From Lampris incognitus (lineage: Eukaryota; Chordata; Actinopteri; Lampriformes; Lampridae): a DNA stretch of 64,000 nt. The position numbers and the translations under genes are program-made. Location of the stretch: positions 22,634,404 through 22,698,403 of the forward strand of contig NC_079224.1 of the NCBI RefSeq assembly GCF_029633865.1, written 5' to 3'. Below the pieces are notes generated by a model. It did not search any database. It was not told the DNA's origin and saw only the letters and a list, made by a program, of their open reading frames with translations. Shown here piece by piece: positions 1-64,000 of the stretch; position 1 is the stretch's first letter, and every line of letters begins with the position of its first letter.

Positions 1-430
1 CCCAGAGCTGTTTCAAGGCGTTGGCAAGTTAAAAGACTTTCAAGTTATGCCGCACATCAACACCGACATTCAGCCGACCTGTCAGCCACACAAGCGAGTG
101 CTGTTTCACATCCGACAGAAAGTTGAAGAGGAATTGAAAAAGCTGAAGATGATGACGTCATTGAAACAGTCACAGGCCCTACGCCATGGGTCTCACCCAT
201 CCTCACACCACCCAAGCCAAAAGATCCAGACAAGGTGAGAGTATGTGTCGACATGAGACAAGCCAACCCTGCCATCCAGCAGGAATGTCACATCACCCCC
301 ACCATGGACAACGTGATCCACAAGCTGAACGGAGCAACAGTCTTCTCCAAGCTTGACCTGACAGCTGGACTGATTAATATTTACGACAGTGACATATTGC
401 CGTCATGTGCAGTCATACATTACATGAGGT
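1..430 (+). pseudogene. Ty3/Gypsy reverse transcriptase fragment
   Basis: Decayed piece of a Gypsy-type pol gene, cut by the window edge. The frame at 235-432 reads VRVCVDMRQANPAIQ followed by NGATVFSKLDLTAG, the first conserved blocks of a Gypsy reverse transcriptase (the RVCVD and FSKLDL blocks). The upstream frame (47-160) gives HKRVLFHIRQKVEEELKKL, the usual lead-in to the RT domain. The two frames are offset, so there is a frameshift near 150-160, and coding ends at about 390. The catalytic DD block is absent. It lies upstream of the CCP exons of gene A and is probably intronic. Confidence 0.75.
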
Positions 431-881
431 AGAACCCGCGAAATCAGTTGGTCAGACAGTAGTTCACAGTATGGCTGTACGCATTAAACCTGGGCTTCTC
501 CAGTAAAGTTCCACATTTGTTTAATAAGTTGTCTGCCTCTTTGTATTACACACAATAACATTACAATGGGGGGGGGATACATCTGTTGCCATTTTACAGT
601 GCTGTGATTGCAACATTCTCTAATCCTCTGTGAATAGTACACATGGCCTATGAAACTCTAGTTAAAGGTCACACACATATTTGCATATAAAACTCGTCGT
701 TGGTTTTAGTTTGCAACTGTATTGTACTGTATTGATTATAAGGATGAGGATACCTGCAGTTAGTTTAGAGTGAAGATGAAACGTGTCTGTCAATAAATGT
801 ATCCAGATGAACTGATTCAACCTTCTTTGAATAACACTAATAGTGGCTCTGTTTGATATTGGTGTGTTCGTATTTGTGACA
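431..881. other. no gene; possible LTR remnant
   Basis: No coding exon is recognisable. The stretch has an AATAAA at 792-797 and ends immediately before TTGGTGTCAGAAGTG, which looks like a primer-binding site, so it may be the 3' part of an LTR. It does not resemble the 150-bp LTR at 999-1148. A G8 run lies near 566. Confidence 0.3.
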
Positions 882-1148
882 TTGGTGTCAGAAGTGTGAT
901 GGAGCGACCGTAAGGCCATCGGAAGCGTATGCACCCTGAGGCGTGAAGTAGCTGATATGCTTAAGCGCAGGGACACGCTTCCCGAAGGAGGGGGGTAGTG
1001 TAACGTGCATGGATAAAAAGACACGCTGGGTGGTGTGTCTGACCCTTTAGTCGAGCGGTTAGCGATGTCTCCTGCGGTGCGGGCGATATGGGTTCACTTC
1101 ACGGCCGCGGCAGTTCCTGTGGTTGCGTTGTCCCCCGAATTCGCTACA
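882..1148 (+). mobile_element. TRIM-like miniature LTR retroelement, 5' LTR missing
   Basis: Three parts are visible: a primer-binding-like TTGGTGTCAGAAGTG at 882-897, about 100 bp of non-coding internal sequence, and a purine run (GGAGGGGGGTAG) leading into a 150-bp LTR at 999-1148 that begins TGTAACG and ends CGCTACA. The LTR contains a tRNA-like segment with a good A box (TAGTCGAGCGG) and a weaker B box (GGGTTCACTTC). The internal and LTR sequences match the three-LTR array at 52,107-52,757 on the other strand. No matching LTR lies left of the primer site, so this copy is truncated or fused to another element. Its end is only 39 bp upstream of the CCP exon at 1188. Confidence 0.65.
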
Positions 1149-1187
1149 ATATTGTGAGGTTTCATCATCTATTTCCTTTTTACCTAG

Positions 1188-1361
1188 ATGAAAATGACTG
1201 CCTGCCGCTAAATATCCTCAATGCAAAATTAACGGAAATACCTGGAAGGTTGAGAAACCAGCAAGTTAGAATTATATGTGATAAAGGATATGAAGCCAAA
1301 AACGGGGCTGACACTGCTGAATGCATAAACGCAAAGTGGACACCAGTTCTAGACTGTGACA
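1188..1361 (+). CDS. gene A exon: CCP domain
   Basis: A 174-nt exon with acceptor TTTTTACCTAG and donor AGTAAGT, phase 1 at both ends. It encodes one sushi domain: four cysteines (DCLP, IICDKG, AECINAKW, LDCD) with the tryptophan between the third and fourth. No close counterpart is seen in genes B or C. Confidence 0.8.
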
Positions 1362-4300
1362 GTAAGTCTGTTTTACTCCAATAAGTTATAAAAATGTCCA
1401 GATTTATAAGATTGTTATAACATTTATGTTCTCAGTGGTCCTGATTTAACAAAGACAAGAACATGCAGTTTTCTATGACACCTCTTTTTAAATTTGTTCC
1501 ATATTTGCTCTGTGGTTAATAAAATAGCTGTTGATGTTTAGATTTTCAAGTGAACAGCAAAGTTTCATGATCACAGTTACGAATTTTGTAAATTTCAAAA
1601 ACCACAGCCCCTCATCATTGCAACTCCTATCATAGCATGATCCATTTGATGTTTTACAGGGGAGGAAAATGCATGCCATGCGCCCACCAAAATAGCCCAT
1701 GCAGTAATCCTTCAGGAATACCAGGACCTGTTTGGTGAATATTCTCGTGTGTTTTATGGATGTGAAGATGGATATGCTTTAGAAGGAGGAGAAGCCACAT
1801 ATGTCATCCAATGTGAATCTGGTACCTGGACCGAAGCCAAACCATGCGGTAAGTGGATAATGATATGTGATACATGAATAAGACTTCTTATCGAAGGGTG
1901 GAATTAGACAACTAATTAAATTAAACACACAACATCTTAGGCTTTTTTCTACTACCAAGGAATACATTTTATTCCAAAATCAAAAACTTTGCTAAAGAAC
2001 CACCTTCCTTTACCTTACAAATATCTCAACACTAAATAAAAACAAATTATGGAGTGGAGAGTACTAAAGTTATGTCTGGTTAGTAAAATTATGAGACTTT
2101 CACTGACAGTATCTTCTGTGTTTTAGAGCTTGAGAAACAGACCAGTTTAGAAATTGACTATCTGATGATTTTTTTCCCCCATAAATAAATACCAATTTGG
2201 CGACACTGTTACTGTTGTTTACAGTGGTACAGGTGTACACCTTCTAAGCCCTTCGCTAAATTAGCCTTCGAACTTGTATTAAATCTTATTCCCATGCTGT
2301 TTGAATATGTTTTGATTGTGTATGCAGCAAATATACTCAAATGTTATTGTAACCCCCCCTCGGAATGCGCAATGCTTTAGGTTCGGGAGGAGCTAAGGGC
2401 AGAGTGTAATAACCACACACACACACACACACACACACATATTAATCTGAACTGCACCTTTAGTGTGCTGGAAAATACAAATACAATTTACAATTCAATG
2501 AAAATAATAAACTGGGCCCCTAAAATAAAGAAATAGTCCTGAAGTGTGATTTTCTACACTTCAGTGAGTCAATGACTAGTCAGAGTTAATTGTCAGAGTG
2601 CACTCTGGGGTTTTGTTCAAAGGATACCAGTCTCGGTGACTGGCACAACTTGCCACACTGGATGGTAAGTAGAGTTGTCCTGCCGAGGTTCAGATCCGCT
2701 TCTTACTGCTACTCTGGTGGCTCGCCATCTATCAGCTCTCAAATGACTTCTCAGGATTCCGATCATAACAAAAAAACACCTGACCAAGACACGTGGGATG
2801 CGATAACCTCGTTAAAACGGCACTCTTCACAGCCCGTGGCTCGTGCAAGATCACGTTGCGAAGCAATTATGGCTTGATAAGCTTCTCGCAGCGTCCACGC
2901 GCTCGTCTCATGTGTCGCTGCCCCTCCCTTCTCTATTCACACAGACACGCCCTCTATCCTAGACTCGATCAATCGAGGCAGGTAAGAATGGAGCCGATAG
3001 ACGTAACCGATTTTAACGAAGTAATAAATCATAACTACAATATGAAATAAAATAAAACATGAACTTAAAACAAATTAATATTTATAACTTATATAGTTTT
3101 TAAATACGTTTCTTTGTCTTCAACCCATTATTTCTGGCTGGGTTACATTATGGTTAATTGAAGTTTTCAGACCTGAAGCAGGCTGAAACAGACAGTTCAA
3201 CATTGTTCTTTTATCATCAAAAAAGTGAATTTAGTTATCCGTTGATACATTTAAATATGTGTTCAAATCATGTGTCCTGCCATTTGTGTGCATACCACTC
3301 TATCTTTTTATTGAGTGACTGATCAATTTATCAGTTGTTTAACTGGATAATTGATTATTCATGTCATTCTTTATTTTTCAGAGAGAAAAAGCAGACCTGA
3401 TGTTGATACATCTGGGGCACATGGACCAGGTTCTGATAGCGGACTTATAGATACATCTTCTGGTACTGAGACACAACCTGTAGGTGGAGATAGAGGTAAT
3501 GTTATTCACTTTGATTGGTATGAGACTTATGCAGGATGATAAAAGGGTTTTATTTATTTTGTTTTAGAGCCATTCCATCTATAGAGCAATTGACCAATTT
3601 ATCGGTTGGTTAACTGGATGATTGATTATTCGTGTCATGTTTTATTCTTCAGAAAGAGGAAACAGACCTGGTGTTGATACACCTGGGACACACAGACCAG
3701 GCTCTGATAGTGGCCTTATAGGTACATCTTCTGGTACTGAGACACAACCTGTGGGTGGAGATAGGGGTAATGCTATTCACTTTGATTTGGTGTGAGGCTG
3801 ATGCATGAGGGTGAAAGTTTTTTTTCTTTTAATTTTAGAGTCATTCTGTGAGATTAAAAGTCATGATGATCCTCCTCATTGTTGAGTGAAGCCATGTTGA
3901 TAAAGGCTTTCCAAATTTTCTTTGATCTGCTTCTCACTAACTCAAGCCTCTGTTGTTTACTGTCATGTCATCTGCATTGTACAGATGTTCCCATACATCC
4001 TCATTCACGTGATGAGACGAGGCCCATGGTTATACCAGGTAATTTGTATGATTTGTCTGTTTACATCACACCCCTCGTGATTTTATGGTCAGTCCATGTC
4101 ATTTAGTGCTTGCTGCGGTGAAGGTTGGGGAATTTGGGAATCTGTTGTACTCTTTTGTAGATGTGACTTCATTTCAAAAGTCTTAGCACATTCTAGGGAT
4201 AACACAGATTTTGGGCTAGTTTGCTGTTGTGTTCTATACATACACCAGTAGGTGGCTTTAATGTTATGAATGTCCTGTTGTGTGTAACATAAGTCAGAAG

Positions 4301-7300
4301 AGAAGAGGAGAATAAGAAAGGCTTGCTCATTACTACTGTGCTCCATGCTCAACTTACTTATACATACACTGCTTACACAACACATATCCATCCATCCATT
4401 ATCCAAGCTGCTTATCCAAACATAAATCGGCGACGAGTTCAGTCTACTCTACTGAAGATGGCTGCAGTTACATCTTGTTGTAAACCTTTTTTTACTGTGC
4501 CCTGGGGAGCCTCTGCTGCCAGTCAACACATGGTTGAAAATGTTCCACAACTATCTGCAAGTGGTTGCAACGAACACAGACGACTGGCCGGATACTCGGA
4601 AACAAGCATTACTTCTACACTGCCTGGGGACTGAGGGCCAGAGACTCTTCTATACACTGCCGGGCCAAGGTCGGACCATGGAAGGTGCTGTAAAAGCTTT
4701 AGAAGCACATTTACTCCACGTACGAGAGACTGCTCCTAAAACCAGACTTAACGTTGCAAAAGAGCCATTACAGCTGTAACACATGGAAGCCGTTGCTGAG
4801 CAAGCTAAGCTCATTGCTTGTGAGCGCTCAACGCCCACGCAAGCTGTGTCTGCACATCGCGCGGGTTTGTCTAATATGGGGACGTCTGAAGCCGGATGTG
4901 ACGCAGGCGACCGGTGCCTGTCTGGTTGCCACAGTGGTTGCTACAACAAACTGGAGATTCACCTAGCATGATTCCATGCATGATTCTGACATAGTTTAAC
5001 TGGTACGGTAACGCGTTAGCACTGTAGTACTGTAGCTAACGTAACTTATTAAACTGGTGCGGTAATGTTAGCTTGTAACGTTAAACGTTATGCCAACGTT
5101 AGCTAGCTAACGTATAGCTATGCTTTATGATGTTAGCTAGACTAGCTAACTTATATACGTGTAACTGTAAGTTAACGTTAGTTAACGTTCCTCAGTTATC
5201 AGTAAGTTGTATATAGCTTTGCTAACGTTAGGTAGCTAACGTTAACAGTAAGGTTCATCTCCGAAATTGCTAACGTTACCTTCATAGTTCATCGTCCAGT
5301 TTGGTGTTTATGTTAGCACAGCTGTTAGTGTTACCATTAACGTTACGGTAGCATGGACAGCACAGCTGTTCAGCTAAGGTGTGCTTTCAATACCACACAC
5401 AACCTTCTTTCCCTCTGTCTCATTATTTTCTTATTCTTACTAACTGTACGTTTCAAATGCATTATCATTTAATGGGAAGAGAAACCCTTCAAAAGTTATT
5501 TACTGTTACTGGAGAGCACTCTGATCCAAGTAACACACCGACACCAAGTCACAGTTCCACAATTGTTTTTATTTAGAGCTCTGCTTTCGGGTTAACTATA
5601 CAAATAACAGGAAAAATATCTTTGGACTGTGCATGTTAAGGTAGATTTCTCAGTCAAAAATAACTATCAAGGGAATACAAAAAAACTCCACAGCAAAAAA
5701 AACCATGAGACGGAATATGAACCATGAAAGGAACTTTCCCCAGAACTGTCTGCCGGAACGGTCTCCCCTTCTCTCTTGGCCCCGTTCTCGTCCTCTTGGC
5801 TCGGTCTGTATTCTACGACACACTCCTGTGTTCTCCAGTCATCCACCAGCCCCTATAAATACACCCAAAAAGCATGCCTTATTAGCAGAATATTGGCTGT
5901 GTTTCCTATTCTGATTCAAAAATACTACCTGATGTGTGGAGTGTACAGCCTATGTAACTCAGGGGAGAGGCTTGATCCGATTGAATCTCACAACACCAAA
6001 CTCTAACCCTAACCATTAGAAACCTCTGCCTGAATGTATTTGTCCAAAGCAGTCCCTAAACTTGACAGTCTATAATTGTTACAGTGTACTTAATGGGATC
6101 TAGCCTTAAACATTTATGTGGCATGGAGGCTAAAGTCATGAGCAACCAATGTTGTTTCAATCCTGTAAAACATCTCCTATCAACAGCTATGCTACCTGCA
6201 GATTGACTTGGTCAACAGAAGAGTGTCTTTGGCTGTTCCTGACTGAGGAGATGATGTTGTAGAAGTCTTTATCGCAGGGATAAAACCTTCTCTTCGTCGG
6301 GGGAGGTAGATGGAGGCCCTGTCCTCTGAAAAGGTCTTGGACATACTTGTTCACTTGTCTCTTGTATTCCAGGAGCCTCTAAGGCTAGCTGCTCTACAAA
6401 ACTAACTATCCTGGGGTCTACAGCCTCTCGAACCTCAGCTGCCTATAGAACGAATAATAATGGCATGAATATTTAGGAAACAAAATTCTACATGTAAACA
6501 TCAAGGCAAGGAAAAACACTTTGGATTCCCATTGGTTGTCAGTTAACCAGTAGTAGGGCAATTGGAAGGCGGGTCTAAGCAAATGGGACCCGACCTGTTT
6601 GTCAGGAAATGTTTAGAAAGGCAATAAATCGAAGGACTCCAGATCATGGAGAAACCATAAAACCATACACGATCTGGAGTACTGGTAAGGGCTAGTGGAT
6701 CAACTACCCTGCATTTACATTGAAATGTCAGATTACATTGTCAGAGTAATACATTATAGGCCTACAGCTCAACATGGCTTTGTTAGAATGTCCCTGCACT
6801 GGTTTTAATTACAACTCCAAGCCCTTGGTAACTCATGTAAAATTAAGGTTATTACGAAGGCAGGTGGAAAGGCTGAGGATGTGCTTCAGTCGGTCGCATT
6901 CCCACTTATTTTATTTTAACTCCAAAAGCCAATAAAAAAATTAGGTTAGATGCAGAGATGCAGTTGGTGAATGCATACAGTACGAAGATGGGTGTTTGAA
7001 TTAGAATAGGGAGCGATTGGCCACTAAATTGGGAGAAAAGGGGAAAAAATCAGAACTAAATAAATAAAAATAAGAAAGACTGCGACTGCTACAGTGCCTA
7101 TGAAACTGACGGTGGATTCAGGGCTCCTCCGTCTGTAGTATTCTGCCGAAACATCTCTACGAAAAATACTTCAACGGAGAACGCCTGCAGCCTCCTACAG
7201 TAAAGTTAATTACCTACTCCCGTGCTCCTATCCCCATGCTTGGACGTCTGCCTGCGACTGTGTCCTGGACTTACTCTACCTGTTCAACTGCAGTCTTTAT

Positions 7301-10300
7301 TGTTGAATCCGGCACTGCTCTGCTCAGTATGGATCTCATCAATAGCCCGAGCCTGTGCTTTAAAGGTTCCGCTGGGCTACCAGCTGCCCCAATGAACTCT
7401 GCACCTGTGATGCCCACTGCTCCTGTGACTCCGACTGCGCTGGGTTGTGAAAAAGAATTTGTGCATAAGGTGAAGATCTCAGAGAGTGTTCCACCTGTAC
7501 GTCAGAAGTTACACCGCCTGCCTCTGCCTGTTGCCACTGACGAGTGTGTGGAAGCTGAACCGGGGTTTGTAGCTTTGCTTTCTGCTGCTGGCCTGTCTGC
7601 CGTCTCTCTGGATGAGTTTGCTGCTGCCTCTGCTTCTTGCCCTGAACTGAGAGCTCACAAATCACGGATGGTTGGCCTCCTTCCTCAGCTGCTGTAAGTA
7701 CAGTCCTATGTCCATACTTGCGCCTGCGTGATGAACTAACTGCAAGACGATTACATTTTCCGAGGCTTAAGACTCATCGTTCCTGTCTCACTGCATCACA
7801 CCTTGGTTGGGCTGGCTCACAAAGGCCACTAAGGCATTGTGAGAACTAAACAACGCCTCCACGAAGTCTACTCGTGGCCAGGTATGGATGGCATGGTGAA
7901 CACACAGATTAAAAGTTGCCTTTTGTGCCAGTCTGCAGACAAGACTGCTGCTCCCTCTGCTGCGACATTACAACCCGTACAGTTTCCATCAGAGCCATGG
8001 GAAAAGCTAGGCATTGGCGTGGTTTGTCCTTTCGAGACTGCTGCTTGGGACTGCTGCTTTGCACTCAAGTGGCCTGAAGTAGCATTCACGGCCTCTGCTA
8101 CTACTGCAAACATCATTGCTTTTCTTGCATCAGTCTTTAGTAGATTAGGTAATCCACGTACCATCGTGTCTGATAACGGATCTCAGTTCTTGTTCGTGGA
8201 ATTCGCTGCATTCATAAAAGACTGCGACATACCGCATGTCCGCACTTCAGTGTACCATCCAGCGGCAAATGGAGCAATTGAACGCTTTCACCGTGTACTC
8301 AAGTCATGCATCCAGTCCGCTATCCTTCAAGAGAAGCCGTGGACGATTACAGTCACAGACCTCCTGCAAGTGTAATGCGCTACTCCACATGCCACTACCG
8401 GAGTGTGTCCATTCGAGCTACTACATGGCAGGAAAATGCGCACATGTCTCAACGTTCTTACCCCATCACTGACGAACCCGGACTCCGATGCGCTTCGTCA
8501 GAGTGTCCTTTCGCCAGGGAAAAATTAAAGCCTACACTGACTCCAGACGTGGAGCACGATTGCCTGTTTCCAAAGAGGGGGACAGAGTGCGCATAAGAAA
8601 GCCTACACATGTTCCTAAGGCATACCCACAATACACTCAGCTGTTGCAGATTAGAAAGAAAATTGGTCCATGCACTTACCTATTGGCTGACGGTAAGAAA
8701 TGGCATGCATCCAATCTAGCTAAAGGTCATGCACTTGCTTTGCCTGAAACATGCACAAGCTCATCGCTGGATCTACCGAGTCACTACTTGTCCGTTCCTG
8801 AACAGGACAATACTGAAGCCATGAACACTCACTCGCATGACCCCTGCTCGTGTCAGACGACCGCCTACTTGGATTCAAGACTATGTGACTTAAGCACACA
8901 CTCAATTACAGTTACGCTTACTAGTCTACACACACCATTCATATACACGTTCATATATTTTTTATACAGTTATACATTCTCTCACGTTTTTATACATTCT
9001 TTTGATACATACTTTTTACATATTTTTTTCAACCATATTCGTGTTGCTTTTGAAAACGTTAATTGTTGCTTGGGCATTGACAGTGAATCATTCCACAAAT
9101 TTCTATTGATGCTTAGTGTTAAACGATATGATGCTCCATTTTTATTATTCTATTCCTAAGTTACCAATGATATTTTAGAATGTTAGCAGTATGCCTCTTT
9201 TTATTACTATTCTCATTCCTAGCGATAACGTTTTATGGTATTGAATTCTGATGATACTTTCGCATGATTAAGGTTATGCACTTATTTTTAATTATGAATT
9301 CTATTGCTAGCTATGCTAGGTTCTGTTAATGGCATAGTGTTATCTTTACGTAAAGGGGGAATATGTTCCAATGTTATGAATGCCCTGTTGCATGTAACAT
9401 ATGTCAGAAGAGAAGAGAAGAGAATAAGAAACGATTGATCATTACTACTGTGCTCCGTGCTTTGCTTACTTACTTATACATACACTGCTTACACAACACA
9501 CATCCAAACATAACATTTACCTGGCAGATTAGCCCAAAATCTAGGGAAAGCTAAGGGCAAATTTCACTCTGGATGATCCGTCTGTCAGTACTGAACTGAC
9601 CAAACTTACAGTACATTAGCAGAGTAGGATTTTTGTGCCCCATTATTTTAGATGAACGTTTGGACCAGGCCTCTAATAGAGGCATCTTTGAAGGAAAAAA
9701 AACTGTTTAACTGAATGAAAGGCGAAGGGATACATAAAATCTGGATTGCGGTGTCAGGCTGAGAATATAAAATAAGCTTCCACTGGTACGTCCGGGTAGC
9801 ATAGCAGTCTGTTCCATTGCGTACCACCACGAGGATCGCCAGTTCGAATCCCTGTGTTACCTCTGGCATGGTCGGGCGTTCCTGCAGACACAATTGGCCA
9901 TGTCTGCAGATGGGAAGCCAGATGTGGGTATGTGTCCTGGTCGCTGCACTAGCGCCTCCTATGGTCGGTCGGGATGCCTGTTCGGGGGGAGGGGGAACTG
10001 AGGGGAATAGCGTGATTCTCCCATGCGCTACGCCCCCCTGGCGAAACGCCTCACTGCCAGGTGAAAAGAAGCAGCTGGCGACTCCACATATATCAGAGGA
10101 GGCATGTGGTAGTCTGCAGCCCTCCCCGGATTGGCAGAGAGGGTGGAGCAGCGAGTTGCTTCTCACTAACTCAAGCCTCTGTTGTTTACTGTCATGTCAT
10201 CTGCATTGTACAGATGTTCCCGTACATCCTTATTCACGTGATGAGACGAGGCCCATGATTATACCAGGTAATTTGTATGATTTGTCTCTCTGTTTACATC

Positions 10301-13300
10301 ACACTCCTCATGTGATTTTATGGTCAGTCCATGTCATTTAGTGTTTGCTGGGGTGAAGTTTGGGGAATCTGGGAAACCGTTGTACTCCTTTGTAGATGTG
10401 ACTTCATTTCAAAAGTCGTAGCACATTCTAGGGATAACGCAGATGTTGGGCTAGATTACCTGGCAGGTTAGTTCAAAATCTAGGGATAGCTAAGGGCAAA
10501 CTCCACTCTGGATAGTCAGTCTGTCAGTGTTGAATTGACCAAAGTTACAGTACATTAGCAGAGTAGGATTTTGGCGCCCCCTTATTTTAGATAAACATTT
10601 GGACCAGGCCTCTAATAGAGGCACCTTTGGGGGAAAAAAACGGTTTAACTGAACGAACAGTGGAGGTATACATAAAATCTGGATTGCAGTGTCAGGCTGA
10701 GAATAGAAAATAAACTTTCACTGGTATGTCTGGGTAGCATAGCAGTCTATTGCATTGCCTACCAACACGGGGATCGCCGGTTCGAATCCCTGTGTTACTT
10801 CCGGCTTAGTCGGGCGTCCCTACAGACACAATTGACCGTGTCTGCGGGTGGGAAGCCGGATGTGGGTATATGTCCTGATCACTGCACTAGCGCCTCTTCT
10901 GGTCGGTCGGGGCGCCTGTTCACGGGGTAGGGGGAACTGAGGGGAATGGCGTGATCCTCCCACGCGCTATGTCCCCCTGGCGAAAATCCTCACTGTCAGG
11001 AGAAAAGAAGCAGCTGGCAACTCCACATGTATCAGAGGAGGCAAGTGGTAGTCTGCAGCTCTCCCCGGATTGGCAGAGGGGGTGGAGCAGAGATCAGGAC
11101 GGCTCGAAAGACTGGGGTAATTGGACATTGGAGAGAAGAAAAAAAGGGGGGGATCCAATTAAAAAAAGAAAAGAAAACTTCCTCTAGTGACTCTACATCA
11201 CCTCGCTCTGTGTGCAGTCTGGCTGTACATTGCAGGTCTGTTACTCTTATCTATTCTGTGCATTCAACACCTATTGCATGTCTGTCCATCCTGGAAGACG
11301 GATTCCTCCTCTCTTGCTCTTCCTGAGGTTACTCCCATTTTTTCTGATAATGTTTTTCTTGTGAAGTTTTTCCTCATAAGAGTCGGGGGTCTAAGAATAG
11401 GGAGTGTCAGATATTGCAGAGATTATGACGACTTTTGGGACATCTTTGTGAGTTTAGGCTATACAAATAAATTTAACTTGACTACTTCAGTACAGTTATC
11501 CAGATTAAAGAATGTGACGATTAACTACCAGTTAATGACGATTTACTACCAATAAGCATAACGTGCTTGTTTCCAAAATGAATCCCAAAATGTCCAGAGC
11601 AAATGTGACCTGAAGCCATTTTTTGAAAAACATTCTTTATATTTCAGTTGTAAATTGTGGACAAATCCCAACAATTTCATACGGAGTTGTGAAACGTCAA
11701 AAAATGTTCCTGGAATACCAATGTGATAATTTTCACAAACTTGTCGGCGAACCAAGAGTGACGTGTTATAATAATCGGTCATGGTCACCGACTCCCACTT
11801 GTCAAGGTAGTATGCTTTATAAGCAAGTCAGTAGGACTTTATCTTTGTAAAGTGCACATACATATTTGTCAAAGAAGGGACCAGAGAGCAATACTAACTT
11901 TCTTTCTTATTTTCTTTTGTGCAGATGCTTTCTGTGTTGTGAACACTGCTGGCATCTATGGGGTAAAACCTCCCCATAAAGATGTATATTTAACAGAAGG
12001 CGAAGCGAAATATCTGGAATGCATTATGGTGGATTACGCCCGTAATCCTTATTATGCTATGATTCAGTGCGAAAATGGGGTACAGAGAACACAGAGGTGT
12101 AAGTACCACACTGCGCCTTACACAGCGCTACACAATAATTGATGGGGCTTGAGATGCTCACAGGTTTTCACCATATCTAATTGCCATTGATTCATGACTC
12201 TTTGGCCGATTAGATGTCTTCAACCATATCTCATGACTTACTGAACACTCACAGGTTCCACCAAATTGTTTGTTTAGGGATCGGCAGTTCGAATCCCCGT
12301 GTTACATCCGGCTTGCTCAGGCATCCCGACAGACACAATTGGCTGTGTCTGCAGGGTGGAAGCCGGATGTGGGTATGTGTCCTGGTCGCTGCACTAGCGC
12401 CTCCTCTGGATGGTCGGGGCGCCTGTCCAGGGGGGAGGGGGAACTGGGGTGAATAGCGTGATCCTCCCATGCGCTACGTCCCCCTGGCGAAACTCCTCAC
12501 TGTCAGGTGAAAAGAAGCAGCTGGGGACTTTACATGTATCAAAGGAGGCATGTGGTAGTCTGCAGCCCTCCCCAGCTCGGCAGAGGGGGTGGAGCAGCAA
12601 ATGGGAGTGCTAGGAAGAGTGGGGTAATTGGCTTGATACAACTGGGGAGAAAAAAGGGGGGGAAATCCCCCCTAAAAAATGTGTTTGGGCAGCTTGAAGA
12701 ATGGGAAATAACAGTAAGGATCTGAACCACAAAAATATGAGTTGTTAGGGTGCAGCTGATACGTTAGGTACGTGAGGACAACACAGACCTGATGCTGCAG
12801 GCGAGTAGATGCTAATTGTTTAAAACAATATCTAAATTACAGGGGAATAGAATCGATCTCCTTTTGCTTTTTAATGGGATGCAGCCTATCCAAATAAGCT
12901 CTGGTTTAGCAAGTCCCCCCCCCCCAAAAAAAGTTTGTGCAGATACTGAATGAATTAGGCCGAGATGGCAGCAGTAGGGACTCCAGATATTCACTGACAC
13001 AACATCTGATCCTCTTTAGGTTGTTCGAACTGGGACAGACGATTGGTAAGTTTTTCATCTTACAATACGTTTTTTAAAGCAAAATAAATGTTCTTCTCTC
13101 CTCCATATCCATATATAATCTGTAACTAACAATTTTGATTAATAACACATATATGTGATGGTAATTATATCTCAAACAAATATATTTTCTGAAGACCCAC
13201 AACCCAGTCTGACCGTTTTTTTTTTATTTAAAAATGACTTTTATCAGAACTTTATAAATGGGTCTAATCTGCAAAATGACTTGTCATCTCCACTGTTATT

Positions 13301-13355
13301 TGAAATAGAGTGATTCTGGAAGCTCTCATTTTGTGTTTAGAATCGTTGCGGTTAA
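1188..13355 (+). CDS. cfhl: gene A: factor H-like CCP gene, 3' part
   Basis: Likely a secreted complement regulator or factor H-related protein. Exons in order: 1188-1361 (CCP), 1660-1848 (CCP), 3382-3495 and 3653-3766 (38-residue linkers), 3985-4038 and 10214-10267 (18-residue linkers), 11648-11806 (CCP), 11925-12098 (CCP), 13020-13045 and 13341-13355 (tail, stop TAA). Junctions are phase 1 until the last one (phase 0), and the joined frame stays open. The last two CCPs resemble mammalian factor H CCP19-20, which in that family bind C3d/C3b and host sialic acid. The 5' exons and signal peptide lie outside the window. The introns hold many transposons, including a 5.3 kb Gypsy. Whether every exon is used is inferred; no transcript was examined. 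Confidence 0.75.
1660..1848 (+). CDS. gene A exon: CCP domain
   Basis: A 189-nt exon, phase 1-1, acceptor GTTTTACAG, donor GTAAGT. It encodes a complete sushi domain with cysteines in ACHAP, YGCEDGY, IQCESGTW and KPC. In gene B the surrounding intron continues as if about 600 bp (near 1537-2136) had been deleted, removing this exon. Confidence 0.85.
1849..2347. other. gene A intron, nothing further seen
   Basis: AT-rich intron. Its last 200 bp match the gene B intron at about 22,410-22,620 (a shared block starts ACAGACCAGTTTAGAAATTG). Confidence 0.7.
2348..3147. mobile_element. solo LTR-like insertion (800 bp)
   Basis: Begins TGTAACCC and ends GGGTTACA, flanked by a 4-bp direct repeat TTAT (2344-2347 and 3148-3151). 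The gene B paralogue at 22,617-22,621 carries the uninterrupted site with a single TTAT, so both ends are well defined. TG...CA termini and a 4-bp duplication suit a solo Gypsy-type LTR. A short CA microsatellite lies at about 2415-2440 and AATAAA-like sites near 3045. No credible coding sequence. Confidence 0.75.
3382..3495 (+). CDS. gene A exon: 38-residue linker, copy 1
   Basis: A 114-nt phase 1-1 exon (acceptor TTTTTCAG, donor GTAATG). It encodes a hydrophilic Ser/Thr/Gly/Asp-rich stretch with no cysteine (for example GPGSDSGLIDTSSGTETQPV). It is a tandem duplicate of the next exon. A flexible, possibly O-glycosylated spacer between CCP groups is the likely role (inference). Confidence 0.75.
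3653..3766 (+). CDS. gene A exon: 38-residue linker, copy 2
   Basis: A 114-nt phase 1-1 exon nearly identical to 3382-3495 (GPGSDSGLID becomes RPGSDSGLIG), with flanking intron also duplicated. Genes B and C lack both linkers: their intron joins sequence near 3,250 directly to sequence near 3,780. Confidence 0.75.
3985..4038 (+). CDS. gene A exon: 18-residue linker, copy 1
   Basis: A 54-nt phase 1-1 exon (acceptor TTGTACAG, donor GTAATT) encoding DVPIHPHSRDETRPMVIP. Near-identical exons occur at 10,214, 22,974 and 35,739. No cysteines; inferred inter-CCP spacer. Confidence 0.75.
4534..4779 (+). pseudogene. gag fragment of the Gypsy element
   Basis: An 81-codon frame reading VVATNTDDWPDTRKQALLLH then LGTEGQRLFYTLPG, typical of the N-terminal part of a fish Gypsy Gag (the conserved tryptophan and LLH..G.EGQ..F..L block). 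It ends in a stop without a zinc knuckle, so it is truncated. Confidence 0.6.
4985..5370. repeat. AACGTT / GCTAGC-rich palindromic tract
   Basis: About 385 bp with many interleaved short palindromes (TAACGTTA, GCTAGCTAACGTTA and variants). It lies inside the Gypsy interval where pol would be expected. No coding capacity. Confidence 0.6.
5371..6950. other. unassigned insertion within Gypsy interval
   Basis: No open frame with a recognisable product. A TATA-like CTATAAATA occurs near 5,857. It replaces the expected protease/RT region and is probably another decayed element. Confidence 0.3.
6951..7075 (+). repeat. SINE-like tail
   Basis: Contains GGAGCGATTGGCCACTAAAT followed by TGGGAGAAAAGGGGAAAA, the kind of A/G-rich 3' tail seen in the tRNA-derived SINEs of this window. 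The tRNA-like head is missing. Confidence 0.4.
7230..7700 (+). pseudogene. Gypsy pol fragment (pre-RT joined to pre-integrase linker)
   Basis: The open frame 7236-7697 contains EKEFVHKVKISESVPPVRQK, the block just before reverse transcriptase, then jumps to AEPGFVALLS..SLDEFAAASASCPELRA, the region before integrase. Reverse transcriptase and RNase H are therefore deleted in frame. Confidence 0.6.
7839..8375 (+). pseudogene. Gypsy integrase
   Basis: A 178-codon frame with a Zn-binding remnant (RLHEVYSWPGM..IKSCLLCQS), then catalytic core motifs: the SDNGSQF aspartate block and YHPAANGAIERFHRVLKS with the catalytic glutamate. The first core aspartate is unclear (LGIGVVCPF where a W..D..GP block is expected). 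The frame stops at 8,375 and resumes in another frame. Confidence 0.7.
8488..8850 (+). pseudogene. Gypsy integrase C-terminal region
   Basis: The frame from 8488 reads EGDRVRIRKPTHVPKAYPQY then KIGPCTYLLADGKKWHASNL, matching the beta-rich C-terminal module after Gypsy integrase. It follows the integrase core after a frameshift. The rest of the frame, to 9,159, is A/T-rich and unlikely to be coding. Confidence 0.6.
9364..9509 (+). repeat. 3' LTR of Gypsy element
   Basis: Begins TGTTCCAATG after the purine run AAAGGGGGA and ends ACATAACA just before intron sequence TTTACCTGGCAG. Homologous to 4,257-4,412 at the 5' end of the element. Confidence 0.6.
9795..10152 (+). mobile_element. tRNA-derived SINE, 3' truncated
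   Basis: The tRNA-like head carries the box B sequence AGTTCGAATCCC, followed by a family body with TGTGGGTATGTGTCCTGGTC and a G-rich tract. It is cut at 10,152 by the tandem-duplication junction. The same SINE family recurs at least eight more times in the window. Confidence 0.75.
10214..10267 (+). CDS. gene A exon: 18-residue linker, copy 2
   Basis: A 54-nt phase 1-1 exon encoding DVPVHPYSRDETRPMIIP. It arises from the tandem duplication above. If both are spliced in, gene A has two consecutive 18-residue spacers. Confidence 0.7.
10730..11170 (+). mobile_element. tRNA-derived SINE
   Basis: Head with GGTTCGAATCCC box B at about 10,780, the common body, and a tail of A and G runs. Its paralogues at 23,490-23,930 and 36,255-36,700 carry the markers that locate the crossover between units. 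Confidence 0.8.
11187..11500 (+). repeat. widespread teleost interspersed repeat
   Basis: Contains CACCTATTGCATGTCTGTCC, a TCCTCTCTTGCTCTTCCTGA block and a 3' TATACAAATAAATTTAACTT end. I recognise the pattern as a common fish repeat but not its formal family. It occurs inverted at about 15,240-15,510, and again at about 23,946-24,260 and 36,715-37,020. Confidence 0.55.
11648..11806 (+). CDS. gene A exon: CCP domain, factor H CCP19-like
   Basis: A 159-nt phase 1-1 exon (acceptor TATTTCAG, donor GTAGTA). Cysteines lie in VNCGQIP, YQCDNF, VTCYNN and PTCQ, with the conserved tryptophan in RSWSPT. The pattern resembles the penultimate domain of factor H. Confidence 0.85.
11925..12098 (+). CDS. 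gene A exon: CCP domain, factor H CCP20-like
   Basis: A 174-nt phase 1-1 exon (acceptor TTTGTGCAG, donor GTAAGT). It begins DAFCVVNTAGIYG, has VYLTEGEAKYLECI and MIQCENG, and resembles the last factor H domain (PCVIS..., TGESVEFVC). The usual tryptophan is not evident. Confidence 0.85.
12262..12680 (+). mobile_element. tRNA-derived SINE
   Basis: Same family as 10,730-11,170. It starts at the B box (CAGTTCGAATCCCC) with the A box region missing and ends in A/G-rich sequence. It lies in the intron before the tail exons. Confidence 0.75.
13020..13045 (+). CDS. gene A exon: cysteine-rich tail
   Basis: A 26-nt exon (acceptor CTCTTTAG, donor GTAAGT) that enters in phase 1 and leaves in phase 0. 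With the preceding T it encodes CCSNWDRRL. It has an identical copy in gene B and none in gene C. Confidence 0.65.
13341..13355 (+). CDS. gene A terminal exon and stop
   Basis: After acceptor TGTGTTTAG the exon reads NRCG then TAA, so the protein would end CCSNWDRRLNRCG. The final cysteine could supply the fourth CCP disulfide partner or an intermolecular bond (inference). Confidence 0.6.
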   Translation, partial: NRCG

Positions 13356-13672
13356 AGCTGAAGCATCAGAGGCAAGCAGAAAGAAATGTCAACAAGAAGA
13401 CTTGAAGTAATCCCTCCTGAAAAGTAACTGTATGCCGACCACTTTGTCACAACTTTTACAGTTTTTAGCTCTGGGTCTTATTCATTTTGCTCACCATCAC
13501 TTTAACCTATTGCAAGAGGAAGAGAACATACTTCATTCAGCACATTTGCCATGTGAATGAAATGCAACACCAACATAAGTGTAATCTCATCGAGGAAACA
13601 GTTAAATAAAGATATGATTTATGTGGCGTGAATAAAATCATGTTGTATATTTGATGGATAGGGTTAAATAAA
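13356..13672 (+). terminator. gene A 3' UTR with polyadenylation signals
   Basis: AATAAA occurs at 13,605-13,610, 13,631-13,636 and 13,667-13,672. The sequence is conserved in gene B (26,116-26,432) and, split by a hAT element, in gene C (44,656-44,712 and 47,095-47,260). Confidence 0.65.
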
Positions 13673-13852
13673 GGCTTCAGCATGACCCGGAACATCTATT
13701 GTGTTTTCTACGACTTCAGACAAAGCCAAGGAAAAGAGGAGAGCGTTTTCTAAATGACTAGATGTGTCATTCAATTTGAATGTTTCACCGGTAATCCACG
13801 TGAAAGTCAGTCTTGAGTTGATGGTGCATTGCAAGGCACACCAGCGAAGTGT

Positions 13853-14700
13853 GGGGAGCGGGGCGTCCGCGAAGCGTAGCGGTCTATTCCGTTGCCTTCC
13901 AACACGGGGGTCGCCAGATCGAATCCCCGTGTTACCTCCGGACTGGTCGGGCGTCGCTACAGATACAATTGGCCGTGTCTGCGGGCGGGACGCCCTCTGT
14001 GGGTATGTGGCCTGGTTGCTGCACTAACGCCTCCTTTGGTCGGTCAGGGCACTTGTTTGGGGGGAAGGGGAACTGGGGGCGAATAGCGTGTTCTCCCTGG
14101 TGAAACTCCCCATTGTCAGGTGAAAAAGAAGTGGCTGGCGTCTCCACCTGTATCAGAGGAAGCATGTGGTAGTCTGCAGCCCTCCCCGGATCGGCAGAGA
14201 GAGTGGAGCAGCGACCAGGACGGCTCGGAAGAGTGGGGTAATCGGCTCTGTGCATAACTGTAGTCCACTCACTTCCGGTTTCTACTGCAGCGGTCATGCC
14301 AGTGTCCTGTTTGTTGGCGTGTGCTATTGATGGCATTTTTGCCTGCAATATCTACCATGGATAGATGTCAATGACATGCACAGAATTGTAACAAACTTTC
14401 ACCTGCACCTACCAGCAAACGGGGGAAAAGTTTCAAGTTGTACATATAAAGTAGCTGCAGGTGAAAGTTTGTTGACAATTCTGTGTATGTCGTTAACATT
14501 TATCCATGGTAAATCTTGCAGGCAGCACGAGAAATATGCCACTGTCAATAGCGCATGCAAAGAAACTGGTATGACCGCTGCAGTAGAAACCGGAAGTCAT
14601 TGGACTACAGTTGTGCACAGAGTCAGTTGGCCGGATACAATTAGAGAGAAAAATTGGGAAATATCCCACAAAAAAAGATCCCACACCACTTATCACAAAG
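13853..14700 (+). mobile_element. tRNA-derived SINE split by a palindromic MITE
   Basis: SINE head and body run 13,853-14,245; the tail resumes at 14,623 with TCAGTTGGCCGGATACAATT. The orthologous SINE at 47,452-47,885 is continuous, so the 377-bp intervening palindrome is a later insertion. Confidence 0.75.
14246..14622. mobile_element. palindromic MITE / foldback element
   Basis: The two halves are inverted repeats over roughly 165 bp each: CTCTGTGCATAACTGTAGTC at the left matches GACTACAGTTGTGCACAGAG at the right in reverse complement, and similarity continues to a central spacer at about 14,410-14,450. No open frame. Superfamily not determined. Confidence 0.75.
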
Positions 14701-14982
14701 AGTAGGGGTTCCCCGGTGTCCTGGCAAAATTCCCAACTTGGCTGTCTCCATCTGGCCACCTAATCACCCCCCCATGTAATTGACTCAGTGATTCCTCCCT
14801 CCCTCTTCACCTCAAGCTGATGTGTGAGGAGTGTTCTGGTGCAAAATGGCTGCTGTGCATCACCCGTGTGGGTGCTACATATTGGTGGTGGTTGAGGTGA
14901 GTTAACCCTTTCAATGTGAAATGCGTTGGGAGTCTAGATAAAGCACTATGTAAATATAATCCATTGTTATTATTATTATTGA
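14700..14982 (+). mobile_element. LINE 3' tail (L2-like) with ATT repeat
   Basis: Contains ATGCGTTGGGAGTCTAGATA then AAGCACTATGTAAATATAAT and a terminal TTATTATTATTATT run, the usual 3' end of L2/CR1-like fish elements. No coding part remains. Confidence 0.55.
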
Positions 14983-15239
14983 CCTAGTGGGCATTGGGTG
15001 GAAAGGAGAAGGAGGGAGACAGCGTGGACTGGTCCCACGTCCCTCCTAGGGCCCATTTCACACTTCCAGTCATACCTTTGGGAAATTTAGATTCCCCAGT
15101 TATTCTACCACACACGACTTTGGAGAGACATGCCACACAGCAGGAGTGGGATCGATGCCAGGCCATCCTCCTGTGGGTTAACAGTGCTGACACAACGCCA
15201 ATTCTTTCCTTTTTATTGGGGTTATTTATTATTTTTATA

Positions 15240-15510
15240 TTCGAGTCAAGTTTATTTTCATAGACTGAACCGCAGTTAAGAGTCCCAGAGGGCTTTACAC
15301 TCACACAGTAGAAAACAGGTAGATGCAGTAAACGACAGTGGACAACAAGCGATCAACATAGCTATCCTTAAACCGTCAGCTGGGATGAGGAACTTCCACA
15401 TAGAAAAAAAAGTCAAAATGAAAATAAATGGGAGAAACCTCAGGAAGACCATTGAAGGAGGAATCTCTTCCAGATAGGCATGCAATAGGTGCTTAGGGGC
15501 CAATATAGTG
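15240..15510 (-). repeat. widespread teleost interspersed repeat, inverted copy
   Basis: Reverse-complement relative of 11,187-11,500: TCAAGTTTATTTTCATAGAC, CCAGAGGGCTTTACACTC and a GGCATGCAATAGGTG block. 14,990-15,240 and 15,510-16,020 show nothing recognisable beyond short A runs. Confidence 0.5.
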
Positions 15511-16029
15511 AAAGATGTAGGACTAAAACACTTGGGATGCTTGCACCGTCCCATGCAGCATCACCAACTGACTGCCAGACAGCCCCTGCAACAACAAAAA
15601 AAACTCAATGCAGTTGATGCTATCTTCCAGAGTAACCTACAATGGCAATACAATACGATGCAATAAAATACAATACGATGCAATGCCTGGATCACTGACA
15701 ACCAATACTGAAGATGGCAAGGTCAAAAGCCAAAGTGTCTGACAATACGATTTTTTTTTAACCCCAGAGAGATGTTGTGGGAGCAAAGTGTTGGGAAAGT
15801 TAGTGAAAAAAAAATAGGAGTAAAAGAGTGAGAAAGGAGGAGATCTTTCCTGAAAGGAGAAAATGAGAGCAAGCAGAAGAGGAAGATCCGACAGAGGTGA
15901 TGTGTTTCGGTGGGCAGATGGTGACCTGAGTTGTCACACTAACGAAGCCTTAATCTCACTCAACATCCCAGTGACAGTTCGGATGAAAGCAGAGGCCAGT
16001 CCCACATTTTCTCAGTTGTGGAAATGATC

Positions 16030-16380
16030 AGAGACGGCACGGTGGCCCAGTGGTTAGCGCTGTTGCCTCACAGCATGAAGGTACCGAGTTTGAACCCCGG
16101 GGTTGTCCAACCTTGGGGGTTCATCCCAGGTCGTCCCCTGTGTGGAGTTTGCATGTTCTCCCCGTGTCTGCAGTGGGTTTTCTCCGGGTGCTCCGGTTTC
16201 CCCCACCATCAAAAAGACATGCAAGTTAGGGGTCTGTGCCCCTGACCGAGGCATGGCAAGATGAACTAGAGTTGGTCCCTGGGAGCTGCACGGCGGTTGC
16301 CTACTGCTCCTAGCTACACAGCTAGGATGGGTTAAATGCACAGAAAGAATTTCCCCATGGGGATTAATAACGTAGTAAAA
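16030..16380 (+). mobile_element. tRNA-derived SINE, second family
   Basis: The head reads GCACGGTGGCCCAGTGGTTA (A box) and GAGTTTGAACCCCGG (B box), followed by the familiar fish block GTGTGGAGTTTGCATGTTCT and TGGGTTTTCTCCGGGTGCTC. It ends near 16,380 with A-rich sequence. Confidence 0.7.
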
Positions 16381-16499
16381 AAAATATCCAATGACGTCAT
16401 CTTTAGTGAATGGTGGACCAACTGTCATCCCTGCCACTGGGTTTAATTTTAACTCCTAGTCCGTCTGTGCCAATCAATATTTCAACATCCTGAGTTCTG

Positions 16500-17163
16500 A
16501 TCCCGTCCACGGCCAGGATTAGACAGACAGACATTCCGTCCTGGCCGTGGAACAACGAGCAAACTCTTTACCCTTGAGGAAGTGCTGAGGGAGGCATGGG
16601 AGTTTGACCAGCCAGTCTACATATGTTTTGTGGACTTGGAGAAGGCTTATGACCGTGTATCCCGGGGCACTCTGTGTGTCTGTGTGTGTGTGGGGGGGGG
16701 GGATACTGCGGGAGTATGGGGTACTGGGGAAGTTGCTACTAGCCATCCGGTCCTTGTACAACTGCAGTGAGAGCTGTGTCCGCATTCTCAGCACAAAGTC
16801 AAACATGTTTTCAGTAGGTGTCAGACTCTGCCAAGGTTGTCCATTGTCTCCGATTCTATTTGTGATATTCATGAACAGGATCTCAAGGTGCAGCCAAGGT
16901 GAGGAGTGTCTCCATTTTGGGAACCTCAGCATTGCATCTCTACTCTTCGCAGATGATGTGGATGATGTGGTTTTGTTGGCTTCATCAGAACGCAACCTCC
17001 AGCTGGCTCTGGGGCAGTTTGCAGCCGAGGTTGCAGGGATGAGAGTCAGCACCTCCAAGTCTGAGGCCATGGTTCTCTACTGGAAAATGGTGGATTGCTC
17101 CCTCCAGGTTGGGGATGAGTTGTTGCCTCAAGTGAAGAAGTTCAAGTATCTCGGGGTCCAGTA
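16500..17163 (+). pseudogene. LINE reverse transcriptase fragment
   Basis: Reads [20 protein letters not shown], then in another frame GCPLSPILFVIFMNRIS, LLFADDVDDVVLLASSERN and VKKFKYLGV: the RT palm blocks of a fish non-LTR element. The catalytic FADDV is present but followed by an inserted repeat (DDVDDVV). A GT/G-run insertion at about 16,675-16,703 breaks the frame. 5' and 3' truncated. Confidence 0.75.
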
Positions 17164-17258
17164 GCGAACCATGGGGTCTGGCAGTGGGCCTTCAACGGTG
17201 CAAAGATATTGTAATCAGCCAAATTTTGGGGGTGTTTTTTTAATATGTGAACAGCTCC

Positions 17259-17260
<2 letters not shown>

Positions 17261-17334
<74 letters not shown>

Positions 17335-17405
17335 AAGTGCAACCATCACAGCACCACAGGTGAAAACCTCCGACACACACAGCTCACCTATATATATACA
17401 CACAC

Positions 17406-17473
<68 letters not shown>
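17261..17473. repeat. paired CA microsatellites
   Basis: Two CA tracts, 17,261-17,333 (73 bp) and 17,399-17,473 (75 bp), separated by 65 bp. The equivalents in the second unit are 61 and 94 bp. Open frames through these tracts are repeat artefacts. Confidence 0.95.
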
Positions 17474-17474
<1 letters not shown>

Positions 17475-17926
17475 GCCAGTAACTCAGTGCCTCAAGACCC
17501 ACCAAAATTAAATCCATTGGATATCAAATACCCTTTGTCTCTCTCCATACTTGGAAGACAATGAAAACACACATGACATGGCCTCTGCTTCTGGCCTACA
17601 ACATCACCATGGACAGCACTAGAATGCAGCATCATACAACCTCTTCTTTACAAACTGACCAGACCAAATTAAAGCAATTCATGAGCAAAGAATAGAAATA
17701 ACGATCAAATCAACCTTCACATGCAGAATATGCCATGAGCAAAGTCACAATACAATCATATGTAAAATATACCAAACCTTACACCATAATATTTAGTATA
17801 GTAGGCCTAATGTTACATGAGCAAAGTGTGGTATTAACCAGCTATGAAGTGCCATGACAATATGTAAAATGAACATGCCAGCTTTGATTTGGAGTAAAAT
17901 AAAATTAAGCAGCTGACTTTATTAGG
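17474..17926. other. no feature seen
   Basis: AT-rich sequence without recognisable coding or repeat signature. Confidence 0.5.
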
Positions 17927-18271
17927 CTACTTGAATATAAAGTCCATCCGTCGGTCCTTCTTTGTGAAGTGGGCAATGGCAGCATCATGCAGTTTGTCCT
18001 TGGATTTAAGTTCCATCAGAAGGCCTTTTTCTGTGGACATTAGTGCCAAAGCTCCCAGTCGATCTTGTCCTGTTGTGTTTCTGGTGTGCGTCTTTATGCG
18101 CTTCAGGGCCGAGAAAGACCGCTCAATTGAAGAGGTGGATATGAGGATAGTCAACACCAGACAGGTGAAGTGATGAAGCATAGGCGAGACAAGAGGAGGA
18201 ATTGGCCTTCCATTTCCAATCACTTGTTGCGTTTCCCCGAAAGCACGTCTTGAGAAGGGTAACGCTAACAA
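17927..18271 (-). pseudogene. hAT transposase C-terminal (dimerisation) fragment
   Basis: A 114-codon frame containing TSSIERSFSALKRIKTHTRN and DRLGALALMS, the hAT dimerisation (hATC) signature as in ZMYM1-like and 52-kDa-repressor-like transposases. The DDE core and BED finger are absent. An identical copy is at 30,692-31,036. Confidence 0.75.
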
Positions 18272-18409
18272 GCTAGCTACAACATCACTCTCGTCTCCTC
18301 CTGTAGCCGTGCTTCATCTTTAACTTGTTTCTCTAACTAAACTAAAATTAATCACACTCATCTGATACACAGACTTAGGTTAGTGATGTTCAGTTCAACT
18401 GGTTTAAGT

Positions 18410-18681
18410 CAGGGATAGGCAACATGGTCCAGAAAGGTCCACTGTGGGGGCAGGTCTTTGTTCCAACCAAGCAGTTACACACCTGATTCTATTAGTCAAC
18501 CAATAGTCTTTGCTAAGGACCTTGACTTGTAGACTCAGGTGTGTAACTGTGTAACTGTTCTATTAGTCAACCAATAGTCTTTGCTAAGGACCTTGCTTGT
18601 AGACTCAGGTGTGTAACTGTTTGGTTGGAACAAAGACCTGCACCCACACCGGACCTTTCTGGACCATGTTGCCTTTCCCTG
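18410..18681. mobile_element. hAT-type MITE (272 bp)
   Basis: Termini CAGGGATAGGCAACATGGTC and its near reverse complement (GACCATGTTGCCTTTCCCTG), flanked by a perfect 8-bp duplication GTTTAAGT (18,402-18,409 and 18,682-18,689), the hAT hallmark. A unit of about 65 bp (CTATTAGTCAACCAATAGTC...) is repeated twice inside. Confidence 0.85.
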
Positions 18682-18945
18682 GTTTAAGTGAACCAGTACA
18701 TTTGGATCGCCAACGTAGAGTCGGTCAATCTCAAGTAATGACTACTCAGCAACCGCACATCTTTCTTTTATATATGAGTGAGCCCTCATCTGGATAGGTC
18801 AGGACGTCTAGAAGTCCTTGGGTGATACATTTTTGTCCCACCCACTACAACAGCAAAATATGATTGGCTGATTCACCTGTCACTTTCTAAATAAACACAC
18901 AAGCATAAGGACTTGTAGCAGTCCTAACCAATTAGAGTCAGCCAG

Positions 18946-20930
18946 CTAACCCTTTCTCTGCCATGAGACAACAACAAAATCTGATTGGATAACTCGATCT
19001 CGAGCTTTCGAGTTATCAATATACCCAGCATCTCTCCTCCACACATGTCCAAGCCATCTCAATCTTGCCTCTCTTGCTTTGTCTCCAAACCGTCCAACCT
19101 GAGCAGTCCCTCTAATATAATCGTTCCTAATCCTGTTCTTCTTCGTCACTCCCAGTGAAAATCTTAGCATCTTCAACTCTGCCTCTTCCAGCTCCGCCTC
19201 CTGTCTTTTCGTCAGTGCCACTGTCTCCAAACCATATAACATAGTTGGTCTCACAACCATCTTGTAAACCTTCCCTTTAACTCTTGCTGGTACCCTTCTG
19301 TCACAAATCACTCCTGAAACTCTTCTCCACCCACTCCACCCTGCCTGTACTCTCTTCTTCACCTCTCTACTGCACTCCCCGTTACTTTGGACAGTTGACC
19401 CCAAGTATTTAAACTCATATGCTTTCATCACCTCCACTCCTTGCATCTTCACCATTCCAATGTCCTCCCTCTCATTCACGCATAGGTATTCCATTTTGCT
19501 CCTACTGACTTTCATTCCTCTTCTCTCCAGTGCATACCTCCACCTCTCTAGGCTCTCCTTAACCTGCATCCTAATCTTGCTACAGATCACAATGTCATCC
19601 GCGAACATTATCGTCCATGAAGACTCCTGCCTTATCTTGTCCGTCAACCTATCCATCACCATTACAAACAAGAAAGGGCTCAGAGCCGGTCCTTGATGTA
19701 ATCCCACCTCCACCTTGAACCCATCTGTCATTCCAACCGCTCACCTCACCATTGTCACACTTTCCTCATACATATCCTGCACCACTCCTACATACTTCTC
19801 TGCAACTCCCGACTTCCTCATACAATACCACACCTCCTCTCTCGGCGCCCTGTCGTATGCTTTCTCTAAATCTACAAAGACACAATGAAACTCTTTCTGG
19901 CCTTCTCTATACTTCTCAATTAACATTTTCAAAGCAAACATCGCATCTGTGGCGCTCTTTCATGGCATGAAACCATACTGCTGCTCGCTAATCATCACCT
20001 CTCCTCTTAACCTAGCTTCTATTACTCTTTCCCATATCTTCATGCTGTGGCTGATCAACTTTATACCTCTGTAGTTGCTACAGTTCTGCACATCGCCCTT
20101 GTTCTTGAAAATCTGTACCAGTATGCTTCTTCTCCACTCCTCAGACATCCTCTCACTTTCCAAGATTGCGTTAAACAATCTAGTTAAAAACCCCACTGCC
20201 ATCTCCCCTAAACATCTCCATGCCTCCACAGGTATGTCATCAGGACCAACTACCTTTCCACTCTTCATCCTCTTCATAGCTGCCCTTACTTCCTCCTTGC
20301 TAATCCACTGAACTTCCTGATTCACTATCCCTACATCATCCAACCTTCTCTCTCTCTCATTTTCTTCATTCATCAGCCCCTCAAAGTACCCCGTCCACCT
20401 TCTCACACACTCTCCTCGCTTGTCAGCACATTTCCATCTCTATCCTTGATCGCCCTAACTTGCTGCACATCCTTTGCAGCTTGGTCCGTCTGTCTAGCCA
20501 ATCGGTACAAGTCCTTTTCTCCTTCCTTAGTGTCTAACCTGTCATACAACTCAACATACGCCTTTGCCTTTGCCACCTCTCTCTTCACTTCACGCTGCAT
20601 CTCCTTGTACTCCTGTCTACTTTCTTCATCTCTCATACTATCCCACTTCTTCTTTGCCAACCTCTTCCTCTGTATAATCTGCTGTACTTCCTCATTCCAC
20701 CACCAAGTCTCTTTGTCTTCCTTCCTCTGTCCTGATGACACACCAAGTACCTTCCTAGCTGTCTCCCTCACTATTTCTGCAGTGGTTGCCCAGCCATCTG
20801 GCAACTCTTCACTACCACCAGTGCCTGTCTTAACTCCTGCCTGAACTCCACACAACAGTCTTCCTTCTTCAACTTCCATTTGATTTGTGGCTGTGTCTTC
20901 ACTCGCTTCCTCTTCTTTATTTCTTGTTTT
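18946..20930 (-). pseudogene. RTE-type LINE, 5' and 3' truncated
   Basis: Minus-strand frames 20,403-20,879 (region between endonuclease and RT), 19,960-20,406 (GKVVGPDDIPVEAWRCLG), 19,741-19,941 ([18 protein letters not shown]) and 18,946-19,731 (HQGPALSPFLFVMVMDRLTD, FADDIVICSK, MLYGLETVALTKRQ, RWLGHVWRRD). These are the palm and C-terminal blocks of RTE-like fish LINEs. Stops separate the frames. The endonuclease is missing here; a related endonuclease-end fragment lies at 56,640-57,290. The copy at 31,711-33,695 is almost identical. Confidence 0.8.
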
Positions 20931-21058
20931 GCTGGATTATGATCAGAAAAAAAAGAATATCTGAGTAATTTAAATTATTGAATTGACCAAGTGAATGTGA
21001 GTATTTTTAAAATGTTCTACTTATTTAGAAATAACTTTGCATTTGTAAAGAAATTTGA

Positions 21059-21082
21059 GTGTGTGTGTGTGTGTGTGTGTGT
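21059..21082. repeat. GT microsatellite
   Basis: Short (GT)n run upstream of gene B; repeated at about 33,824-33,847. Confidence 0.85.
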
Positions 21083-21119
21083 TTTTGTGGATTTGTGTGT
21101 AAGTGTGTATGTATGTACC

Positions 21120-21295
21120 TGTGTGTTTCATCTGTTTGTTCACTGTGGAGAAACAGTTTCCCGTCAGTAGGAGGGTTTACTCCTCCACATCTTTCTCAAC
21201 CATTGTGGGGAAATGCCCTTGACAATGATTAACAGGTCTGAAAATAAAATACACAAACCCGTGCTTCTCTGTAGATTGACTTAACTGCGACTGAG
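21120..21295 (+). promoter_or_regulatory. candidate gene B promoter / 5' UTR
   Basis: The 175 bp before the start codon contain the palindrome GAAACAGTTTC (about 21,150), a GGGGAAATGCCC motif near 21,206, ATGATTAAC near 21,224 (HNF1-like half site, fitting liver expression of factor H genes) and an A/T-rich TGAAAATAAAAT. All are short motifs; no promoter activity is shown. The same sequence precedes gene C. Confidence 0.3.
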
Positions 21296-21353
21296 ATGTT
21301 CCTCAGATATCTTGGTTTGGTTCTGCTGCTTCCCTTTCCTAAGGCAGTAAATG
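21296..21353 (+). CDS. gene B exon 1: signal peptide
   Basis: ATG followed by MFLRYLGLVLLLPFPKAVN, a hydrophobic leader with basic residue and a VNA cleavage motif completed by the next exon. Donor G|GTGAGT, phase 1. Confidence 0.85.
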
Positions 21354-24300
21354 GTGAGTGAGCTGAATTGTTATGTGATCAAATCCTGCCCTTTAGCTTA
21401 AAGAAAAAGCTTAGTTTTCACTTTCTCGTTGTTATTTATCAGCGCAAGGCGGGACAGGGCCATGTAATCCACCTACATTGAAAGGTGGTTACTTTTATCC
21501 CCAACAAGTGAGTTATAGACATGGATCACAGATCACGTATGCCTGCGATGAAGGACGTAAACCAGTGGTGGAAGGGTGGTGGGCCACAATCAAATGTCAA
21601 AATGGTGAATGGTCACATGAGCCACAGTGTATAGGTAAGTAAACTAATAACATATAATATGTCTTAAGTGAATAGGATGCAGATATGTCTTGCATTCTTA
21701 AAAGGACATTTCACCCCAAAATTAAAAACACATGTTTTTCCTCTTACCTGTATTGCTATTTCTCATTCTACAATGTTTTGGTGTAAATTGCCGAGTTTTG
21801 GAGATATTGACTGTAGAGATGGCTGCCTTTTCTCGAATACAATGGAACTGGATGGCACTTGGCTTGTGTTGCTCAAGGCCCCAAAAATATATATTTGAAA
21901 AACTCAACAGCAATGTCTTTCCAGAAATCATGACCCGGTTACTCAAGATAATCCACAGGCCTTGTTGTGATGAGTTTCATCTAGGTGTAGTTCAGTCTAA
22001 GAAAAGAGTTCCTACATAAAACTGCTCACAACAAGGTCTGTGGATTATCTTGAGTAACCAGGTCATGATTTCTGGAAAGAGACATTGCTGTTGAGTTTTT
22101 CAAATTATTTTTTTTTTAATTTTTTTTTGGGCACTTTGAGCAACACAAGCCGAGTGCCATCCACTTCCATTGTATTCAAGAGAAGGCAGACATATCTACG
22201 GCCGTTATCTCCAAATTTCGGCAACTCTCACCAAAACGATCTAGATAGATAAATAGCAGTACAGGTAAGACAAAAAACATGTATTATTCATTCTGGTGTG
22301 AACTGTCCATTTAACAAAGACAAGAACGTGCACTTTTCTATGACACCTCTTTTTACATTTTACATTACATTGTTCCATATTTGCTCTGTGGTTGATAAAA
22401 GAGCTGTTGACAAACAGACCAGTTTAGAAATTGACAATCAGTGATGATTTTTTTCCCATAAATAAATACCAATTTGGCAACACCCTCTTACCATTGTTTA
22501 CAGTGGTACAAGTGTGCACCATATAAACCCTTACCTAAATTAGCCTTCGAACTTGTATTCAATCTTGTTCCCATGCTGTTTGAATATGTTTTGATTGCAG
22601 CAAAGATATTCAAATGTTATGGTTAATTGATGTTTTCAGACCCGAAGCAGGCTGAAACAGACAGTTCAAACCTCGGCAAGGCTGAACATTGTTCTTTTAT
22701 CATCAAAAAAGTGATTTTAATTATCTGTTGATACATTTATTTATGTGTTATGTTTTTAATATTATTCATTTTGATTTGGTATGAGGCTGATGCATGAGGA
22801 TGAATGGTTTTTTTTCTTTCATGTTAGAGTCATTCTGTGAGATTAAAAGTCATGATGATCCTCCTCATTGTTGAGTGAAGACGTGTTGATAAAGGCTTTC
22901 CAAATGTTCTTTGATCTGCTTCTCACTAACTCAAGCCTCTGTTGTTTACTCTCATGTCATCTGCATTGTACAGATGTTCCCGTACATCCTCATTCACGTG
23001 ATGAGACGAGGCCCATGATTATACCAGGTAATTTGTATGATTTGTCTCTCTGTTTACATCACACCCCTCATGTGATTTTATAGTCAGCCCATGTCATTTA
23101 GTGTTTGCTGGGGTGAAGTTTGGGGAATCTGGGAAACCGTTGTACTCCTTTGTAGATGTGACTTCGTTTCAAAAGTCGTAGCACATTCTAGAGATAACAC
23201 AGATGTTGGGCTAGATTACCTGGCAGGTTAGTTCAAAATCTAGGGATAGCTAAGGGCAAACTCCACTCTGGATAGTCAGTCTGTCGGTGTTGAATTGACC
23301 AAAGTTACAGTACATTAGCAGAGTAGGATTTTGGCGCCCCATTATTTTAGATAAACATTTGGACCAGGCCTCTAATAGAGGCACCTTTGGGGGAAAAAAA
23401 CGGTTTAACTGAACGAACAGTGGAGGTATACATAAAATCTGGATTGCAGTGTCAGGCTGAGAATAGAAAATAAACTTTCACTGGTATGTCTGGGTAGCAT
23501 AGCAGTCTATTGCATTGCCTACCAAAGCGGGGATCGCCGGTTCGAATCCCTGTGTTACTTCCGGCTTAGTCGGGCGTCCCTACAGACACAACTGGCCGTG
23601 TCTGCGATGAGAAGCCGGATATGGGGATGTGTCCTGATCACTGCACTAGCGCCTCTTCTGGTCGGTCGGGGCGCCTGTTCACGGGGTAGGGGGAACTGGG
23701 GGGAATGGCGTGATCCTCCCACGCGCTATGTCCCCCTGGCGAAAATCCTCACTGTCAGGAGAAAAGAAGCAGCTGGCAACTCCACATGTATCAGAGGAGG
23801 CAAGTGGTAGTCTGCAGCTCTCCCCGGATTGGCAGAGGGGGTGGAGCAGAGATCAGGACGGCTCGAAAGACTGGGGTAATTGGACATTGGAGAGAAGAAA
23901 AAAAGGGGGGGATCCAATTAAAAAAAGAAAAGAAAACTTCCTCTAGTGACTCTACATCACCTCGCTCTGTGTGCAGTCTGGCTGTACATTGCAGGTCTGT
24001 TACTCTTATCTATTCTGTGCATTCAACACCTATTGCATGTCTGTCCATCCTGGAAGACGGATTCCTCCTCTCTTGCTCTTCCTGAGGTTACTCCCATTTT
24101 TTCTGATAATGTTTTTCTTGTGAAGTTTTTCCTCATAAGAGTCGGGGGTCTAAGAATAGGGAGTGTCAGATATTGCAGAGATTATGACGACTTTTGGGAC
24201 ATCTTTGTGAGTTTAGGCTATACAAATAAATTTAACTTGACTACTTCAGTACAGTTATCCAGATTAAAGAATGTGACGATTAACTACCAGTTAATGACGA

Positions 24301-26115
24301 TTTACTACCAATAAGCATAACGTGCTTGTTTCCAAAATGAATCCCAAAATGTCCAGAGCAAATGTGACCTGAAGCCATTTTTTGAAAAACATTCTTTATA
24401 TTTCAGTTGTAAATTGTGGACAAATCCCAACAATTTCATACGGAGTTGTGAAACGTCAAAAAATGTTCCTGGAATACCAATGTGATAATTTTCACAAACT
24501 TGTCGGCGAACCAAGAGTGACGTGTTATAATAATCGGTCATGGTCACCGACTCCCACTTGTCAAGGTAGTATGCTTTATAAGCAAGTCAGTAGGACTTTA
24601 TCTTTGTAAAGTGCACATACATATTTGTCAAAGAAGGGACCAGAGAGCAATACTAACTTTCTTTCTTATTTTCTTTTGTGCAGATGCTTTCTGTGTTGTG
24701 AACACTGCTGGCATCTATGGGGTAAAACCTCCCCATAAAGATGTATATTTAACAGAAGGCGAAGCGAAATATCTGGAATGCATTATGGTGGATTACGCCC
24801 GTAATCCTTATTATGCTATGATTCAGTGCGAAAATGGGGTACAGAGAACACAGAGGTGTAAGTACCACACTGCGCCTTACACAGCGCTACACAATAATTG
24901 ATGGGGCTTGAGATGCTCACAGGTTTTCACCATATCTAATTGCCATTGATTCATGACTCTTTGGCCGATTAGATGTCTTCAACCATATCTCATGACTTAC
25001 TGAACACTCACAGGTTCCACCAAATTGTTTGTTTAGGGATCGGCAGTTCGAATCCCCGTGTTACATCCGGCTTGCTCAGGCATCCCGACAGACACAATTG
25101 GCTGTGTCTGCAGGGTGGAAGCCGGATGTGGGTATGTGTCCTGGTCGCTGCACTAGCGCCTCCTCTGGATGGTCGGGGCGCCTGTCCAGGGGGGAGGGGG
25201 AACTGGGGTGAATAGCGTGATCCTCCCATGCGCTACGTCCCCCTGGCGAAACTCCTCACTGTCAGGTGAAAAGAAGCAGCTGGGGACTTTACATGTATCA
25301 AAGGAGGCATGTGGTAGTCTGCAGCCCTCCCCAGCTCGGCAGAGGGGGTGGAGCAGCAAATGGGAGTGCTAGGAAGAGTGGGGTAATTGGCTTGATACAA
25401 CTGGGGAGAAAAAAGGGGGGGAAATCCCCCCTAAAAAATGTGTTTGGGCAGCTTGAAGAATGGGAAATAACAGTAAGGATCTGAACCACAAAAATATGAG
25501 TTGTTAGGGTGCAGCTGATACGTTAGGTACGTGAGGACAACACAGACCTGATGCTGCAGGCGAGTAGATGCTAATTGTTTAAAACAATATCTAAATTACA
25601 GGGGAATAGAATCGATCTCCTTTTGCTTTTTAATGGGATGCAGCCTATCCAAATAAGCTCTGGTTTAGCAAGTCCCCCCCCCCCCAAAAAAAGTTTGTGC
25701 AGATACTGAATGAATTAGGCCGAGATGGCAGCAGTAGGGACTCCAGATATTCACTGACACAACATCTGATCCTCTTTAGGTTGTTCGAACTGGGACAGAC
25801 GATTGGTAAGTTTTTCATCTTACAATACGTTTTTTAAAGCAAAATAAATGTTCTTCTCTCCTCCATATCCATATATAATCTGTAACTAACAATTTTGATT
25901 AATAACACATATATGTGATGGTAATTATATCTCAAACAAATATATTTTCTGAAGACCCACAACCCAGTCTGACCGTTTTTTTTTTATTTAAAAATGACTT
26001 TTATCAGAACTTTATAAATGGGTCTAATCTGCAAAATGACTTGTCATCTCCACTGTTATTTGAAATAGAGTGATTCTGGAAGCTCTCATTTTGTGTTTAG
26101 AATCGTTGCGGTTAA
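21296..26115 (+). CDS. cfhl: gene B: short factor H-related CCP protein
   Basis: A complete model of 225 residues from seven exons: 21296-21353 (signal peptide), 21443-21634 (CCP), 22974-23027 (18-residue linker), 24407-24565 (CCP19-like), 24684-24857 (CCP20-like), 25780-25805 and 26101-26115 (tail, TAA). All splice sites are canonical and the phases join into one open frame. It should be secreted plasma-type protein; the two C-terminal CCPs match the surface/C3-fragment-binding end of factor H, while the factor I cofactor region is absent, so an FHR-like competitor or modulator is the best inference. Relative to gene A it lacks one CCP exon, both 38-residue linkers and one 18-residue linker. 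The gene sits across both 12.76-kb units, so its 3' half is duplicated in genes A and C. Confidence 0.8.
21443..21634 (+). CDS. gene B exon 2: CCP domain
   Basis: A 192-nt phase 1-1 exon (acceptor TTTATCAG, donor GTAAGT). Cysteines lie in GPCNPPTL, YACDEGRK, IKCQNGEW and PQCI, a standard sushi domain with tryptophan in GEWSHEP. Confidence 0.85.
21702..22310. mobile_element. TTAA-flanked palindromic MITE (609 bp)
   Basis: Starts AAGGACATTTCACCCC, ends GGTGTGAACTGTCCAT, and is flanked by TTAA on both sides (21,698-21,701; 22,311-22,314). The halves are long inverted repeats around a centre near 22,010. Gene A carries the sequence following the insertion next to a single TTAA near 1,448. TTAA duplication suggests piggyBac-like mobilisation, but the termini are not the usual CCC type. 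Confidence 0.75.
22974..23027 (+). CDS. gene B exon 3: 18-residue linker
   Basis: A 54-nt phase 1-1 exon (DVPVHPHSRDETRPMIIP) equivalent to the gene A linker exons. Confidence 0.75.
23490..23930 (+). mobile_element. tRNA-derived SINE containing the unit junction
   Basis: Paralogue of 10,730-11,170. Its left part matches the gene C copy (GCGATGAGAAGCCGGATATG) and its right part matches the gene A copy (GGGGGATCCAATTAAAA). It is therefore a recombinant SINE. Confidence 0.85.
23946..24260 (+). repeat. widespread teleost interspersed repeat
   Basis: Copy of 11,187-11,500 in the second unit. Confidence 0.55.
24407..24565 (+). CDS. gene B exon 4: CCP19-like
   Basis: Identical to gene A exon 11,648-11,806; phase 1-1. 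Confidence 0.85.
24684..24857 (+). CDS. gene B exon 5: CCP20-like
   Basis: Identical to gene A exon 11,925-12,098; phase 1-1. Confidence 0.85.
25021..25440 (+). mobile_element. tRNA-derived SINE
   Basis: Second-unit copy of 12,262-12,680. Confidence 0.75.
25780..25805 (+). CDS. gene B exon 6: cysteine-rich tail
   Basis: A 26-nt exon equal to 13,020-13,045. Confidence 0.65.
26101..26115 (+). CDS. gene B exon 7 and stop
   Basis: NRCG then TAA after acceptor TGTGTTTAG. The 3' UTR has AATAAA at 26,365-26,370 and further copies downstream. Confidence 0.6.
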   Translation, partial: NRCG

Positions 26116-26612
26116 AGCTGAAGCATCAGAGGCAAGCAGAAAGAAATGTCAACAAGAAGACTTGAAGTAATCCCTCCTGAAAAGTAACTGTATGCCGACC
26201 ACTTTGTCACAACTTTTACAGTTTTTAGCTCTGGGTCTTATTCATTTTGCTCACCATCACTTTAACCTATTGCAAGAGGAAGAGAACATACTTCATTCAG
26301 CACATTTGCCATGTGAATGAAATGCAACACCAACATAAGTGTAATCTCATCGAGGAAACAGTTAAATAAAGATATGATTTATGTGGCGTGAATAAAATCA
26401 TGTTGTATATTTGATGGATAGGGTTAAATAAAGGCTTCAGCATGACCCGGAACATCTATTGTGTTTTCTACGACTTCAGACAAAGCCAAGGAAAAGAGGA
26501 GAGCGTTTTCTAAATGACTAGATGTGTCATTCAATTTGAATGTTTCACCGGTAATCCACGTGAAAGTCAGTCTTGAGTTGATGGTGCATTGCAAGGCACA
26601 CCAGCGAAGTGT

Positions 26613-27460
26613 GGGGAGCGGGGCGTCCGCGAAGCGTAGCGGTCTATTCCGTTGCCTTCCAACACGGGGGTCGCCAGATCGAATCCCCGTGTTACCTCCG
26701 GACTGGTCGGGCGTCGCTACAGATACAATTGGCCGTGTCTGCGGGCGGGACGCCCTCTGTGGGTATGTGGCCTGGTTGCTGCACTAACGCCTCCTTTGGT
26801 CGGTCAGGGCACTTGTTTGGGGGGAAGGGGAACTGGGGGCGAATAGCGTGTTCTCCCTGGTGAAACTCCCCATTGTCAGGTGAAAAAGAAGTGGCTGGCG
26901 TCTCCACCTGTATCAGAGGAAGCATGTGGTAGTCTGCAGCCCTCCCCGGATCGGCAGAGAGAGTGGAGCAGCGACCAGGACGGCTCGGAAGAGTGGGGTA
27001 ATCGGCTCTGTGCATAACTGTAGTCCACTCACTTCCGGTTTCTACTGCAGCGGTCATGCCAGTGTCCTGTTTGTTGGCGTGTGCTATTGATGGCATTTTT
27101 GCCTGCAATATCTACCATGGATAGATGTCAATGACATGCACAGAATTGTAACAAACTTTCACCTGCACCTACCAGCAAACGGGGGAAAAGTTTCAAGTTG
27201 TACATATAAAGTAGCTGCAGGTGAAAGTTTGTTGACAATTCTGTGTATGTCGTTAACATTTATCCATGGTAAATCTTGCAGGCAGCACGAGAAATATGCC
27301 ACTGTCAATAGCGCATGCAAAGAAACTGGTATGACCGCTGCAGTAGAAACCGGAAGTCATTGGACTACAGTTGTGCACAGAGTCAGTTGGCCGGATACAA
27401 TTAGAGAGAAAAATTGGGAAATATCCCACAAAAAAAGATCCCACACCACTTATCACAAAG
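26613..27460 (+). mobile_element. SINE split by palindromic MITE, unit 2 copy
   Basis: Copy of 13,853-14,700; the MITE lies at 27,006-27,382. Confidence 0.75.
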
Positions 27461-29140
27461 AGTAGGGGTTCCCCGGTGTCCTGGCAAAATTCCCAACTTG
27501 GCTGTCTCCATCTGGCCACCTAATCACCCCCCCATGTAATTGACTCAGTGATTCCTCCCTCCCTCTTCACCTCAAGCTGATGTGTGAGGAGTGTTCTGGT
27601 GCAAAATGGCTGCTGTGCATCACCCGTGTGGGTGCTACATATTGGTGGTGGTTGAGGTGAGTTAACCCTTTCAATGTGAAATGCGTTGGGAGTCTAGATA
27701 AAGCACTATGTAAATATAATCCATTGTTATTATTATTATTGACCTAGTGGGCATTGGGTGGAAAGGAGAAGGAGGGAGACAGCGTGGACTGGTCCCACGT
27801 CCCTCCTAGGGCCCATTTCACACTTCCAGTCATACCTTTGGGAAATTTAGATTCCCCAGTTATTCTACCACACACGACTTTGGAGAGACATGCCACACAG
27901 CAGGAGTGGGATCGATGCCAGGCCATCCTCCTGTGGGTTAACAGTGCTGACACAACGCCAATTCTTTCCTTTTTATTGGGGTTATTTATTATTTTTATAT
28001 TCGAGTCAAGTTTATTTTCATAGACTGAACCGCAGTTAAGAGTCCCAGAGGGCTTTACACTCACACAGTAGAAAACAGGTAGATGCAGTAAACGACAGTG
28101 GACAACAAGCGATCAACATAGCTATCCTTAAACCGTCAGCTGGGATGAGGAACTTCCACATAGAAAAAAAAGTCAAAATGAAAATAAATGGGAGAAACCT
28201 CAGGAAGACCATTGAAGGAGGAATCTCTTCCAGATAGGCATGCAATAGGTGCTTAGGGGCCAATATAGTGAAAGATGTAGGACTAAAACACTTGGGATGC
28301 TTGCACCGTCCCATGCAGCATCACCAACTGACTGCCAGACAGCCCCTGCAACAACAAAAAAAACTCAATGCAGTTGATGCTATCTTCCAGAGTAACCTAC
28401 AATGGCAATACAATACGATGCAATAAAATACAATACGATGCAATGCCTGGATCACTGACAACCAATACTGAAGATGGCAAGGTCAAAAGCCAAAGTGTCT
28501 GACAATACGATTTTTTTTTAACCCCAGAGAGATGTTGTGGGAGCAAAGTGTTGGGAAAGTTAGTGAAAAAAAAATAGGAGTAAAAGAGTGAGAAAGGAGG
28601 AGATCTTTCCTGAAAGGAGAAAATGAGAGCAAGCAGAAGAGGAAGATCCGACAGAGGTGATGTGTTTCGGTGGGCAGATGGTGACCTGAGTTGTCACACT
28701 AACGAAGCCTTAATCTCACTCAACATCCCAGTGACAGTTCGGATGAAAGCAGAGGCCAGTCCCACATTTTCTCAGTTGTGGAAATGATCAGAGACGGCAC
28801 GGTGGCCCAGTGGTTAGCGCTGTTGCCTCACAGCATGAAGGTACCGAGTTTGAACCCCGGGGTTGTCCAACCTTGGGGGTTCATCCCAGGTCGTCCCCTG
28901 TGTGGAGTTTGCATGTTCTCCCCGTGTCTGCAGTGGGTTTTCTCCGGGTGCTCCGGTTTCCCCCACCATCAAAAAGACATGCAAGTTAGGGGTCTGTGCC
29001 CCTGACCGAGGCATGGCAAGATGAACTAGAGTTGGTCCCTGGGAGCTGCACGGCGGTTGCCTACTGCTCCTAGCTACACAGCTAGGATGGGTTAAATGCA
29101 CAGAAAGAATTTCCCCATGGGGATTAATAACGTAGTAAAA
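27460..29140. repeat. LINE tail, inverted fish repeat and second-family SINE, unit 2 copies
   Basis: Copies of 14,700-14,982 (at 27,460-27,742), 15,240-15,510 (at 28,000-28,270) and 16,030-16,380 (at 28,790-29,140), with the same unassigned intervals between them. Confidence 0.6.
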
Positions 29141-29259
29141 AAAATATCCAATGACGTCATCTTTAGTGAATGGTGGACCAACTGTCATCCCTGCCACTGG
29201 GTTTAATTTTAACTCCTAGTCCGTCTGTGCCAATCAATATTTCAACATCCTGAGTTCTG

Positions 29260-29924
29260 ATCCCGTCCACGGCCAGGATTAGACAGACAGACATTCCGTC
29301 CTGGCCGTGGAACAACGAGCAAACTCTTTACCCTTGAGGAAGTGCTGAGGGAGGCATGGGAGTTTGACCAGCCAGTCTACATATGTTTTGTGGACTTGGA
29401 GAAGGCTTATGACCGTGTATCCCGGGGCACTCTGTGTGTCTGTGTGTGTGTGGGGGGGGGGGGATACTGCGGGAGTATGGGGTACTGGGGAAGTTGCTAC
29501 TAGCCATCCGGTCCTTGTACAACTGCAGTGAGAGCTGTGTCCGCATTCTCAGCACAAAGTCAAACATGTTTTCAGTAGGTGTCAGACTCTGCCAAGGTTG
29601 TCCATTGTCTCCGATTCTATTTGTGATATTCATGAACAGGATCTCAAGGTGCAGCCAAGGTGAGGAGTGTCTCCATTTTGGGAACCTCAGCATTGCATCT
29701 CTACTCTTCGCAGATGATGTGGATGATGTGGTTTTGTTGGCTTCATCAGAACGCAACCTCCAGCTGGCTCTGGGGCAGTTTGCAGCCGAGGTTGCAGGGA
29801 TGAGAGTCAGCACCTCCAAGTCTGAGGCCATGGTTCTCTACTGGAAAATGGTGGATTGCTCCCTCCAGGTTGGGGATGAGTTGTTGCCTCAAGTGAAGAA
29901 GTTCAAGTATCTCGGGGTCCAGTA
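29260..29924 (+). pseudogene. LINE reverse transcriptase fragment, unit 2 copy
   Basis: Copy of 16,500-17,163. The G run at about 29,451 is one base longer, shifting the downstream frame relative to copy 1. Confidence 0.75.
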
Positions 29925-30019
29925 GCGAACCATGGGGTCTGGCAGTGGGCCTTCAACGGTGCAAAGATATTGTAATCAGCCAAATTTTGGGGGTGTTTTT
30001 TTAATATGTGAACAGCTCC

Positions 30020-30020
<1 letters not shown>

Positions 30021-30081
<61 letters not shown>

Positions 30082-30152
30082 AAGTGCAACCATCACAGCA
30101 CCACAGGTGAAAACCTCCGACACACACAGCTCACCTATATATATACACACAC

Positions 30153-30238
<86 letters not shown>
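30021..30238. repeat. paired CA microsatellites, unit 2 copy
   Basis: Tracts 30,021-30,081 (61 bp) and 30,145-30,238 (94 bp), differing in length from copy 1. Confidence 0.95.
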
Positions 30239-30239
<1 letters not shown>

Positions 30240-30691
30240 GCCAGTAACTCAGTGCCTCAAGACCCACCAAAATTAAATCCATTGGATATCAAATACCCTT
30301 TGTCTCTCTCCATACTTGGAAGACAATGAAAACACACATGACATGGCCTCTGCTTCTGGCCTACAACATCACCATGGACAGCACTAGAATGCAGCATCAT
30401 ACAACCTCTTCTTTACAAACTGACCAGACCAAATTAAAGCAATTCATGAGCAAAGAATAGAAATAACGATCAAATCAACCTTCACATGCAGAATATGCCA
30501 TGAGCAAAGTCACAATACAATCATATGTAAAATATACCAAACCTTACACCATAATATTTAGTATAGTAGGCCTAATGTTACATGAGCAAAGTGTGGTATT
30601 AACCAGCTATGAAGTGCCATGACAATATGTAAAATGAACATGCCAGCTTTGATTTGGAGTAAAATAAAATTAAGCAGCTGACTTTATTAGG

Positions 30692-31036
30692 CTACTTGAA
30701 TATAAAGTCCATCCGTCGGTCCTTCTTTGTGAAGTGGGCAATGGCAGCATCATGCAGTTTGTCCTTGGATTTAAGTTCCATCAGAAGGCCTTTTTCTGTG
30801 GACATTAGTGCCAAAGCTCCCAGTCGATCTTGTCCTGTTGTGTTTCTGGTGTGCGTCTTTATGCGCTTCAGGGCCGAGAAAGACCGCTCAATTGAAGAGG
30901 TGGATATGAGGATAGTCAACACCAGACAGGTGAAGTGATGAAGCATAGGCGAGACAAGAGGAGGAATTGGCCTTCCATTTCCAATCACTTGTTGCGTTTC
31001 CCCGAAAGCACGTCTTGAGAAGGGTAACGCTAACAA
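30692..31036 (-). pseudogene. hAT transposase C-terminal fragment, unit 2 copy
   Basis: Identical in translation to 17,927-18,271. Confidence 0.75.
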
Positions 31037-31174
31037 GCTAGCTACAACATCACTCTCGTCTCCTCCTGTAGCCGTGCTTCATCTTTAACTTGTTTCTCTA
31101 ACTAAACTAAAATTAATCACACTCATCTGATACACAGACTTAGGTTAGTGATGTTCAGTTCAACTGGTTTAAGT

Positions 31175-31446
31175 CAGGGATAGGCAACATGGTCCAGAAA
31201 GGTCCACTGTGGGGGCAGGTCTTTGTTCCAACCAAGCAGTTACACACCTGATTCTATTAGTCAACCAATAGTCTTTGCTAAGGACCTTGACTTGTAGACT
31301 CAGGTGTGTAACTGTGTAACTGTTCTATTAGTCAACCAATAGTCTTTGCTAAGGACCTTGCTTGTAGACTCAGGTGTGTAACTGTTTGGTTGGAACAAAG
31401 ACCTGCACCCACACCGGACCTTTCTGGACCATGTTGCCTTTCCCTG
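31175..31446. mobile_element. hAT-type MITE, unit 2 copy
   Basis: Copy of 18,410-18,681 with the same GTTTAAGT duplications. Confidence 0.85.
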
Positions 31447-31710
31447 GTTTAAGTGAACCAGTACATTTGGATCGCCAACGTAGAGTCGGTCAATCTCAAG
31501 TAATGACTACTCAGCAACCGCACATCTTTCTTTTATATATGAGTGAGCCCTCATCTGGATAGGTCAGGACGTCTAGAAGTCCTTGGGTGATACATTTTTG
31601 TCCCACCCACTACAACAGCAAAATATGATTGGCTGATTCACCTGTCACTTTCTAAATAAACACACAAGCATAAGGACTTGTAGCAGTCCTAACCAATTAG
31701 AGTCAGCCAG

Positions 31711-33695
31711 CTAACCCTTTCTCTGCCATGAGACAACAACAAAATCTGATTGGATAACTCGATCTCGAGCTTTCGAGTTATCAATATACCCAGCATCTCT
31801 CCTCCACACATGTCCAAGCCATCTCAATCTTGCCTCTCTTGCTTTGTCTCCAAACCGTCCAACCTGAGCAGTCCCTCTAATATAATCGTTCCTAATCCTG
31901 TTCTTCTTCGTCACTCCCAGTGAAAATCTTAGCATCTTCAACTCTGCCTCTTCCAGCTCCGCCTCCTGTCTTTTCGTCAGTGCCACTGTCTCCAAACCAT
32001 ATAACATAGTTGGTCTCACAACCATCTTGTAAACCTTCCCTTTAACTCTTGCTGGTACCCTTCTGTCACAAATCACTCCTGAAACTCTTCTCCACCCACT
32101 CCACCCTGCCTGTACTCTCTTCTTCACCTCTCTACTGCACTCCCCGTTACTTTGGACAGTTGACCCCAAGTATTTAAACTCATATGCTTTCATCACCTCC
32201 ACTCCTTGCATCTTCACCATTCCAATGCCCTCCCTCTCATTCACGCATAGGTATTCCATTTTGCTCCTACTGACTTTCATTCCTCTTCTCTCCAGTGCAT
32301 ACCTCCACCTCTCTAGGCTCTCCTTAACCTGCATCCTAATCTTGCTACAGATCACAATGTCATCCGCGAACATTATCGTCCATGAAGACTCCTGCCTTAT
32401 CTTGTCCGTCAACCTATCCATCACCATTACAAACAAGAAAGGGCTCAGAGCCGGTCCTTGATGTAATCCCACCTCCACCTTGAACCCATCTGTCATTCCA
32501 ACCGCTCACCTCACCATTGTCACACTTTCCTCATACATATCCTGCACCACTCCTACATACTTCTCTGCAACTCCCGACTTCCTCATACAATACCACACCT
32601 CCTCTCTCGGCGCCCTGTCGTATGCTTTCTCTAAATCTACAAAGACACAATGAAACTCTTTCTGGCCTTCTCTATACTTCTCAATTAACATTTTCAAAGC
32701 AAACATCGCATCTGTGGCGCTCTTTCATGGCATGAAACCATACTGCTGCTCGCTAATCATCACCTCTCCTCTTAACCTAGCTTCTATTACTCTTTCCCAT
32801 ATCTTCATGCTGTGGCTGATCAACTTTATACCTCTGTAGTTGCTACAGTTCTGCACATCGCCCTTGTTCTTGAAAATCTGTACCAGTATGCTTCTTCTCC
32901 ACTCCTCAGACATCCTCTCACTTTCCAAGATTGCGTTAAACAATCTAGTTAAAAACCCCACTGCCATCTCCCCTAAACATCTCCATGCCTCCACAGGTAT
33001 GTCATCAGGACCAACTACCTTTCCACTCTTCATCCTCTTCATAGCTGCCCTTACTTCCTCCTTGCTAATCCACTGAACTTCCTGATTCACTATCCCTACA
33101 TCATCCAACCTTCTCTCTCTCTCATTTTCTTCATTCATCAGCCCCTCAAAGTACCCCGTCCACCTTCTCACACACTCTCCTCGCTTGTCAGCACATTTCC
33201 ATCTCTATCCTTGATCGCCCTAACTTGCTGCACATCCTTTGCAGCTTGGTCCGTCTGTCTAGCCAATCGGTACAAGTCCTTTTCTCCTTCCTTAGTGTCT
33301 AACCTGTCATACAACTCAACATACGCCTTTGCCTTTGCCACCTCTCTCTTCACTTCACGCTGCATCTCCTTGTACTCCTGTCTACTTTCTTCATCTCTCA
33401 TACTATCCCACTTCTTCTTTGCCAACCTCTTCCTCTGTATAATCTGCTGTACTTCCTCATTCCACCACCAAGTCTCTTTGTCTTCCTTCCTCTGTCCTGA
33501 TGACACACCAAGTACCTTCCTAGCTGTCTCCCTCACTATTTCTGCAGTGGTTGCCCAGCCATCTGGCAACTCTTCACTACCACCAGTGCCTGTCTTAACT
33601 CCTGCCTGAACTCCACACAACAGTCTTCCTTCTTCAACTTCCATTTGATTTGTGGCTGTGTCTTCACTCGCTTCCTCTTCTTTATTTCTTGTTTT
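31711..33695 (-). pseudogene. RTE-type LINE, unit 2 copy
   Basis: Copy of 18,946-20,930. One visible substitution changes EREDIG to EREGIG in the C-terminal frame. Confidence 0.8.
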
Positions 33696-34060
33696 GCTGG
33701 ATTATGATCAGAAAAAAAAGAATATCTGAGTAATTTAAATTATTGAATTGACCAAGTGAATGTGAGTATTTTTAAAATGTTCTACTTATTTAGAAATAAC
33801 TTTGCATTTGTAAAGAAATTTGAGTGTGTGTGTGTGTGTGTGTGTGTTTTTGTGGATTTGTGTGTAAGTGTGTATGTATGTACCTGTGTGTTTCATCTGT
33901 TTGTTCACTGTGGAGAAACAGTTTCCCGTCAGTAGGAGGGTTTACTCCTCCACATCTTTCTCAACCATTGTGGGGAAATGCCCTTGACAATGATTAACAG
34001 GTCTGAAAATAAAATACACAAACCCGTGCTTCTCTGTAGATTGACTTAACTGCGACTGAG

Positions 34061-34118
34061 ATGTTCCTCAGATATCTTGGTTTGGTTCTGCTGCTTCCCT
34101 TTCCTAAGGCAGTAAATG
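34061..34118 (+). CDS. gene C exon 1: signal peptide
   Basis: Same sequence as gene B exon 1. Confidence 0.75.
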
Positions 34119-34207
34119 GTGAGTGAGCTGAATTGTTATGTGATCAAATCCTGCCCTTTAGCTTAAAGAAAAAGCTTAGTTTTCACTTTCTCGTTGTTAT
34201 TTATCAG

Positions 34208-34399
34208 CGCAAGGCGGGACAGGGCCATGTAATCCACCTACATTGAAAGGTGGTTACTTTTATCCCCAACAAGTGAGTTATAGACATGGATCACAGATCA
34301 CGTATGCCTGCGATGAAGGACGTAAACCAGTGGTGGAAGGGTGGTGGGCCACAATCAAATGTCAAAATGGTGAATGGTCACATGAGCCACAGTGTATAG
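34208..34399 (+). CDS. gene C exon 2: CCP domain
   Basis: Same sequence as gene B exon 2; intact splice sites. Confidence 0.75.
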
Positions 34400-34466
34400 G
34401 TAAGTAAACTAATAACATATAATATGTCTTAAGTGAATAGGATGCAGATATGTCTTGCATTCTTAA

Positions 34467-35075
34467 AAGGACATTTCACCCCAAAATTAAAAACACATGT
34501 TTTTCCTCTTACCTGTATTGCTATTTCTCATTCTACAATGTTTTGGTGTAAATTGCCGAGTTTTGGAGATATTGACTGTAGAGATGGCTGCCTTTTCTCG
34601 AATACAATGGAACTGGATGGCACTTGGCTTGTGTTGCTCAAGGCCCCAAAAATATATATTTGAAAAACTCAACAGCAATGTCTTTCCAGAAATCATGACC
34701 CGGTTACTCAAGATAATCCACAGGCCTTGTTGTGATGAGTTTCATCTAGGTGTAGTTCAGTCTAAGAAAAGAGTTCCTACATAAAACTGCTCACAACAAG
34801 GTCTGTGGATTATCTTGAGTAACCAGGTCATGATTTCTGGAAAGAGACATTGCTGTTGAGTTTTTCAAATTATTTTTTTTTTAATTTTTTTTTGGGCACT
34901 TTGAGCAACACAAGCCGAGTGCCATCCACTTCCATTGTATTCAAGAGAAGGCAGACATATCTACGGCCGTTATCTCCAAATTTCGGCAACTCTCACCAAA
35001 ACGATCTAGATAGATAAATAGCAGTACAGGTAAGACAAAAAACATGTATTATTCATTCTGGTGTGAACTGTCCAT
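34467..35075. mobile_element. TTAA-flanked palindromic MITE, gene C copy
   Basis: Copy of 21,702-22,310, including the TTAA flanks. Confidence 0.75.
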
Positions 35076-35738
35076 TTAACAAAGACAAGAACGTGCACTT
35101 TTCTATGACACCTCTTTTTACATTTTACATTACATTGTTCCATATTTGCTCTGTGGTTGATAAAAGAGCTGTTGACAAACAGACCAGTTTAGAAATTGAC
35201 AATCAGTGATGATTTTTTTCCCATAAATAAATACCAATTTGGCAACACCCTCTTACCATTGTTTACAGTGGTACAAGTGTGCACCATATAAACCCTTACC
35301 TAAATTAGCCTTCGAACTTGTATTCAATCTTGTTCCCATGCTGTTTGAATATGTTTTGATTGCAGCAAAGATATTCAAATGTTATGGTTAATTGATGTTT
35401 TCAGACCCGAAGCAGGCTGAAACAGACAGTTCAAACCTCGGCAAGGCTGAACATTGTTCTTTTATCATCAAAAAAGTGATTTTAATTATCTGTTGATACA
35501 TTTATTTATGTGTTATGTTTTTAATATTATTCATTTTGATTTGGTATGAGGCTGATGCATGAGGATGAATGGTTTTTTTTCTTTCATGTTAGAGTCATTC
35601 TGTGAGATTAAAAGTCATGATGATCCTCCTCATTGTTGAGTGAAGACGTGTTGATAAAGGCTTTCCAAATGTTCTTTGATCTGCTTCTCACTAACTCAAG
35701 CCTCTGTTGTTTACTCTCATGTCATCTGCATTGTACAG

Positions 35739-35792
35739 ATGTTCCCGTACATCCTCATTCACGTGATGAGACGAGGCCCATGATTATACCAG
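35739..35792 (+). CDS. gene C exon 3: 18-residue linker
   Basis: Same as gene B exon 3; canonical splice sites. Confidence 0.7.
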
Positions 35793-36254
35793 GTAATTTG
35801 TATGATTTGTCTCTCTGTTTACATCACACCCCTCATGTGATTTTATAGTCAGCCCATGTCATTTAGTGTTTGCTGGGGTGAAGTTTGGGGAATCTGGGAA
35901 ACCGTTGTACTCCTTTGTAGATGTGACTTCGTTTCAAAAGTCGTAGCACATTCTAGAGATAACACAGATGTTGGGCTAGATTACCTGGCAGGTTAGTTCA
36001 AAATCTAGGGATAGCTAAGGGCAAACTCCACTCTGGATAGTCAGTCTGTCGGTGTTGAATTGACCAAAGTTACAGTACATTAGCAGAGTAGGATTTTGGC
36101 GCCCCATTATTTTAGATAAACATTTGGACCAGGCCTCTAATAGAGGCACCTTTGGGGGAAAAAAACGGTTTAACTGAACGAACAGTGGAGGTATACATAA
36201 AATCTGGATTGCAGTGTCAGGCTGAGAATAGAAAATAAACTTTCACTGGTATGT

Positions 36255-36700
36255 CTGGGTAGCATAGCAGTCTATTGCATTGCCTACCAAAGCGGGGATC
36301 GCCGGTTCGAATCCCTGTGTTACTTCCGGCTTAGTCGGGCGTCCCTACAGACACAACTGGCCGTGTCTGCGATGAGAAGCCGGATATGGGGATGTGTCCT
36401 GATCACTGCACTAGCGCCTCTTCTGGTCGGTCGGGGCGCCTGTTCACGGGGTAGGGGGAACTGGGGGGAATGGCGTGATCCTCCCACGCGCTATGTCCCC
36501 CTGGCGAAAATCCTCACTGTCAGGAGAAAAGAAGCAGCTGGCAACTCCACATGTATCAGAGGAGGCAAGTGGTAGTCTGCAGCTCTCCCCGGATTGGCAG
36601 AGGGGGTGGAGCAGAGATCAGGACGGCTCGAAAGACTGGGGTAATTGGACATTGGAGAGAAGAAAAAAAAGGGGGGGGGTCCAATAAAAAAAAGAAAAGA
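36255..36700 (+). mobile_element. tRNA-derived SINE
   Basis: Gene C copy of 10,730-11,170. Its tail (GGGGGGGGGTCCAATAAAAA) differs from the other two copies. A diverged copy of the teleost interspersed repeat follows at about 36,715-37,020. Confidence 0.75.
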
Positions 36701-37292
36701 AAACTTCCTCTAGTGACTCTACATCACCTCGCTCTGTGTGCAGTCTGGCTGTACATTGCAGGTCTGTTACTCTTATCTATTCTGTGCATTCAACACCTAT
36801 TGCATGTCTGTCCATCCTGGAAGACGGATTCCTCCTCTCTTGCTCTTCCTGAGGTTACTCCCATTTTTTCTGATAATGTTTTTCTTGTGAAGTTTTTCCT
36901 CATATGAGTCGAGAGTCTAAGAATAGGGAGTGTCAGATATTGCAGAGATTATGAAGACTTTTGGGACATCTTTGTGAGTTTAGGCTATACAAATAAATTT
37001 AACTTGACTACTTCAGTACAGTTATCCAGATTAAAGGATGTGATGATTAACTACCAGTTAATGACGATTTATTACCAATAAGAATAAACATGCTTGTTTC
37101 TAAAATGAATCCCAAAATGTCCAGAGCAAATGTGACCTAAAGCCATTTTTGAAAAACATTCTTTATATTTCAGTTGTAAATTGTGGACAAATCCCAACAA
37201 TTTCATACGGAGTTGTGAAACGTCAAAGAATGTTCCTGGAATACCAATGTGATAACTTTCACAAACTTGTCCGCGAACCAAGAGTGACGTGT

Positions 37293-39559
37293 TAGGGCCC
37301 TACCAAATTCACGGTACATTTCGCTCAATTTCACGGACCTAGTTTCTCGAAAATCACAGATTTCACGGATTCTATAAGAAAAATGCGACATTTCACGGCA
37401 ATGATTAAATTACACTTTTTATTCACACAGGGCCTTAATAGCCCAGCCTACTGTACACAGCATAACCGTACTAGTGGTTGAATGTAAGCATTGAGCATCC
37501 TGCGACGGTGCTTGGCTTCATGCTCTGTCTCTGCGATGAAAATACTTGTCCATGTTTTGACACGGCCCTCTCCGCGTCCACAGAGTTCGTCGGGATTGAC
37601 AGACAGCGCCACGCTACTTTAGCAAGATGTGGTAGCCTAGATTCGGAGGATTTCCAAAAAGCTAGCACTGGTAAAGTTGTGTCCACCTCTTGTGCGATGT
37701 GTTTGTAGTTCGGCAATTCCAGCCTACAGTTTTTGTCAAATCCAGGAATGTCCGTGCTGAGTGATTTTAAATCCACCGTCAAAATAAGTATTTGTGCAGG
37801 GTCAAAAATGCGCACTGCTTTCAGGAATTCAGCCGCTGGTTGTTTAAATCTACTTTGCGTAATGTTCTCGTTTGACTCGTCTCCGTAGCAGTAATACTGC
37901 CTGATCTTTTGTATCATGCCAGAAAACAAGTGATGAGCTGGGCATTTAAATCTGCACGCTCGGAGTGAATTTCATTCGCCTGTGCTTCTGCTCAAAAGAG
38001 CAAATCCATGACCCTGTTGTGCGCCTTGTGAATTAATACATGTCGAGATTCAAACCAAGTGATCAAGTCCATTAGCTTAGTGGCATTTTTTGGAAATGAA
38101 TTTGACCTCCTCATTCAGGTGAGGATCGTGTAAAAGATTTAACAGTTCGGTCAATGCCTGTGTTCAGGGTGTCAGTGCGAGCTCCTGTTCCACAAAATCT
38201 GCGTAAAACTCCAGATGAGCTGCGTGATACTGTACAGCCCGAAACCACGAGTTCCATCTCGTAATCACTGGTTCAGGTGGAAGGGCAATTTTCCCCACCG
38301 TTTCCCCTGTCTTCTCTGCAATGCTTTCCCGATAGTGTAGTTTGCGACTGGGACAATGCTTAAACACTTTTTTGACGTAGCTCACTAACTTATCTACTCT
38401 AGGAAACTCAGCTCTCCACAACTCACTCACCAGAGAAATAATGTGGGCATTGCAAGTGATAGTGCACCGAGTTTGGCATGAGACCCTGGAGTACAGATTT
38501 GTATGACTTCGTCATGTAGGTTGCATTGTCACTAATGAAAGCAGATACTTTGTTAAAGTCTGCACCATATTTTGTGAGGGTTTTAATTATGGCTTGTGAA
38601 ACAGTGGTATAGTTTACAGCATCCAAGTAAGCACAGTCGGCCAGCACTGCTGTTAAGAGTTCCAGTCTCAACATCTTCCGCCTTGTCCGACATGAAATCG
38701 AAAATAACATGCAAAACATAATTGTCCTGCTCGTCGGTGGACTCATCCGAAATAATTGAAAACGATTCACATGAATTTATGATAGATTTTACCTCTTCAA
38801 ATTGTGCGTCAAACAGTTTAGGAAGGTAGTCTTGTCGGAGCTTATTTGCACTGGGTAAAACCGCCCGCATTTCTCACATTACGTTGAAGGTAGTCCCTCA
38901 GTTTCGGGTGACCAAGCTTCTCCAGCGGTATGTTAGCACTAGCAAACGCCTCAACAAGCTCCATGGTCGCCAAATGTCAAGACTCGGTGCTCTCGGTTGT
39001 TTTCTTAAACATCGATGAAATTGTTTTTTGCTTCTTGTTGGTTCCACCTTGTGGTTCTTTTTCGGCAGCCCTCTTTTTGTTGAGATGAGTTTCACTTTCC
39101 AAGTGACGCTGAATCGTTGCTCGTCGACTGTGATCTAAGGAGATACTACAACTCGTACAAAATAATTTCCCGCCATCAGCGTGTAAAATATGTTTTCCAA
39201 ACTCAATTACTCTGTCGTCTGCAGTCGTGTTTTTTGAGGTTTTAGATTTCCACATCTTCAGTACGTTAGGGCCTAAGCTAACATGCTGACGACAGCTAAC
39301 TCAAACTATGCTAGTAACAAAAAGGATCATTGCGACCACCCCGGATGCTCATTTAACCAATCAATGTCTTAGACACGTGAATGCTTTTATTCGCGCATCC
39401 AAAATGTCAATCATGTCAGCACAGTATTTTCTCAAACTAGCTGCGCACTTAAATTCTGCATTTCACTGCATTTCACGACAAATGGTCAATTACACGGGAA
39501 GAGGCTGATTTCACGGTCCGTGGCGCGATTTTCACGGCCGTGAATTTGGTAGGGCCCTA
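37293..39559 (-). mobile_element. hAT transposon related to CGGBP1
   Basis: Terminal inverted repeats TAGGGCCCTACCAAATTCAC and its reverse complement. Subterminal copies of TTCACGG occur near 37,307, 37,330, 37,361, 37,391, 39,510 and 39,530. A decayed minus-strand transposase lies between them. The target duplication is short or obscured (GT or GTTA by comparison with the empty site at 11,761-11,770), not a clean 8 bp. Confidence 0.8.
37471..39255 (-). pseudogene. CGGBP1-like hAT transposase, frameshifted
   Basis: Frames in order: 39,255-38,977 (BED-like finger: VIEFGKHILHADGGKLFCTS, SCSISLDHSRRATIQRHLES), 38,870-38,583 (SFSIISDESTDEQ), 38,770-38,423 (KVSAFISDNATYMTKSYKSV), 38,430-38,164 (EPVITRWNSWFRAVQ) and 37,929-37,471 (LSIPTNSVDAERAVSKHGQV, the dimerisation block). 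The N-terminus closely follows vertebrate CGG triplet repeat-binding protein 1, itself derived from a hAT transposase. At least four frame breaks, so inactive. Confidence 0.8.
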
Positions 39560-39713
39560 GTTATAATAATCGGTCATGGTCACCGACTCCCACTTGTCAA
39601 GGTAGTATGCTTTATAAGCAAGTCAGTAGGACTTTATCTTTGTAAAGTGCATATTTGTCAAAGAAGGGACCAGAGAGCAATACTAACTTTCTTTCTTATT
39701 TTCTTTTGTGCAG

Positions 39714-39887
39714 ATGCTTTCTGTGTTGTGAACACTGCTGGCATCTACGGGGTAAAACCTCCCCACAAAGATGTATATTTAACAGAAGGCGAAGCGAAAT
39801 ATCTGGAATGCATTATGGTGGATTACGCCCGTAATCCTTATTATGCTAGGATTCAGTGCGAAAATGGGGTACAGAGAACACAGAGGT
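39714..39887 (+). CDS. gene C exon: CCP20-like
   Basis: A 174-nt phase 1-1 exon with intact splice sites and one or two substitutions relative to genes A and B. Confidence 0.7.
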
Positions 39888-40065
39888 GTAAGTACCACAC
39901 TGCGCCTTACACAGCGCTACACAAGAATTGATGGGACTTGAGATGCTCACAGGTTTTCACCATATCTAATTGTGCCATTGATTCATGACTGTTTGGCCGA
40001 TTAGATGTCTTCAACCATATCGCATAATTTACTGAACACTCACAGGTTCCACCAAATTGTTTGTT

Positions 40066-40095
40066 TAGGAATCGGCAGTTCGAAGCCCCGTGTTA
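40066..40095 (+). mobile_element. SINE stub
   Basis: AATCGGCAGTTCGAAGCCCC is the start of the SINE found at 12,262 and 25,021; it is cut at 40,095 by the Gypsy LTR. Confidence 0.65.
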
Positions 40096-40318
40096 TGTTG
40101 TGACTTCTCTTATGTACACTATTGTAGTGTTACTATTCGTGGGTTACTAACTTAATCACTATTATATATAAGTACACGGAGACGAGGATGCGGCACAAGT
40201 CTGATCTTTACTGACGGAGACATCACACACTACTAGGCTCGACCAGTGTATTACAGAACTCAGTAGTGGTGATAGTCCAACACAATCGAGCACCGAGTGC
40301 TCGATCCAATACACCACA
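40096..40318 (-). repeat. Gypsy 3' LTR
   Basis: 223 bp with TG...CA termini; abuts the SINE stub on the left and the polypurine tract on the right. Confidence 0.8.
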
Positions 40319-40654
40319 TCCCTCTTTTCCAACTGAGATGTGGCCTACTCATCAGTTGCTTCAACAGTAGACCCTTTACCAAACCATTAACACTATGGCA
40401 TTAACACTAAACAAATCTTTTCTACTTGCATACTTCAATGATTAATACAGCATGTTTTTTTTAAATGACAGATGACTCTCATTAAACAACATAAACCATT
40501 TCCTTTTCACATTCTGGTGGTTAGCATGTAAACATTTTGAACATTCAGCAATCTTGCAACATTTCAGGTTAAACACACCGTGTACTCTTTGTTTCACCTT
40601 CTTTTTTCTTTTTCTTAATAAACACTTGAATGATCACACAAAAGAACCCTGAGG

Positions 40655-42853
40655 TTAGTCATTGTATCTGGCAGGGCGCCTAACTGCTCTGCCGCACTTT
40701 GTGTAGCATGTGGGTGTACTGCCTGTAGTCACCGGAGGAGGGTCGTGTGGTGGCAGGTCATGTGGTGGTGAGTCGACTGGCACAGGCGCTTGTGAGGGTG
40801 AGGGTTGTACCTCTGAGTCAAAATGTTCATCACTGTCCGTGTCTCTGAATAGGCTCGGATGTATCTTCCTCAGATGTCGCCTGTTCCTTCTTTGCATCCT
40901 CCCAGCCGGTGTCTGCACAGTGTAGGACCGTGGTTCATCTCGCTGTCGGATGACAACGGCAGGCTCCCAGCCGCGCCGCGTTTGCATGTGTACGGTATCT
41001 CCTGGGGTCAACACTGGCAGGGGCTTTGCACACTGGTCGTAACGTTGTTTTTGGCGGAACTGCAGGTTCCGGATCTTGCTGTGAATGTGCTGTGGGACTG
41101 ATTGTGTCAGCACAGCACTGGAGCACGGAAGTGTGCTTCGTAGAACTCTCCCCATCAACATTTGTGCAGGTGATACGTTCAGTCCTGTCACCGGTGTGTT
41201 CCTCAATGACAGCAGCACCAGATGTGGGTCAGTGCCAGTCTGCATTGCCTTCTTCAGCGCATGTTTCACTGTCTTTATGGCTCTCTCAGCCATGCCATTT
41301 GAAGAGGGAAAACCTGGGCTGGAGTGTGTGAGCTTGAACTCCCATGGAGCTGCAAATGACTTCATCTCATAGCTGGCAAATGGGACATGGTCACTCACTA
41401 TCTCCCTAGGAATCTCGTGTCTGGCAAACACAGACTTCATCTTCTGGATTACTGTGTATGCTGTTTTGTCAGATATGTTGAGCACTTCAGGATATTTGGT
41501 TAGGTAATCAACTAACAACAGGTATGACTGACCGTGTAGCTCGAAGATGTCAGCTCCGACTTTCATCCATGGCAGTTCTGGGACCTGATGCGGCATAAGT
41601 GGCTCAGCCTGCTGTTTGGGCTGTAGCTGCTGGCATTGCACACACTTTTCCACCATTGCCTCTATATCTCGTGCCATGCCAGGCCAGTAGAGAGACTTTC
41701 TTGCTCTGGCTTTTGTGCGCTGCACTCCTTGGTGTGCAAGATGCAGCTTCTCCAAAATTGTGCTCCTGAAGCTCTGGGGTATGATGATTTTGTCTTCGAC
41801 CAAGACAATGTCATCTTCCATGCTTATAATGTCCTTTACTGCCCAGTAGGCGTGTAGTTTTCTGTCCAAACTTTTCTTTTTCATGGGCCAGCCTTTCTTG
41901 TGTTTCTCACACACAGCTTGCAGCACGCTATCTGCTGCCGTTGCTTTCTTTAATTGGCTGAGTGTTTCCTCGCTCAAGGCATCTGTGGCATTCAAGGCAT
42001 ACACAACTCTCTCATCACAAGGGTTTTCATCAATATGGTCACCTTCTCTGCTAGCTGTAGTGCGTGAGAGTGTGTCGGCAATGTACATGTGCTTGCCTGG
42101 TGTGTATGTTACACTCAGATCATACCTCTGCAGTTGTAAAAGCATACCTTGCAGCCGCGCAGGTGCTTTGCTCAGCGGCTTGCGCATGATGACCTCCAGA
42201 GGCTTATGATCGGACTGGACAGTTACTGGTCTGCCGTAGACATACTGGTGGAATCTCTTAGCAGCAAACACTATAGCGAGCAACTCTTTCTCTATCTGTG
42301 CGTACCTCTTTTCTGTGTCGGTGAGCGCTCGTGAGGCATAGCACACTGGGCGGTCGTCCTGCATCAGACAGGCTCCCAGTCCATCCTTTGAGGAGTCTGC
42401 TTGTAGAGTGAGAGGCTGCTTGTGATCGTAGTATCTCAGCACAGGGGCTTGTGTGAGGATGGTCTTTAGTGCCTTTAGCACTGAGCTGTGGTGCGGGCAC
42501 CATTGCCATGCTACATCCTTCTTGAGCAGCTGTCTGAGGGGTGCCGTGAGTGAGGCGTCGTCTGGTATGTACTGTGCTAGGAATTTTGTCATTCCCAGCA
42601 GACGTTGGAGACTTTGTTTGTCTTCCGGGGTTGGCATGTCGACAATCGCTTTGATCTTTGTGTTGTCAGCTCTCTGTCCTGCTGCCGTGATGACGTGTCC
42701 CATGTACTTTACAGTATCAACTTTAAACTGGATCTTGTCCCTGTTAAATTTCACATGTGCGGTCATGGCTCTCTCCATTACTTTCTGCAGGATTTTATCG
42801 TGTTCCCGCTCTGATGACGCTGCGATGATCATGTCGTCTGCTATAATGTACAC
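40655..42853 (-). CDS. Gypsy pol: RT (C-terminal), RNase H, integrase
   Basis: 732 codons open. RT active-site block YIIADDMIIA at the start, then the RT thumb (TPEDKQSLQRLLGMTKFL). RNase H: LTLQADSSKDGLGACLMQ, EKELLAIVFAAKRFHQYVYG, VQSDHKPLE. Integrase zinc finger H..H..C..C (HLAHQGVQ, CVQCQQ), then core VGADIF, IVSDHVPF and GMAERAIKTVKH. The C-terminus has GDTVHMQTRRGWEPAVV and a Pro-rich tail. The second core block is SDH rather than the usual SDN. The first ATG is an accident of a deletion: this frame should continue the upstream gag-pro-RT frame. Confidence 0.85.
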   Translation of the reverse strand: MYIIADDMIIAASSEREHDKILQKVMERAMTAHVKFNRDKIQFKVDTVKYMGHVITAAGQRADNTKIKAIVDMPTPEDKQSLQRLLGMTKFLAQYIPDDASLTAPLRQLLKKDVAWQWCPHHSSVLKALKTILTQAPVLRYYDHKQPLTLQADSSKDGLGACLMQDDRPVCYASRALTDTEKRYAQIEKELLAIVFAAKRFHQYVYGRPVTVQSDHKPLEVIMRKPLSKAPARLQGMLLQLQRYDLSVTYTPGKHMYIADTLSRTTASREGDHIDENPCDERVVYALNATDALSEETLSQLKKATAADSVLQAVCEKHKKGWPMKKKSLDRKLHAYWAVKDIISMEDDIVLVEDKIIIPQSFRSTILEKLHLAHQGVQRTKARARKSLYWPGMARDIEAMVEKCVQCQQLQPKQQAEPLMPHQVPELPWMKVGADIFELHGQSYLLLVDYLTKYPEVLNISDKTAYTVIQKMKSVFARHEIPREIVSDHVPFASYEMKSFAAPWEFKLTHSSPGFPSSNGMAERAIKTVKHALKKAMQTGTDPHLVLLSLRNTPVTGLNVSPAQMLMGRVLRSTLPCSSAVLTQSVPQHIHSKIRNLQFRQKQRYDQCAKPLPVLTPGDTVHMQTRRGWEPAVVIRQRDEPRSYTVQTPAGRMQRRNRRHLRKIHPSLFRDTDSDEHFDSEVQPSPSQAPVPVDSPPHDLPPHDPPPVTTGSTPTCYTKCGRAVRRPARYND

Positions 42854-44622
42854 ATTATAATGGTCTCACAGTTCTTTTGTTGAAACACTTCGCTGGCCGA
42901 TTTGATCCCGAATGGGAGTCTGAGGAAGCGGAACCGGCCCCACGGTGTGTTGAAGGTGCATAGCTTAGACGACGGCTCATCTAGCTTGATCTGCCAGTAT
43001 CCATCCTTTTCATCTAGGATGGAGAAGATGGATTTTCCTGTTAGCCTGCTGCGCACGTCTTCCGGTGTAGGAATGGAGTAGTGTTGACGCTTGACTGCCT
43101 CATTCAGGTTGCAAGGATCCAAACATACCCTTAGCGCACCATTTTTTTTCTTTGTGGCAACAAGACTGTTCACCCATTCTGTAGGTTCATTGACAGGAGT
43201 TATGACTTTCCTGTTCTGTAAGTCTGTGAGTGTCTCTCTTAGTGAGTCCATGATGGAGAGTGGTACGTTCCTGCACGCGTGAATCACAGGCGTGACGCTG
43301 GGGTCAATGTGTATGTGATGAACTCCAGGAAATTCGCCTAATCCTGTGAAGACCTCCGCATACCTCTGCAGCAGCTCCTCTTTGGTGGCCGGAGGTTTTG
43401 CTGGTTGTGGGGACTCCACTGCAAGCGCCTCGACTCTTCTGACCAGCTGCAGCTCTTCACACGCATTTCCACCCAGGATTGGCTTGCCAGCTCGGCTAGA
43501 CACATGGAAGTCCAATATAGCCGTATGCTTAGACGTGCGGCAATCTAGAGATGCAACACCATCTGAGGGTAGTCGTGCACCACCAAAAGCAATCAGCACA
43601 GTCTTTGTGGGCCGTAACTGAACGGGACCTGGTAGCTGCCGGAATACGCGCATAGGAAGCACATTTGCATCGGTGCCTGTGTCCAACTTTAAGTTAATTG
43701 CTACGCCTCTGACCGTGGCTGTTTCACGCCATACAGTGCCTTTAGCTTGGTGGGCTGCTTTGTTTTTGTATTTTCCAATCATGCCTATATATAAGGAATC
43801 AATTTCACTTTCTAGATTATGCACTATCTTTGTCTTGTAATTGCCGCTTTTTTCAGTGCTTGATTTACACACCTTGGAAAAATGATTGTTCTTACCACAT
43901 TTGTGGCACTCTGCACCATAAGCTGGGCATTGACGGGGCTCATGTTTATTTCCACACTTGTGGCAGAGAGTTGTTGTTACATGCCTCTTGCTGCTCGTTT
44001 TGTTCTTGTTCCAGCTGCCCGTGCGCGTTTGCCCTGTTGCTTTCTTTAATGCCTCCACTGAGGCGTCTTGGACAACATGTGACGTCTGCATCGCTTGTAT
44101 TTGTGACTTAGCGAGCTCGGCTGATCTACATATCTCTACGGCCCTGCGCAAAGTAAGCTTATTATCACGTAACAGTCTTTCTTTCAAACGGGCATCATTT
44201 ATGCTGAACACTACTTTATCCCTTATCATGTCATCTTCATGTCTGCCAAACTCACAGTCTTTGCTCTTCTGGCGCAGCTCTGTGATGAATCTGTCCACCG
44301 ATATTCCTGCTGACATCGTGTGCGACCAGAATTGATGGCGTTCGAACACGACGTTCTTCCGAGGGCTGCAGTAGTCCTTGAAGGCTTTCAGAATGTCCTC
44401 CATCGATTCGTCGTCTCCGTCTGGGATGATGGTGAGTGTGTTATACACTTCTAGCGCCTCCTCGCCGATGGTGTGAAGCAGAATGGCTATTTTAACCGTC
44501 TCTTCCTTATCCAACGCACCTGAAGCGGTCATGTACAGCTGGAAACGCTGCTCCCATCTTCTCCAGTTTTCTGCGACATTCCCGGTAAGTATCAGCGGTG
44601 GTGGCGGCTTGAACTGTTCCAT
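42841..44622 (-). CDS. Gypsy gag-protease-RT (N-terminal)
   Basis: 593 codons: Gag (WRRWEQRFQLYMTASG, AILLHTIGEEALEVYNTL), two CCHC knuckles (CHKCGNKHEPRQC, CHKCGKNNHFSKVC), aspartic protease (LKLDTGTDANVLP, ILGGNACEEL), then RT blocks (LRVCLDPCNLNEAVKR, SIFSILDEKDGYWQIKLDE, FRFLRLPFGIKSA). The usual FS.LD..DGYWQ block has DE in place of D-A. The frame breaks at about 42,860, where roughly 20 residues before the DD motif are lost. Product would be non-functional, but both frames are otherwise open, implying a young insertion. Confidence 0.85.
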   Translation of the reverse strand: MEQFKPPPPLILTGNVAENWRRWEQRFQLYMTASGALDKEETVKIAILLHTIGEEALEVYNTLTIIPDGDDESMEDILKAFKDYCSPRKNVVFERHQFWSHTMSAGISVDRFITELRQKSKDCEFGRHEDDMIRDKVVFSINDARLKERLLRDNKLTLRRAVEICRSAELAKSQIQAMQTSHVVQDASVEALKKATGQTRTGSWNKNKTSSKRHVTTTLCHKCGNKHEPRQCPAYGAECHKCGKNNHFSKVCKSSTEKSGNYKTKIVHNLESEIDSLYIGMIGKYKNKAAHQAKGTVWRETATVRGVAINLKLDTGTDANVLPMRVFRQLPGPVQLRPTKTVLIAFGGARLPSDGVASLDCRTSKHTAILDFHVSSRAGKPILGGNACEELQLVRRVEALAVESPQPAKPPATKEELLQRYAEVFTGLGEFPGVHHIHIDPSVTPVIHACRNVPLSIMDSLRETLTDLQNRKVITPVNEPTEWVNSLVATKKKNGALRVCLDPCNLNEAVKRQHYSIPTPEDVRSRLTGKSIFSILDEKDGYWQIKLDEPSSKLCTFNTPWGRFRFLRLPFGIKSASEVFQQKNCETIIMCTL

Positions 44623-44655
44623 ATTTGTGCTCAGGCTAGCACTTGTTAGCTAGCT

Positions 44656-44712
44656 AACTTTTACAGTTTTTAGCTCTGGGTCTTATTCATTTTGCTCACC
44701 ATCACTTTAACC
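44656..44712 (+). other. gene C 3' UTR remnant, left part
   Basis: ACTTTTACAGTTTTTAGCTC onward matches gene A at about 13,454-13,510, directly followed by the hAT insertion. The right part resumes at 47,095. Confidence 0.75.
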
Positions 44713-47094
44713 CAGGGGTCGGGAACCTTTTTGACTGGGAGAGCCATAAAAGCCAAATATTTCTAAATATATTTCATTGAGAGCCATATAGTATTTTTAA
44801 CGTATAATAAATTAAATATGTCTTACTTTTAATGCGACTTCTGGTGCTGCATGGTTTTGCTGATGGCCTTGTAGTCTGGTTCATACGTGGTGAGGTTGAG
44901 CTTCATGCAGGCGTTGAGGCTTCCATCAGTTAAACGTGAGCGTAGGTTGGTCTTAATGTTCCTCATATGCGAGAAAGACTGTTCACATGCATATGTAGAG
45001 CCAAACATGGTCAATACGGCAATACTCACACGCTGCATTGTGTGGTATGTCACAGGAAGCTCGTTCCAAGTTTTAAGAATCAGCTGGTCTTCAGGTTGAA
45101 GATTTTTAATTTCTGTCCACTTGTGTTCCCTCGCCAGCTCTGCTCGCTGTCGCGCAAGACTTTCCAACTCTCCATTAAGTGACTTGAACTTACTCATCCA
45201 CATGTCTGATGCCTTCAGGTCAGCAACTTCCAGCTCAAAGTCTCCGATAGAGACCCCGGGGATGCATGTCAGGTCGATTTTGTCCACTGCACACTCATGT
45301 GGATGAGTGATGAACTTGAAAAGACCAGTGCGCGCACGAAATTCTCCAAAACGTGCTTTGAATGACTGCAGGAGATTGAACGTAAAGCCAGCTAGCTGCT
45401 GGAGATCCAGATGTTGAGTGGAGTCACTTGCTAAGCATGCATCTCTAAATTGTTGCAGTCTTTCAAAGTGCAGAAGACGACCTGTTTCAATGTCCCTGAG
45501 AAAGACTTCCAGCTTGCTTTCAAATGCAAACACTGCTTGTTGAAGGGATGAGATTGTATTTCCAATACCTTGCATTTTCACATTGAGCTGGTTCAGATGG
45601 CCAGTTATGTCCACGAGATAGTGAAACTGCAGGAGCCAGTCAGTGTTGTCTAGCTCAGGATGCTTGACGCCTTTCATTTCAAGAAAAGTCCGGATTTCAC
45701 TCAGGCAAGCTGCAAAACGGCTGAGCACCTTCCCCCTTGACAACCAACGCACGTTGCTGTGTAAAAGCAGACCGGGATAATGATTCCCAACTTCTTCTAA
45801 CAGAGCTTTAAACTGGCGATCATTTAAAGCTCGGGCAACAATAAAGTTGACCACTCGAATGACCAGCGACATCACCTCACCAAGCTCCTGGCCACACGTC
45901 TGAGCGCAAAGCGCCTCCTGGTGCAGGATGCAATGAAAACTTAGGATGGCTCTCTTTTCATGTTCACGGAGAAGCGCTACAAATCCTTTGTTCTTCCCCA
46001 ACATACAGGGTGCACCATCAGTACAGACAGAAATAAGTTTATCCATCGGTAGTTTTTTTTTTAGCAAACTCCATGAAAGACATGAATAAATCCTCTCCTC
46101 TTGTTGTCCCTTTCATTGGCAAAACAGCCAAGCTTTCCTCACGCAGTGTGTCACCTGCAGCATACCTGGCAATGATACTGCACTGAGATAGATGGCTAAC
46201 GTCTGTTGACTCATCTAACGCGAGAGAAAAGTATGTCCCGGCGTTTATGTCCTTAATTTGTGTTTCCTCGACTTGATTTGCCATCATGATGCTACGATCG
46301 TGCACAGTTCTTGCTGACAGGGGCATGTCTTTTATTCGTTTGATTATCTTGTCTTTATTTGGGAAGTCATCAAACAGTTCATTGGCCACATCAAGCATGA
46401 ATGTTTTGGCATACTTGCCATCTGTGAATGACTTTCCATTCCTTACTATTGCCAAAGCCCCCGCAAAGCTAGCGGAATTCCCGTCACCTTGCTTGGTCCA
46501 CACACGTAGTTGCTGCTGACTCGTCTGCACTCTCCGCTGTAGCTCCTCGCATGCCCTTTTCCTGCTGTCCCCCGCTGGATATTGCAAATGAAGCATGGTG
46601 CGTATCGAAGTGCCGCTTTATATTTGACCGTTTCATCGATGCAATTTTATCATTGCATATTAGACATACCGCAGATCCTGCTCTCTCCACAAATGCAAAT
46701 TCCTCTGTGCACGCAGCCTGGAATGCACGGTAATCATCGTCTTTTTTTCTTTTCGCCATCTTTTCCGTTACAAGGGTTGAAGCGGATAAACTAGTTGGCT
46801 ATCTGATAAAATTGATTTCTTCACCTTTACAATGACCCGGACATGCTCGCGAGCCATTGGTTCCCGACCCGACCCACGGGTGACCCGTGACCCGTGAAAT
46901 TTATCTTCAAAACTAATTTCTGTTTACTTTAAAATGACACAGTATTATTAAGAAATATCACAAGTATTTTAAAATCAGTTCCAAACTGATTTTTTTGAAA
47001 AAAAAAAAATGTTCAACTCAAAATTGTCTGGGAGCCATATGCCGTCACCGGAAGAGCCATATATGGCTCGCGAGCCATAGGTTCCCGACCGCTG
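44713..47094 (-). mobile_element. hAT transposon (ZBED5/GTF2IRD2-like), copy 1
   Basis: 2,382 bp with termini CAGGGGTCGGGAACC / GGTTCCCGACCGCTG and a perfect 8-bp duplication CTTTAACC (44,705-44,712; 47,095-47,102). The empty site is present at about 13,505-13,512 in gene A. AGAGCCATA repeats lie subterminally. Confidence 0.95.
44829..46759 (-). pseudogene. hAT transposase, two frameshifts
   Basis: Three frames in order: 46,759-46,484 (BED finger: VCLICNDKIASMKRSNIKRH, FDTHH), 46,596-46,039 (SFTDGKYAKTFMLDVANELF, FSLALDESTDVSHLSQCSII) and 46,067-44,829 (SVCTDGAPCMLGKNKGFVAL, LSFHCILHQEALCAQ, VRWLSRGKVLSRFAACLSEI, STYACEQSFSHMRNIKTNLR). Together these are the BED finger, RNase H-like catalytic core and dimerisation domain of a Buster/Charlie-type hAT, the lineage that gave vertebrate ZBED5 and GTF2IRD2. 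The breaks are near 46,580 and in an A10 run at about 46,053-46,062. Confidence 0.9.
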
Positions 47095-47451
47095 CTTTAA
47101 CCTATTGCAAGAGGAAGAGAACATACTTCACTCAGCACATTTGCCATGTGAATGAAATGCAACACCAACATAAGTGTAATCTCATCGAGGAAACAGTTAA
47201 ATAAAGATATGATTTATGTGGCGTGAATAAAATCATGTTGTACATTTGATGGATAGGGTTAAATAAAGGCTTCAACATGACCCGGAACATCTATTGTCTT
47301 TTCTGCGACTTCAGACAAAGCCAAGGAAAAGAGGAGAGCGTTTTCTAAATGACTAGATGTGTCATTCAATTTGAATGTTTCACCGGTAATCCACGTGAAA
47401 GTCAGTCTTGAGTTGATGGTGCATTGTAAGCCACACCAGCGAAGTGTGGGG
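47095..47451 (+). other. gene C 3' UTR remnant, right part
   Basis: Matches gene A at about 13,505-13,855, including AATAAA near 47,202 and 47,228; no tail exons. Confidence 0.7.
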
Positions 47452-47885
47452 AGCGGGGCGTCCGCGTAGCGTAGCGGTCTGTTCCGTTGCCTTCCAACAC
47501 GGGGATCGCCAGTTCGAATCCCCGTGTTACCTCCGGACTGGTCGGGCATCGCTACAGATACAATTGGCCGTGTCTTCGGGTGGGACGCCTTCTGTGGGTA
47601 TGTGTCCTGGTCGCTGCAACTGCGCCACCTCTGGTCGGTCAGAGTACCAGAGTACCAGATCGGGGGAGAATTGGGGTAAACAGCGTGATCGTCCCATGCG
47701 CTACGACCCCCAGGTGAAACTCCTCATTGTCAGGTGACAAAAAGTAGCTGGCAACTTCACATGTATCGGAGGACGCATGTGGTAGTCTGCAGCTCTCCCC
47801 GGATCGGCAGAGGAGGTGGAGCAGCGACCAGGACGGCTCGGAAGAGTGGGGTAATCGGCCAAGTACAACTGGAAAAAGAAGAAGA
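47452..47885 (+). mobile_element. tRNA-derived SINE without MITE
   Basis: Diverged orthologue of 13,853-14,700, uninterrupted at GTAATCGGCCAAGTACAAC, proving that the MITE in the other copies is an insertion. 47,886-48,146 shows nothing recognisable. Confidence 0.8.
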
Positions 47886-48146
47886 CGAAAGAGGGGAGTG
47901 GGCAGTTTTGACTTGATGATGCGTTTTAAGACACACCAGCAAAGTGTAAGGAGAGAACATAATTCCTGCCACAATATTATACAGACAGAGGGATGGAAAT
48001 ACTGATTAACTGCTTCTCATGCAAGAAAATCTAATTAACAAAGTGCGACGTCATGTAAACGGGAGTAGCAACAAAGACAAAGTAGACAAGTTACAACTCA
48101 GTACCAATGTAGCTTGGTTAAAAACGTCATAACCAAAAACTGTTAT

Positions 48147-48744
48147 ATAATTACACAAAGTATCACCACATGATTATTATTATTATTTTTATTGCCAACA
48201 TTTTTATTTCATTTTGTTATATCATCAGGAAACGCTTATAGTAGCCCCTCCTTGTTTGACACCATTTCCTGTTAGTAGCCCCTCCCTGTTGTGACGCCAT
48301 TTCCTGTTAGTAGCTATAAAACGTATGCCCCCCCCCCCCGACTTCTGCCTCTTTCCCGCTTTGCACGTGTAGGAAGAGGTGTGTGTTCATTTTGTCTGCC
48401 CCTGTAATTTATTTTATCCATTCCTAATGTGTCTTATGTCTAATGTGGGTCCCGATTCTTGCGTAGGCTACAGCAGGAGCTGATCTGACGTTTTCTGAAA
48501 CCTGTCCTGTTTTGTTTATATGCGACAGGTATGTTTTATTTCTTTTTGTAAAAAAAAATTGTGTTGCTAGCTACGCGCTCTTTTCCGTTTAGGACATGTA
48601 GAAAGAGGCTACAGCAGGAGCTGATCTGACGTTTTCTGAAACCTGTCCTGTTTTGTTTATATGCGACAGAATACAGATCCCATGCATGAGAGAAGTTGTC
48701 CTGTCTTTCCTACACAACGCAATGAAAAAGTACACCGGTCACAC
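48147..48744 (+). repeat. 5' LTR with internal 63-bp duplication
   Basis: Contains GGCTACAGCAGGAGCTGATC... twice (48,466-48,528 and 48,607-48,669), separated by 78 bp beginning GTATGT and containing TTTTCCGTTTAG. A TATA-like TATAAAACG precedes a C13 run near 48,330. The same architecture is in the 3' LTR. Confidence 0.75.
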
Positions 48745-49178
48745 TTGGTGCCGTATGACCCGTCCGATCCGTCGTCGCCGATGAGAAAGCGTCGCCACCT
48801 GCTGCAACCGCCGTCTTCTCTCAGTCCGCCTCGCTCCATTCATGGTATCAGGGTTAGCCTGCTATGCTAATAGTGCTACAGATGTTAGCCAGCTAGCTAA
48901 GCTCCGTGTTGAATGGCGACGACTGTGCGCGGGGAGGGAAGAACGTGTTGGGAGGAATTTTTTCTGTCGAGTTTTTTTTTCTTTTCCGCAAATTGTGCTG
49001 GCTAGAGCTGTGTATGTTTATTTATGGGTGAAAGAGAATTCGTTTTGTTTTTAGGTAAACTGTTTCCTGTTATCTTGTTAGGGTATTTGAAGCCATAGGC
49101 TAGATGTTTTGATGCTGTGAATTTGTTTGCTTTTGTTTCATTTTGTTTGTTTATGTACTGTTATAGCCTAATTGAGAC

Positions 49179-50446
49179 ATGTCTAGCAGAGATATTTTCA
49201 ATACGCCTGTTAGTTCTTTCTCTGATGGGCATGATCTTCCTAATGGTGTGGGAAGGGGACAGTTCATTCATGGTATGGGAAGGGGACAGTCCACTAGTGT
49301 GGGTAGAGGGCAGTTAGTATTGCCGGTTGGGTATGGGAGAGCTAGGTTTAGGTCCGTGTGTCCTGTTGTGGGCGGCCTTGATAAGGGGAATGATGAGTCA
49401 CTGTTTAGTGTGTCGGGTCCCTCTGCCAGTTCAACACCTATCGTACACGCCTCCCACCTGTCTCAGCAGACTTCCCCCCAAGTTGTTGTTACTACTGAAA
49501 CACTGGGCAGTGATATTACTGATTTAGCTGAGCAGATTAGTGACAATATCGCTGCTAGCTTCCATGCCATGCACAGTCAGAGTCCAAGCCCCCTCCCCTT
49601 TTTAAAGGTGACAAGTCTGAGACATTTTCCATTCATGAGTGGGAAGATATGATGAGGAGCTACATGAGCAGGATGGCCTGCGGCTCAGATGCTGAGGGGT
49701 CTGACCTGATAATGAGCAGGCTGAGTGGTAAAGCTAGAGATGTGGTGAAAGTGTCACTCCGTAGTCATCCGGGAGTCATTCCAGCTGAGCTTCCTACCAC
49801 AATATTTGACATCCTCAAACGCAATTTCAGTGAGCTCACATACTCCAGCATGCCTATGAAGGACTTTTATGGGACTGTGCCGCGCGTGTCAGAGAGTGCA
49901 ATGGATTATTGGATCCGACTGAACAAAGCCATCGATATTGCCGATGAGAGCCTCCGCAGGCGAGACAACAGTGTTGAGGATCCGAGTGCTGGGGTAGTCA
50001 TGATGTTTATCACTCATTGCCCTGACCCCAGACTGGCAGTGTATTTCCAGTTCAAGCCCGTGGAGCAGTGGACAGCAGCTGAAGTCCAGGAGAGGTTGGA
50101 TGGTCATGTGAGGAGTCTGAAGAGCACAGCTGCCCATCCCCAACACGCAAACGTCTCAGTCTGCACACATGAATGGATGGTGCCAGCCCCTCACTGTGGC
50201 ACACAGCACCAGCCTGTCGTGGTAACCTCCACCGGTTTCGTCTGCACCTGCCACTGCATATACTCTTGTTCCCATTCAGTCTCAACAACCCCCTGTGTTG
50301 GCCGCTCAGTCTCCCCAGATCCAACCTCGCCGGTCAGGAGGCTATTCCAACCTGCCAGAACGCACTCACGCTCAGTCCAGTTCCCCCTACAAAGGTCGCC
50401 AACCGACTCTCCACCAGATGACGGGTTTCAAAGCCAAGATGAGTAA
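49179..50446 (+). pseudogene. Gag-like protein
   Basis: Frames 49,179-49,652 (glycine-rich start, then SDITDLAEQISDNIAASFHA) and 49,649-50,446 (LSGKARDVVKVSLRSHPGVI, IFDILKRNFSELTYSSMPMK, DYWIRLNKAIDIADESLRRR, FITHCPDPRLAVYFQFKPVE). The shape is that of a fish LTR-element Gag capsid. A frameshift near 49,600-49,650 joins the two. No zinc knuckle. The exact family is not known to me. Confidence 0.65.
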
Positions 50447-50545
50447 GTCCACGTCTGATAAATTAACAAACTCACTGGCGAAATGGATTGCTGTGGACTG
50501 TAGACCACTTTCAGTGGTAGAAGATCAGGGGTTACAAAAAGTACT
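50440..50545 (+). pseudogene. hAT transposase scrap
   Basis: Encodes DKLTNSLAKWIAVDCRPLSV then VEDQGLQKVL, the block N-terminal to the catalytic core in ZBED1/4-like hAT transposases. It sits where pol would be. ATTAATCGATTAAT-type repeats at 50,695-50,760 may be the end of the same element. Confidence 0.6.
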
Positions 50546-50774
50546 GTGTTTACAAAACAAACTTGTTTTGAACAAAATAAACAGGATTTTGTTGTTTAAA
50601 CTTGTGCATGTGTCTATTCATTGATTTAGTCATCTACCAAGACCTGTTTGAATTGAAAAATGTTGCTTCTGGTGTCAAATATCAATATGCGATGAAAATG
50701 CGATTAATTACGATTAATTAATTACAAAGCCCATAATTAATTCGATTAATTTTTTTAATCAAGTCCCACCACTA

Positions 50775-51363
50775 ATAATTACACAAAGTATCACCACATG
50801 ATTATTATTATTATTTTCATTGCCAACATTGTTATTTTATTCTATCATTAGGAAACGCTTATAGTAGCCCCTCCTTGTTGTGACACAATTTCCTGTTAGT
50901 AGCCCCTCCCTGTTGTGACGCCATTTCCTGTTAGTAGCTATAAAACGTATGTCCCACCTGACTTCTGCCTCTTTCCCGCTTTGGACATGTAGGAAGAGGT
51001 ATGTGTTCATTTTGTCTGCTCCTGTAATTTATTTTATCCATTCCTAATGTGTCTTATGTCTAATGTGGGTCCCGATTCTTTCGTAGGCTACAGCAGGAGC
51101 TGATCTGACGTTTCCTGAAACCTGTCCTGTTTTGTTTATATGCGACAGGTATGTTTTATTTCTTTTTGTAAAAAAAATTGTGTTGCTAGCTACGCGCTCT
51201 TTTCCGCTTAGGACATGAGGAAAAAGGCTACAGCAGGAGCTGATCTGACGTTTTCTGAAACCTGTCCTGTTTTGTTTATATGCGACAGAATACAGATCCC
51301 ATGCATGAGCGAAGTTGGCCTGTCTTTCCTACACAACGCAATGAAAAAGTACACCGGTCACAC
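50775..51363 (+). repeat. 3' LTR with internal 63-bp duplication
   Basis: Partner of 48,147-48,744; the duplicated block lies at about 51,087-51,149 and 51,227-51,289. Confidence 0.75.
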
Positions 51364-52106
51364 CAAGTCGAGCCTTAGCTTGACAGTCAGCATGGTGATC
51401 TAGAAAGAAGATAACAGGTCCTGAATTATGTTTAGCAGCATCTACCAAAAAAAATATACAAGAAAATAAAGAAAGAAATCTTAATTAAACCTTAATAGAA
51501 GACAACTTTCCAAATAATGACTTTATATCATTGAAACTACTAGATAGGTAACTAAAATGTGTTTGGCCATTCAGGTCATCTTCTTTCAAATTAAAAACAA
51601 AAGTGTATATTCTATATATGTTGTGTATAGAAATGCAAAAATTCATGGAAGTATAAAATTTGGGTACCAGAGAAATCAAAATTTGTTATTTATCCCCTTT
51701 GAGCATTTTTTTCTTTTACATTGTGCTCTGAAATTTATATATTTTTTTCTAGTTTTTCGTTGATTTATTCTCAGTCTGGTGCAGCATAATGTAGGTGGGA
51801 GCTTTCCAACTAAATTTCAACATCAGCATCAAAAAGGTTTGAAACTGTCACAAAAATAAGAGTACCTACAAATCTACACCATAGACAACAACACAGAGCT
51901 ACTTTGTCATATGTCGGCATGTTTAAAAGGCTCCCACTATCATCCACTTTTGTTTAATTGTGCTCTAATGTAAATAATAAAAAAAATTCATGAAAAAAAG
52001 TTATTGCGTTTCGGACAACGCAGTTATAAATGTTTGCATCGAGTCAACCATAATTACAACTAAAGCAGAGAATGAGTATACAGTAGTTAAATAATGCATA
52101 TGATAT
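51364..52106. other. no feature seen
   Basis: AT-rich sequence; no recognisable gene, repeat family or long open frame with support. Confidence 0.5.
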
Positions 52107-52757
52107 TGTAGTAAATTAGGGGGGCAGCCTGGGAACCGTCGCCAAAACCAGGGCGCGAGCCCGTATTTCCCGCACCGCGGGCGACAACGTTAACCAGTCT
52201 CTAAAGGATCCGACCCCTTACCCAAGGCCCAACGTGTCTACTTATTCGTGCATGCTACACTACCCCCCTCTTTCGGGAATGTCCCCGCGTTTCAGCATCA
52301 GCTCCGTCACGCCTCTTGGCGCACGCGCTTCCTATGACCTCACGGTCTCACCATCCCACTTTTGACACCAATGTTGCGAATTCGGGGGGGGGGGGCAGCC
52401 CGGCTGGACCATCACAGCCAGGGTGCGAACTCGTGTATTCCGCACCGCGGGCGACAACGTTAACCAGTCGACTAAAGGGTCCGACGCGTTAACCAAGGGC
52501 TAAGCGAGTCTATTCATTCATGTACGTTACACTACCCTCTTCCTTCGGGACAGGGCGTCCCCGGCCAGACCGTCACAGCCGAGGATTCCACTTCTGACAC
52601 CAATGTAGCGAATTAGGGGGGCGGCCCGGGAACTGTCGCCACAGCCGGGACGCGAACCTTTATCTCCCGCACCGCGGGCGACAACGTTAAGCAGTCGATT
52701 AAAGGGTCCAACCCCTTAGCCATGGGCCAACGTGTCTACTTATTCGTGCACGCTACA
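52107..52757 (-). mobile_element. tandem TRIM array: three LTRs, two miniature interiors
   Basis: On the minus strand: LTR (52,757-52,604), primer-like TTGGTGTCAGAAGTGG, about 72 bp, purine tract, LTR (52,531-52,372), TTGGTGTCAAAAGTGGG, about 112 bp, purine tract AAAGAGGGGGGTAG, LTR (52,259-52,107). LTRs are 153-160 bp with TGTA..TACA-type ends (CAACA at the middle one). The whole array is flanked by a 4-bp ATAT duplication. Each LTR carries a tRNA-like block: A box (TAATCGACTGC, TAGTCGACTGG), a CCCGC/GCGGG stem, and a T-arm such as GGTTCGCGTCCC. No coding capacity, so it must be mobilised by another element. Confidence 0.75.
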
Positions 52758-52879
52758 ATATCAATTATTTACATTGACATTTGAACATTTAAAAAACGCA
52801 TTCAGGTTAAAGATCCATGACATTTCAGAAGAAAACATAGTTTGGCACAGAAAATGAAATATTGTGGTGATACACAAAT

Positions 52880-53215
52880 GGGGGGTCCTCCCTATAGTCC
52901 CCGGGTCCTATAGTCCCCGGGTCCTATGTTCCCCGCTTTGTATTTTCGAAAGGGTCCTATGTTCCCCCCCGATCGGGGAACATAGGACCCTTTCGAAAAA
53001 AAAGGGTCCCATATTCCCCGTTTTCCCCTAAAAAGGTCCTATAATCCCCGTTGCAATAGACACCGGGGAACATAGAACCCTCTTTTGGAAAAATGGTCCT
53101 ATATTCCCCGCTGTTTCCAGGGGAACATAGGACCTTTTTCCAAATAAAGGGTCCTATATTCCCCGCTATTACCAATCGAGGAACAAACCGGGGAACTTAG
53201 AACCCTTTTTGCAAA
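52880..53215. repeat. left TIR: hairpin motif array
   Basis: About 12 monomers of the GTCCTATRTTCCCC type in alternating orientation. One perfect inverted pair (TTTTCGAAAGGGTCCTATG... with loop near CCCGATC) spans about 52,943-53,000 with 25-bp arms. Confidence 0.8.
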
Positions 53216-53810
53216 TTATTTCCTTAACGGGTCCAAAATAATAAAAACTGGGGTCATGGCTGAGTTGTAGGCTACGACAATCTATTCCTCCGCTGATTAA
53301 ATTAGGCCGTATTACCATTGTTGGCTGTTGTATATCGCAGGCCACCTTGGGTGCGTATCCAAATTCGGCCTAGAGGAGGCTGTAATTTGCTTTATTGTTA
53401 TTTCTTACCAATATTTACTGCAGTAGGCCTAGTTAGTTGGCTCTCCGGCTCAGCATGGACAGTCGGCAATCAACGCAAGTTTGTCTTGCAGTAGGCCCGC
53501 CTACCAGTATAACCTAGCCATTTCCACCTTCGCTCAAAGTTCAATTTGCACAGCACTGGACACTTCAGCCACTTTCTTGTTACTTTGCAGATCGTTTTCC
53601 ATATTAAATCACTTGGCAGACTTTCTTTCAAAAAGACTTTAATGATGAACTTTTTAGGCAGAGAACTTAGACCAGGACTTGGGAATTTAGGACCAGCACA
53701 AAGTATCCATCAACAGGGGCCGCCTACCTTACACAATAGGCTAATTGCCTAATAATAATAATAATATGTGCTTCTCAAAAAACTAAAGGCTTGTGGAGGT
53801 GCGAAACCAA
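53216..53810. other. interior of element, no gene seen
   Basis: No recognisable coding sequence; ends in a short TAA/ATA repeat at 53,753-53,765. Confidence 0.4.
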
Positions 53811-53814
53811 AAAC

Positions 53815-54055
53815 ATGAATCAAAGACGAACATCAAAGGATGTAAGGTAACACTCACCAAATGGTAAAAAAATAACAGAGGCAGTCCTCTATTTCACCAT
53901 TTTATTGTTTGGCATCAGTCATTAAGGTTTCTGAAGAAGACCACCCGGCCAGGTTAATGACTGATGCCAAACAATGAAATGGTAAAATAGAGAATTGTGT
54001 CTTTTTTTTTTCATTTGATGAGTGCTACCTTACATCCTTTGATGTTCTTCTTTAA
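53815..54055. mobile_element. palindromic MITE
   Basis: GAACATCAAAGGATGTAAGG at the left pairs with CCTTACATCCTTTGATGTTC at the right; inner parts (TTGTTTGGCATCAGTCATTA / TAATGACTGATGCCAAACAA) also pair. It is bounded by TAA repeats, so the target site is unclear. Confidence 0.7.
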
Positions 54056-54459
54056 TAATAATAATAATAATAACAGCCTAATAATAATAATAATGATAAT
54101 AATAATAATAATAGCCTAATTATAAAAGAGGCCTGATAACAAATAACAATTACAGGCATAATACTATCAATAGTAACACTGATAATAGGCTATTAATAAC
54201 AAAATGCTTCTAGTAAAAGCTTGGCTGAAAAAGGGTTGGTCTATGGCAGAAGCCCCCCAGAAAAGGCATGGTCTAAAACAAAAATCTCCAAGGCCTAACT
54301 AGCCTAACGTTAAGGCTTTTTTCTTCTTCAAAAAAGCAAAATGAGTAGTCCTAGTCCATTAGGCTACTCAACAAAGAGGGGCTAAAACCCTGGATTTGAC
54401 ATTGCCGACGCTGCAGGACCCTTTGCGCATTATAGAGCCTTCTGATTGGGACTGTTGGC

Positions 54460-54727
54460 TCCCTCGCAACTTCTGCAATCACCCCGTCGGAATTCTGCAC
54501 GGTTCACCATTTCTCCGTCAGGGGGATGCACGTGTTCCCCAAAATCGTGCACAATAGTTAGCATCCACGTCCTCCACTTCAAATATATTTGTGATCAGTG
54601 GCACTCTACAGTTCCACCTCCAGCACCTCCATCTAATGGTGTCTTGATTGGTGCGGTGCTTCTGATATCTGAAGTTCTCATGTACCAACACTTTGCCGCC
54701 TCGATCACCATCCATAAGTATCGCCAT
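54460..54727 (-). pseudogene. FLYWCH zinc-finger remnant
   Basis: The minus-strand frame reads DGDRGGKVLVHENFRYQKHR then IRWRCWRWNCRVPLITN. After a frame change near 54,560 it reads HDFGEHVHPPDGEM. This supplies the FLYWCH pattern: RGGK..L, Y.KH, WRC.4.C and a final HxH. One finger only, with a frameshift. It is the sole coding clue to the surrounding element. Confidence 0.65.
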
Positions 54728-55215
54728 TGTTTGTCTTCTTGTAGGCTAGTAAGCACATGCCAGTGAGTCCACGAGTTATCACCGATAACAACCGATTGTT
54801 GCAAATTGTTGCAAGTTGGCGGGCGGTTTAGACATTGGTGAATTTTGATCATGTGGTTTAGAACGCCAGGAAACTTGCGTGCAGATGACCACACATCCAC
54901 GACAAGTTTTAAATATTTCCAAACTCGAAATCATGTGTGCCTTTGGCTATTTATAAATTATTTTTCGAGCAATATGTGTTTTGTGATTCAGCTTTAGCGT
55001 TGTTGATTAGCCTTTCATTCATATTTTGTCAAAAAGGCGTATTCATTAGCCTAGGCCTATGTCCCGTTATTTCTGTAGCATACAGCATCTTAGAATCTTA
55101 AGAGACCAGGCAGATATTGTTATGATTTTATTGTTATTACCATGCTATATTAGCCTACTTTATAATTATAAATATTTCAATTATCCAATTTTTAGCATTT
55201 CTAATATAAGGCTAT

Positions 55216-55330
55216 ATTGTTATTAGTATTATTATTATCATCATCATCATCATCATCATCATTATTATTAGGCAATTATTATTATTATTGTCATTATTAT
55301 GATGTTATTATTATTATTATCATTACAATT
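55216..55330. repeat. ATT/ATC microsatellite
   Basis: Mixed TTATTATTA and TCATCATCA runs. Similar ATA/TAA runs lie at 54,050-54,115. Confidence 0.85.
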
Positions 55331-55479
55331 ATGATGCTTAAAAGGCCTTACTGAGCAGATGGTTTCTATCTAATATCTGTCAGATGCTTTTCCCAATAAG
55401 CTGGTGTGGTTATGATGGGAACGACGGCTTTCTAGCGAACATAGAAGAAGTGGGTCGGAATTGGCCTATTGTCGATATC

Positions 55480-55690
55480 AGCTAGCTTTCGCAGGAGTCT
55501 ATCCCTGGTACAATGCACTAGATCTCTGGGAGATGGACTGCTGAGGACGGAACACAACATCTATACTCAGCTCCCAGCACTTCTCGCACAATGCGCTACT
55601 CATACGCTGAGTTGGCGGCACCCGGGATCGAACTCACGACCTTGCGATCCATAGGCGAGAGCTCTACCGACTGAGCTACGCCCGGATACA
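55480..55690 (-). mobile_element. tRNA-derived SINE with strong Pol III boxes
   Basis: The minus strand reads GGGCGTAGCTCAGTCGGTAG (A box) and GTGAGTTCGATCCCGGGTGC (B box), both near consensus, at about 55,685-55,605. The anticodon arm cannot fold normally, so this is not a functional tRNA gene. The body extends to about 55,480. Confidence 0.7.
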
Positions 55691-56029
55691 ATTGCCCAAG
55701 GAGCATAGGCTTACTATATTACATTCAGACACAGACGAGCCAGCTCACCTACTCGGCGAGGCGCATTTTCCTCGATAAGTGACACATTTCACGCATAAAT
55801 ATCAGAGAACTACTGGGGTGGGTTATGCGCCCAAATATAGGCTATAGCCTAATAAGTTGAAATTGGTTTAGTGTCGAAAGTTTCCACATACTTTAGCCAA
55901 CCTGGACTTTGTGAATTCGTTTTTGTGATATAAAAATAGAAATCGTATGATTCATTGTCTTCTTAATAATCTGCCCTAAATAATGCATTATTGAAAATGC
56001 ACTTTTTGCGCCAAACAGCGTCAAACCTG

Positions 56030-56296
56030 CTGACCGGGGAACATAGGACCTTTCTTTATAAAAAGGGTCCTATGTTCCCCTAGGGCACCCGGGAAACATA
56101 GGACCCTTTTTATAAAGAAAGGTCCTATGTTCCCCTGCACATACAAAACGGGGAACATAGGACCCTTTTGGGGAAAAGTGGGGAATATAGGGCCCTCTGT
56201 ATACAAAAAGGTCCGATATTCCCCGGTCTCATACAAAGCGGGGAACATAGGACCCGGGGACTATAGGACCCGGGGACTATAGGGAGGACCCCCCAC
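56030..56296. repeat. right TIR: hairpin motif array
   Basis: About 10 GGGGAACATAGGAC monomers in alternating orientation. A 35-bp inverted pair with one mismatch (AGGACCTTTCTTTATAAAAA... around TAGGGCACC) spans about 56,046-56,130. Confidence 0.8.
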
Positions 56297-56640
56297 TGCT
56301 GCTCCTTTAAGGCAGACATTCAGAGTGCTGACGTAGGCACTGCTTAAGAGTTTCCGGAAGGAGCCATGTTTGCAACAGCTTAGCTGGTTGCCACGGGAGA
56401 TTGAGCTGTATCGGGGTTGTTTTGTGTGGCGAGTAAACGGAATTGACTCGACTCGATCTCTCCGTCTCCTCATTCCTGCACTCCCGCAATATACTATTTA
56501 AGGTCACGGCTGAAGATTACTCAGTATTATAAATATTGCTAAAACCGGTAAAGATCTGTATAACTCAAACAGCTTTAACTGATAAGAACGTCATCAGTCG
56601 ATACTGAAACCTCCACAAACCAGTCTCGTGGTTGTGCCTC
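56297..56640. other. no feature identified
   Basis: Unassigned sequence; the part near 56,450-56,500 (CTCCTCATTCCTGCACTCCC) could be an LTR end, but I cannot support it. Confidence 0.35.
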
Positions 56641-57290
56641 AGATGACGTTTGGGATGTTATTGGTTACGTTAAAGTTGTATGACGCAAGACTCGGTACAA
56701 TGCTTTGGAACAAACTGCTTCTTAACAACCCAGCTACTGAGGATGCACAAGCCAGTGCATTCTTAGTGCCAGTCTCAAGCCCGGATAAATGGGGAGGGCT
56801 GCGTCAGGAAGGGCATTCGGTGTAAAACCTTTGCCAAATCGAATATGCAGATCATAAATCAGATTTCCATACCGAATCGGTCGACGCCCGAGTTACCAAC
56901 GACCACCACCTGTACTGTTGGCTAGCGGGTGCCGTTGGAAACTATGCTACTGTTGGAAGAAGGAGAATGAGAGGGGGAAGGCACATGCAGAGGCAACGGG
57001 AGAGGAGGAAGGGTAGGAGAGTGAAGGTGAGAGTCGGAACTTTGAATGTTGGCACTATGACTGGTAAAGGGAGAGAGTGGCTGATAGAAGGAAGGTAGAT
57101 ACACTGTTGAAGAGACCAGATTGAAGGGGAGTAAGGCCAGGAACATCGTAGGTGGGTTCAAACTCTTTTACCATGGTGCGGATGGGAGGAGAAATGGGGT
57201 AGAGGTAACTCCGAAGGAAGAGTATGTCAAGACTGTGTTGGAGGTGAAGAGAGTGTCGGACAGAGTGATGAGTATGAAGCTGGCTGTGAT
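56640..57290 (+). pseudogene. RTE-type LINE 5' end with endonuclease start
   Basis: Begins with the typical leader GGGCTGCGTCAGGAAGGGCA and TTTGCCAAATCGAATATGCA, then the endonuclease start VRVGTLNVGTMTGKGRE and KGSKARNIVGGFKLFYHGAD, EVKRVSDRVMSMKL. It ends abruptly at about 57,290 where an L1-like element starts. Frame breaks occur near 57,100. Confidence 0.7.
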
Positions 57291-57299
57291 CAGTCGTGT

Positions 57300-58150
57300 T
57301 TTCTTCGTCTCTCCCCGCCTGACATTTCTATTAACTACCGCACATCGCCTAGCCTTTAAAAGTTACCTCAAACGCTCTCTATTAACACGCCAAAATGCCA
57401 AAACCCCCAAAACAAAGTAAAACGGACCAAGCCCGTGAAACAACAGGATTCTTCTACCTCAAACGATGCTAGCATCGGGCCTGTAGCTAATGTTGGCGCT
57501 ATGCTACCTGAAATCTCGTTGGAGGCTCTGCTTAAACGCGTCACCTATGTTGCCGCAGAAGAGGGCCAGCGAATTTAAAAGATGTTCAATGAGGTTTTCA
57601 CCAAATTTGAGACGAGACTGGATGCAAAAATCGACAGCGTGGTCAAACGTGTTGACGATGTCGCGGCGGCTACAGACTCTCTCACTTACATGTCAGACTG
57701 AATCGGAGGCACGTATCTCCGCCTTGGAAGATGAAATAGCCCCGCTGCTCGGGAAATGTGCCGCTTTGGAGAAAATGAATGCAGAGCTGTCGGCAAAGGT
57801 TACAGACTTGGAGGGACGCTCCAGGCGGGGCAATATTAGGATTTTAAACCTCAAGATGTCAGTGGAGGGAAGCGAGCCCCTTAAATTTTTAAGAGTTTAT
57901 CCCCAAAGTGCTGGAGTTGCCAGTTACAACCATTACAATTGATCGCACACACCGAGGACCTGGTGCCCCTGCGGATGGTCGCCCCCGCTCTGTTATCATT
58001 AAGATCCATCGCTCCAGAGACGTCGCCTTGATATTGTCTGCAGCCAGACGTAAAGGGAATCTCCAGTATGAGGGCCAGCCTCCGCATCGGTCCTGACATC
58101 CCCCCGGTGGTCCGGTCCGCACGGAGAGCCTTCAATCCAGTGTCGTGTAT
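57300..58150 (+). pseudogene. L1/Tx1-like LINE ORF1
   Basis: A start at about 57,394 (MPKPPKQSKTDQARETTG), then a coiled-coil region (KFETRLDAKIDSVVKRVDDV, ESEARISALEDEIAPLLGKC, ALEKMNAELSAKVTDLEGRS) and the RNA-binding part (GNIRILNL, ITIDRTHRGPGAPADGRPRS, VIIKIHRSRDVALILSAARR, GPDIPPVVRSARRAFNPV). Several frame changes and stops. ORF2 is absent. Confidence 0.75.
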
Positions 58151-58413
58151 CTACAGGATAACTGAATTATACAACGATCAAGGTGTATCTTGGTCTTCTT
58201 ACGTATACAACATACACAACCAATAGACATCGAGGGTTAGAGGTCTGACATAAAATATATATTACTGCAAATAAAAACATTTGTTTTTGTGTGTATCTCC
58301 AAACACTACACTCCTACCCAGAAAACTGAACCCAGTACATTTACAGTATAACATTTCTTCTTCTTTTTTTAACATCTTTTCAACATTATATTGTTATAAC
58401 AACAACTGGGTTC
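58151..58413. other. no gene; possible Gypsy 3' flank
   Basis: Noncoding sequence following (in element sense) the Gypsy integrase C-terminus on the minus strand; an LTR was not resolved. Confidence 0.3.
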
Positions 58414-59316
58414 TTACAGATTTAATCTATCAGGCGGCTTCACATGCCGCTGCGGCCACTGGACACCCTCTGCAACTGAGGAAGGAGCAGTCTCACTGGA
58501 TCCTTGCTGCACAACCCTCTCAGTGGATTCTGAAACGTTTACAGGCATTGCTACACATGCATGTGATACATTTGGAACAACCCTCAGATCATCATCAGAT
58601 TCATCTAACACATTACAGTTCTCAGTCTCCGTATTGATCATTTGATTGGCATGTCTCTTGTACACCTTTCCATACACTTTCACAAGATATGTGACAGGAC
58701 CAAGTGCCTTTACAATGCACCCAGGCACCCATTTAACACCTTCCCCTCCCCTGTGGTTTCGAACCAACACCTTCTGTTTGGGTAGGAAGTGTCTGACTTG
58801 TGCCAACTTATCTGCTTGCTTGGACTGTTGACTGTTCTTTCTCGGTTGCATGGACTCTGTGAAATTAGGTTTGGTGAGAGACAGCCTGGTTTTGAATTGA
58901 CCTCTGAGAAACAATTCTGCAGGTGTTTTCCCTGTAGTAGACTGTGGTGTACTCCTATAAGAGAATAGGACATTGTGTATGCAGTGCTGCAACGTCATAT
59001 TGCTGCTCTTCCCCTTTTCAAGAGCTGTTTTCAGGTTCTGCACCAAACGCTCTGCAGCCCCATTAGAAGCTGGGTGGTAAGGAGAACTCTTAATGTATTT
59101 CACCCCATTGTTTTTCAGGAATGTTTCAAACTCAGCAGATACAAATTGTGGTCCATTATCAGACACAAGTTCATCTGGAAGACCCCAAGTGGCAAAGTAT
59201 CCCCTCAAAACTTATATGGTCTTTTCAGATGTAGTGCTACTCATCAAAGCTACTTCTGGCCAACGTGAATAGCTATCAGTGACCACTAGGAAGTTGAACT
59301 TTCCCTTCTGAGCATA
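58414..59316 (-). pseudogene. Gypsy integrase, C-terminal part
   Basis: The frame 58,414-59,208 reads WGLPDELVSDNGPQFVSAEF, SSPYHPASNGAAERLVQNLK, YRSTPQSTTGKTPAELFLRG and VLVRNHRGGEGVKWVPGCIV. These are the last two integrase catalytic residues and the C-terminal module. A stop at about 59,213 interrupts the core. The N-terminal half lies beyond the hAT insertion, at 61,714-61,930. Confidence 0.8.
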
Positions 59317-59324
59317 ATCTATGT

Positions 59325-61705
59325 CAGGGGTCGGGAACCTTTTTGACTGGGAGAGCCATAAAAGCCAAATATTTCTAAATATATTTCATTGAGAGCCATA
59401 TAGTATTTTTAACGTATAATAAATTAAATATGTCTTACTTTTAATGCGACTTCTGGTGCTGCATGGTTTTGCTGATGGCCTTGTAGTCTGGTTCATACGT
59501 GGTGAGGTTGAGCTTCATGCAGGCGTTGAGGCTTCCATCAGTTAAACGTGAGCGTAGGTTGGTCTTAATGTTCCTCATATGCGAGAAAGACTGTTCACAT
59601 GCATATGTAGAGCCAAACATGGTCAATACGGCAATACTCACACGCTGCATTGTGTGGTATGTCACAGGAAGCTCGTTCCAAGTTTTAAGAATCAGCTGGT
59701 CTTCAGGTTGAAGATTTTTAATTTCTGTCCACTTGTGTTCCCTCGCCAGCTCTGCTCGCTGTCGCGCAAGACTTTCCAACTCTCCATTAAGTGACTTGAA
59801 CTTACTCATCCACATGTCTGATGCCTTCAGGTCAGCAACTTCCAGCTCAAAGTCTCCGATAGAGACCCCGGGGATGCATGTCAGGTCGATTTTGTCCACT
59901 GCACACTCATGTGGATGAGTGATGAACTTGAAAAGACCAGTGCGCGCACGAAATTCTCCAAAACGTGCTTTGAATGACTGCAGGAGATTGAACGTAAAGC
60001 CAGCTAGCTGCTGGAGATCCAGATGTTGAGTGGAGTCACTTGCTAAGCATGCATCTCTAAATTGTTGCAGTCTTTCAAAGTGCAGAAGACGACCTGTTTC
60101 AATGTCCCTGAGAAAGACTTCCAGCTTGCTTTCAAATGCAAACACTGCTTGTTGAAGGGATGAGATTGTATTTCCAATACCTTGCATTTTCACATTGAGC
60201 TGGTTCAGATGGCCAGTTATGTCCACGAGATAGTGAAACTGCAGGAGCCAGTCAGTGTTGTCTAGCTCAGGATGCTTGACGCCTTTCATTTCAAGAAAAG
60301 TCCGGATTTCACTCAGGCAAGCTGCAAAACGGCTGAGCACCTTCCCCCTTGACAACCAACGCACGTTGCTGTGTAAAAGCAGACCGGGATAATGATTCCC
60401 AACTTCTTCTAACAGAGCTTTAAACTGGCGATCATTTAAAGCTCGGGCAACAATAAAGTTGACCACTCGAATGACCAGCGACATCACCTCACCAAGCTCC
60501 TGGCCACACGTCTGAGCGCAAAGCGCCTCCTGGTGCAGGATGCAATGAAAACTTAGGATGGCTCTCTTTTCATGTTTACGGAGAAGCGCTACAAATCCTT
60601 TGTTCTTCCCCAACATACAGGGTGCACCATCAGCACAGACAGAAATAAGTTTATCCATCGGTAGTTTTTTTTTTTAGCAAACTCCATGAAAGACATGAAT
60701 AAATCCTCTCCTCTTGTTGTCCCTTTCATTGGCAAAACAGCCAAGCTTTCCTCACGCAGTGTGTCACCTGCAGCATACCTGGCAATGATACTGCACTGAG
60801 ATAGATGGCTAACGTCTGTTGACTCATCTAACGCGAGAGAAAAGTATGTCCCGGCGTTTATGTCCTTAATTTGTGTTTCCTCGACTTGATTTGCCATCAT
60901 GATGCTACGATCGTGCACAGTTCTTGCTGACAGGGGCATGTCTTTTATTCGTTTGATTATCTTGTCTTTATTTGGGAAGTCATCAAACAGTTCATTGGCC
61001 ACATCAAGCATGAATGTTTTGGCATACTCGCCATCTGTGAATGACTTTCCATTCCTTACTATTGCCAAAGCCCCCGCAAAGCTAGCGGAATTCCCGTCAC
61101 CTTGCTTGGTCCACACACGTAGTTGCTGCTGACTCGTCTGCACTCTCCACTGTAGCTCCTCGCATGCCCTTTTCCTGCTGTCCCCCGCTGGATATTGCAA
61201 ATGAAGCATAGTGCGTATCGAAGTGCCGCTTTATATTTGACCGTTTCATCGATGCAATTTTATCATTGCATATTAGACATACCGCAGATCCTGCTCTCTC
61301 CACAAATGCAAATTCCTCTGTGCACGCAGCCTGGAATGCACGGTAATCATCGTCTTTTTTTCTTTTCGCCATCTTTTCCGTTACAAGGGTTGAAGCGGAT
61401 AAACTAGTTGGCTATCTGATAAAATTGATTTCTTCACCTTTACAATGACCCGGACATGCTCGCGAGCCATTGGTTCCCGACCCGACCCACGGGTGACCCG
61501 TGACCCGTGAAATTTATCTTCAAAACTAATTTCTGTTTACTTTAAAATGACACAGTATTATTAAGAAATATCACAAGTATTTTAAAATCAGTTCCAAACT
61601 GATTTTTTTGAAAAAAAAAATGTTCAACTCAAAATTGTCTGGGAGCCATATGCCGTCACCGGAAGAGCCATATATGGCTCGCGAGCCATAGGTTCCCGAC
61701 CGCTG
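59325..61705 (-). mobile_element. hAT transposon (ZBED5/GTF2IRD2-like), copy 2
   Basis: 2,381 bp, nearly identical to 44,713-47,094, with a perfect 8-bp duplication ATCTATGT (59,317-59,324; 61,706-61,713). Inserted in the integrase gene of a Gypsy element. Confidence 0.95.
59441..61372 (-). pseudogene. hAT transposase, copy 2, frameshifted
   Basis: Frames 61,372-61,097, 61,209-60,589 and 60,658-59,441 with the same domains as copy 1. The homopolymer before the MDKLISVC frame has 11 A (minus strand) against 10 in copy 1, giving a different frameshift. A few substitutions (CTDG to CADG, REHEK to RKHEK). Confidence 0.9.
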
Positions 61706-61713
61706 ATCTATGT

Positions 61714-62416
61714 GTATCCTCTGCCAAGGATGGTTAGGCCAGCTCCAATTGTGAACAGAAGCTGTGGCAGGTTGGTGTCTGTTTAACTGGCATGTCTGGC
61801 AACCGTTTACCAGTGACTCTATGTCAGAATCAAGGTTTGGCCACCAAAAGTGACTACGGGCTAATGCCTTCATCTTTACCATTCCCTGGTGACTTTCATG
61901 CAATTCGCATAACATCTGTGGTCTTAACACCTCTGGTATGATTACCCGGAAACCTCACATCACACAGTCAGATTCAACAGTCAGTTCAGTGTTTCTTATG
62001 AAGTATGGCCTTAACTCATCTTCATTCAAATGCTTTGGGTAACCATTCAATGTGAAGTGCTTCACTCTCTGTAGTACTGCATCAGTCTTTGTCTGTTTTG
62101 CAATCTCTTGTGAGGACACTGGCACTTTATCCAAGAATGAGACCCTAAACACAGAACTATAATCTGAGTCTGCCTCTTGAGTCTGTACTGGTAAACGCGA
62201 TAATGCATCCGCATTTGCATGTTGTAAGGATGATTTGTAACGTATGTCATACTGGTATGCTGCTAAAATTAATGACCACCTCTGCAGCCTAGCTGCTGCC
62301 AATGTAGGCACTCCAGTCTTGGGCCCTAGTATCTTTAGGAGTGGTTTGTGGTCTGTAAGCAGAGTTAACTTTCGTCCATACAGATGGTCATTGTCACAGC
62401 TCCTCTCCCTTGACAC
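61714..62416 (-). pseudogene. Gypsy RNase H end and integrase N-terminus
   Basis: 61,955-62,416 reads LYGRKLTLLTDHKPLLKILG then RLQRWSLILAAYQYDIRYKS (RNase H end, DALSRLP). The following frame reads MLCELHESHQGMVKMKALAR, FWWPNLDSDIESLVNGCQTC (integrase H..H..C..C finger) and PWQRIHIDQ (first catalytic aspartate block). RT and gag are missing; it is truncated at about 62,416. Confidence 0.8.
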
Positions 62417-62765
62417 CTGCTGACCCCCCCTTCACCCCGGCACACCAGCTGGCCACACCAGCTGGCCATCAAAGCAATCGCCCTCTCTCCCTTGACACCT
62501 GCTGACCCCTCCTTCACCCCGGCACACCAGCTGACATCTGCTGACCCCCCCCTTCACCCCGGCACACCAGCTGGCCATCAAAGCAATCGCCCTTGACACC
62601 TGCTGACCCCTCCTTCACCCCGGCACACCAGCTGACATCTGCTGACCCCCCCTTCACCCCGGCACACCAGCTGGCCATCAAAGCAATCGCCCTTGACATC
62701 TGCTGACCCCCCCCCTTCACCCCGGCACACCAGCTGGCCATCAAAGCAATCGCCCTCACCCTTAA
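62400..62765. repeat. minisatellite in a Gypsy LTR
   Basis: Repeats of CTTCACCCCGGCACACCAGC with CTGACATCTGCTGACCCC and TGGCCATCAAAGCAATCGCC in alternating short (about 40-50 bp) and long (about 100 bp) units. It sits directly upstream of a TTAAAAAG promoter-like site and AATAAA (62,880), so it likely forms the U3 part of the LTR. Confidence 0.8.
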
Positions 62766-63598
62766 AAAGCCTCCACTGTGGACCAGTCTTCGCTGGAACG
62801 TAGCCATTCATGGACTTCTGCCTGCCAGTCTACCTGCCACTGAGCCAACTCCTGCTCTACCCCTGGGATCGGCCACTTCAATAAAGACTTGATTTCTTCC
62901 CTTACCTGGTTGTCCCGTCTGCTTTTGGGTTCTTTCCAGATACATGACAGTACGTTCCAGCCACTATGGACCCAGCAGACCATTCCACCACAGACCTGGC
63001 CACGGTCTGCCAGGCTGTAGCCAACCAGGAATCGGTCCTCGGCCAGCACAGCCAGGTGCTACAGGAGATGGCTGACACCCTCCGTGAGCTCAGCTCAAAG
63101 ATCTCCGGAATCCAGACCCAACTTAGTGCCTCCGCACTAAGTTGGGTCTGCCCCTCCAGCTCCGCCACCCCCAGCGCCATCAACTTCGGCTAAGGAACCA
63201 TGGGTTGCCCCACCCGATAAGTATGATGGAGATTTTGGACTTTGTCGCCCTTTTTTGATGCAGTGTGAGATGGTGTTTAACCAGCAGCCCCAGTCATATT
63301 CCACGGATGGAGCCAAAGTCACTTACATCATGGGTCTTCTCCGGGGAAGCGCTCTGGATTGGGCTACAGCGGTGTGGGAGATGCGGCCTCCACTTCCTCA
63401 TCCTATGCTGAGTTCACCACTGCTTTTCGCCAGGTTTTTGATCATCCCGTGCGGGGAAAGAATGCTTCAAAAAGACTGATCTCTCTCCGCCAGGGTTCCT
63501 GCAGCGTCGCTGACTACTCAGTTGAGTTCCGTACGCTATCAGCGGAGAGCGGATGGAACAACGAGTCTCTCCAGGCCGGGTTTTCCAACGGTCTAAGC
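62760..63598 (+). pseudogene. Sushi-like Gypsy: LTR end and gag, truncated
   Basis: After LTR sequence, a start at 62,966 gives MDPADHSTTDLATVCQAV and QVLQEMADTLRELSSKISGI. Then in other frames [39 protein letters not shown] and [20 protein letters not shown]. This is the Gag of Sushi-type Gypsy elements, the group related to mammalian PEG10/RTL genes. A 16-bp perfect hairpin at 63,114-63,149 and other shifts break the frame. It is cut at 63,598 by a hAT insertion. Confidence 0.75.
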
Positions 63599-64000
63599 CA
63601 GGGGTCGGGAACCTTTTTGACTGGGAGAGCCATAAAAGCCAAATATTTCTAAATATATTTCATTGAGAGCCATATAGTATTTTTAACGTATAATAAATTA
63701 AATATGTCTTACTTTTAATGCGACTTCTGGTGCTGCATGGTTTTGCTGATGGCCTTGTAGTCTGGTTCATACGTGGTGAGGTTGAGCTTCATGCAGGCGT
63801 TGAGGCTTCCATCAGTTAAACGTGAGCGTAGGTTGGTCTTAATGTTCCTCATATGCGAGAAAGACTGTTCACATGCATATGTAGAGCCAAACATGGTCAA
63901 TACGGCAATACTCACACGCTGCATTGTGTGGTATGTCACAGGAAGCTCGTTCCAAGTTTTAAGAATCAGCTGGTCTTCAGGTTGAAGATTTTTAATTTCT
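63599..64000 (-). mobile_element. hAT transposon (ZBED5/GTF2IRD2-like), copy 3, runs off window
   Basis: Begins CAGGGGTCGGGAACC with the expected target octamer GTCTAAGC at 63,591-63,598. It contains the transposase C-terminus (63,715 onward on the minus strand: STYACEQSFSHMRNIKTNLR). The other end is outside the window. Confidence 0.9.

Follow-up and report, generated by a model that had tools for sequence, protein, structure and literature searches.

What kind of element lies at positions 52107-52757 of the 64,000-nucleotide stretch of Lampris incognitus DNA analysed here (the window), which polymerase would transcribe it, and what would move it? A sequence-only reading had seen at this locus a tandem TRIM whose LTRs embed a tRNA-like Pol III promoter. 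Our analysis indicates that the element is very probably a Helenus-type TRIM copy recombined from two elements, with a tRNA-derived internal Pol III promoter, that was mobilised in trans by a Gypsy lineage. The features of the window on which the argument draws are the following, where PBS stands for primer-binding site and PPT for purine tract.

52604..52757, minus strand: 5' LTR (sense), 154 bp, TGTAGCG...CGCTACA
52691..52701, minus strand: box A of the 5' LTR, degenerate TAATCGACTGC (the family box A is TAGTCGACTGG)
52648..52658, minus strand: box B of the 5' LTR, GGTTCGCGTCC, from the sequence and box-pair scoring
52588..52603, minus strand: PBS TTGGTGTCAGAAGTGG, complementary to the 3' end plus CCA of host tRNA-Leu(CAG)
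52532..52603, minus strand: short interior of the second subfamily, PBS to PPT, 72 bp
52532..52543, minus strand: purine tract GGAAGAGGGTAG ahead of the middle LTR, from the sequence
52372..52531, minus strand: middle (shared) LTR, of a different subfamily, 160 bp
52464..52474, minus strand: intact box A TAGTCGACTGG of the middle LTR, from the sequence and box scoring
52422..52432, minus strand: box B of the middle LTR, GAGTTCGCACC, from the sequence and box scoring
52356..52371, minus strand: second PBS TTGGTGTCAAAAGTGG, one mismatch to tRNA-Leu
52260..52371, minus strand: typical family interior, 112 bp, of the same kind in many copies
52260..52273, minus strand: purine tract AAAGAGGGGGGTAG ahead of the 3' LTR (the partner Gypsy tract is GGAGGGGGGCAG)
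52107..52259, minus strand: 3' LTR (sense), 153 bp, box A damaged
52103..52106, no strand: target-site duplication ATAT, left, from the sequence
52758..52761, no strand: target-site duplication ATAT, right, from the sequence
879..1148, plus strand: second copy, 5'-truncated, interior with PBS and PPT, LTR at 999-1148, then ATAT

Read on the minus strand, the element starts with a 154-bp LTR, followed by a PBS and the short interior, continues with a 160-bp LTR, the second PBS and the 112-bp interior, and closes with a 153-bp LTR. The three LTRs of 153-160 bp first reported are real, as are the two tiny interiors, both of them having a primer site and a purine tract, within a single ATAT duplication. 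The 5' LTR contains the CCCGC/GCGGG stem with its 3-base loop, as described, together with the T-arm-like stretch GGTTCGCGTCCC, of which the middle and 3' LTRs carry variants. The further claim that each LTR holds a box A has to be narrowed, since box A is intact only in the middle LTR (TAGTCGACTGG), while it reads TAATCGACTGC in the 5' LTR and a shortened TAGAGACTGG in the 3' LTR. The window copy is old, damaged and probably dead.

How did the three-LTR array arise? It had been ascribed to LTR-LTR recombination producing tandem copies, and the single target-site duplication around the array agrees with that idea, but the array probably involves two elements rather than one. The outer LTRs are 85.6% identical to each other, while the middle LTR is 80.8% and 81.5% identical to them. 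Since the middle LTR and its own short interior look like a different subfamily, two different elements probably recombined, in place of a plain unequal exchange within a single element. The simplest reading is that DNA of the other subfamily's element recombined into an LTR of the resident element. By eye, the short interior (52532-52603) resembles the interior of locus L090 and part of that of L087. For Cassandra, too, arrays have been attributed to LTR-mediated recombination (PMC7215508).

On the 5' side of the second, truncated copy (879-1148) we considered a Pol II LTR with TATAAAA and AATAAA, and with it the idea of a chimera. We dropped this idea because a genome search assigns these signals to another, unrelated repeat of high abundance. 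Matches to that repeat stop for the most part around window position 830; a few reach 831-840. Window 601-830 forms part of this repeat (3,962 first-look candidates), and several of its 40 scored places sit in inverted pairs. The TRIM has inserted at nearly the same place of the repeat in L019, L020 and L032, and in L062 as judged from one side; these entries lie near a GTATTGTACTGTATTG stretch and mark a possible insertion hot spot. Elsewhere in the window, positions 1-380 resemble by eye a decayed Gypsy reverse transcriptase stretch, and the two pieces of it that were tried gave no Pfam match at 1e-3. Positions 52891-53174 and 56035-56283 hold clusters of the palindromic motifs GGGTCCTATGTTCCCC / GGGGAACATAGGACCC, in direct and inverted repeats with periods of 16, 55 and 89. 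Two separate short arrays 2.6 kb apart (48239-48314 and 50862-50938) consist of a nearly identical 35-bp unit, TAGTAGCCCCTCCCTGTTGTGACAC[CA]ATTTCCTGT.

The window copy belongs to a large family. A 21-mer spanning the LTR end and the PBS occurs exactly 1765 + 1773 = 3,538 times in the 1.48-Gb genome, against 0 occurrences of the reversed 21-mer. A genome search with the element itself gave at least 60 matches, with the best 40 of 7,047 first-look candidates scored. Our sample consists of loci picked by BLAST similarity to the window copy (L001-L040) and of the first 30 of the 3,538 places, all on contig 1 (L041-L070), to which we refer as unselected junctions. The 80 LTRs analysed below are those whose two ends could be located; partial LTRs were left out, and 78 of the 80 entered the alignment. 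Most of the similarity-fetched loci show the order LTR-interior-LTR, and several, such as L002, L004, L007 and L008, hold arrays of three to five LTRs. LTRs start with TGTAGC or TGTAAC and end with GCTACA or variants of it. Two-LTR copies measure about 420 bp, below the 1000 bp that bounds a TRIM, and are non-coding, with PBS and PPT at the ends of the interior, so the assignment to TRIMs stands. A purine tract before the next LTR was found at 14 of the 30 unselected junctions, always ending in TAG (GGAGGGGGGTAG in 4, GGGGGGGGGTAG in 2), and the search found none at the other 16. Scans of viral contigs for relatives gave 0.

Integration of the TRIM duplicates 4 bp. For the 32 elements with both outer ends the duplication is exact in 14, has one mismatch in 11 and more in 7. 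Two of these rows (L005 at 1771 and L012 at 644) follow GGGTAG and are probably inner boundaries; without them the numbers are 14, 10 and 6 of 30. The exact duplications are ATAC (5), ATAT (4), GTAT (3), ATAG (1) and TTAT (1). The left 4-mer fits NTAN in 28/30 and RTAY in 18/30 cases, compared to a flank background of 6.5% and 1.7%, and the right one in 27/32 and 25/32, an excess which argues that the TRIM prefers TA-centred sites. In five of the ten one-mismatch duplications (L004, L021, L027, L032 and L036) the last base is G on the left and C or T on the right, for instance ATAG / ATAT; it looks as though integration had taken along the G that closes the purine tract. The LTRs of 22 two-LTR copies diverge from each other by 2.6% to 25.3%, with a median of 11%, which implies that the copies are mostly old. 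We also observed two TRIM PBS junctions (L058/L059, G000:C1:9607039-9607222) that lie about 160 bp from each other on opposite strands and read outward, with their LTR sides abutting. At L004:1287-1340 there is a UnaL2-type LINE 3' stem-loop scoring 48.8 bits, where the gathering score is 55.

The primer-site-like sequence first noticed, and the proposal to compare it with tRNA 3' ends, lead to a definite tRNA. The family PBS, TGGTGTCAGAAGTGGGAT, is complementary at 18 of 18 nt to the 3' end plus CCA of host tRNA-Leu(CAG). Its final GAT is present at 29/30 unselected junctions, the preceding bases having been part of the search pattern, while the first PBS of the window copy continues with AAT. 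The gene-strand 22-mer of this tRNA occurs 39 times in the genome, and ARAGORN reads Leu(CAG) in three of the six regions fetched.

We now turn to the promoter. Scored with a box A/B consensus, the best pair of boxes falls at LTR positions 57-67 and 100-110, separated by 32 nt, in 56 of the 80 LTRs; the two boxes of a standard tRNA have the same gap between them. The mean score of the pair is 16.5 over the 80 LTRs, compared to 13.98 (sd 0.89) in 1,000 dinucleotide shuffles, of which 0.8% reach the observed median, and the antisense strand, at 14.8, lies slightly above the shuffles. At the unselected junctions both boxes pass the cut-off in 16 of 30, with exactly 32 nt between them in 11, and are not kept in 14. 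One subfamily matches box A at 9 of 9 positions, reading TAGTCGAGCGG. Conservation is 0.960 for box A and 0.931 for box B against 0.895 for the rest of the LTR, a modest excess, the two box windows ranking 8 and 34 of 141.

The LTR stretch was also compared with 10 host tRNA genes (Thr, Lys, Ala, Cys, Leu and Val), a subset of those in the host. In sense orientation the similarity exceeds that of shuffles for Thr(CGT) (z 4.1), one Val (3.1) and Thr(AGT) (2.6), is weak for the other tRNA-Val, Ala(CGC) and Lys (1.8, 1.8 and 1.7) and is not above shuffles for two Cys, Leu and Ala(TGC) (-0.2 to 0.8), z values that serve only as a guide because a mean over related copies is set against single shuffles. 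On the antisense strand no mean exceeds that of the shuffles by more than one standard deviation. Judged from the best two of the 80 alignments for each tRNA, similarity to Thr extends from the end of box A to past the T arm, and that to Val starts upstream of box A and reaches into box B or slightly further. Alignment is weak for the window's own LTRs, which score 16-19 for Thr and 19-25 for Val, where the shuffle mean is about 15. At the level of the family, boxes, spacing and alignment agree with the tRNA-derived LTR boxes that characterise Helenus.

The LTR does not encode a tRNA, an idea that we rejected: the check proposed earlier, a tRNA model run on the LTR, did not recognise the fold. 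Rfam matched no tRNA in window 51900-52900 (E up to 10) or in the seven loci L002-L008 (E up to 5), and ARAGORN called none in the LTRs of the window or of L001-L008. The LTR box B has a C at what we take to be the position of A58 in a tRNA. Nor did Rfam give a 5S match over the same window range (E up to 10) or in L002-L008 (E up to 5). With boxes at tRNA spacing scoring above shuffles, tRNA similarity and no 5S match, the earlier suggestion of a tRNA-like rather than 5S-like LTR promoter is borne out. TATA and AATAAA are found in 0/80 TRIM LTRs, and runs of four or more T in 4/80, where shuffles have about 30. We considered these absences as evidence for Pol III and rejected them as such, since the LTR of the partner Gypsy family described below (4 copies) lacks all three. 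The boxes, their spacing and the tRNA similarity together suggest that the TRIM LTR may be transcribed by Pol III.

Does the RNA fold? Close upstream of box A lies a hairpin, GGGT-CGG-ACCC, followed by TTT (75 of 80 LTRs), whose pairing is kept in 91% of cells, with no compensatory pair. A covariation test over four LTR hairpins gave 8 double-change pairs against 5.8 in shuffles (65/500 reach 8) and a covariation of 0.209 against 0.195 (1/500). The principal compensatory change, from C-G to U-A in 19 of the 78 LTRs, may have arisen once and been inherited by a subfamily, and these numbers hint weakly at a conserved RNA hairpin. A bolder extension, offered with still more reserve, would have the hairpin and TTT end the RNA in the 3' LTR and so set a repeat region of about 15-20 nt.

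Where would the enzymes come from? A pattern search for the PBS without the TRIM interior behind it yielded 782 sites. The first 30 of them, on contig 1 (L071-L100), comprise, sorted by eye, 12 decayed TRIMs and 18 other elements, and nine of these 18 form one partner Gypsy family with the same 18-nt PBS. Its LTR (605-655 bp in 4 copies) begins with TGTAGTGGG and ends with CCGCGACA. A frame resembling gag, at most 452 aa long, matches Retrotrans_gag at 2e-4, just below the cut-off, and an open piece of 499 aa from one copy matches RVT_1 (1.2e-32) and RT_RNaseH (2.8e-33), its closest solved chain being the Ty3 reverse transcriptase (3.9e-88). The tract GGAGGGGGGCAG directly precedes TGTAGTGGG, as read fully in two copies, and occurs at at least 15 distinct plus-strand places among the matches listed, for a pattern that required a purine start. 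Insertion sites fit NTAN in 9/9 and RTAY in 5/9 cases, and all six duplications checked are exact (GTAT, GTAT, ATAT, GTAA, ATAC and CTAC). By its gag, its Ty3-like RT-RNase H and its 4-bp duplication the partner is a Ty3/Gypsy element. Its PBS-to-PPT distance is about 2.8 kb at G000:C1:11709572-11712376, C1:114273337-114276183 and C1:116605123-116607959 and 6.0-6.7 kb in others; the shorter copies are perhaps a recurrent, internally deleted, non-autonomous form.

The TRIM and this Gypsy clade have in common the 18-nt tRNA-Leu PBS, a G-rich tract ending [C/T]AG (YAG), the LTR tip TGTAR and TA-centred 4-bp sites. A sister family (L097/L098) has the same PBS, GTAT ahead of both LTRs, a Retrotrans_gag match of 3.2e-6, over the cut-off, and the PPT GGGGGGGGGTAG at 4 places, for a pattern that required the G-run. 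A third family with this PBS, known from two copies (L071 and L100), has CCAG and CCTG before the LTR, and these two control copies imply that sharing the PBS is not enough to confer the target preference. A control pattern with a tRNA-Lys-type PBS gave 0 sites, and another control PBS gave 4 sites, from which no usable family boundary emerged. Past the PBS, neither the LTR nor the interior of the TRIM matches the partner loci (E up to 0.01). The partner LTR matches box B at best at 6 of 9 positions (4 copies), and the spacer ahead of the PBS is T in the TRIM and AG in the partner.

Of eight partner LTRs compared with L075, six show 97.9-99.5% identity and two about 92%. The sampled partner is much younger than most of the sampled TRIMs, and so too young to have moved them; the link is one of lineage, and the driver of the old TRIM insertions would be an ancestor or relative of the partner. 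The signals in common suggest that this Ty3/Gypsy clade may have mobilised the TRIM. More specifically, this could be a vertebrate TRIMp3 for which one genome also supplies the autonomous driver by name: the TRIM, templated by Pol III, would be a parasite of this particular clade, having copied only its cis signals and swapped the whole LTR promoter for a tRNA-like one. We see the case for this specific reading as evenly balanced; it is made less probable by the fact that the exact tract GGAGGGGGGTAG is present at only 4 of the 30 unselected junctions.

Could these observations be explained otherwise? The element might be an ordinary Pol II TRIM, started from a TATA-less promoter, with boxes that are a captured SINE or tRNA relic, or chance. 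Such a reading would accommodate the lack of any tRNA model match, the modest excess in box conservation, the 14 unselected junctions, out of 30, that do not keep the two boxes, and a presumably Pol II-transcribed partner Gypsy that is likewise without TATA and AATAAA. It sits less well with the exact tRNA box spacing seen in 56 of the 80 LTRs and at 11 of the 30 unselected junctions, the subfamily with a 9-of-9 match to box A, the similarity to tRNAs on the sense strand and the same layout in Helenus elements across phyla (PMC10886601), and we consider it unlikely, if still worth weighing.

That the TRIM arose by internal deletion from a large Gypsy family sharing its LTR, an origin that many TRIMs have, is in our view quite improbable. 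The TRIM LTR matches the PBS-adjacent LTR in 0 of the 18 non-TRIM loci (from 30 of the 782 sites), and the partner LTR is 605-655 bp long and lacks box B, even though PBS, PPT and LTR start are common to both and the Gypsy family itself has copies of about 2.8 kb from PBS to PPT. The sole LTR match comes from L077, where a separate fragment of a TRIM, consisting of LTR plus interior (L077:1067-1271), lies within another same-PBS element and on the other strand. We give hardly any credence to a tRNA-derived SINE or MITE-like repeat, dispersed by a LINE or a transposase, that mimics LTR-interior-LTR. The tRNA-like head, small size and high copy number would suit it, but TG...CA ends, with 7-bp inverted termini in the window 5' LTR, a tRNA-Leu PBS, a PPT, exact 4-bp duplications and LTR-interior-LTR order in most similarity-fetched loci would not, and no A-tail or LINE tail was noted in the flanks read.

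The preferred reading, a Helenus-type TRIM with a Pol III promoter and a Gypsy helper, would work as follows. Boxes A and B of the 5' LTR would recruit Pol III, giving a short RNA. Host tRNA-Leu(CAG), complementary to the 18-nt PBS, could anneal there and start first-strand DNA, while the G-rich purine tract ending in TAG would prime the second strand. Reverse transcriptase and integrase would be supplied in trans by the same-genome Ty3/Gypsy lineage with which the TRIM shares its signals, and integration would leave the TA-centred 4-bp duplications observed. Recombination through the LTRs between elements of two subfamilies would then have produced the three-LTR array, as its mosaic make-up suggests.

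If so, a SINE-like Pol III promoter has been joined to LTR-retrotransposon replication, and promoter and replication machinery would behave as interchangeable modules. A single genome with both the TRIM and a candidate driver sharing its tract, LTR tip and site preference makes the dependence of one on the other testable. For annotation, thousands of tRNA-like LTR copies could pass for SINEs or tRNA pseudogenes. Indeed, the TRIM resembles tRNA-derived SINEs (SINE2) in its box A/B head, small size and lack of coding capacity. Those SINEs are moved by LINEs and differ in having no LTRs, PBS, PPT or fixed 4-bp duplication.

Closer relatives are found among TRIMs. Cassandra, to which the sequence-only reading had likened the element, likewise has a Pol III promoter in short LTRs, is non-coding, forms arrays of three and more LTRs and is presumed to be mobilised in trans (PMC7215508); the literature calls its autonomous drivers unknown. 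The idea of a Cassandra-like way of working is upheld, with the difference that Cassandra is a plant element with a 5S rRNA promoter, whereas the window TRIM is tRNA-like and without an Rfam 5S match. Ajax, a nemertean TRIM with a partial 5S promoter, follows the same TRIMp3 logic but is 5S-derived and has a 5-bp duplication (PMC10886601).

The possible vertebrate novelty, on the other hand, gives way, since the kind has already been described, fishes and tandem arrays included, as Helenus (TRIMp3), which Kojima (2024) defined as TRIMs with a tRNA-derived LTR (PMC10886601); a meeting report restates that account. According to that paper Helenus occurs in coelacanth, sturgeon, paddlefish and ostariophysan fishes, its layout is reported from six animal phyla, fungi and a lycophyte, and the zebrafish family LTR-11_DR has 5,575 LTRs, 2,618 interiors and tandem arrays (PMC10886601). 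Animal Helenus has 4-bp duplications, with a PBS to His, Leu or Lys tRNA in vertebrates, and is tied to a Gypsy driver through PBS similarity and duplication length, differing LTR bodies being expected as a Pol III promoter is unsuited to a full-length driver (PMC10886601). Kojima aligned fish Helenus to tRNA-Val, reported disagreeing tRNAscan-SE isotypes for many families, i.e. no functional tRNA, quoted an 18-bp repeat region for Cassandra and stated that Pol III transcription of Helenus has not been validated experimentally (PMC10886601).

The window TRIM is, by its described features, a new member of Helenus, LTR-11_DR being compared by description. It is a non-coding TRIM with box A/B LTRs, a PBS to a tRNA 3' end (tRNA-Leu(CAG), 18/18 nt), a PPT, a 4-bp duplication, thousands of copies, arrays and a Gypsy presumed driver. 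In the published main text we found no case in which a vertebrate TRIMp3 agrees with a named driver of the same genome in PPT, LTR tip and target site. The window TRIM differs from Helenus as described in that PPT, LTR start and target preference are also common with the Gypsy clade, within one genome. What is new here is a candidate driver, residing in the same genome as the TRIM, that shares with it the PBS, PPT, LTR start and target sites, and not the LTR body.
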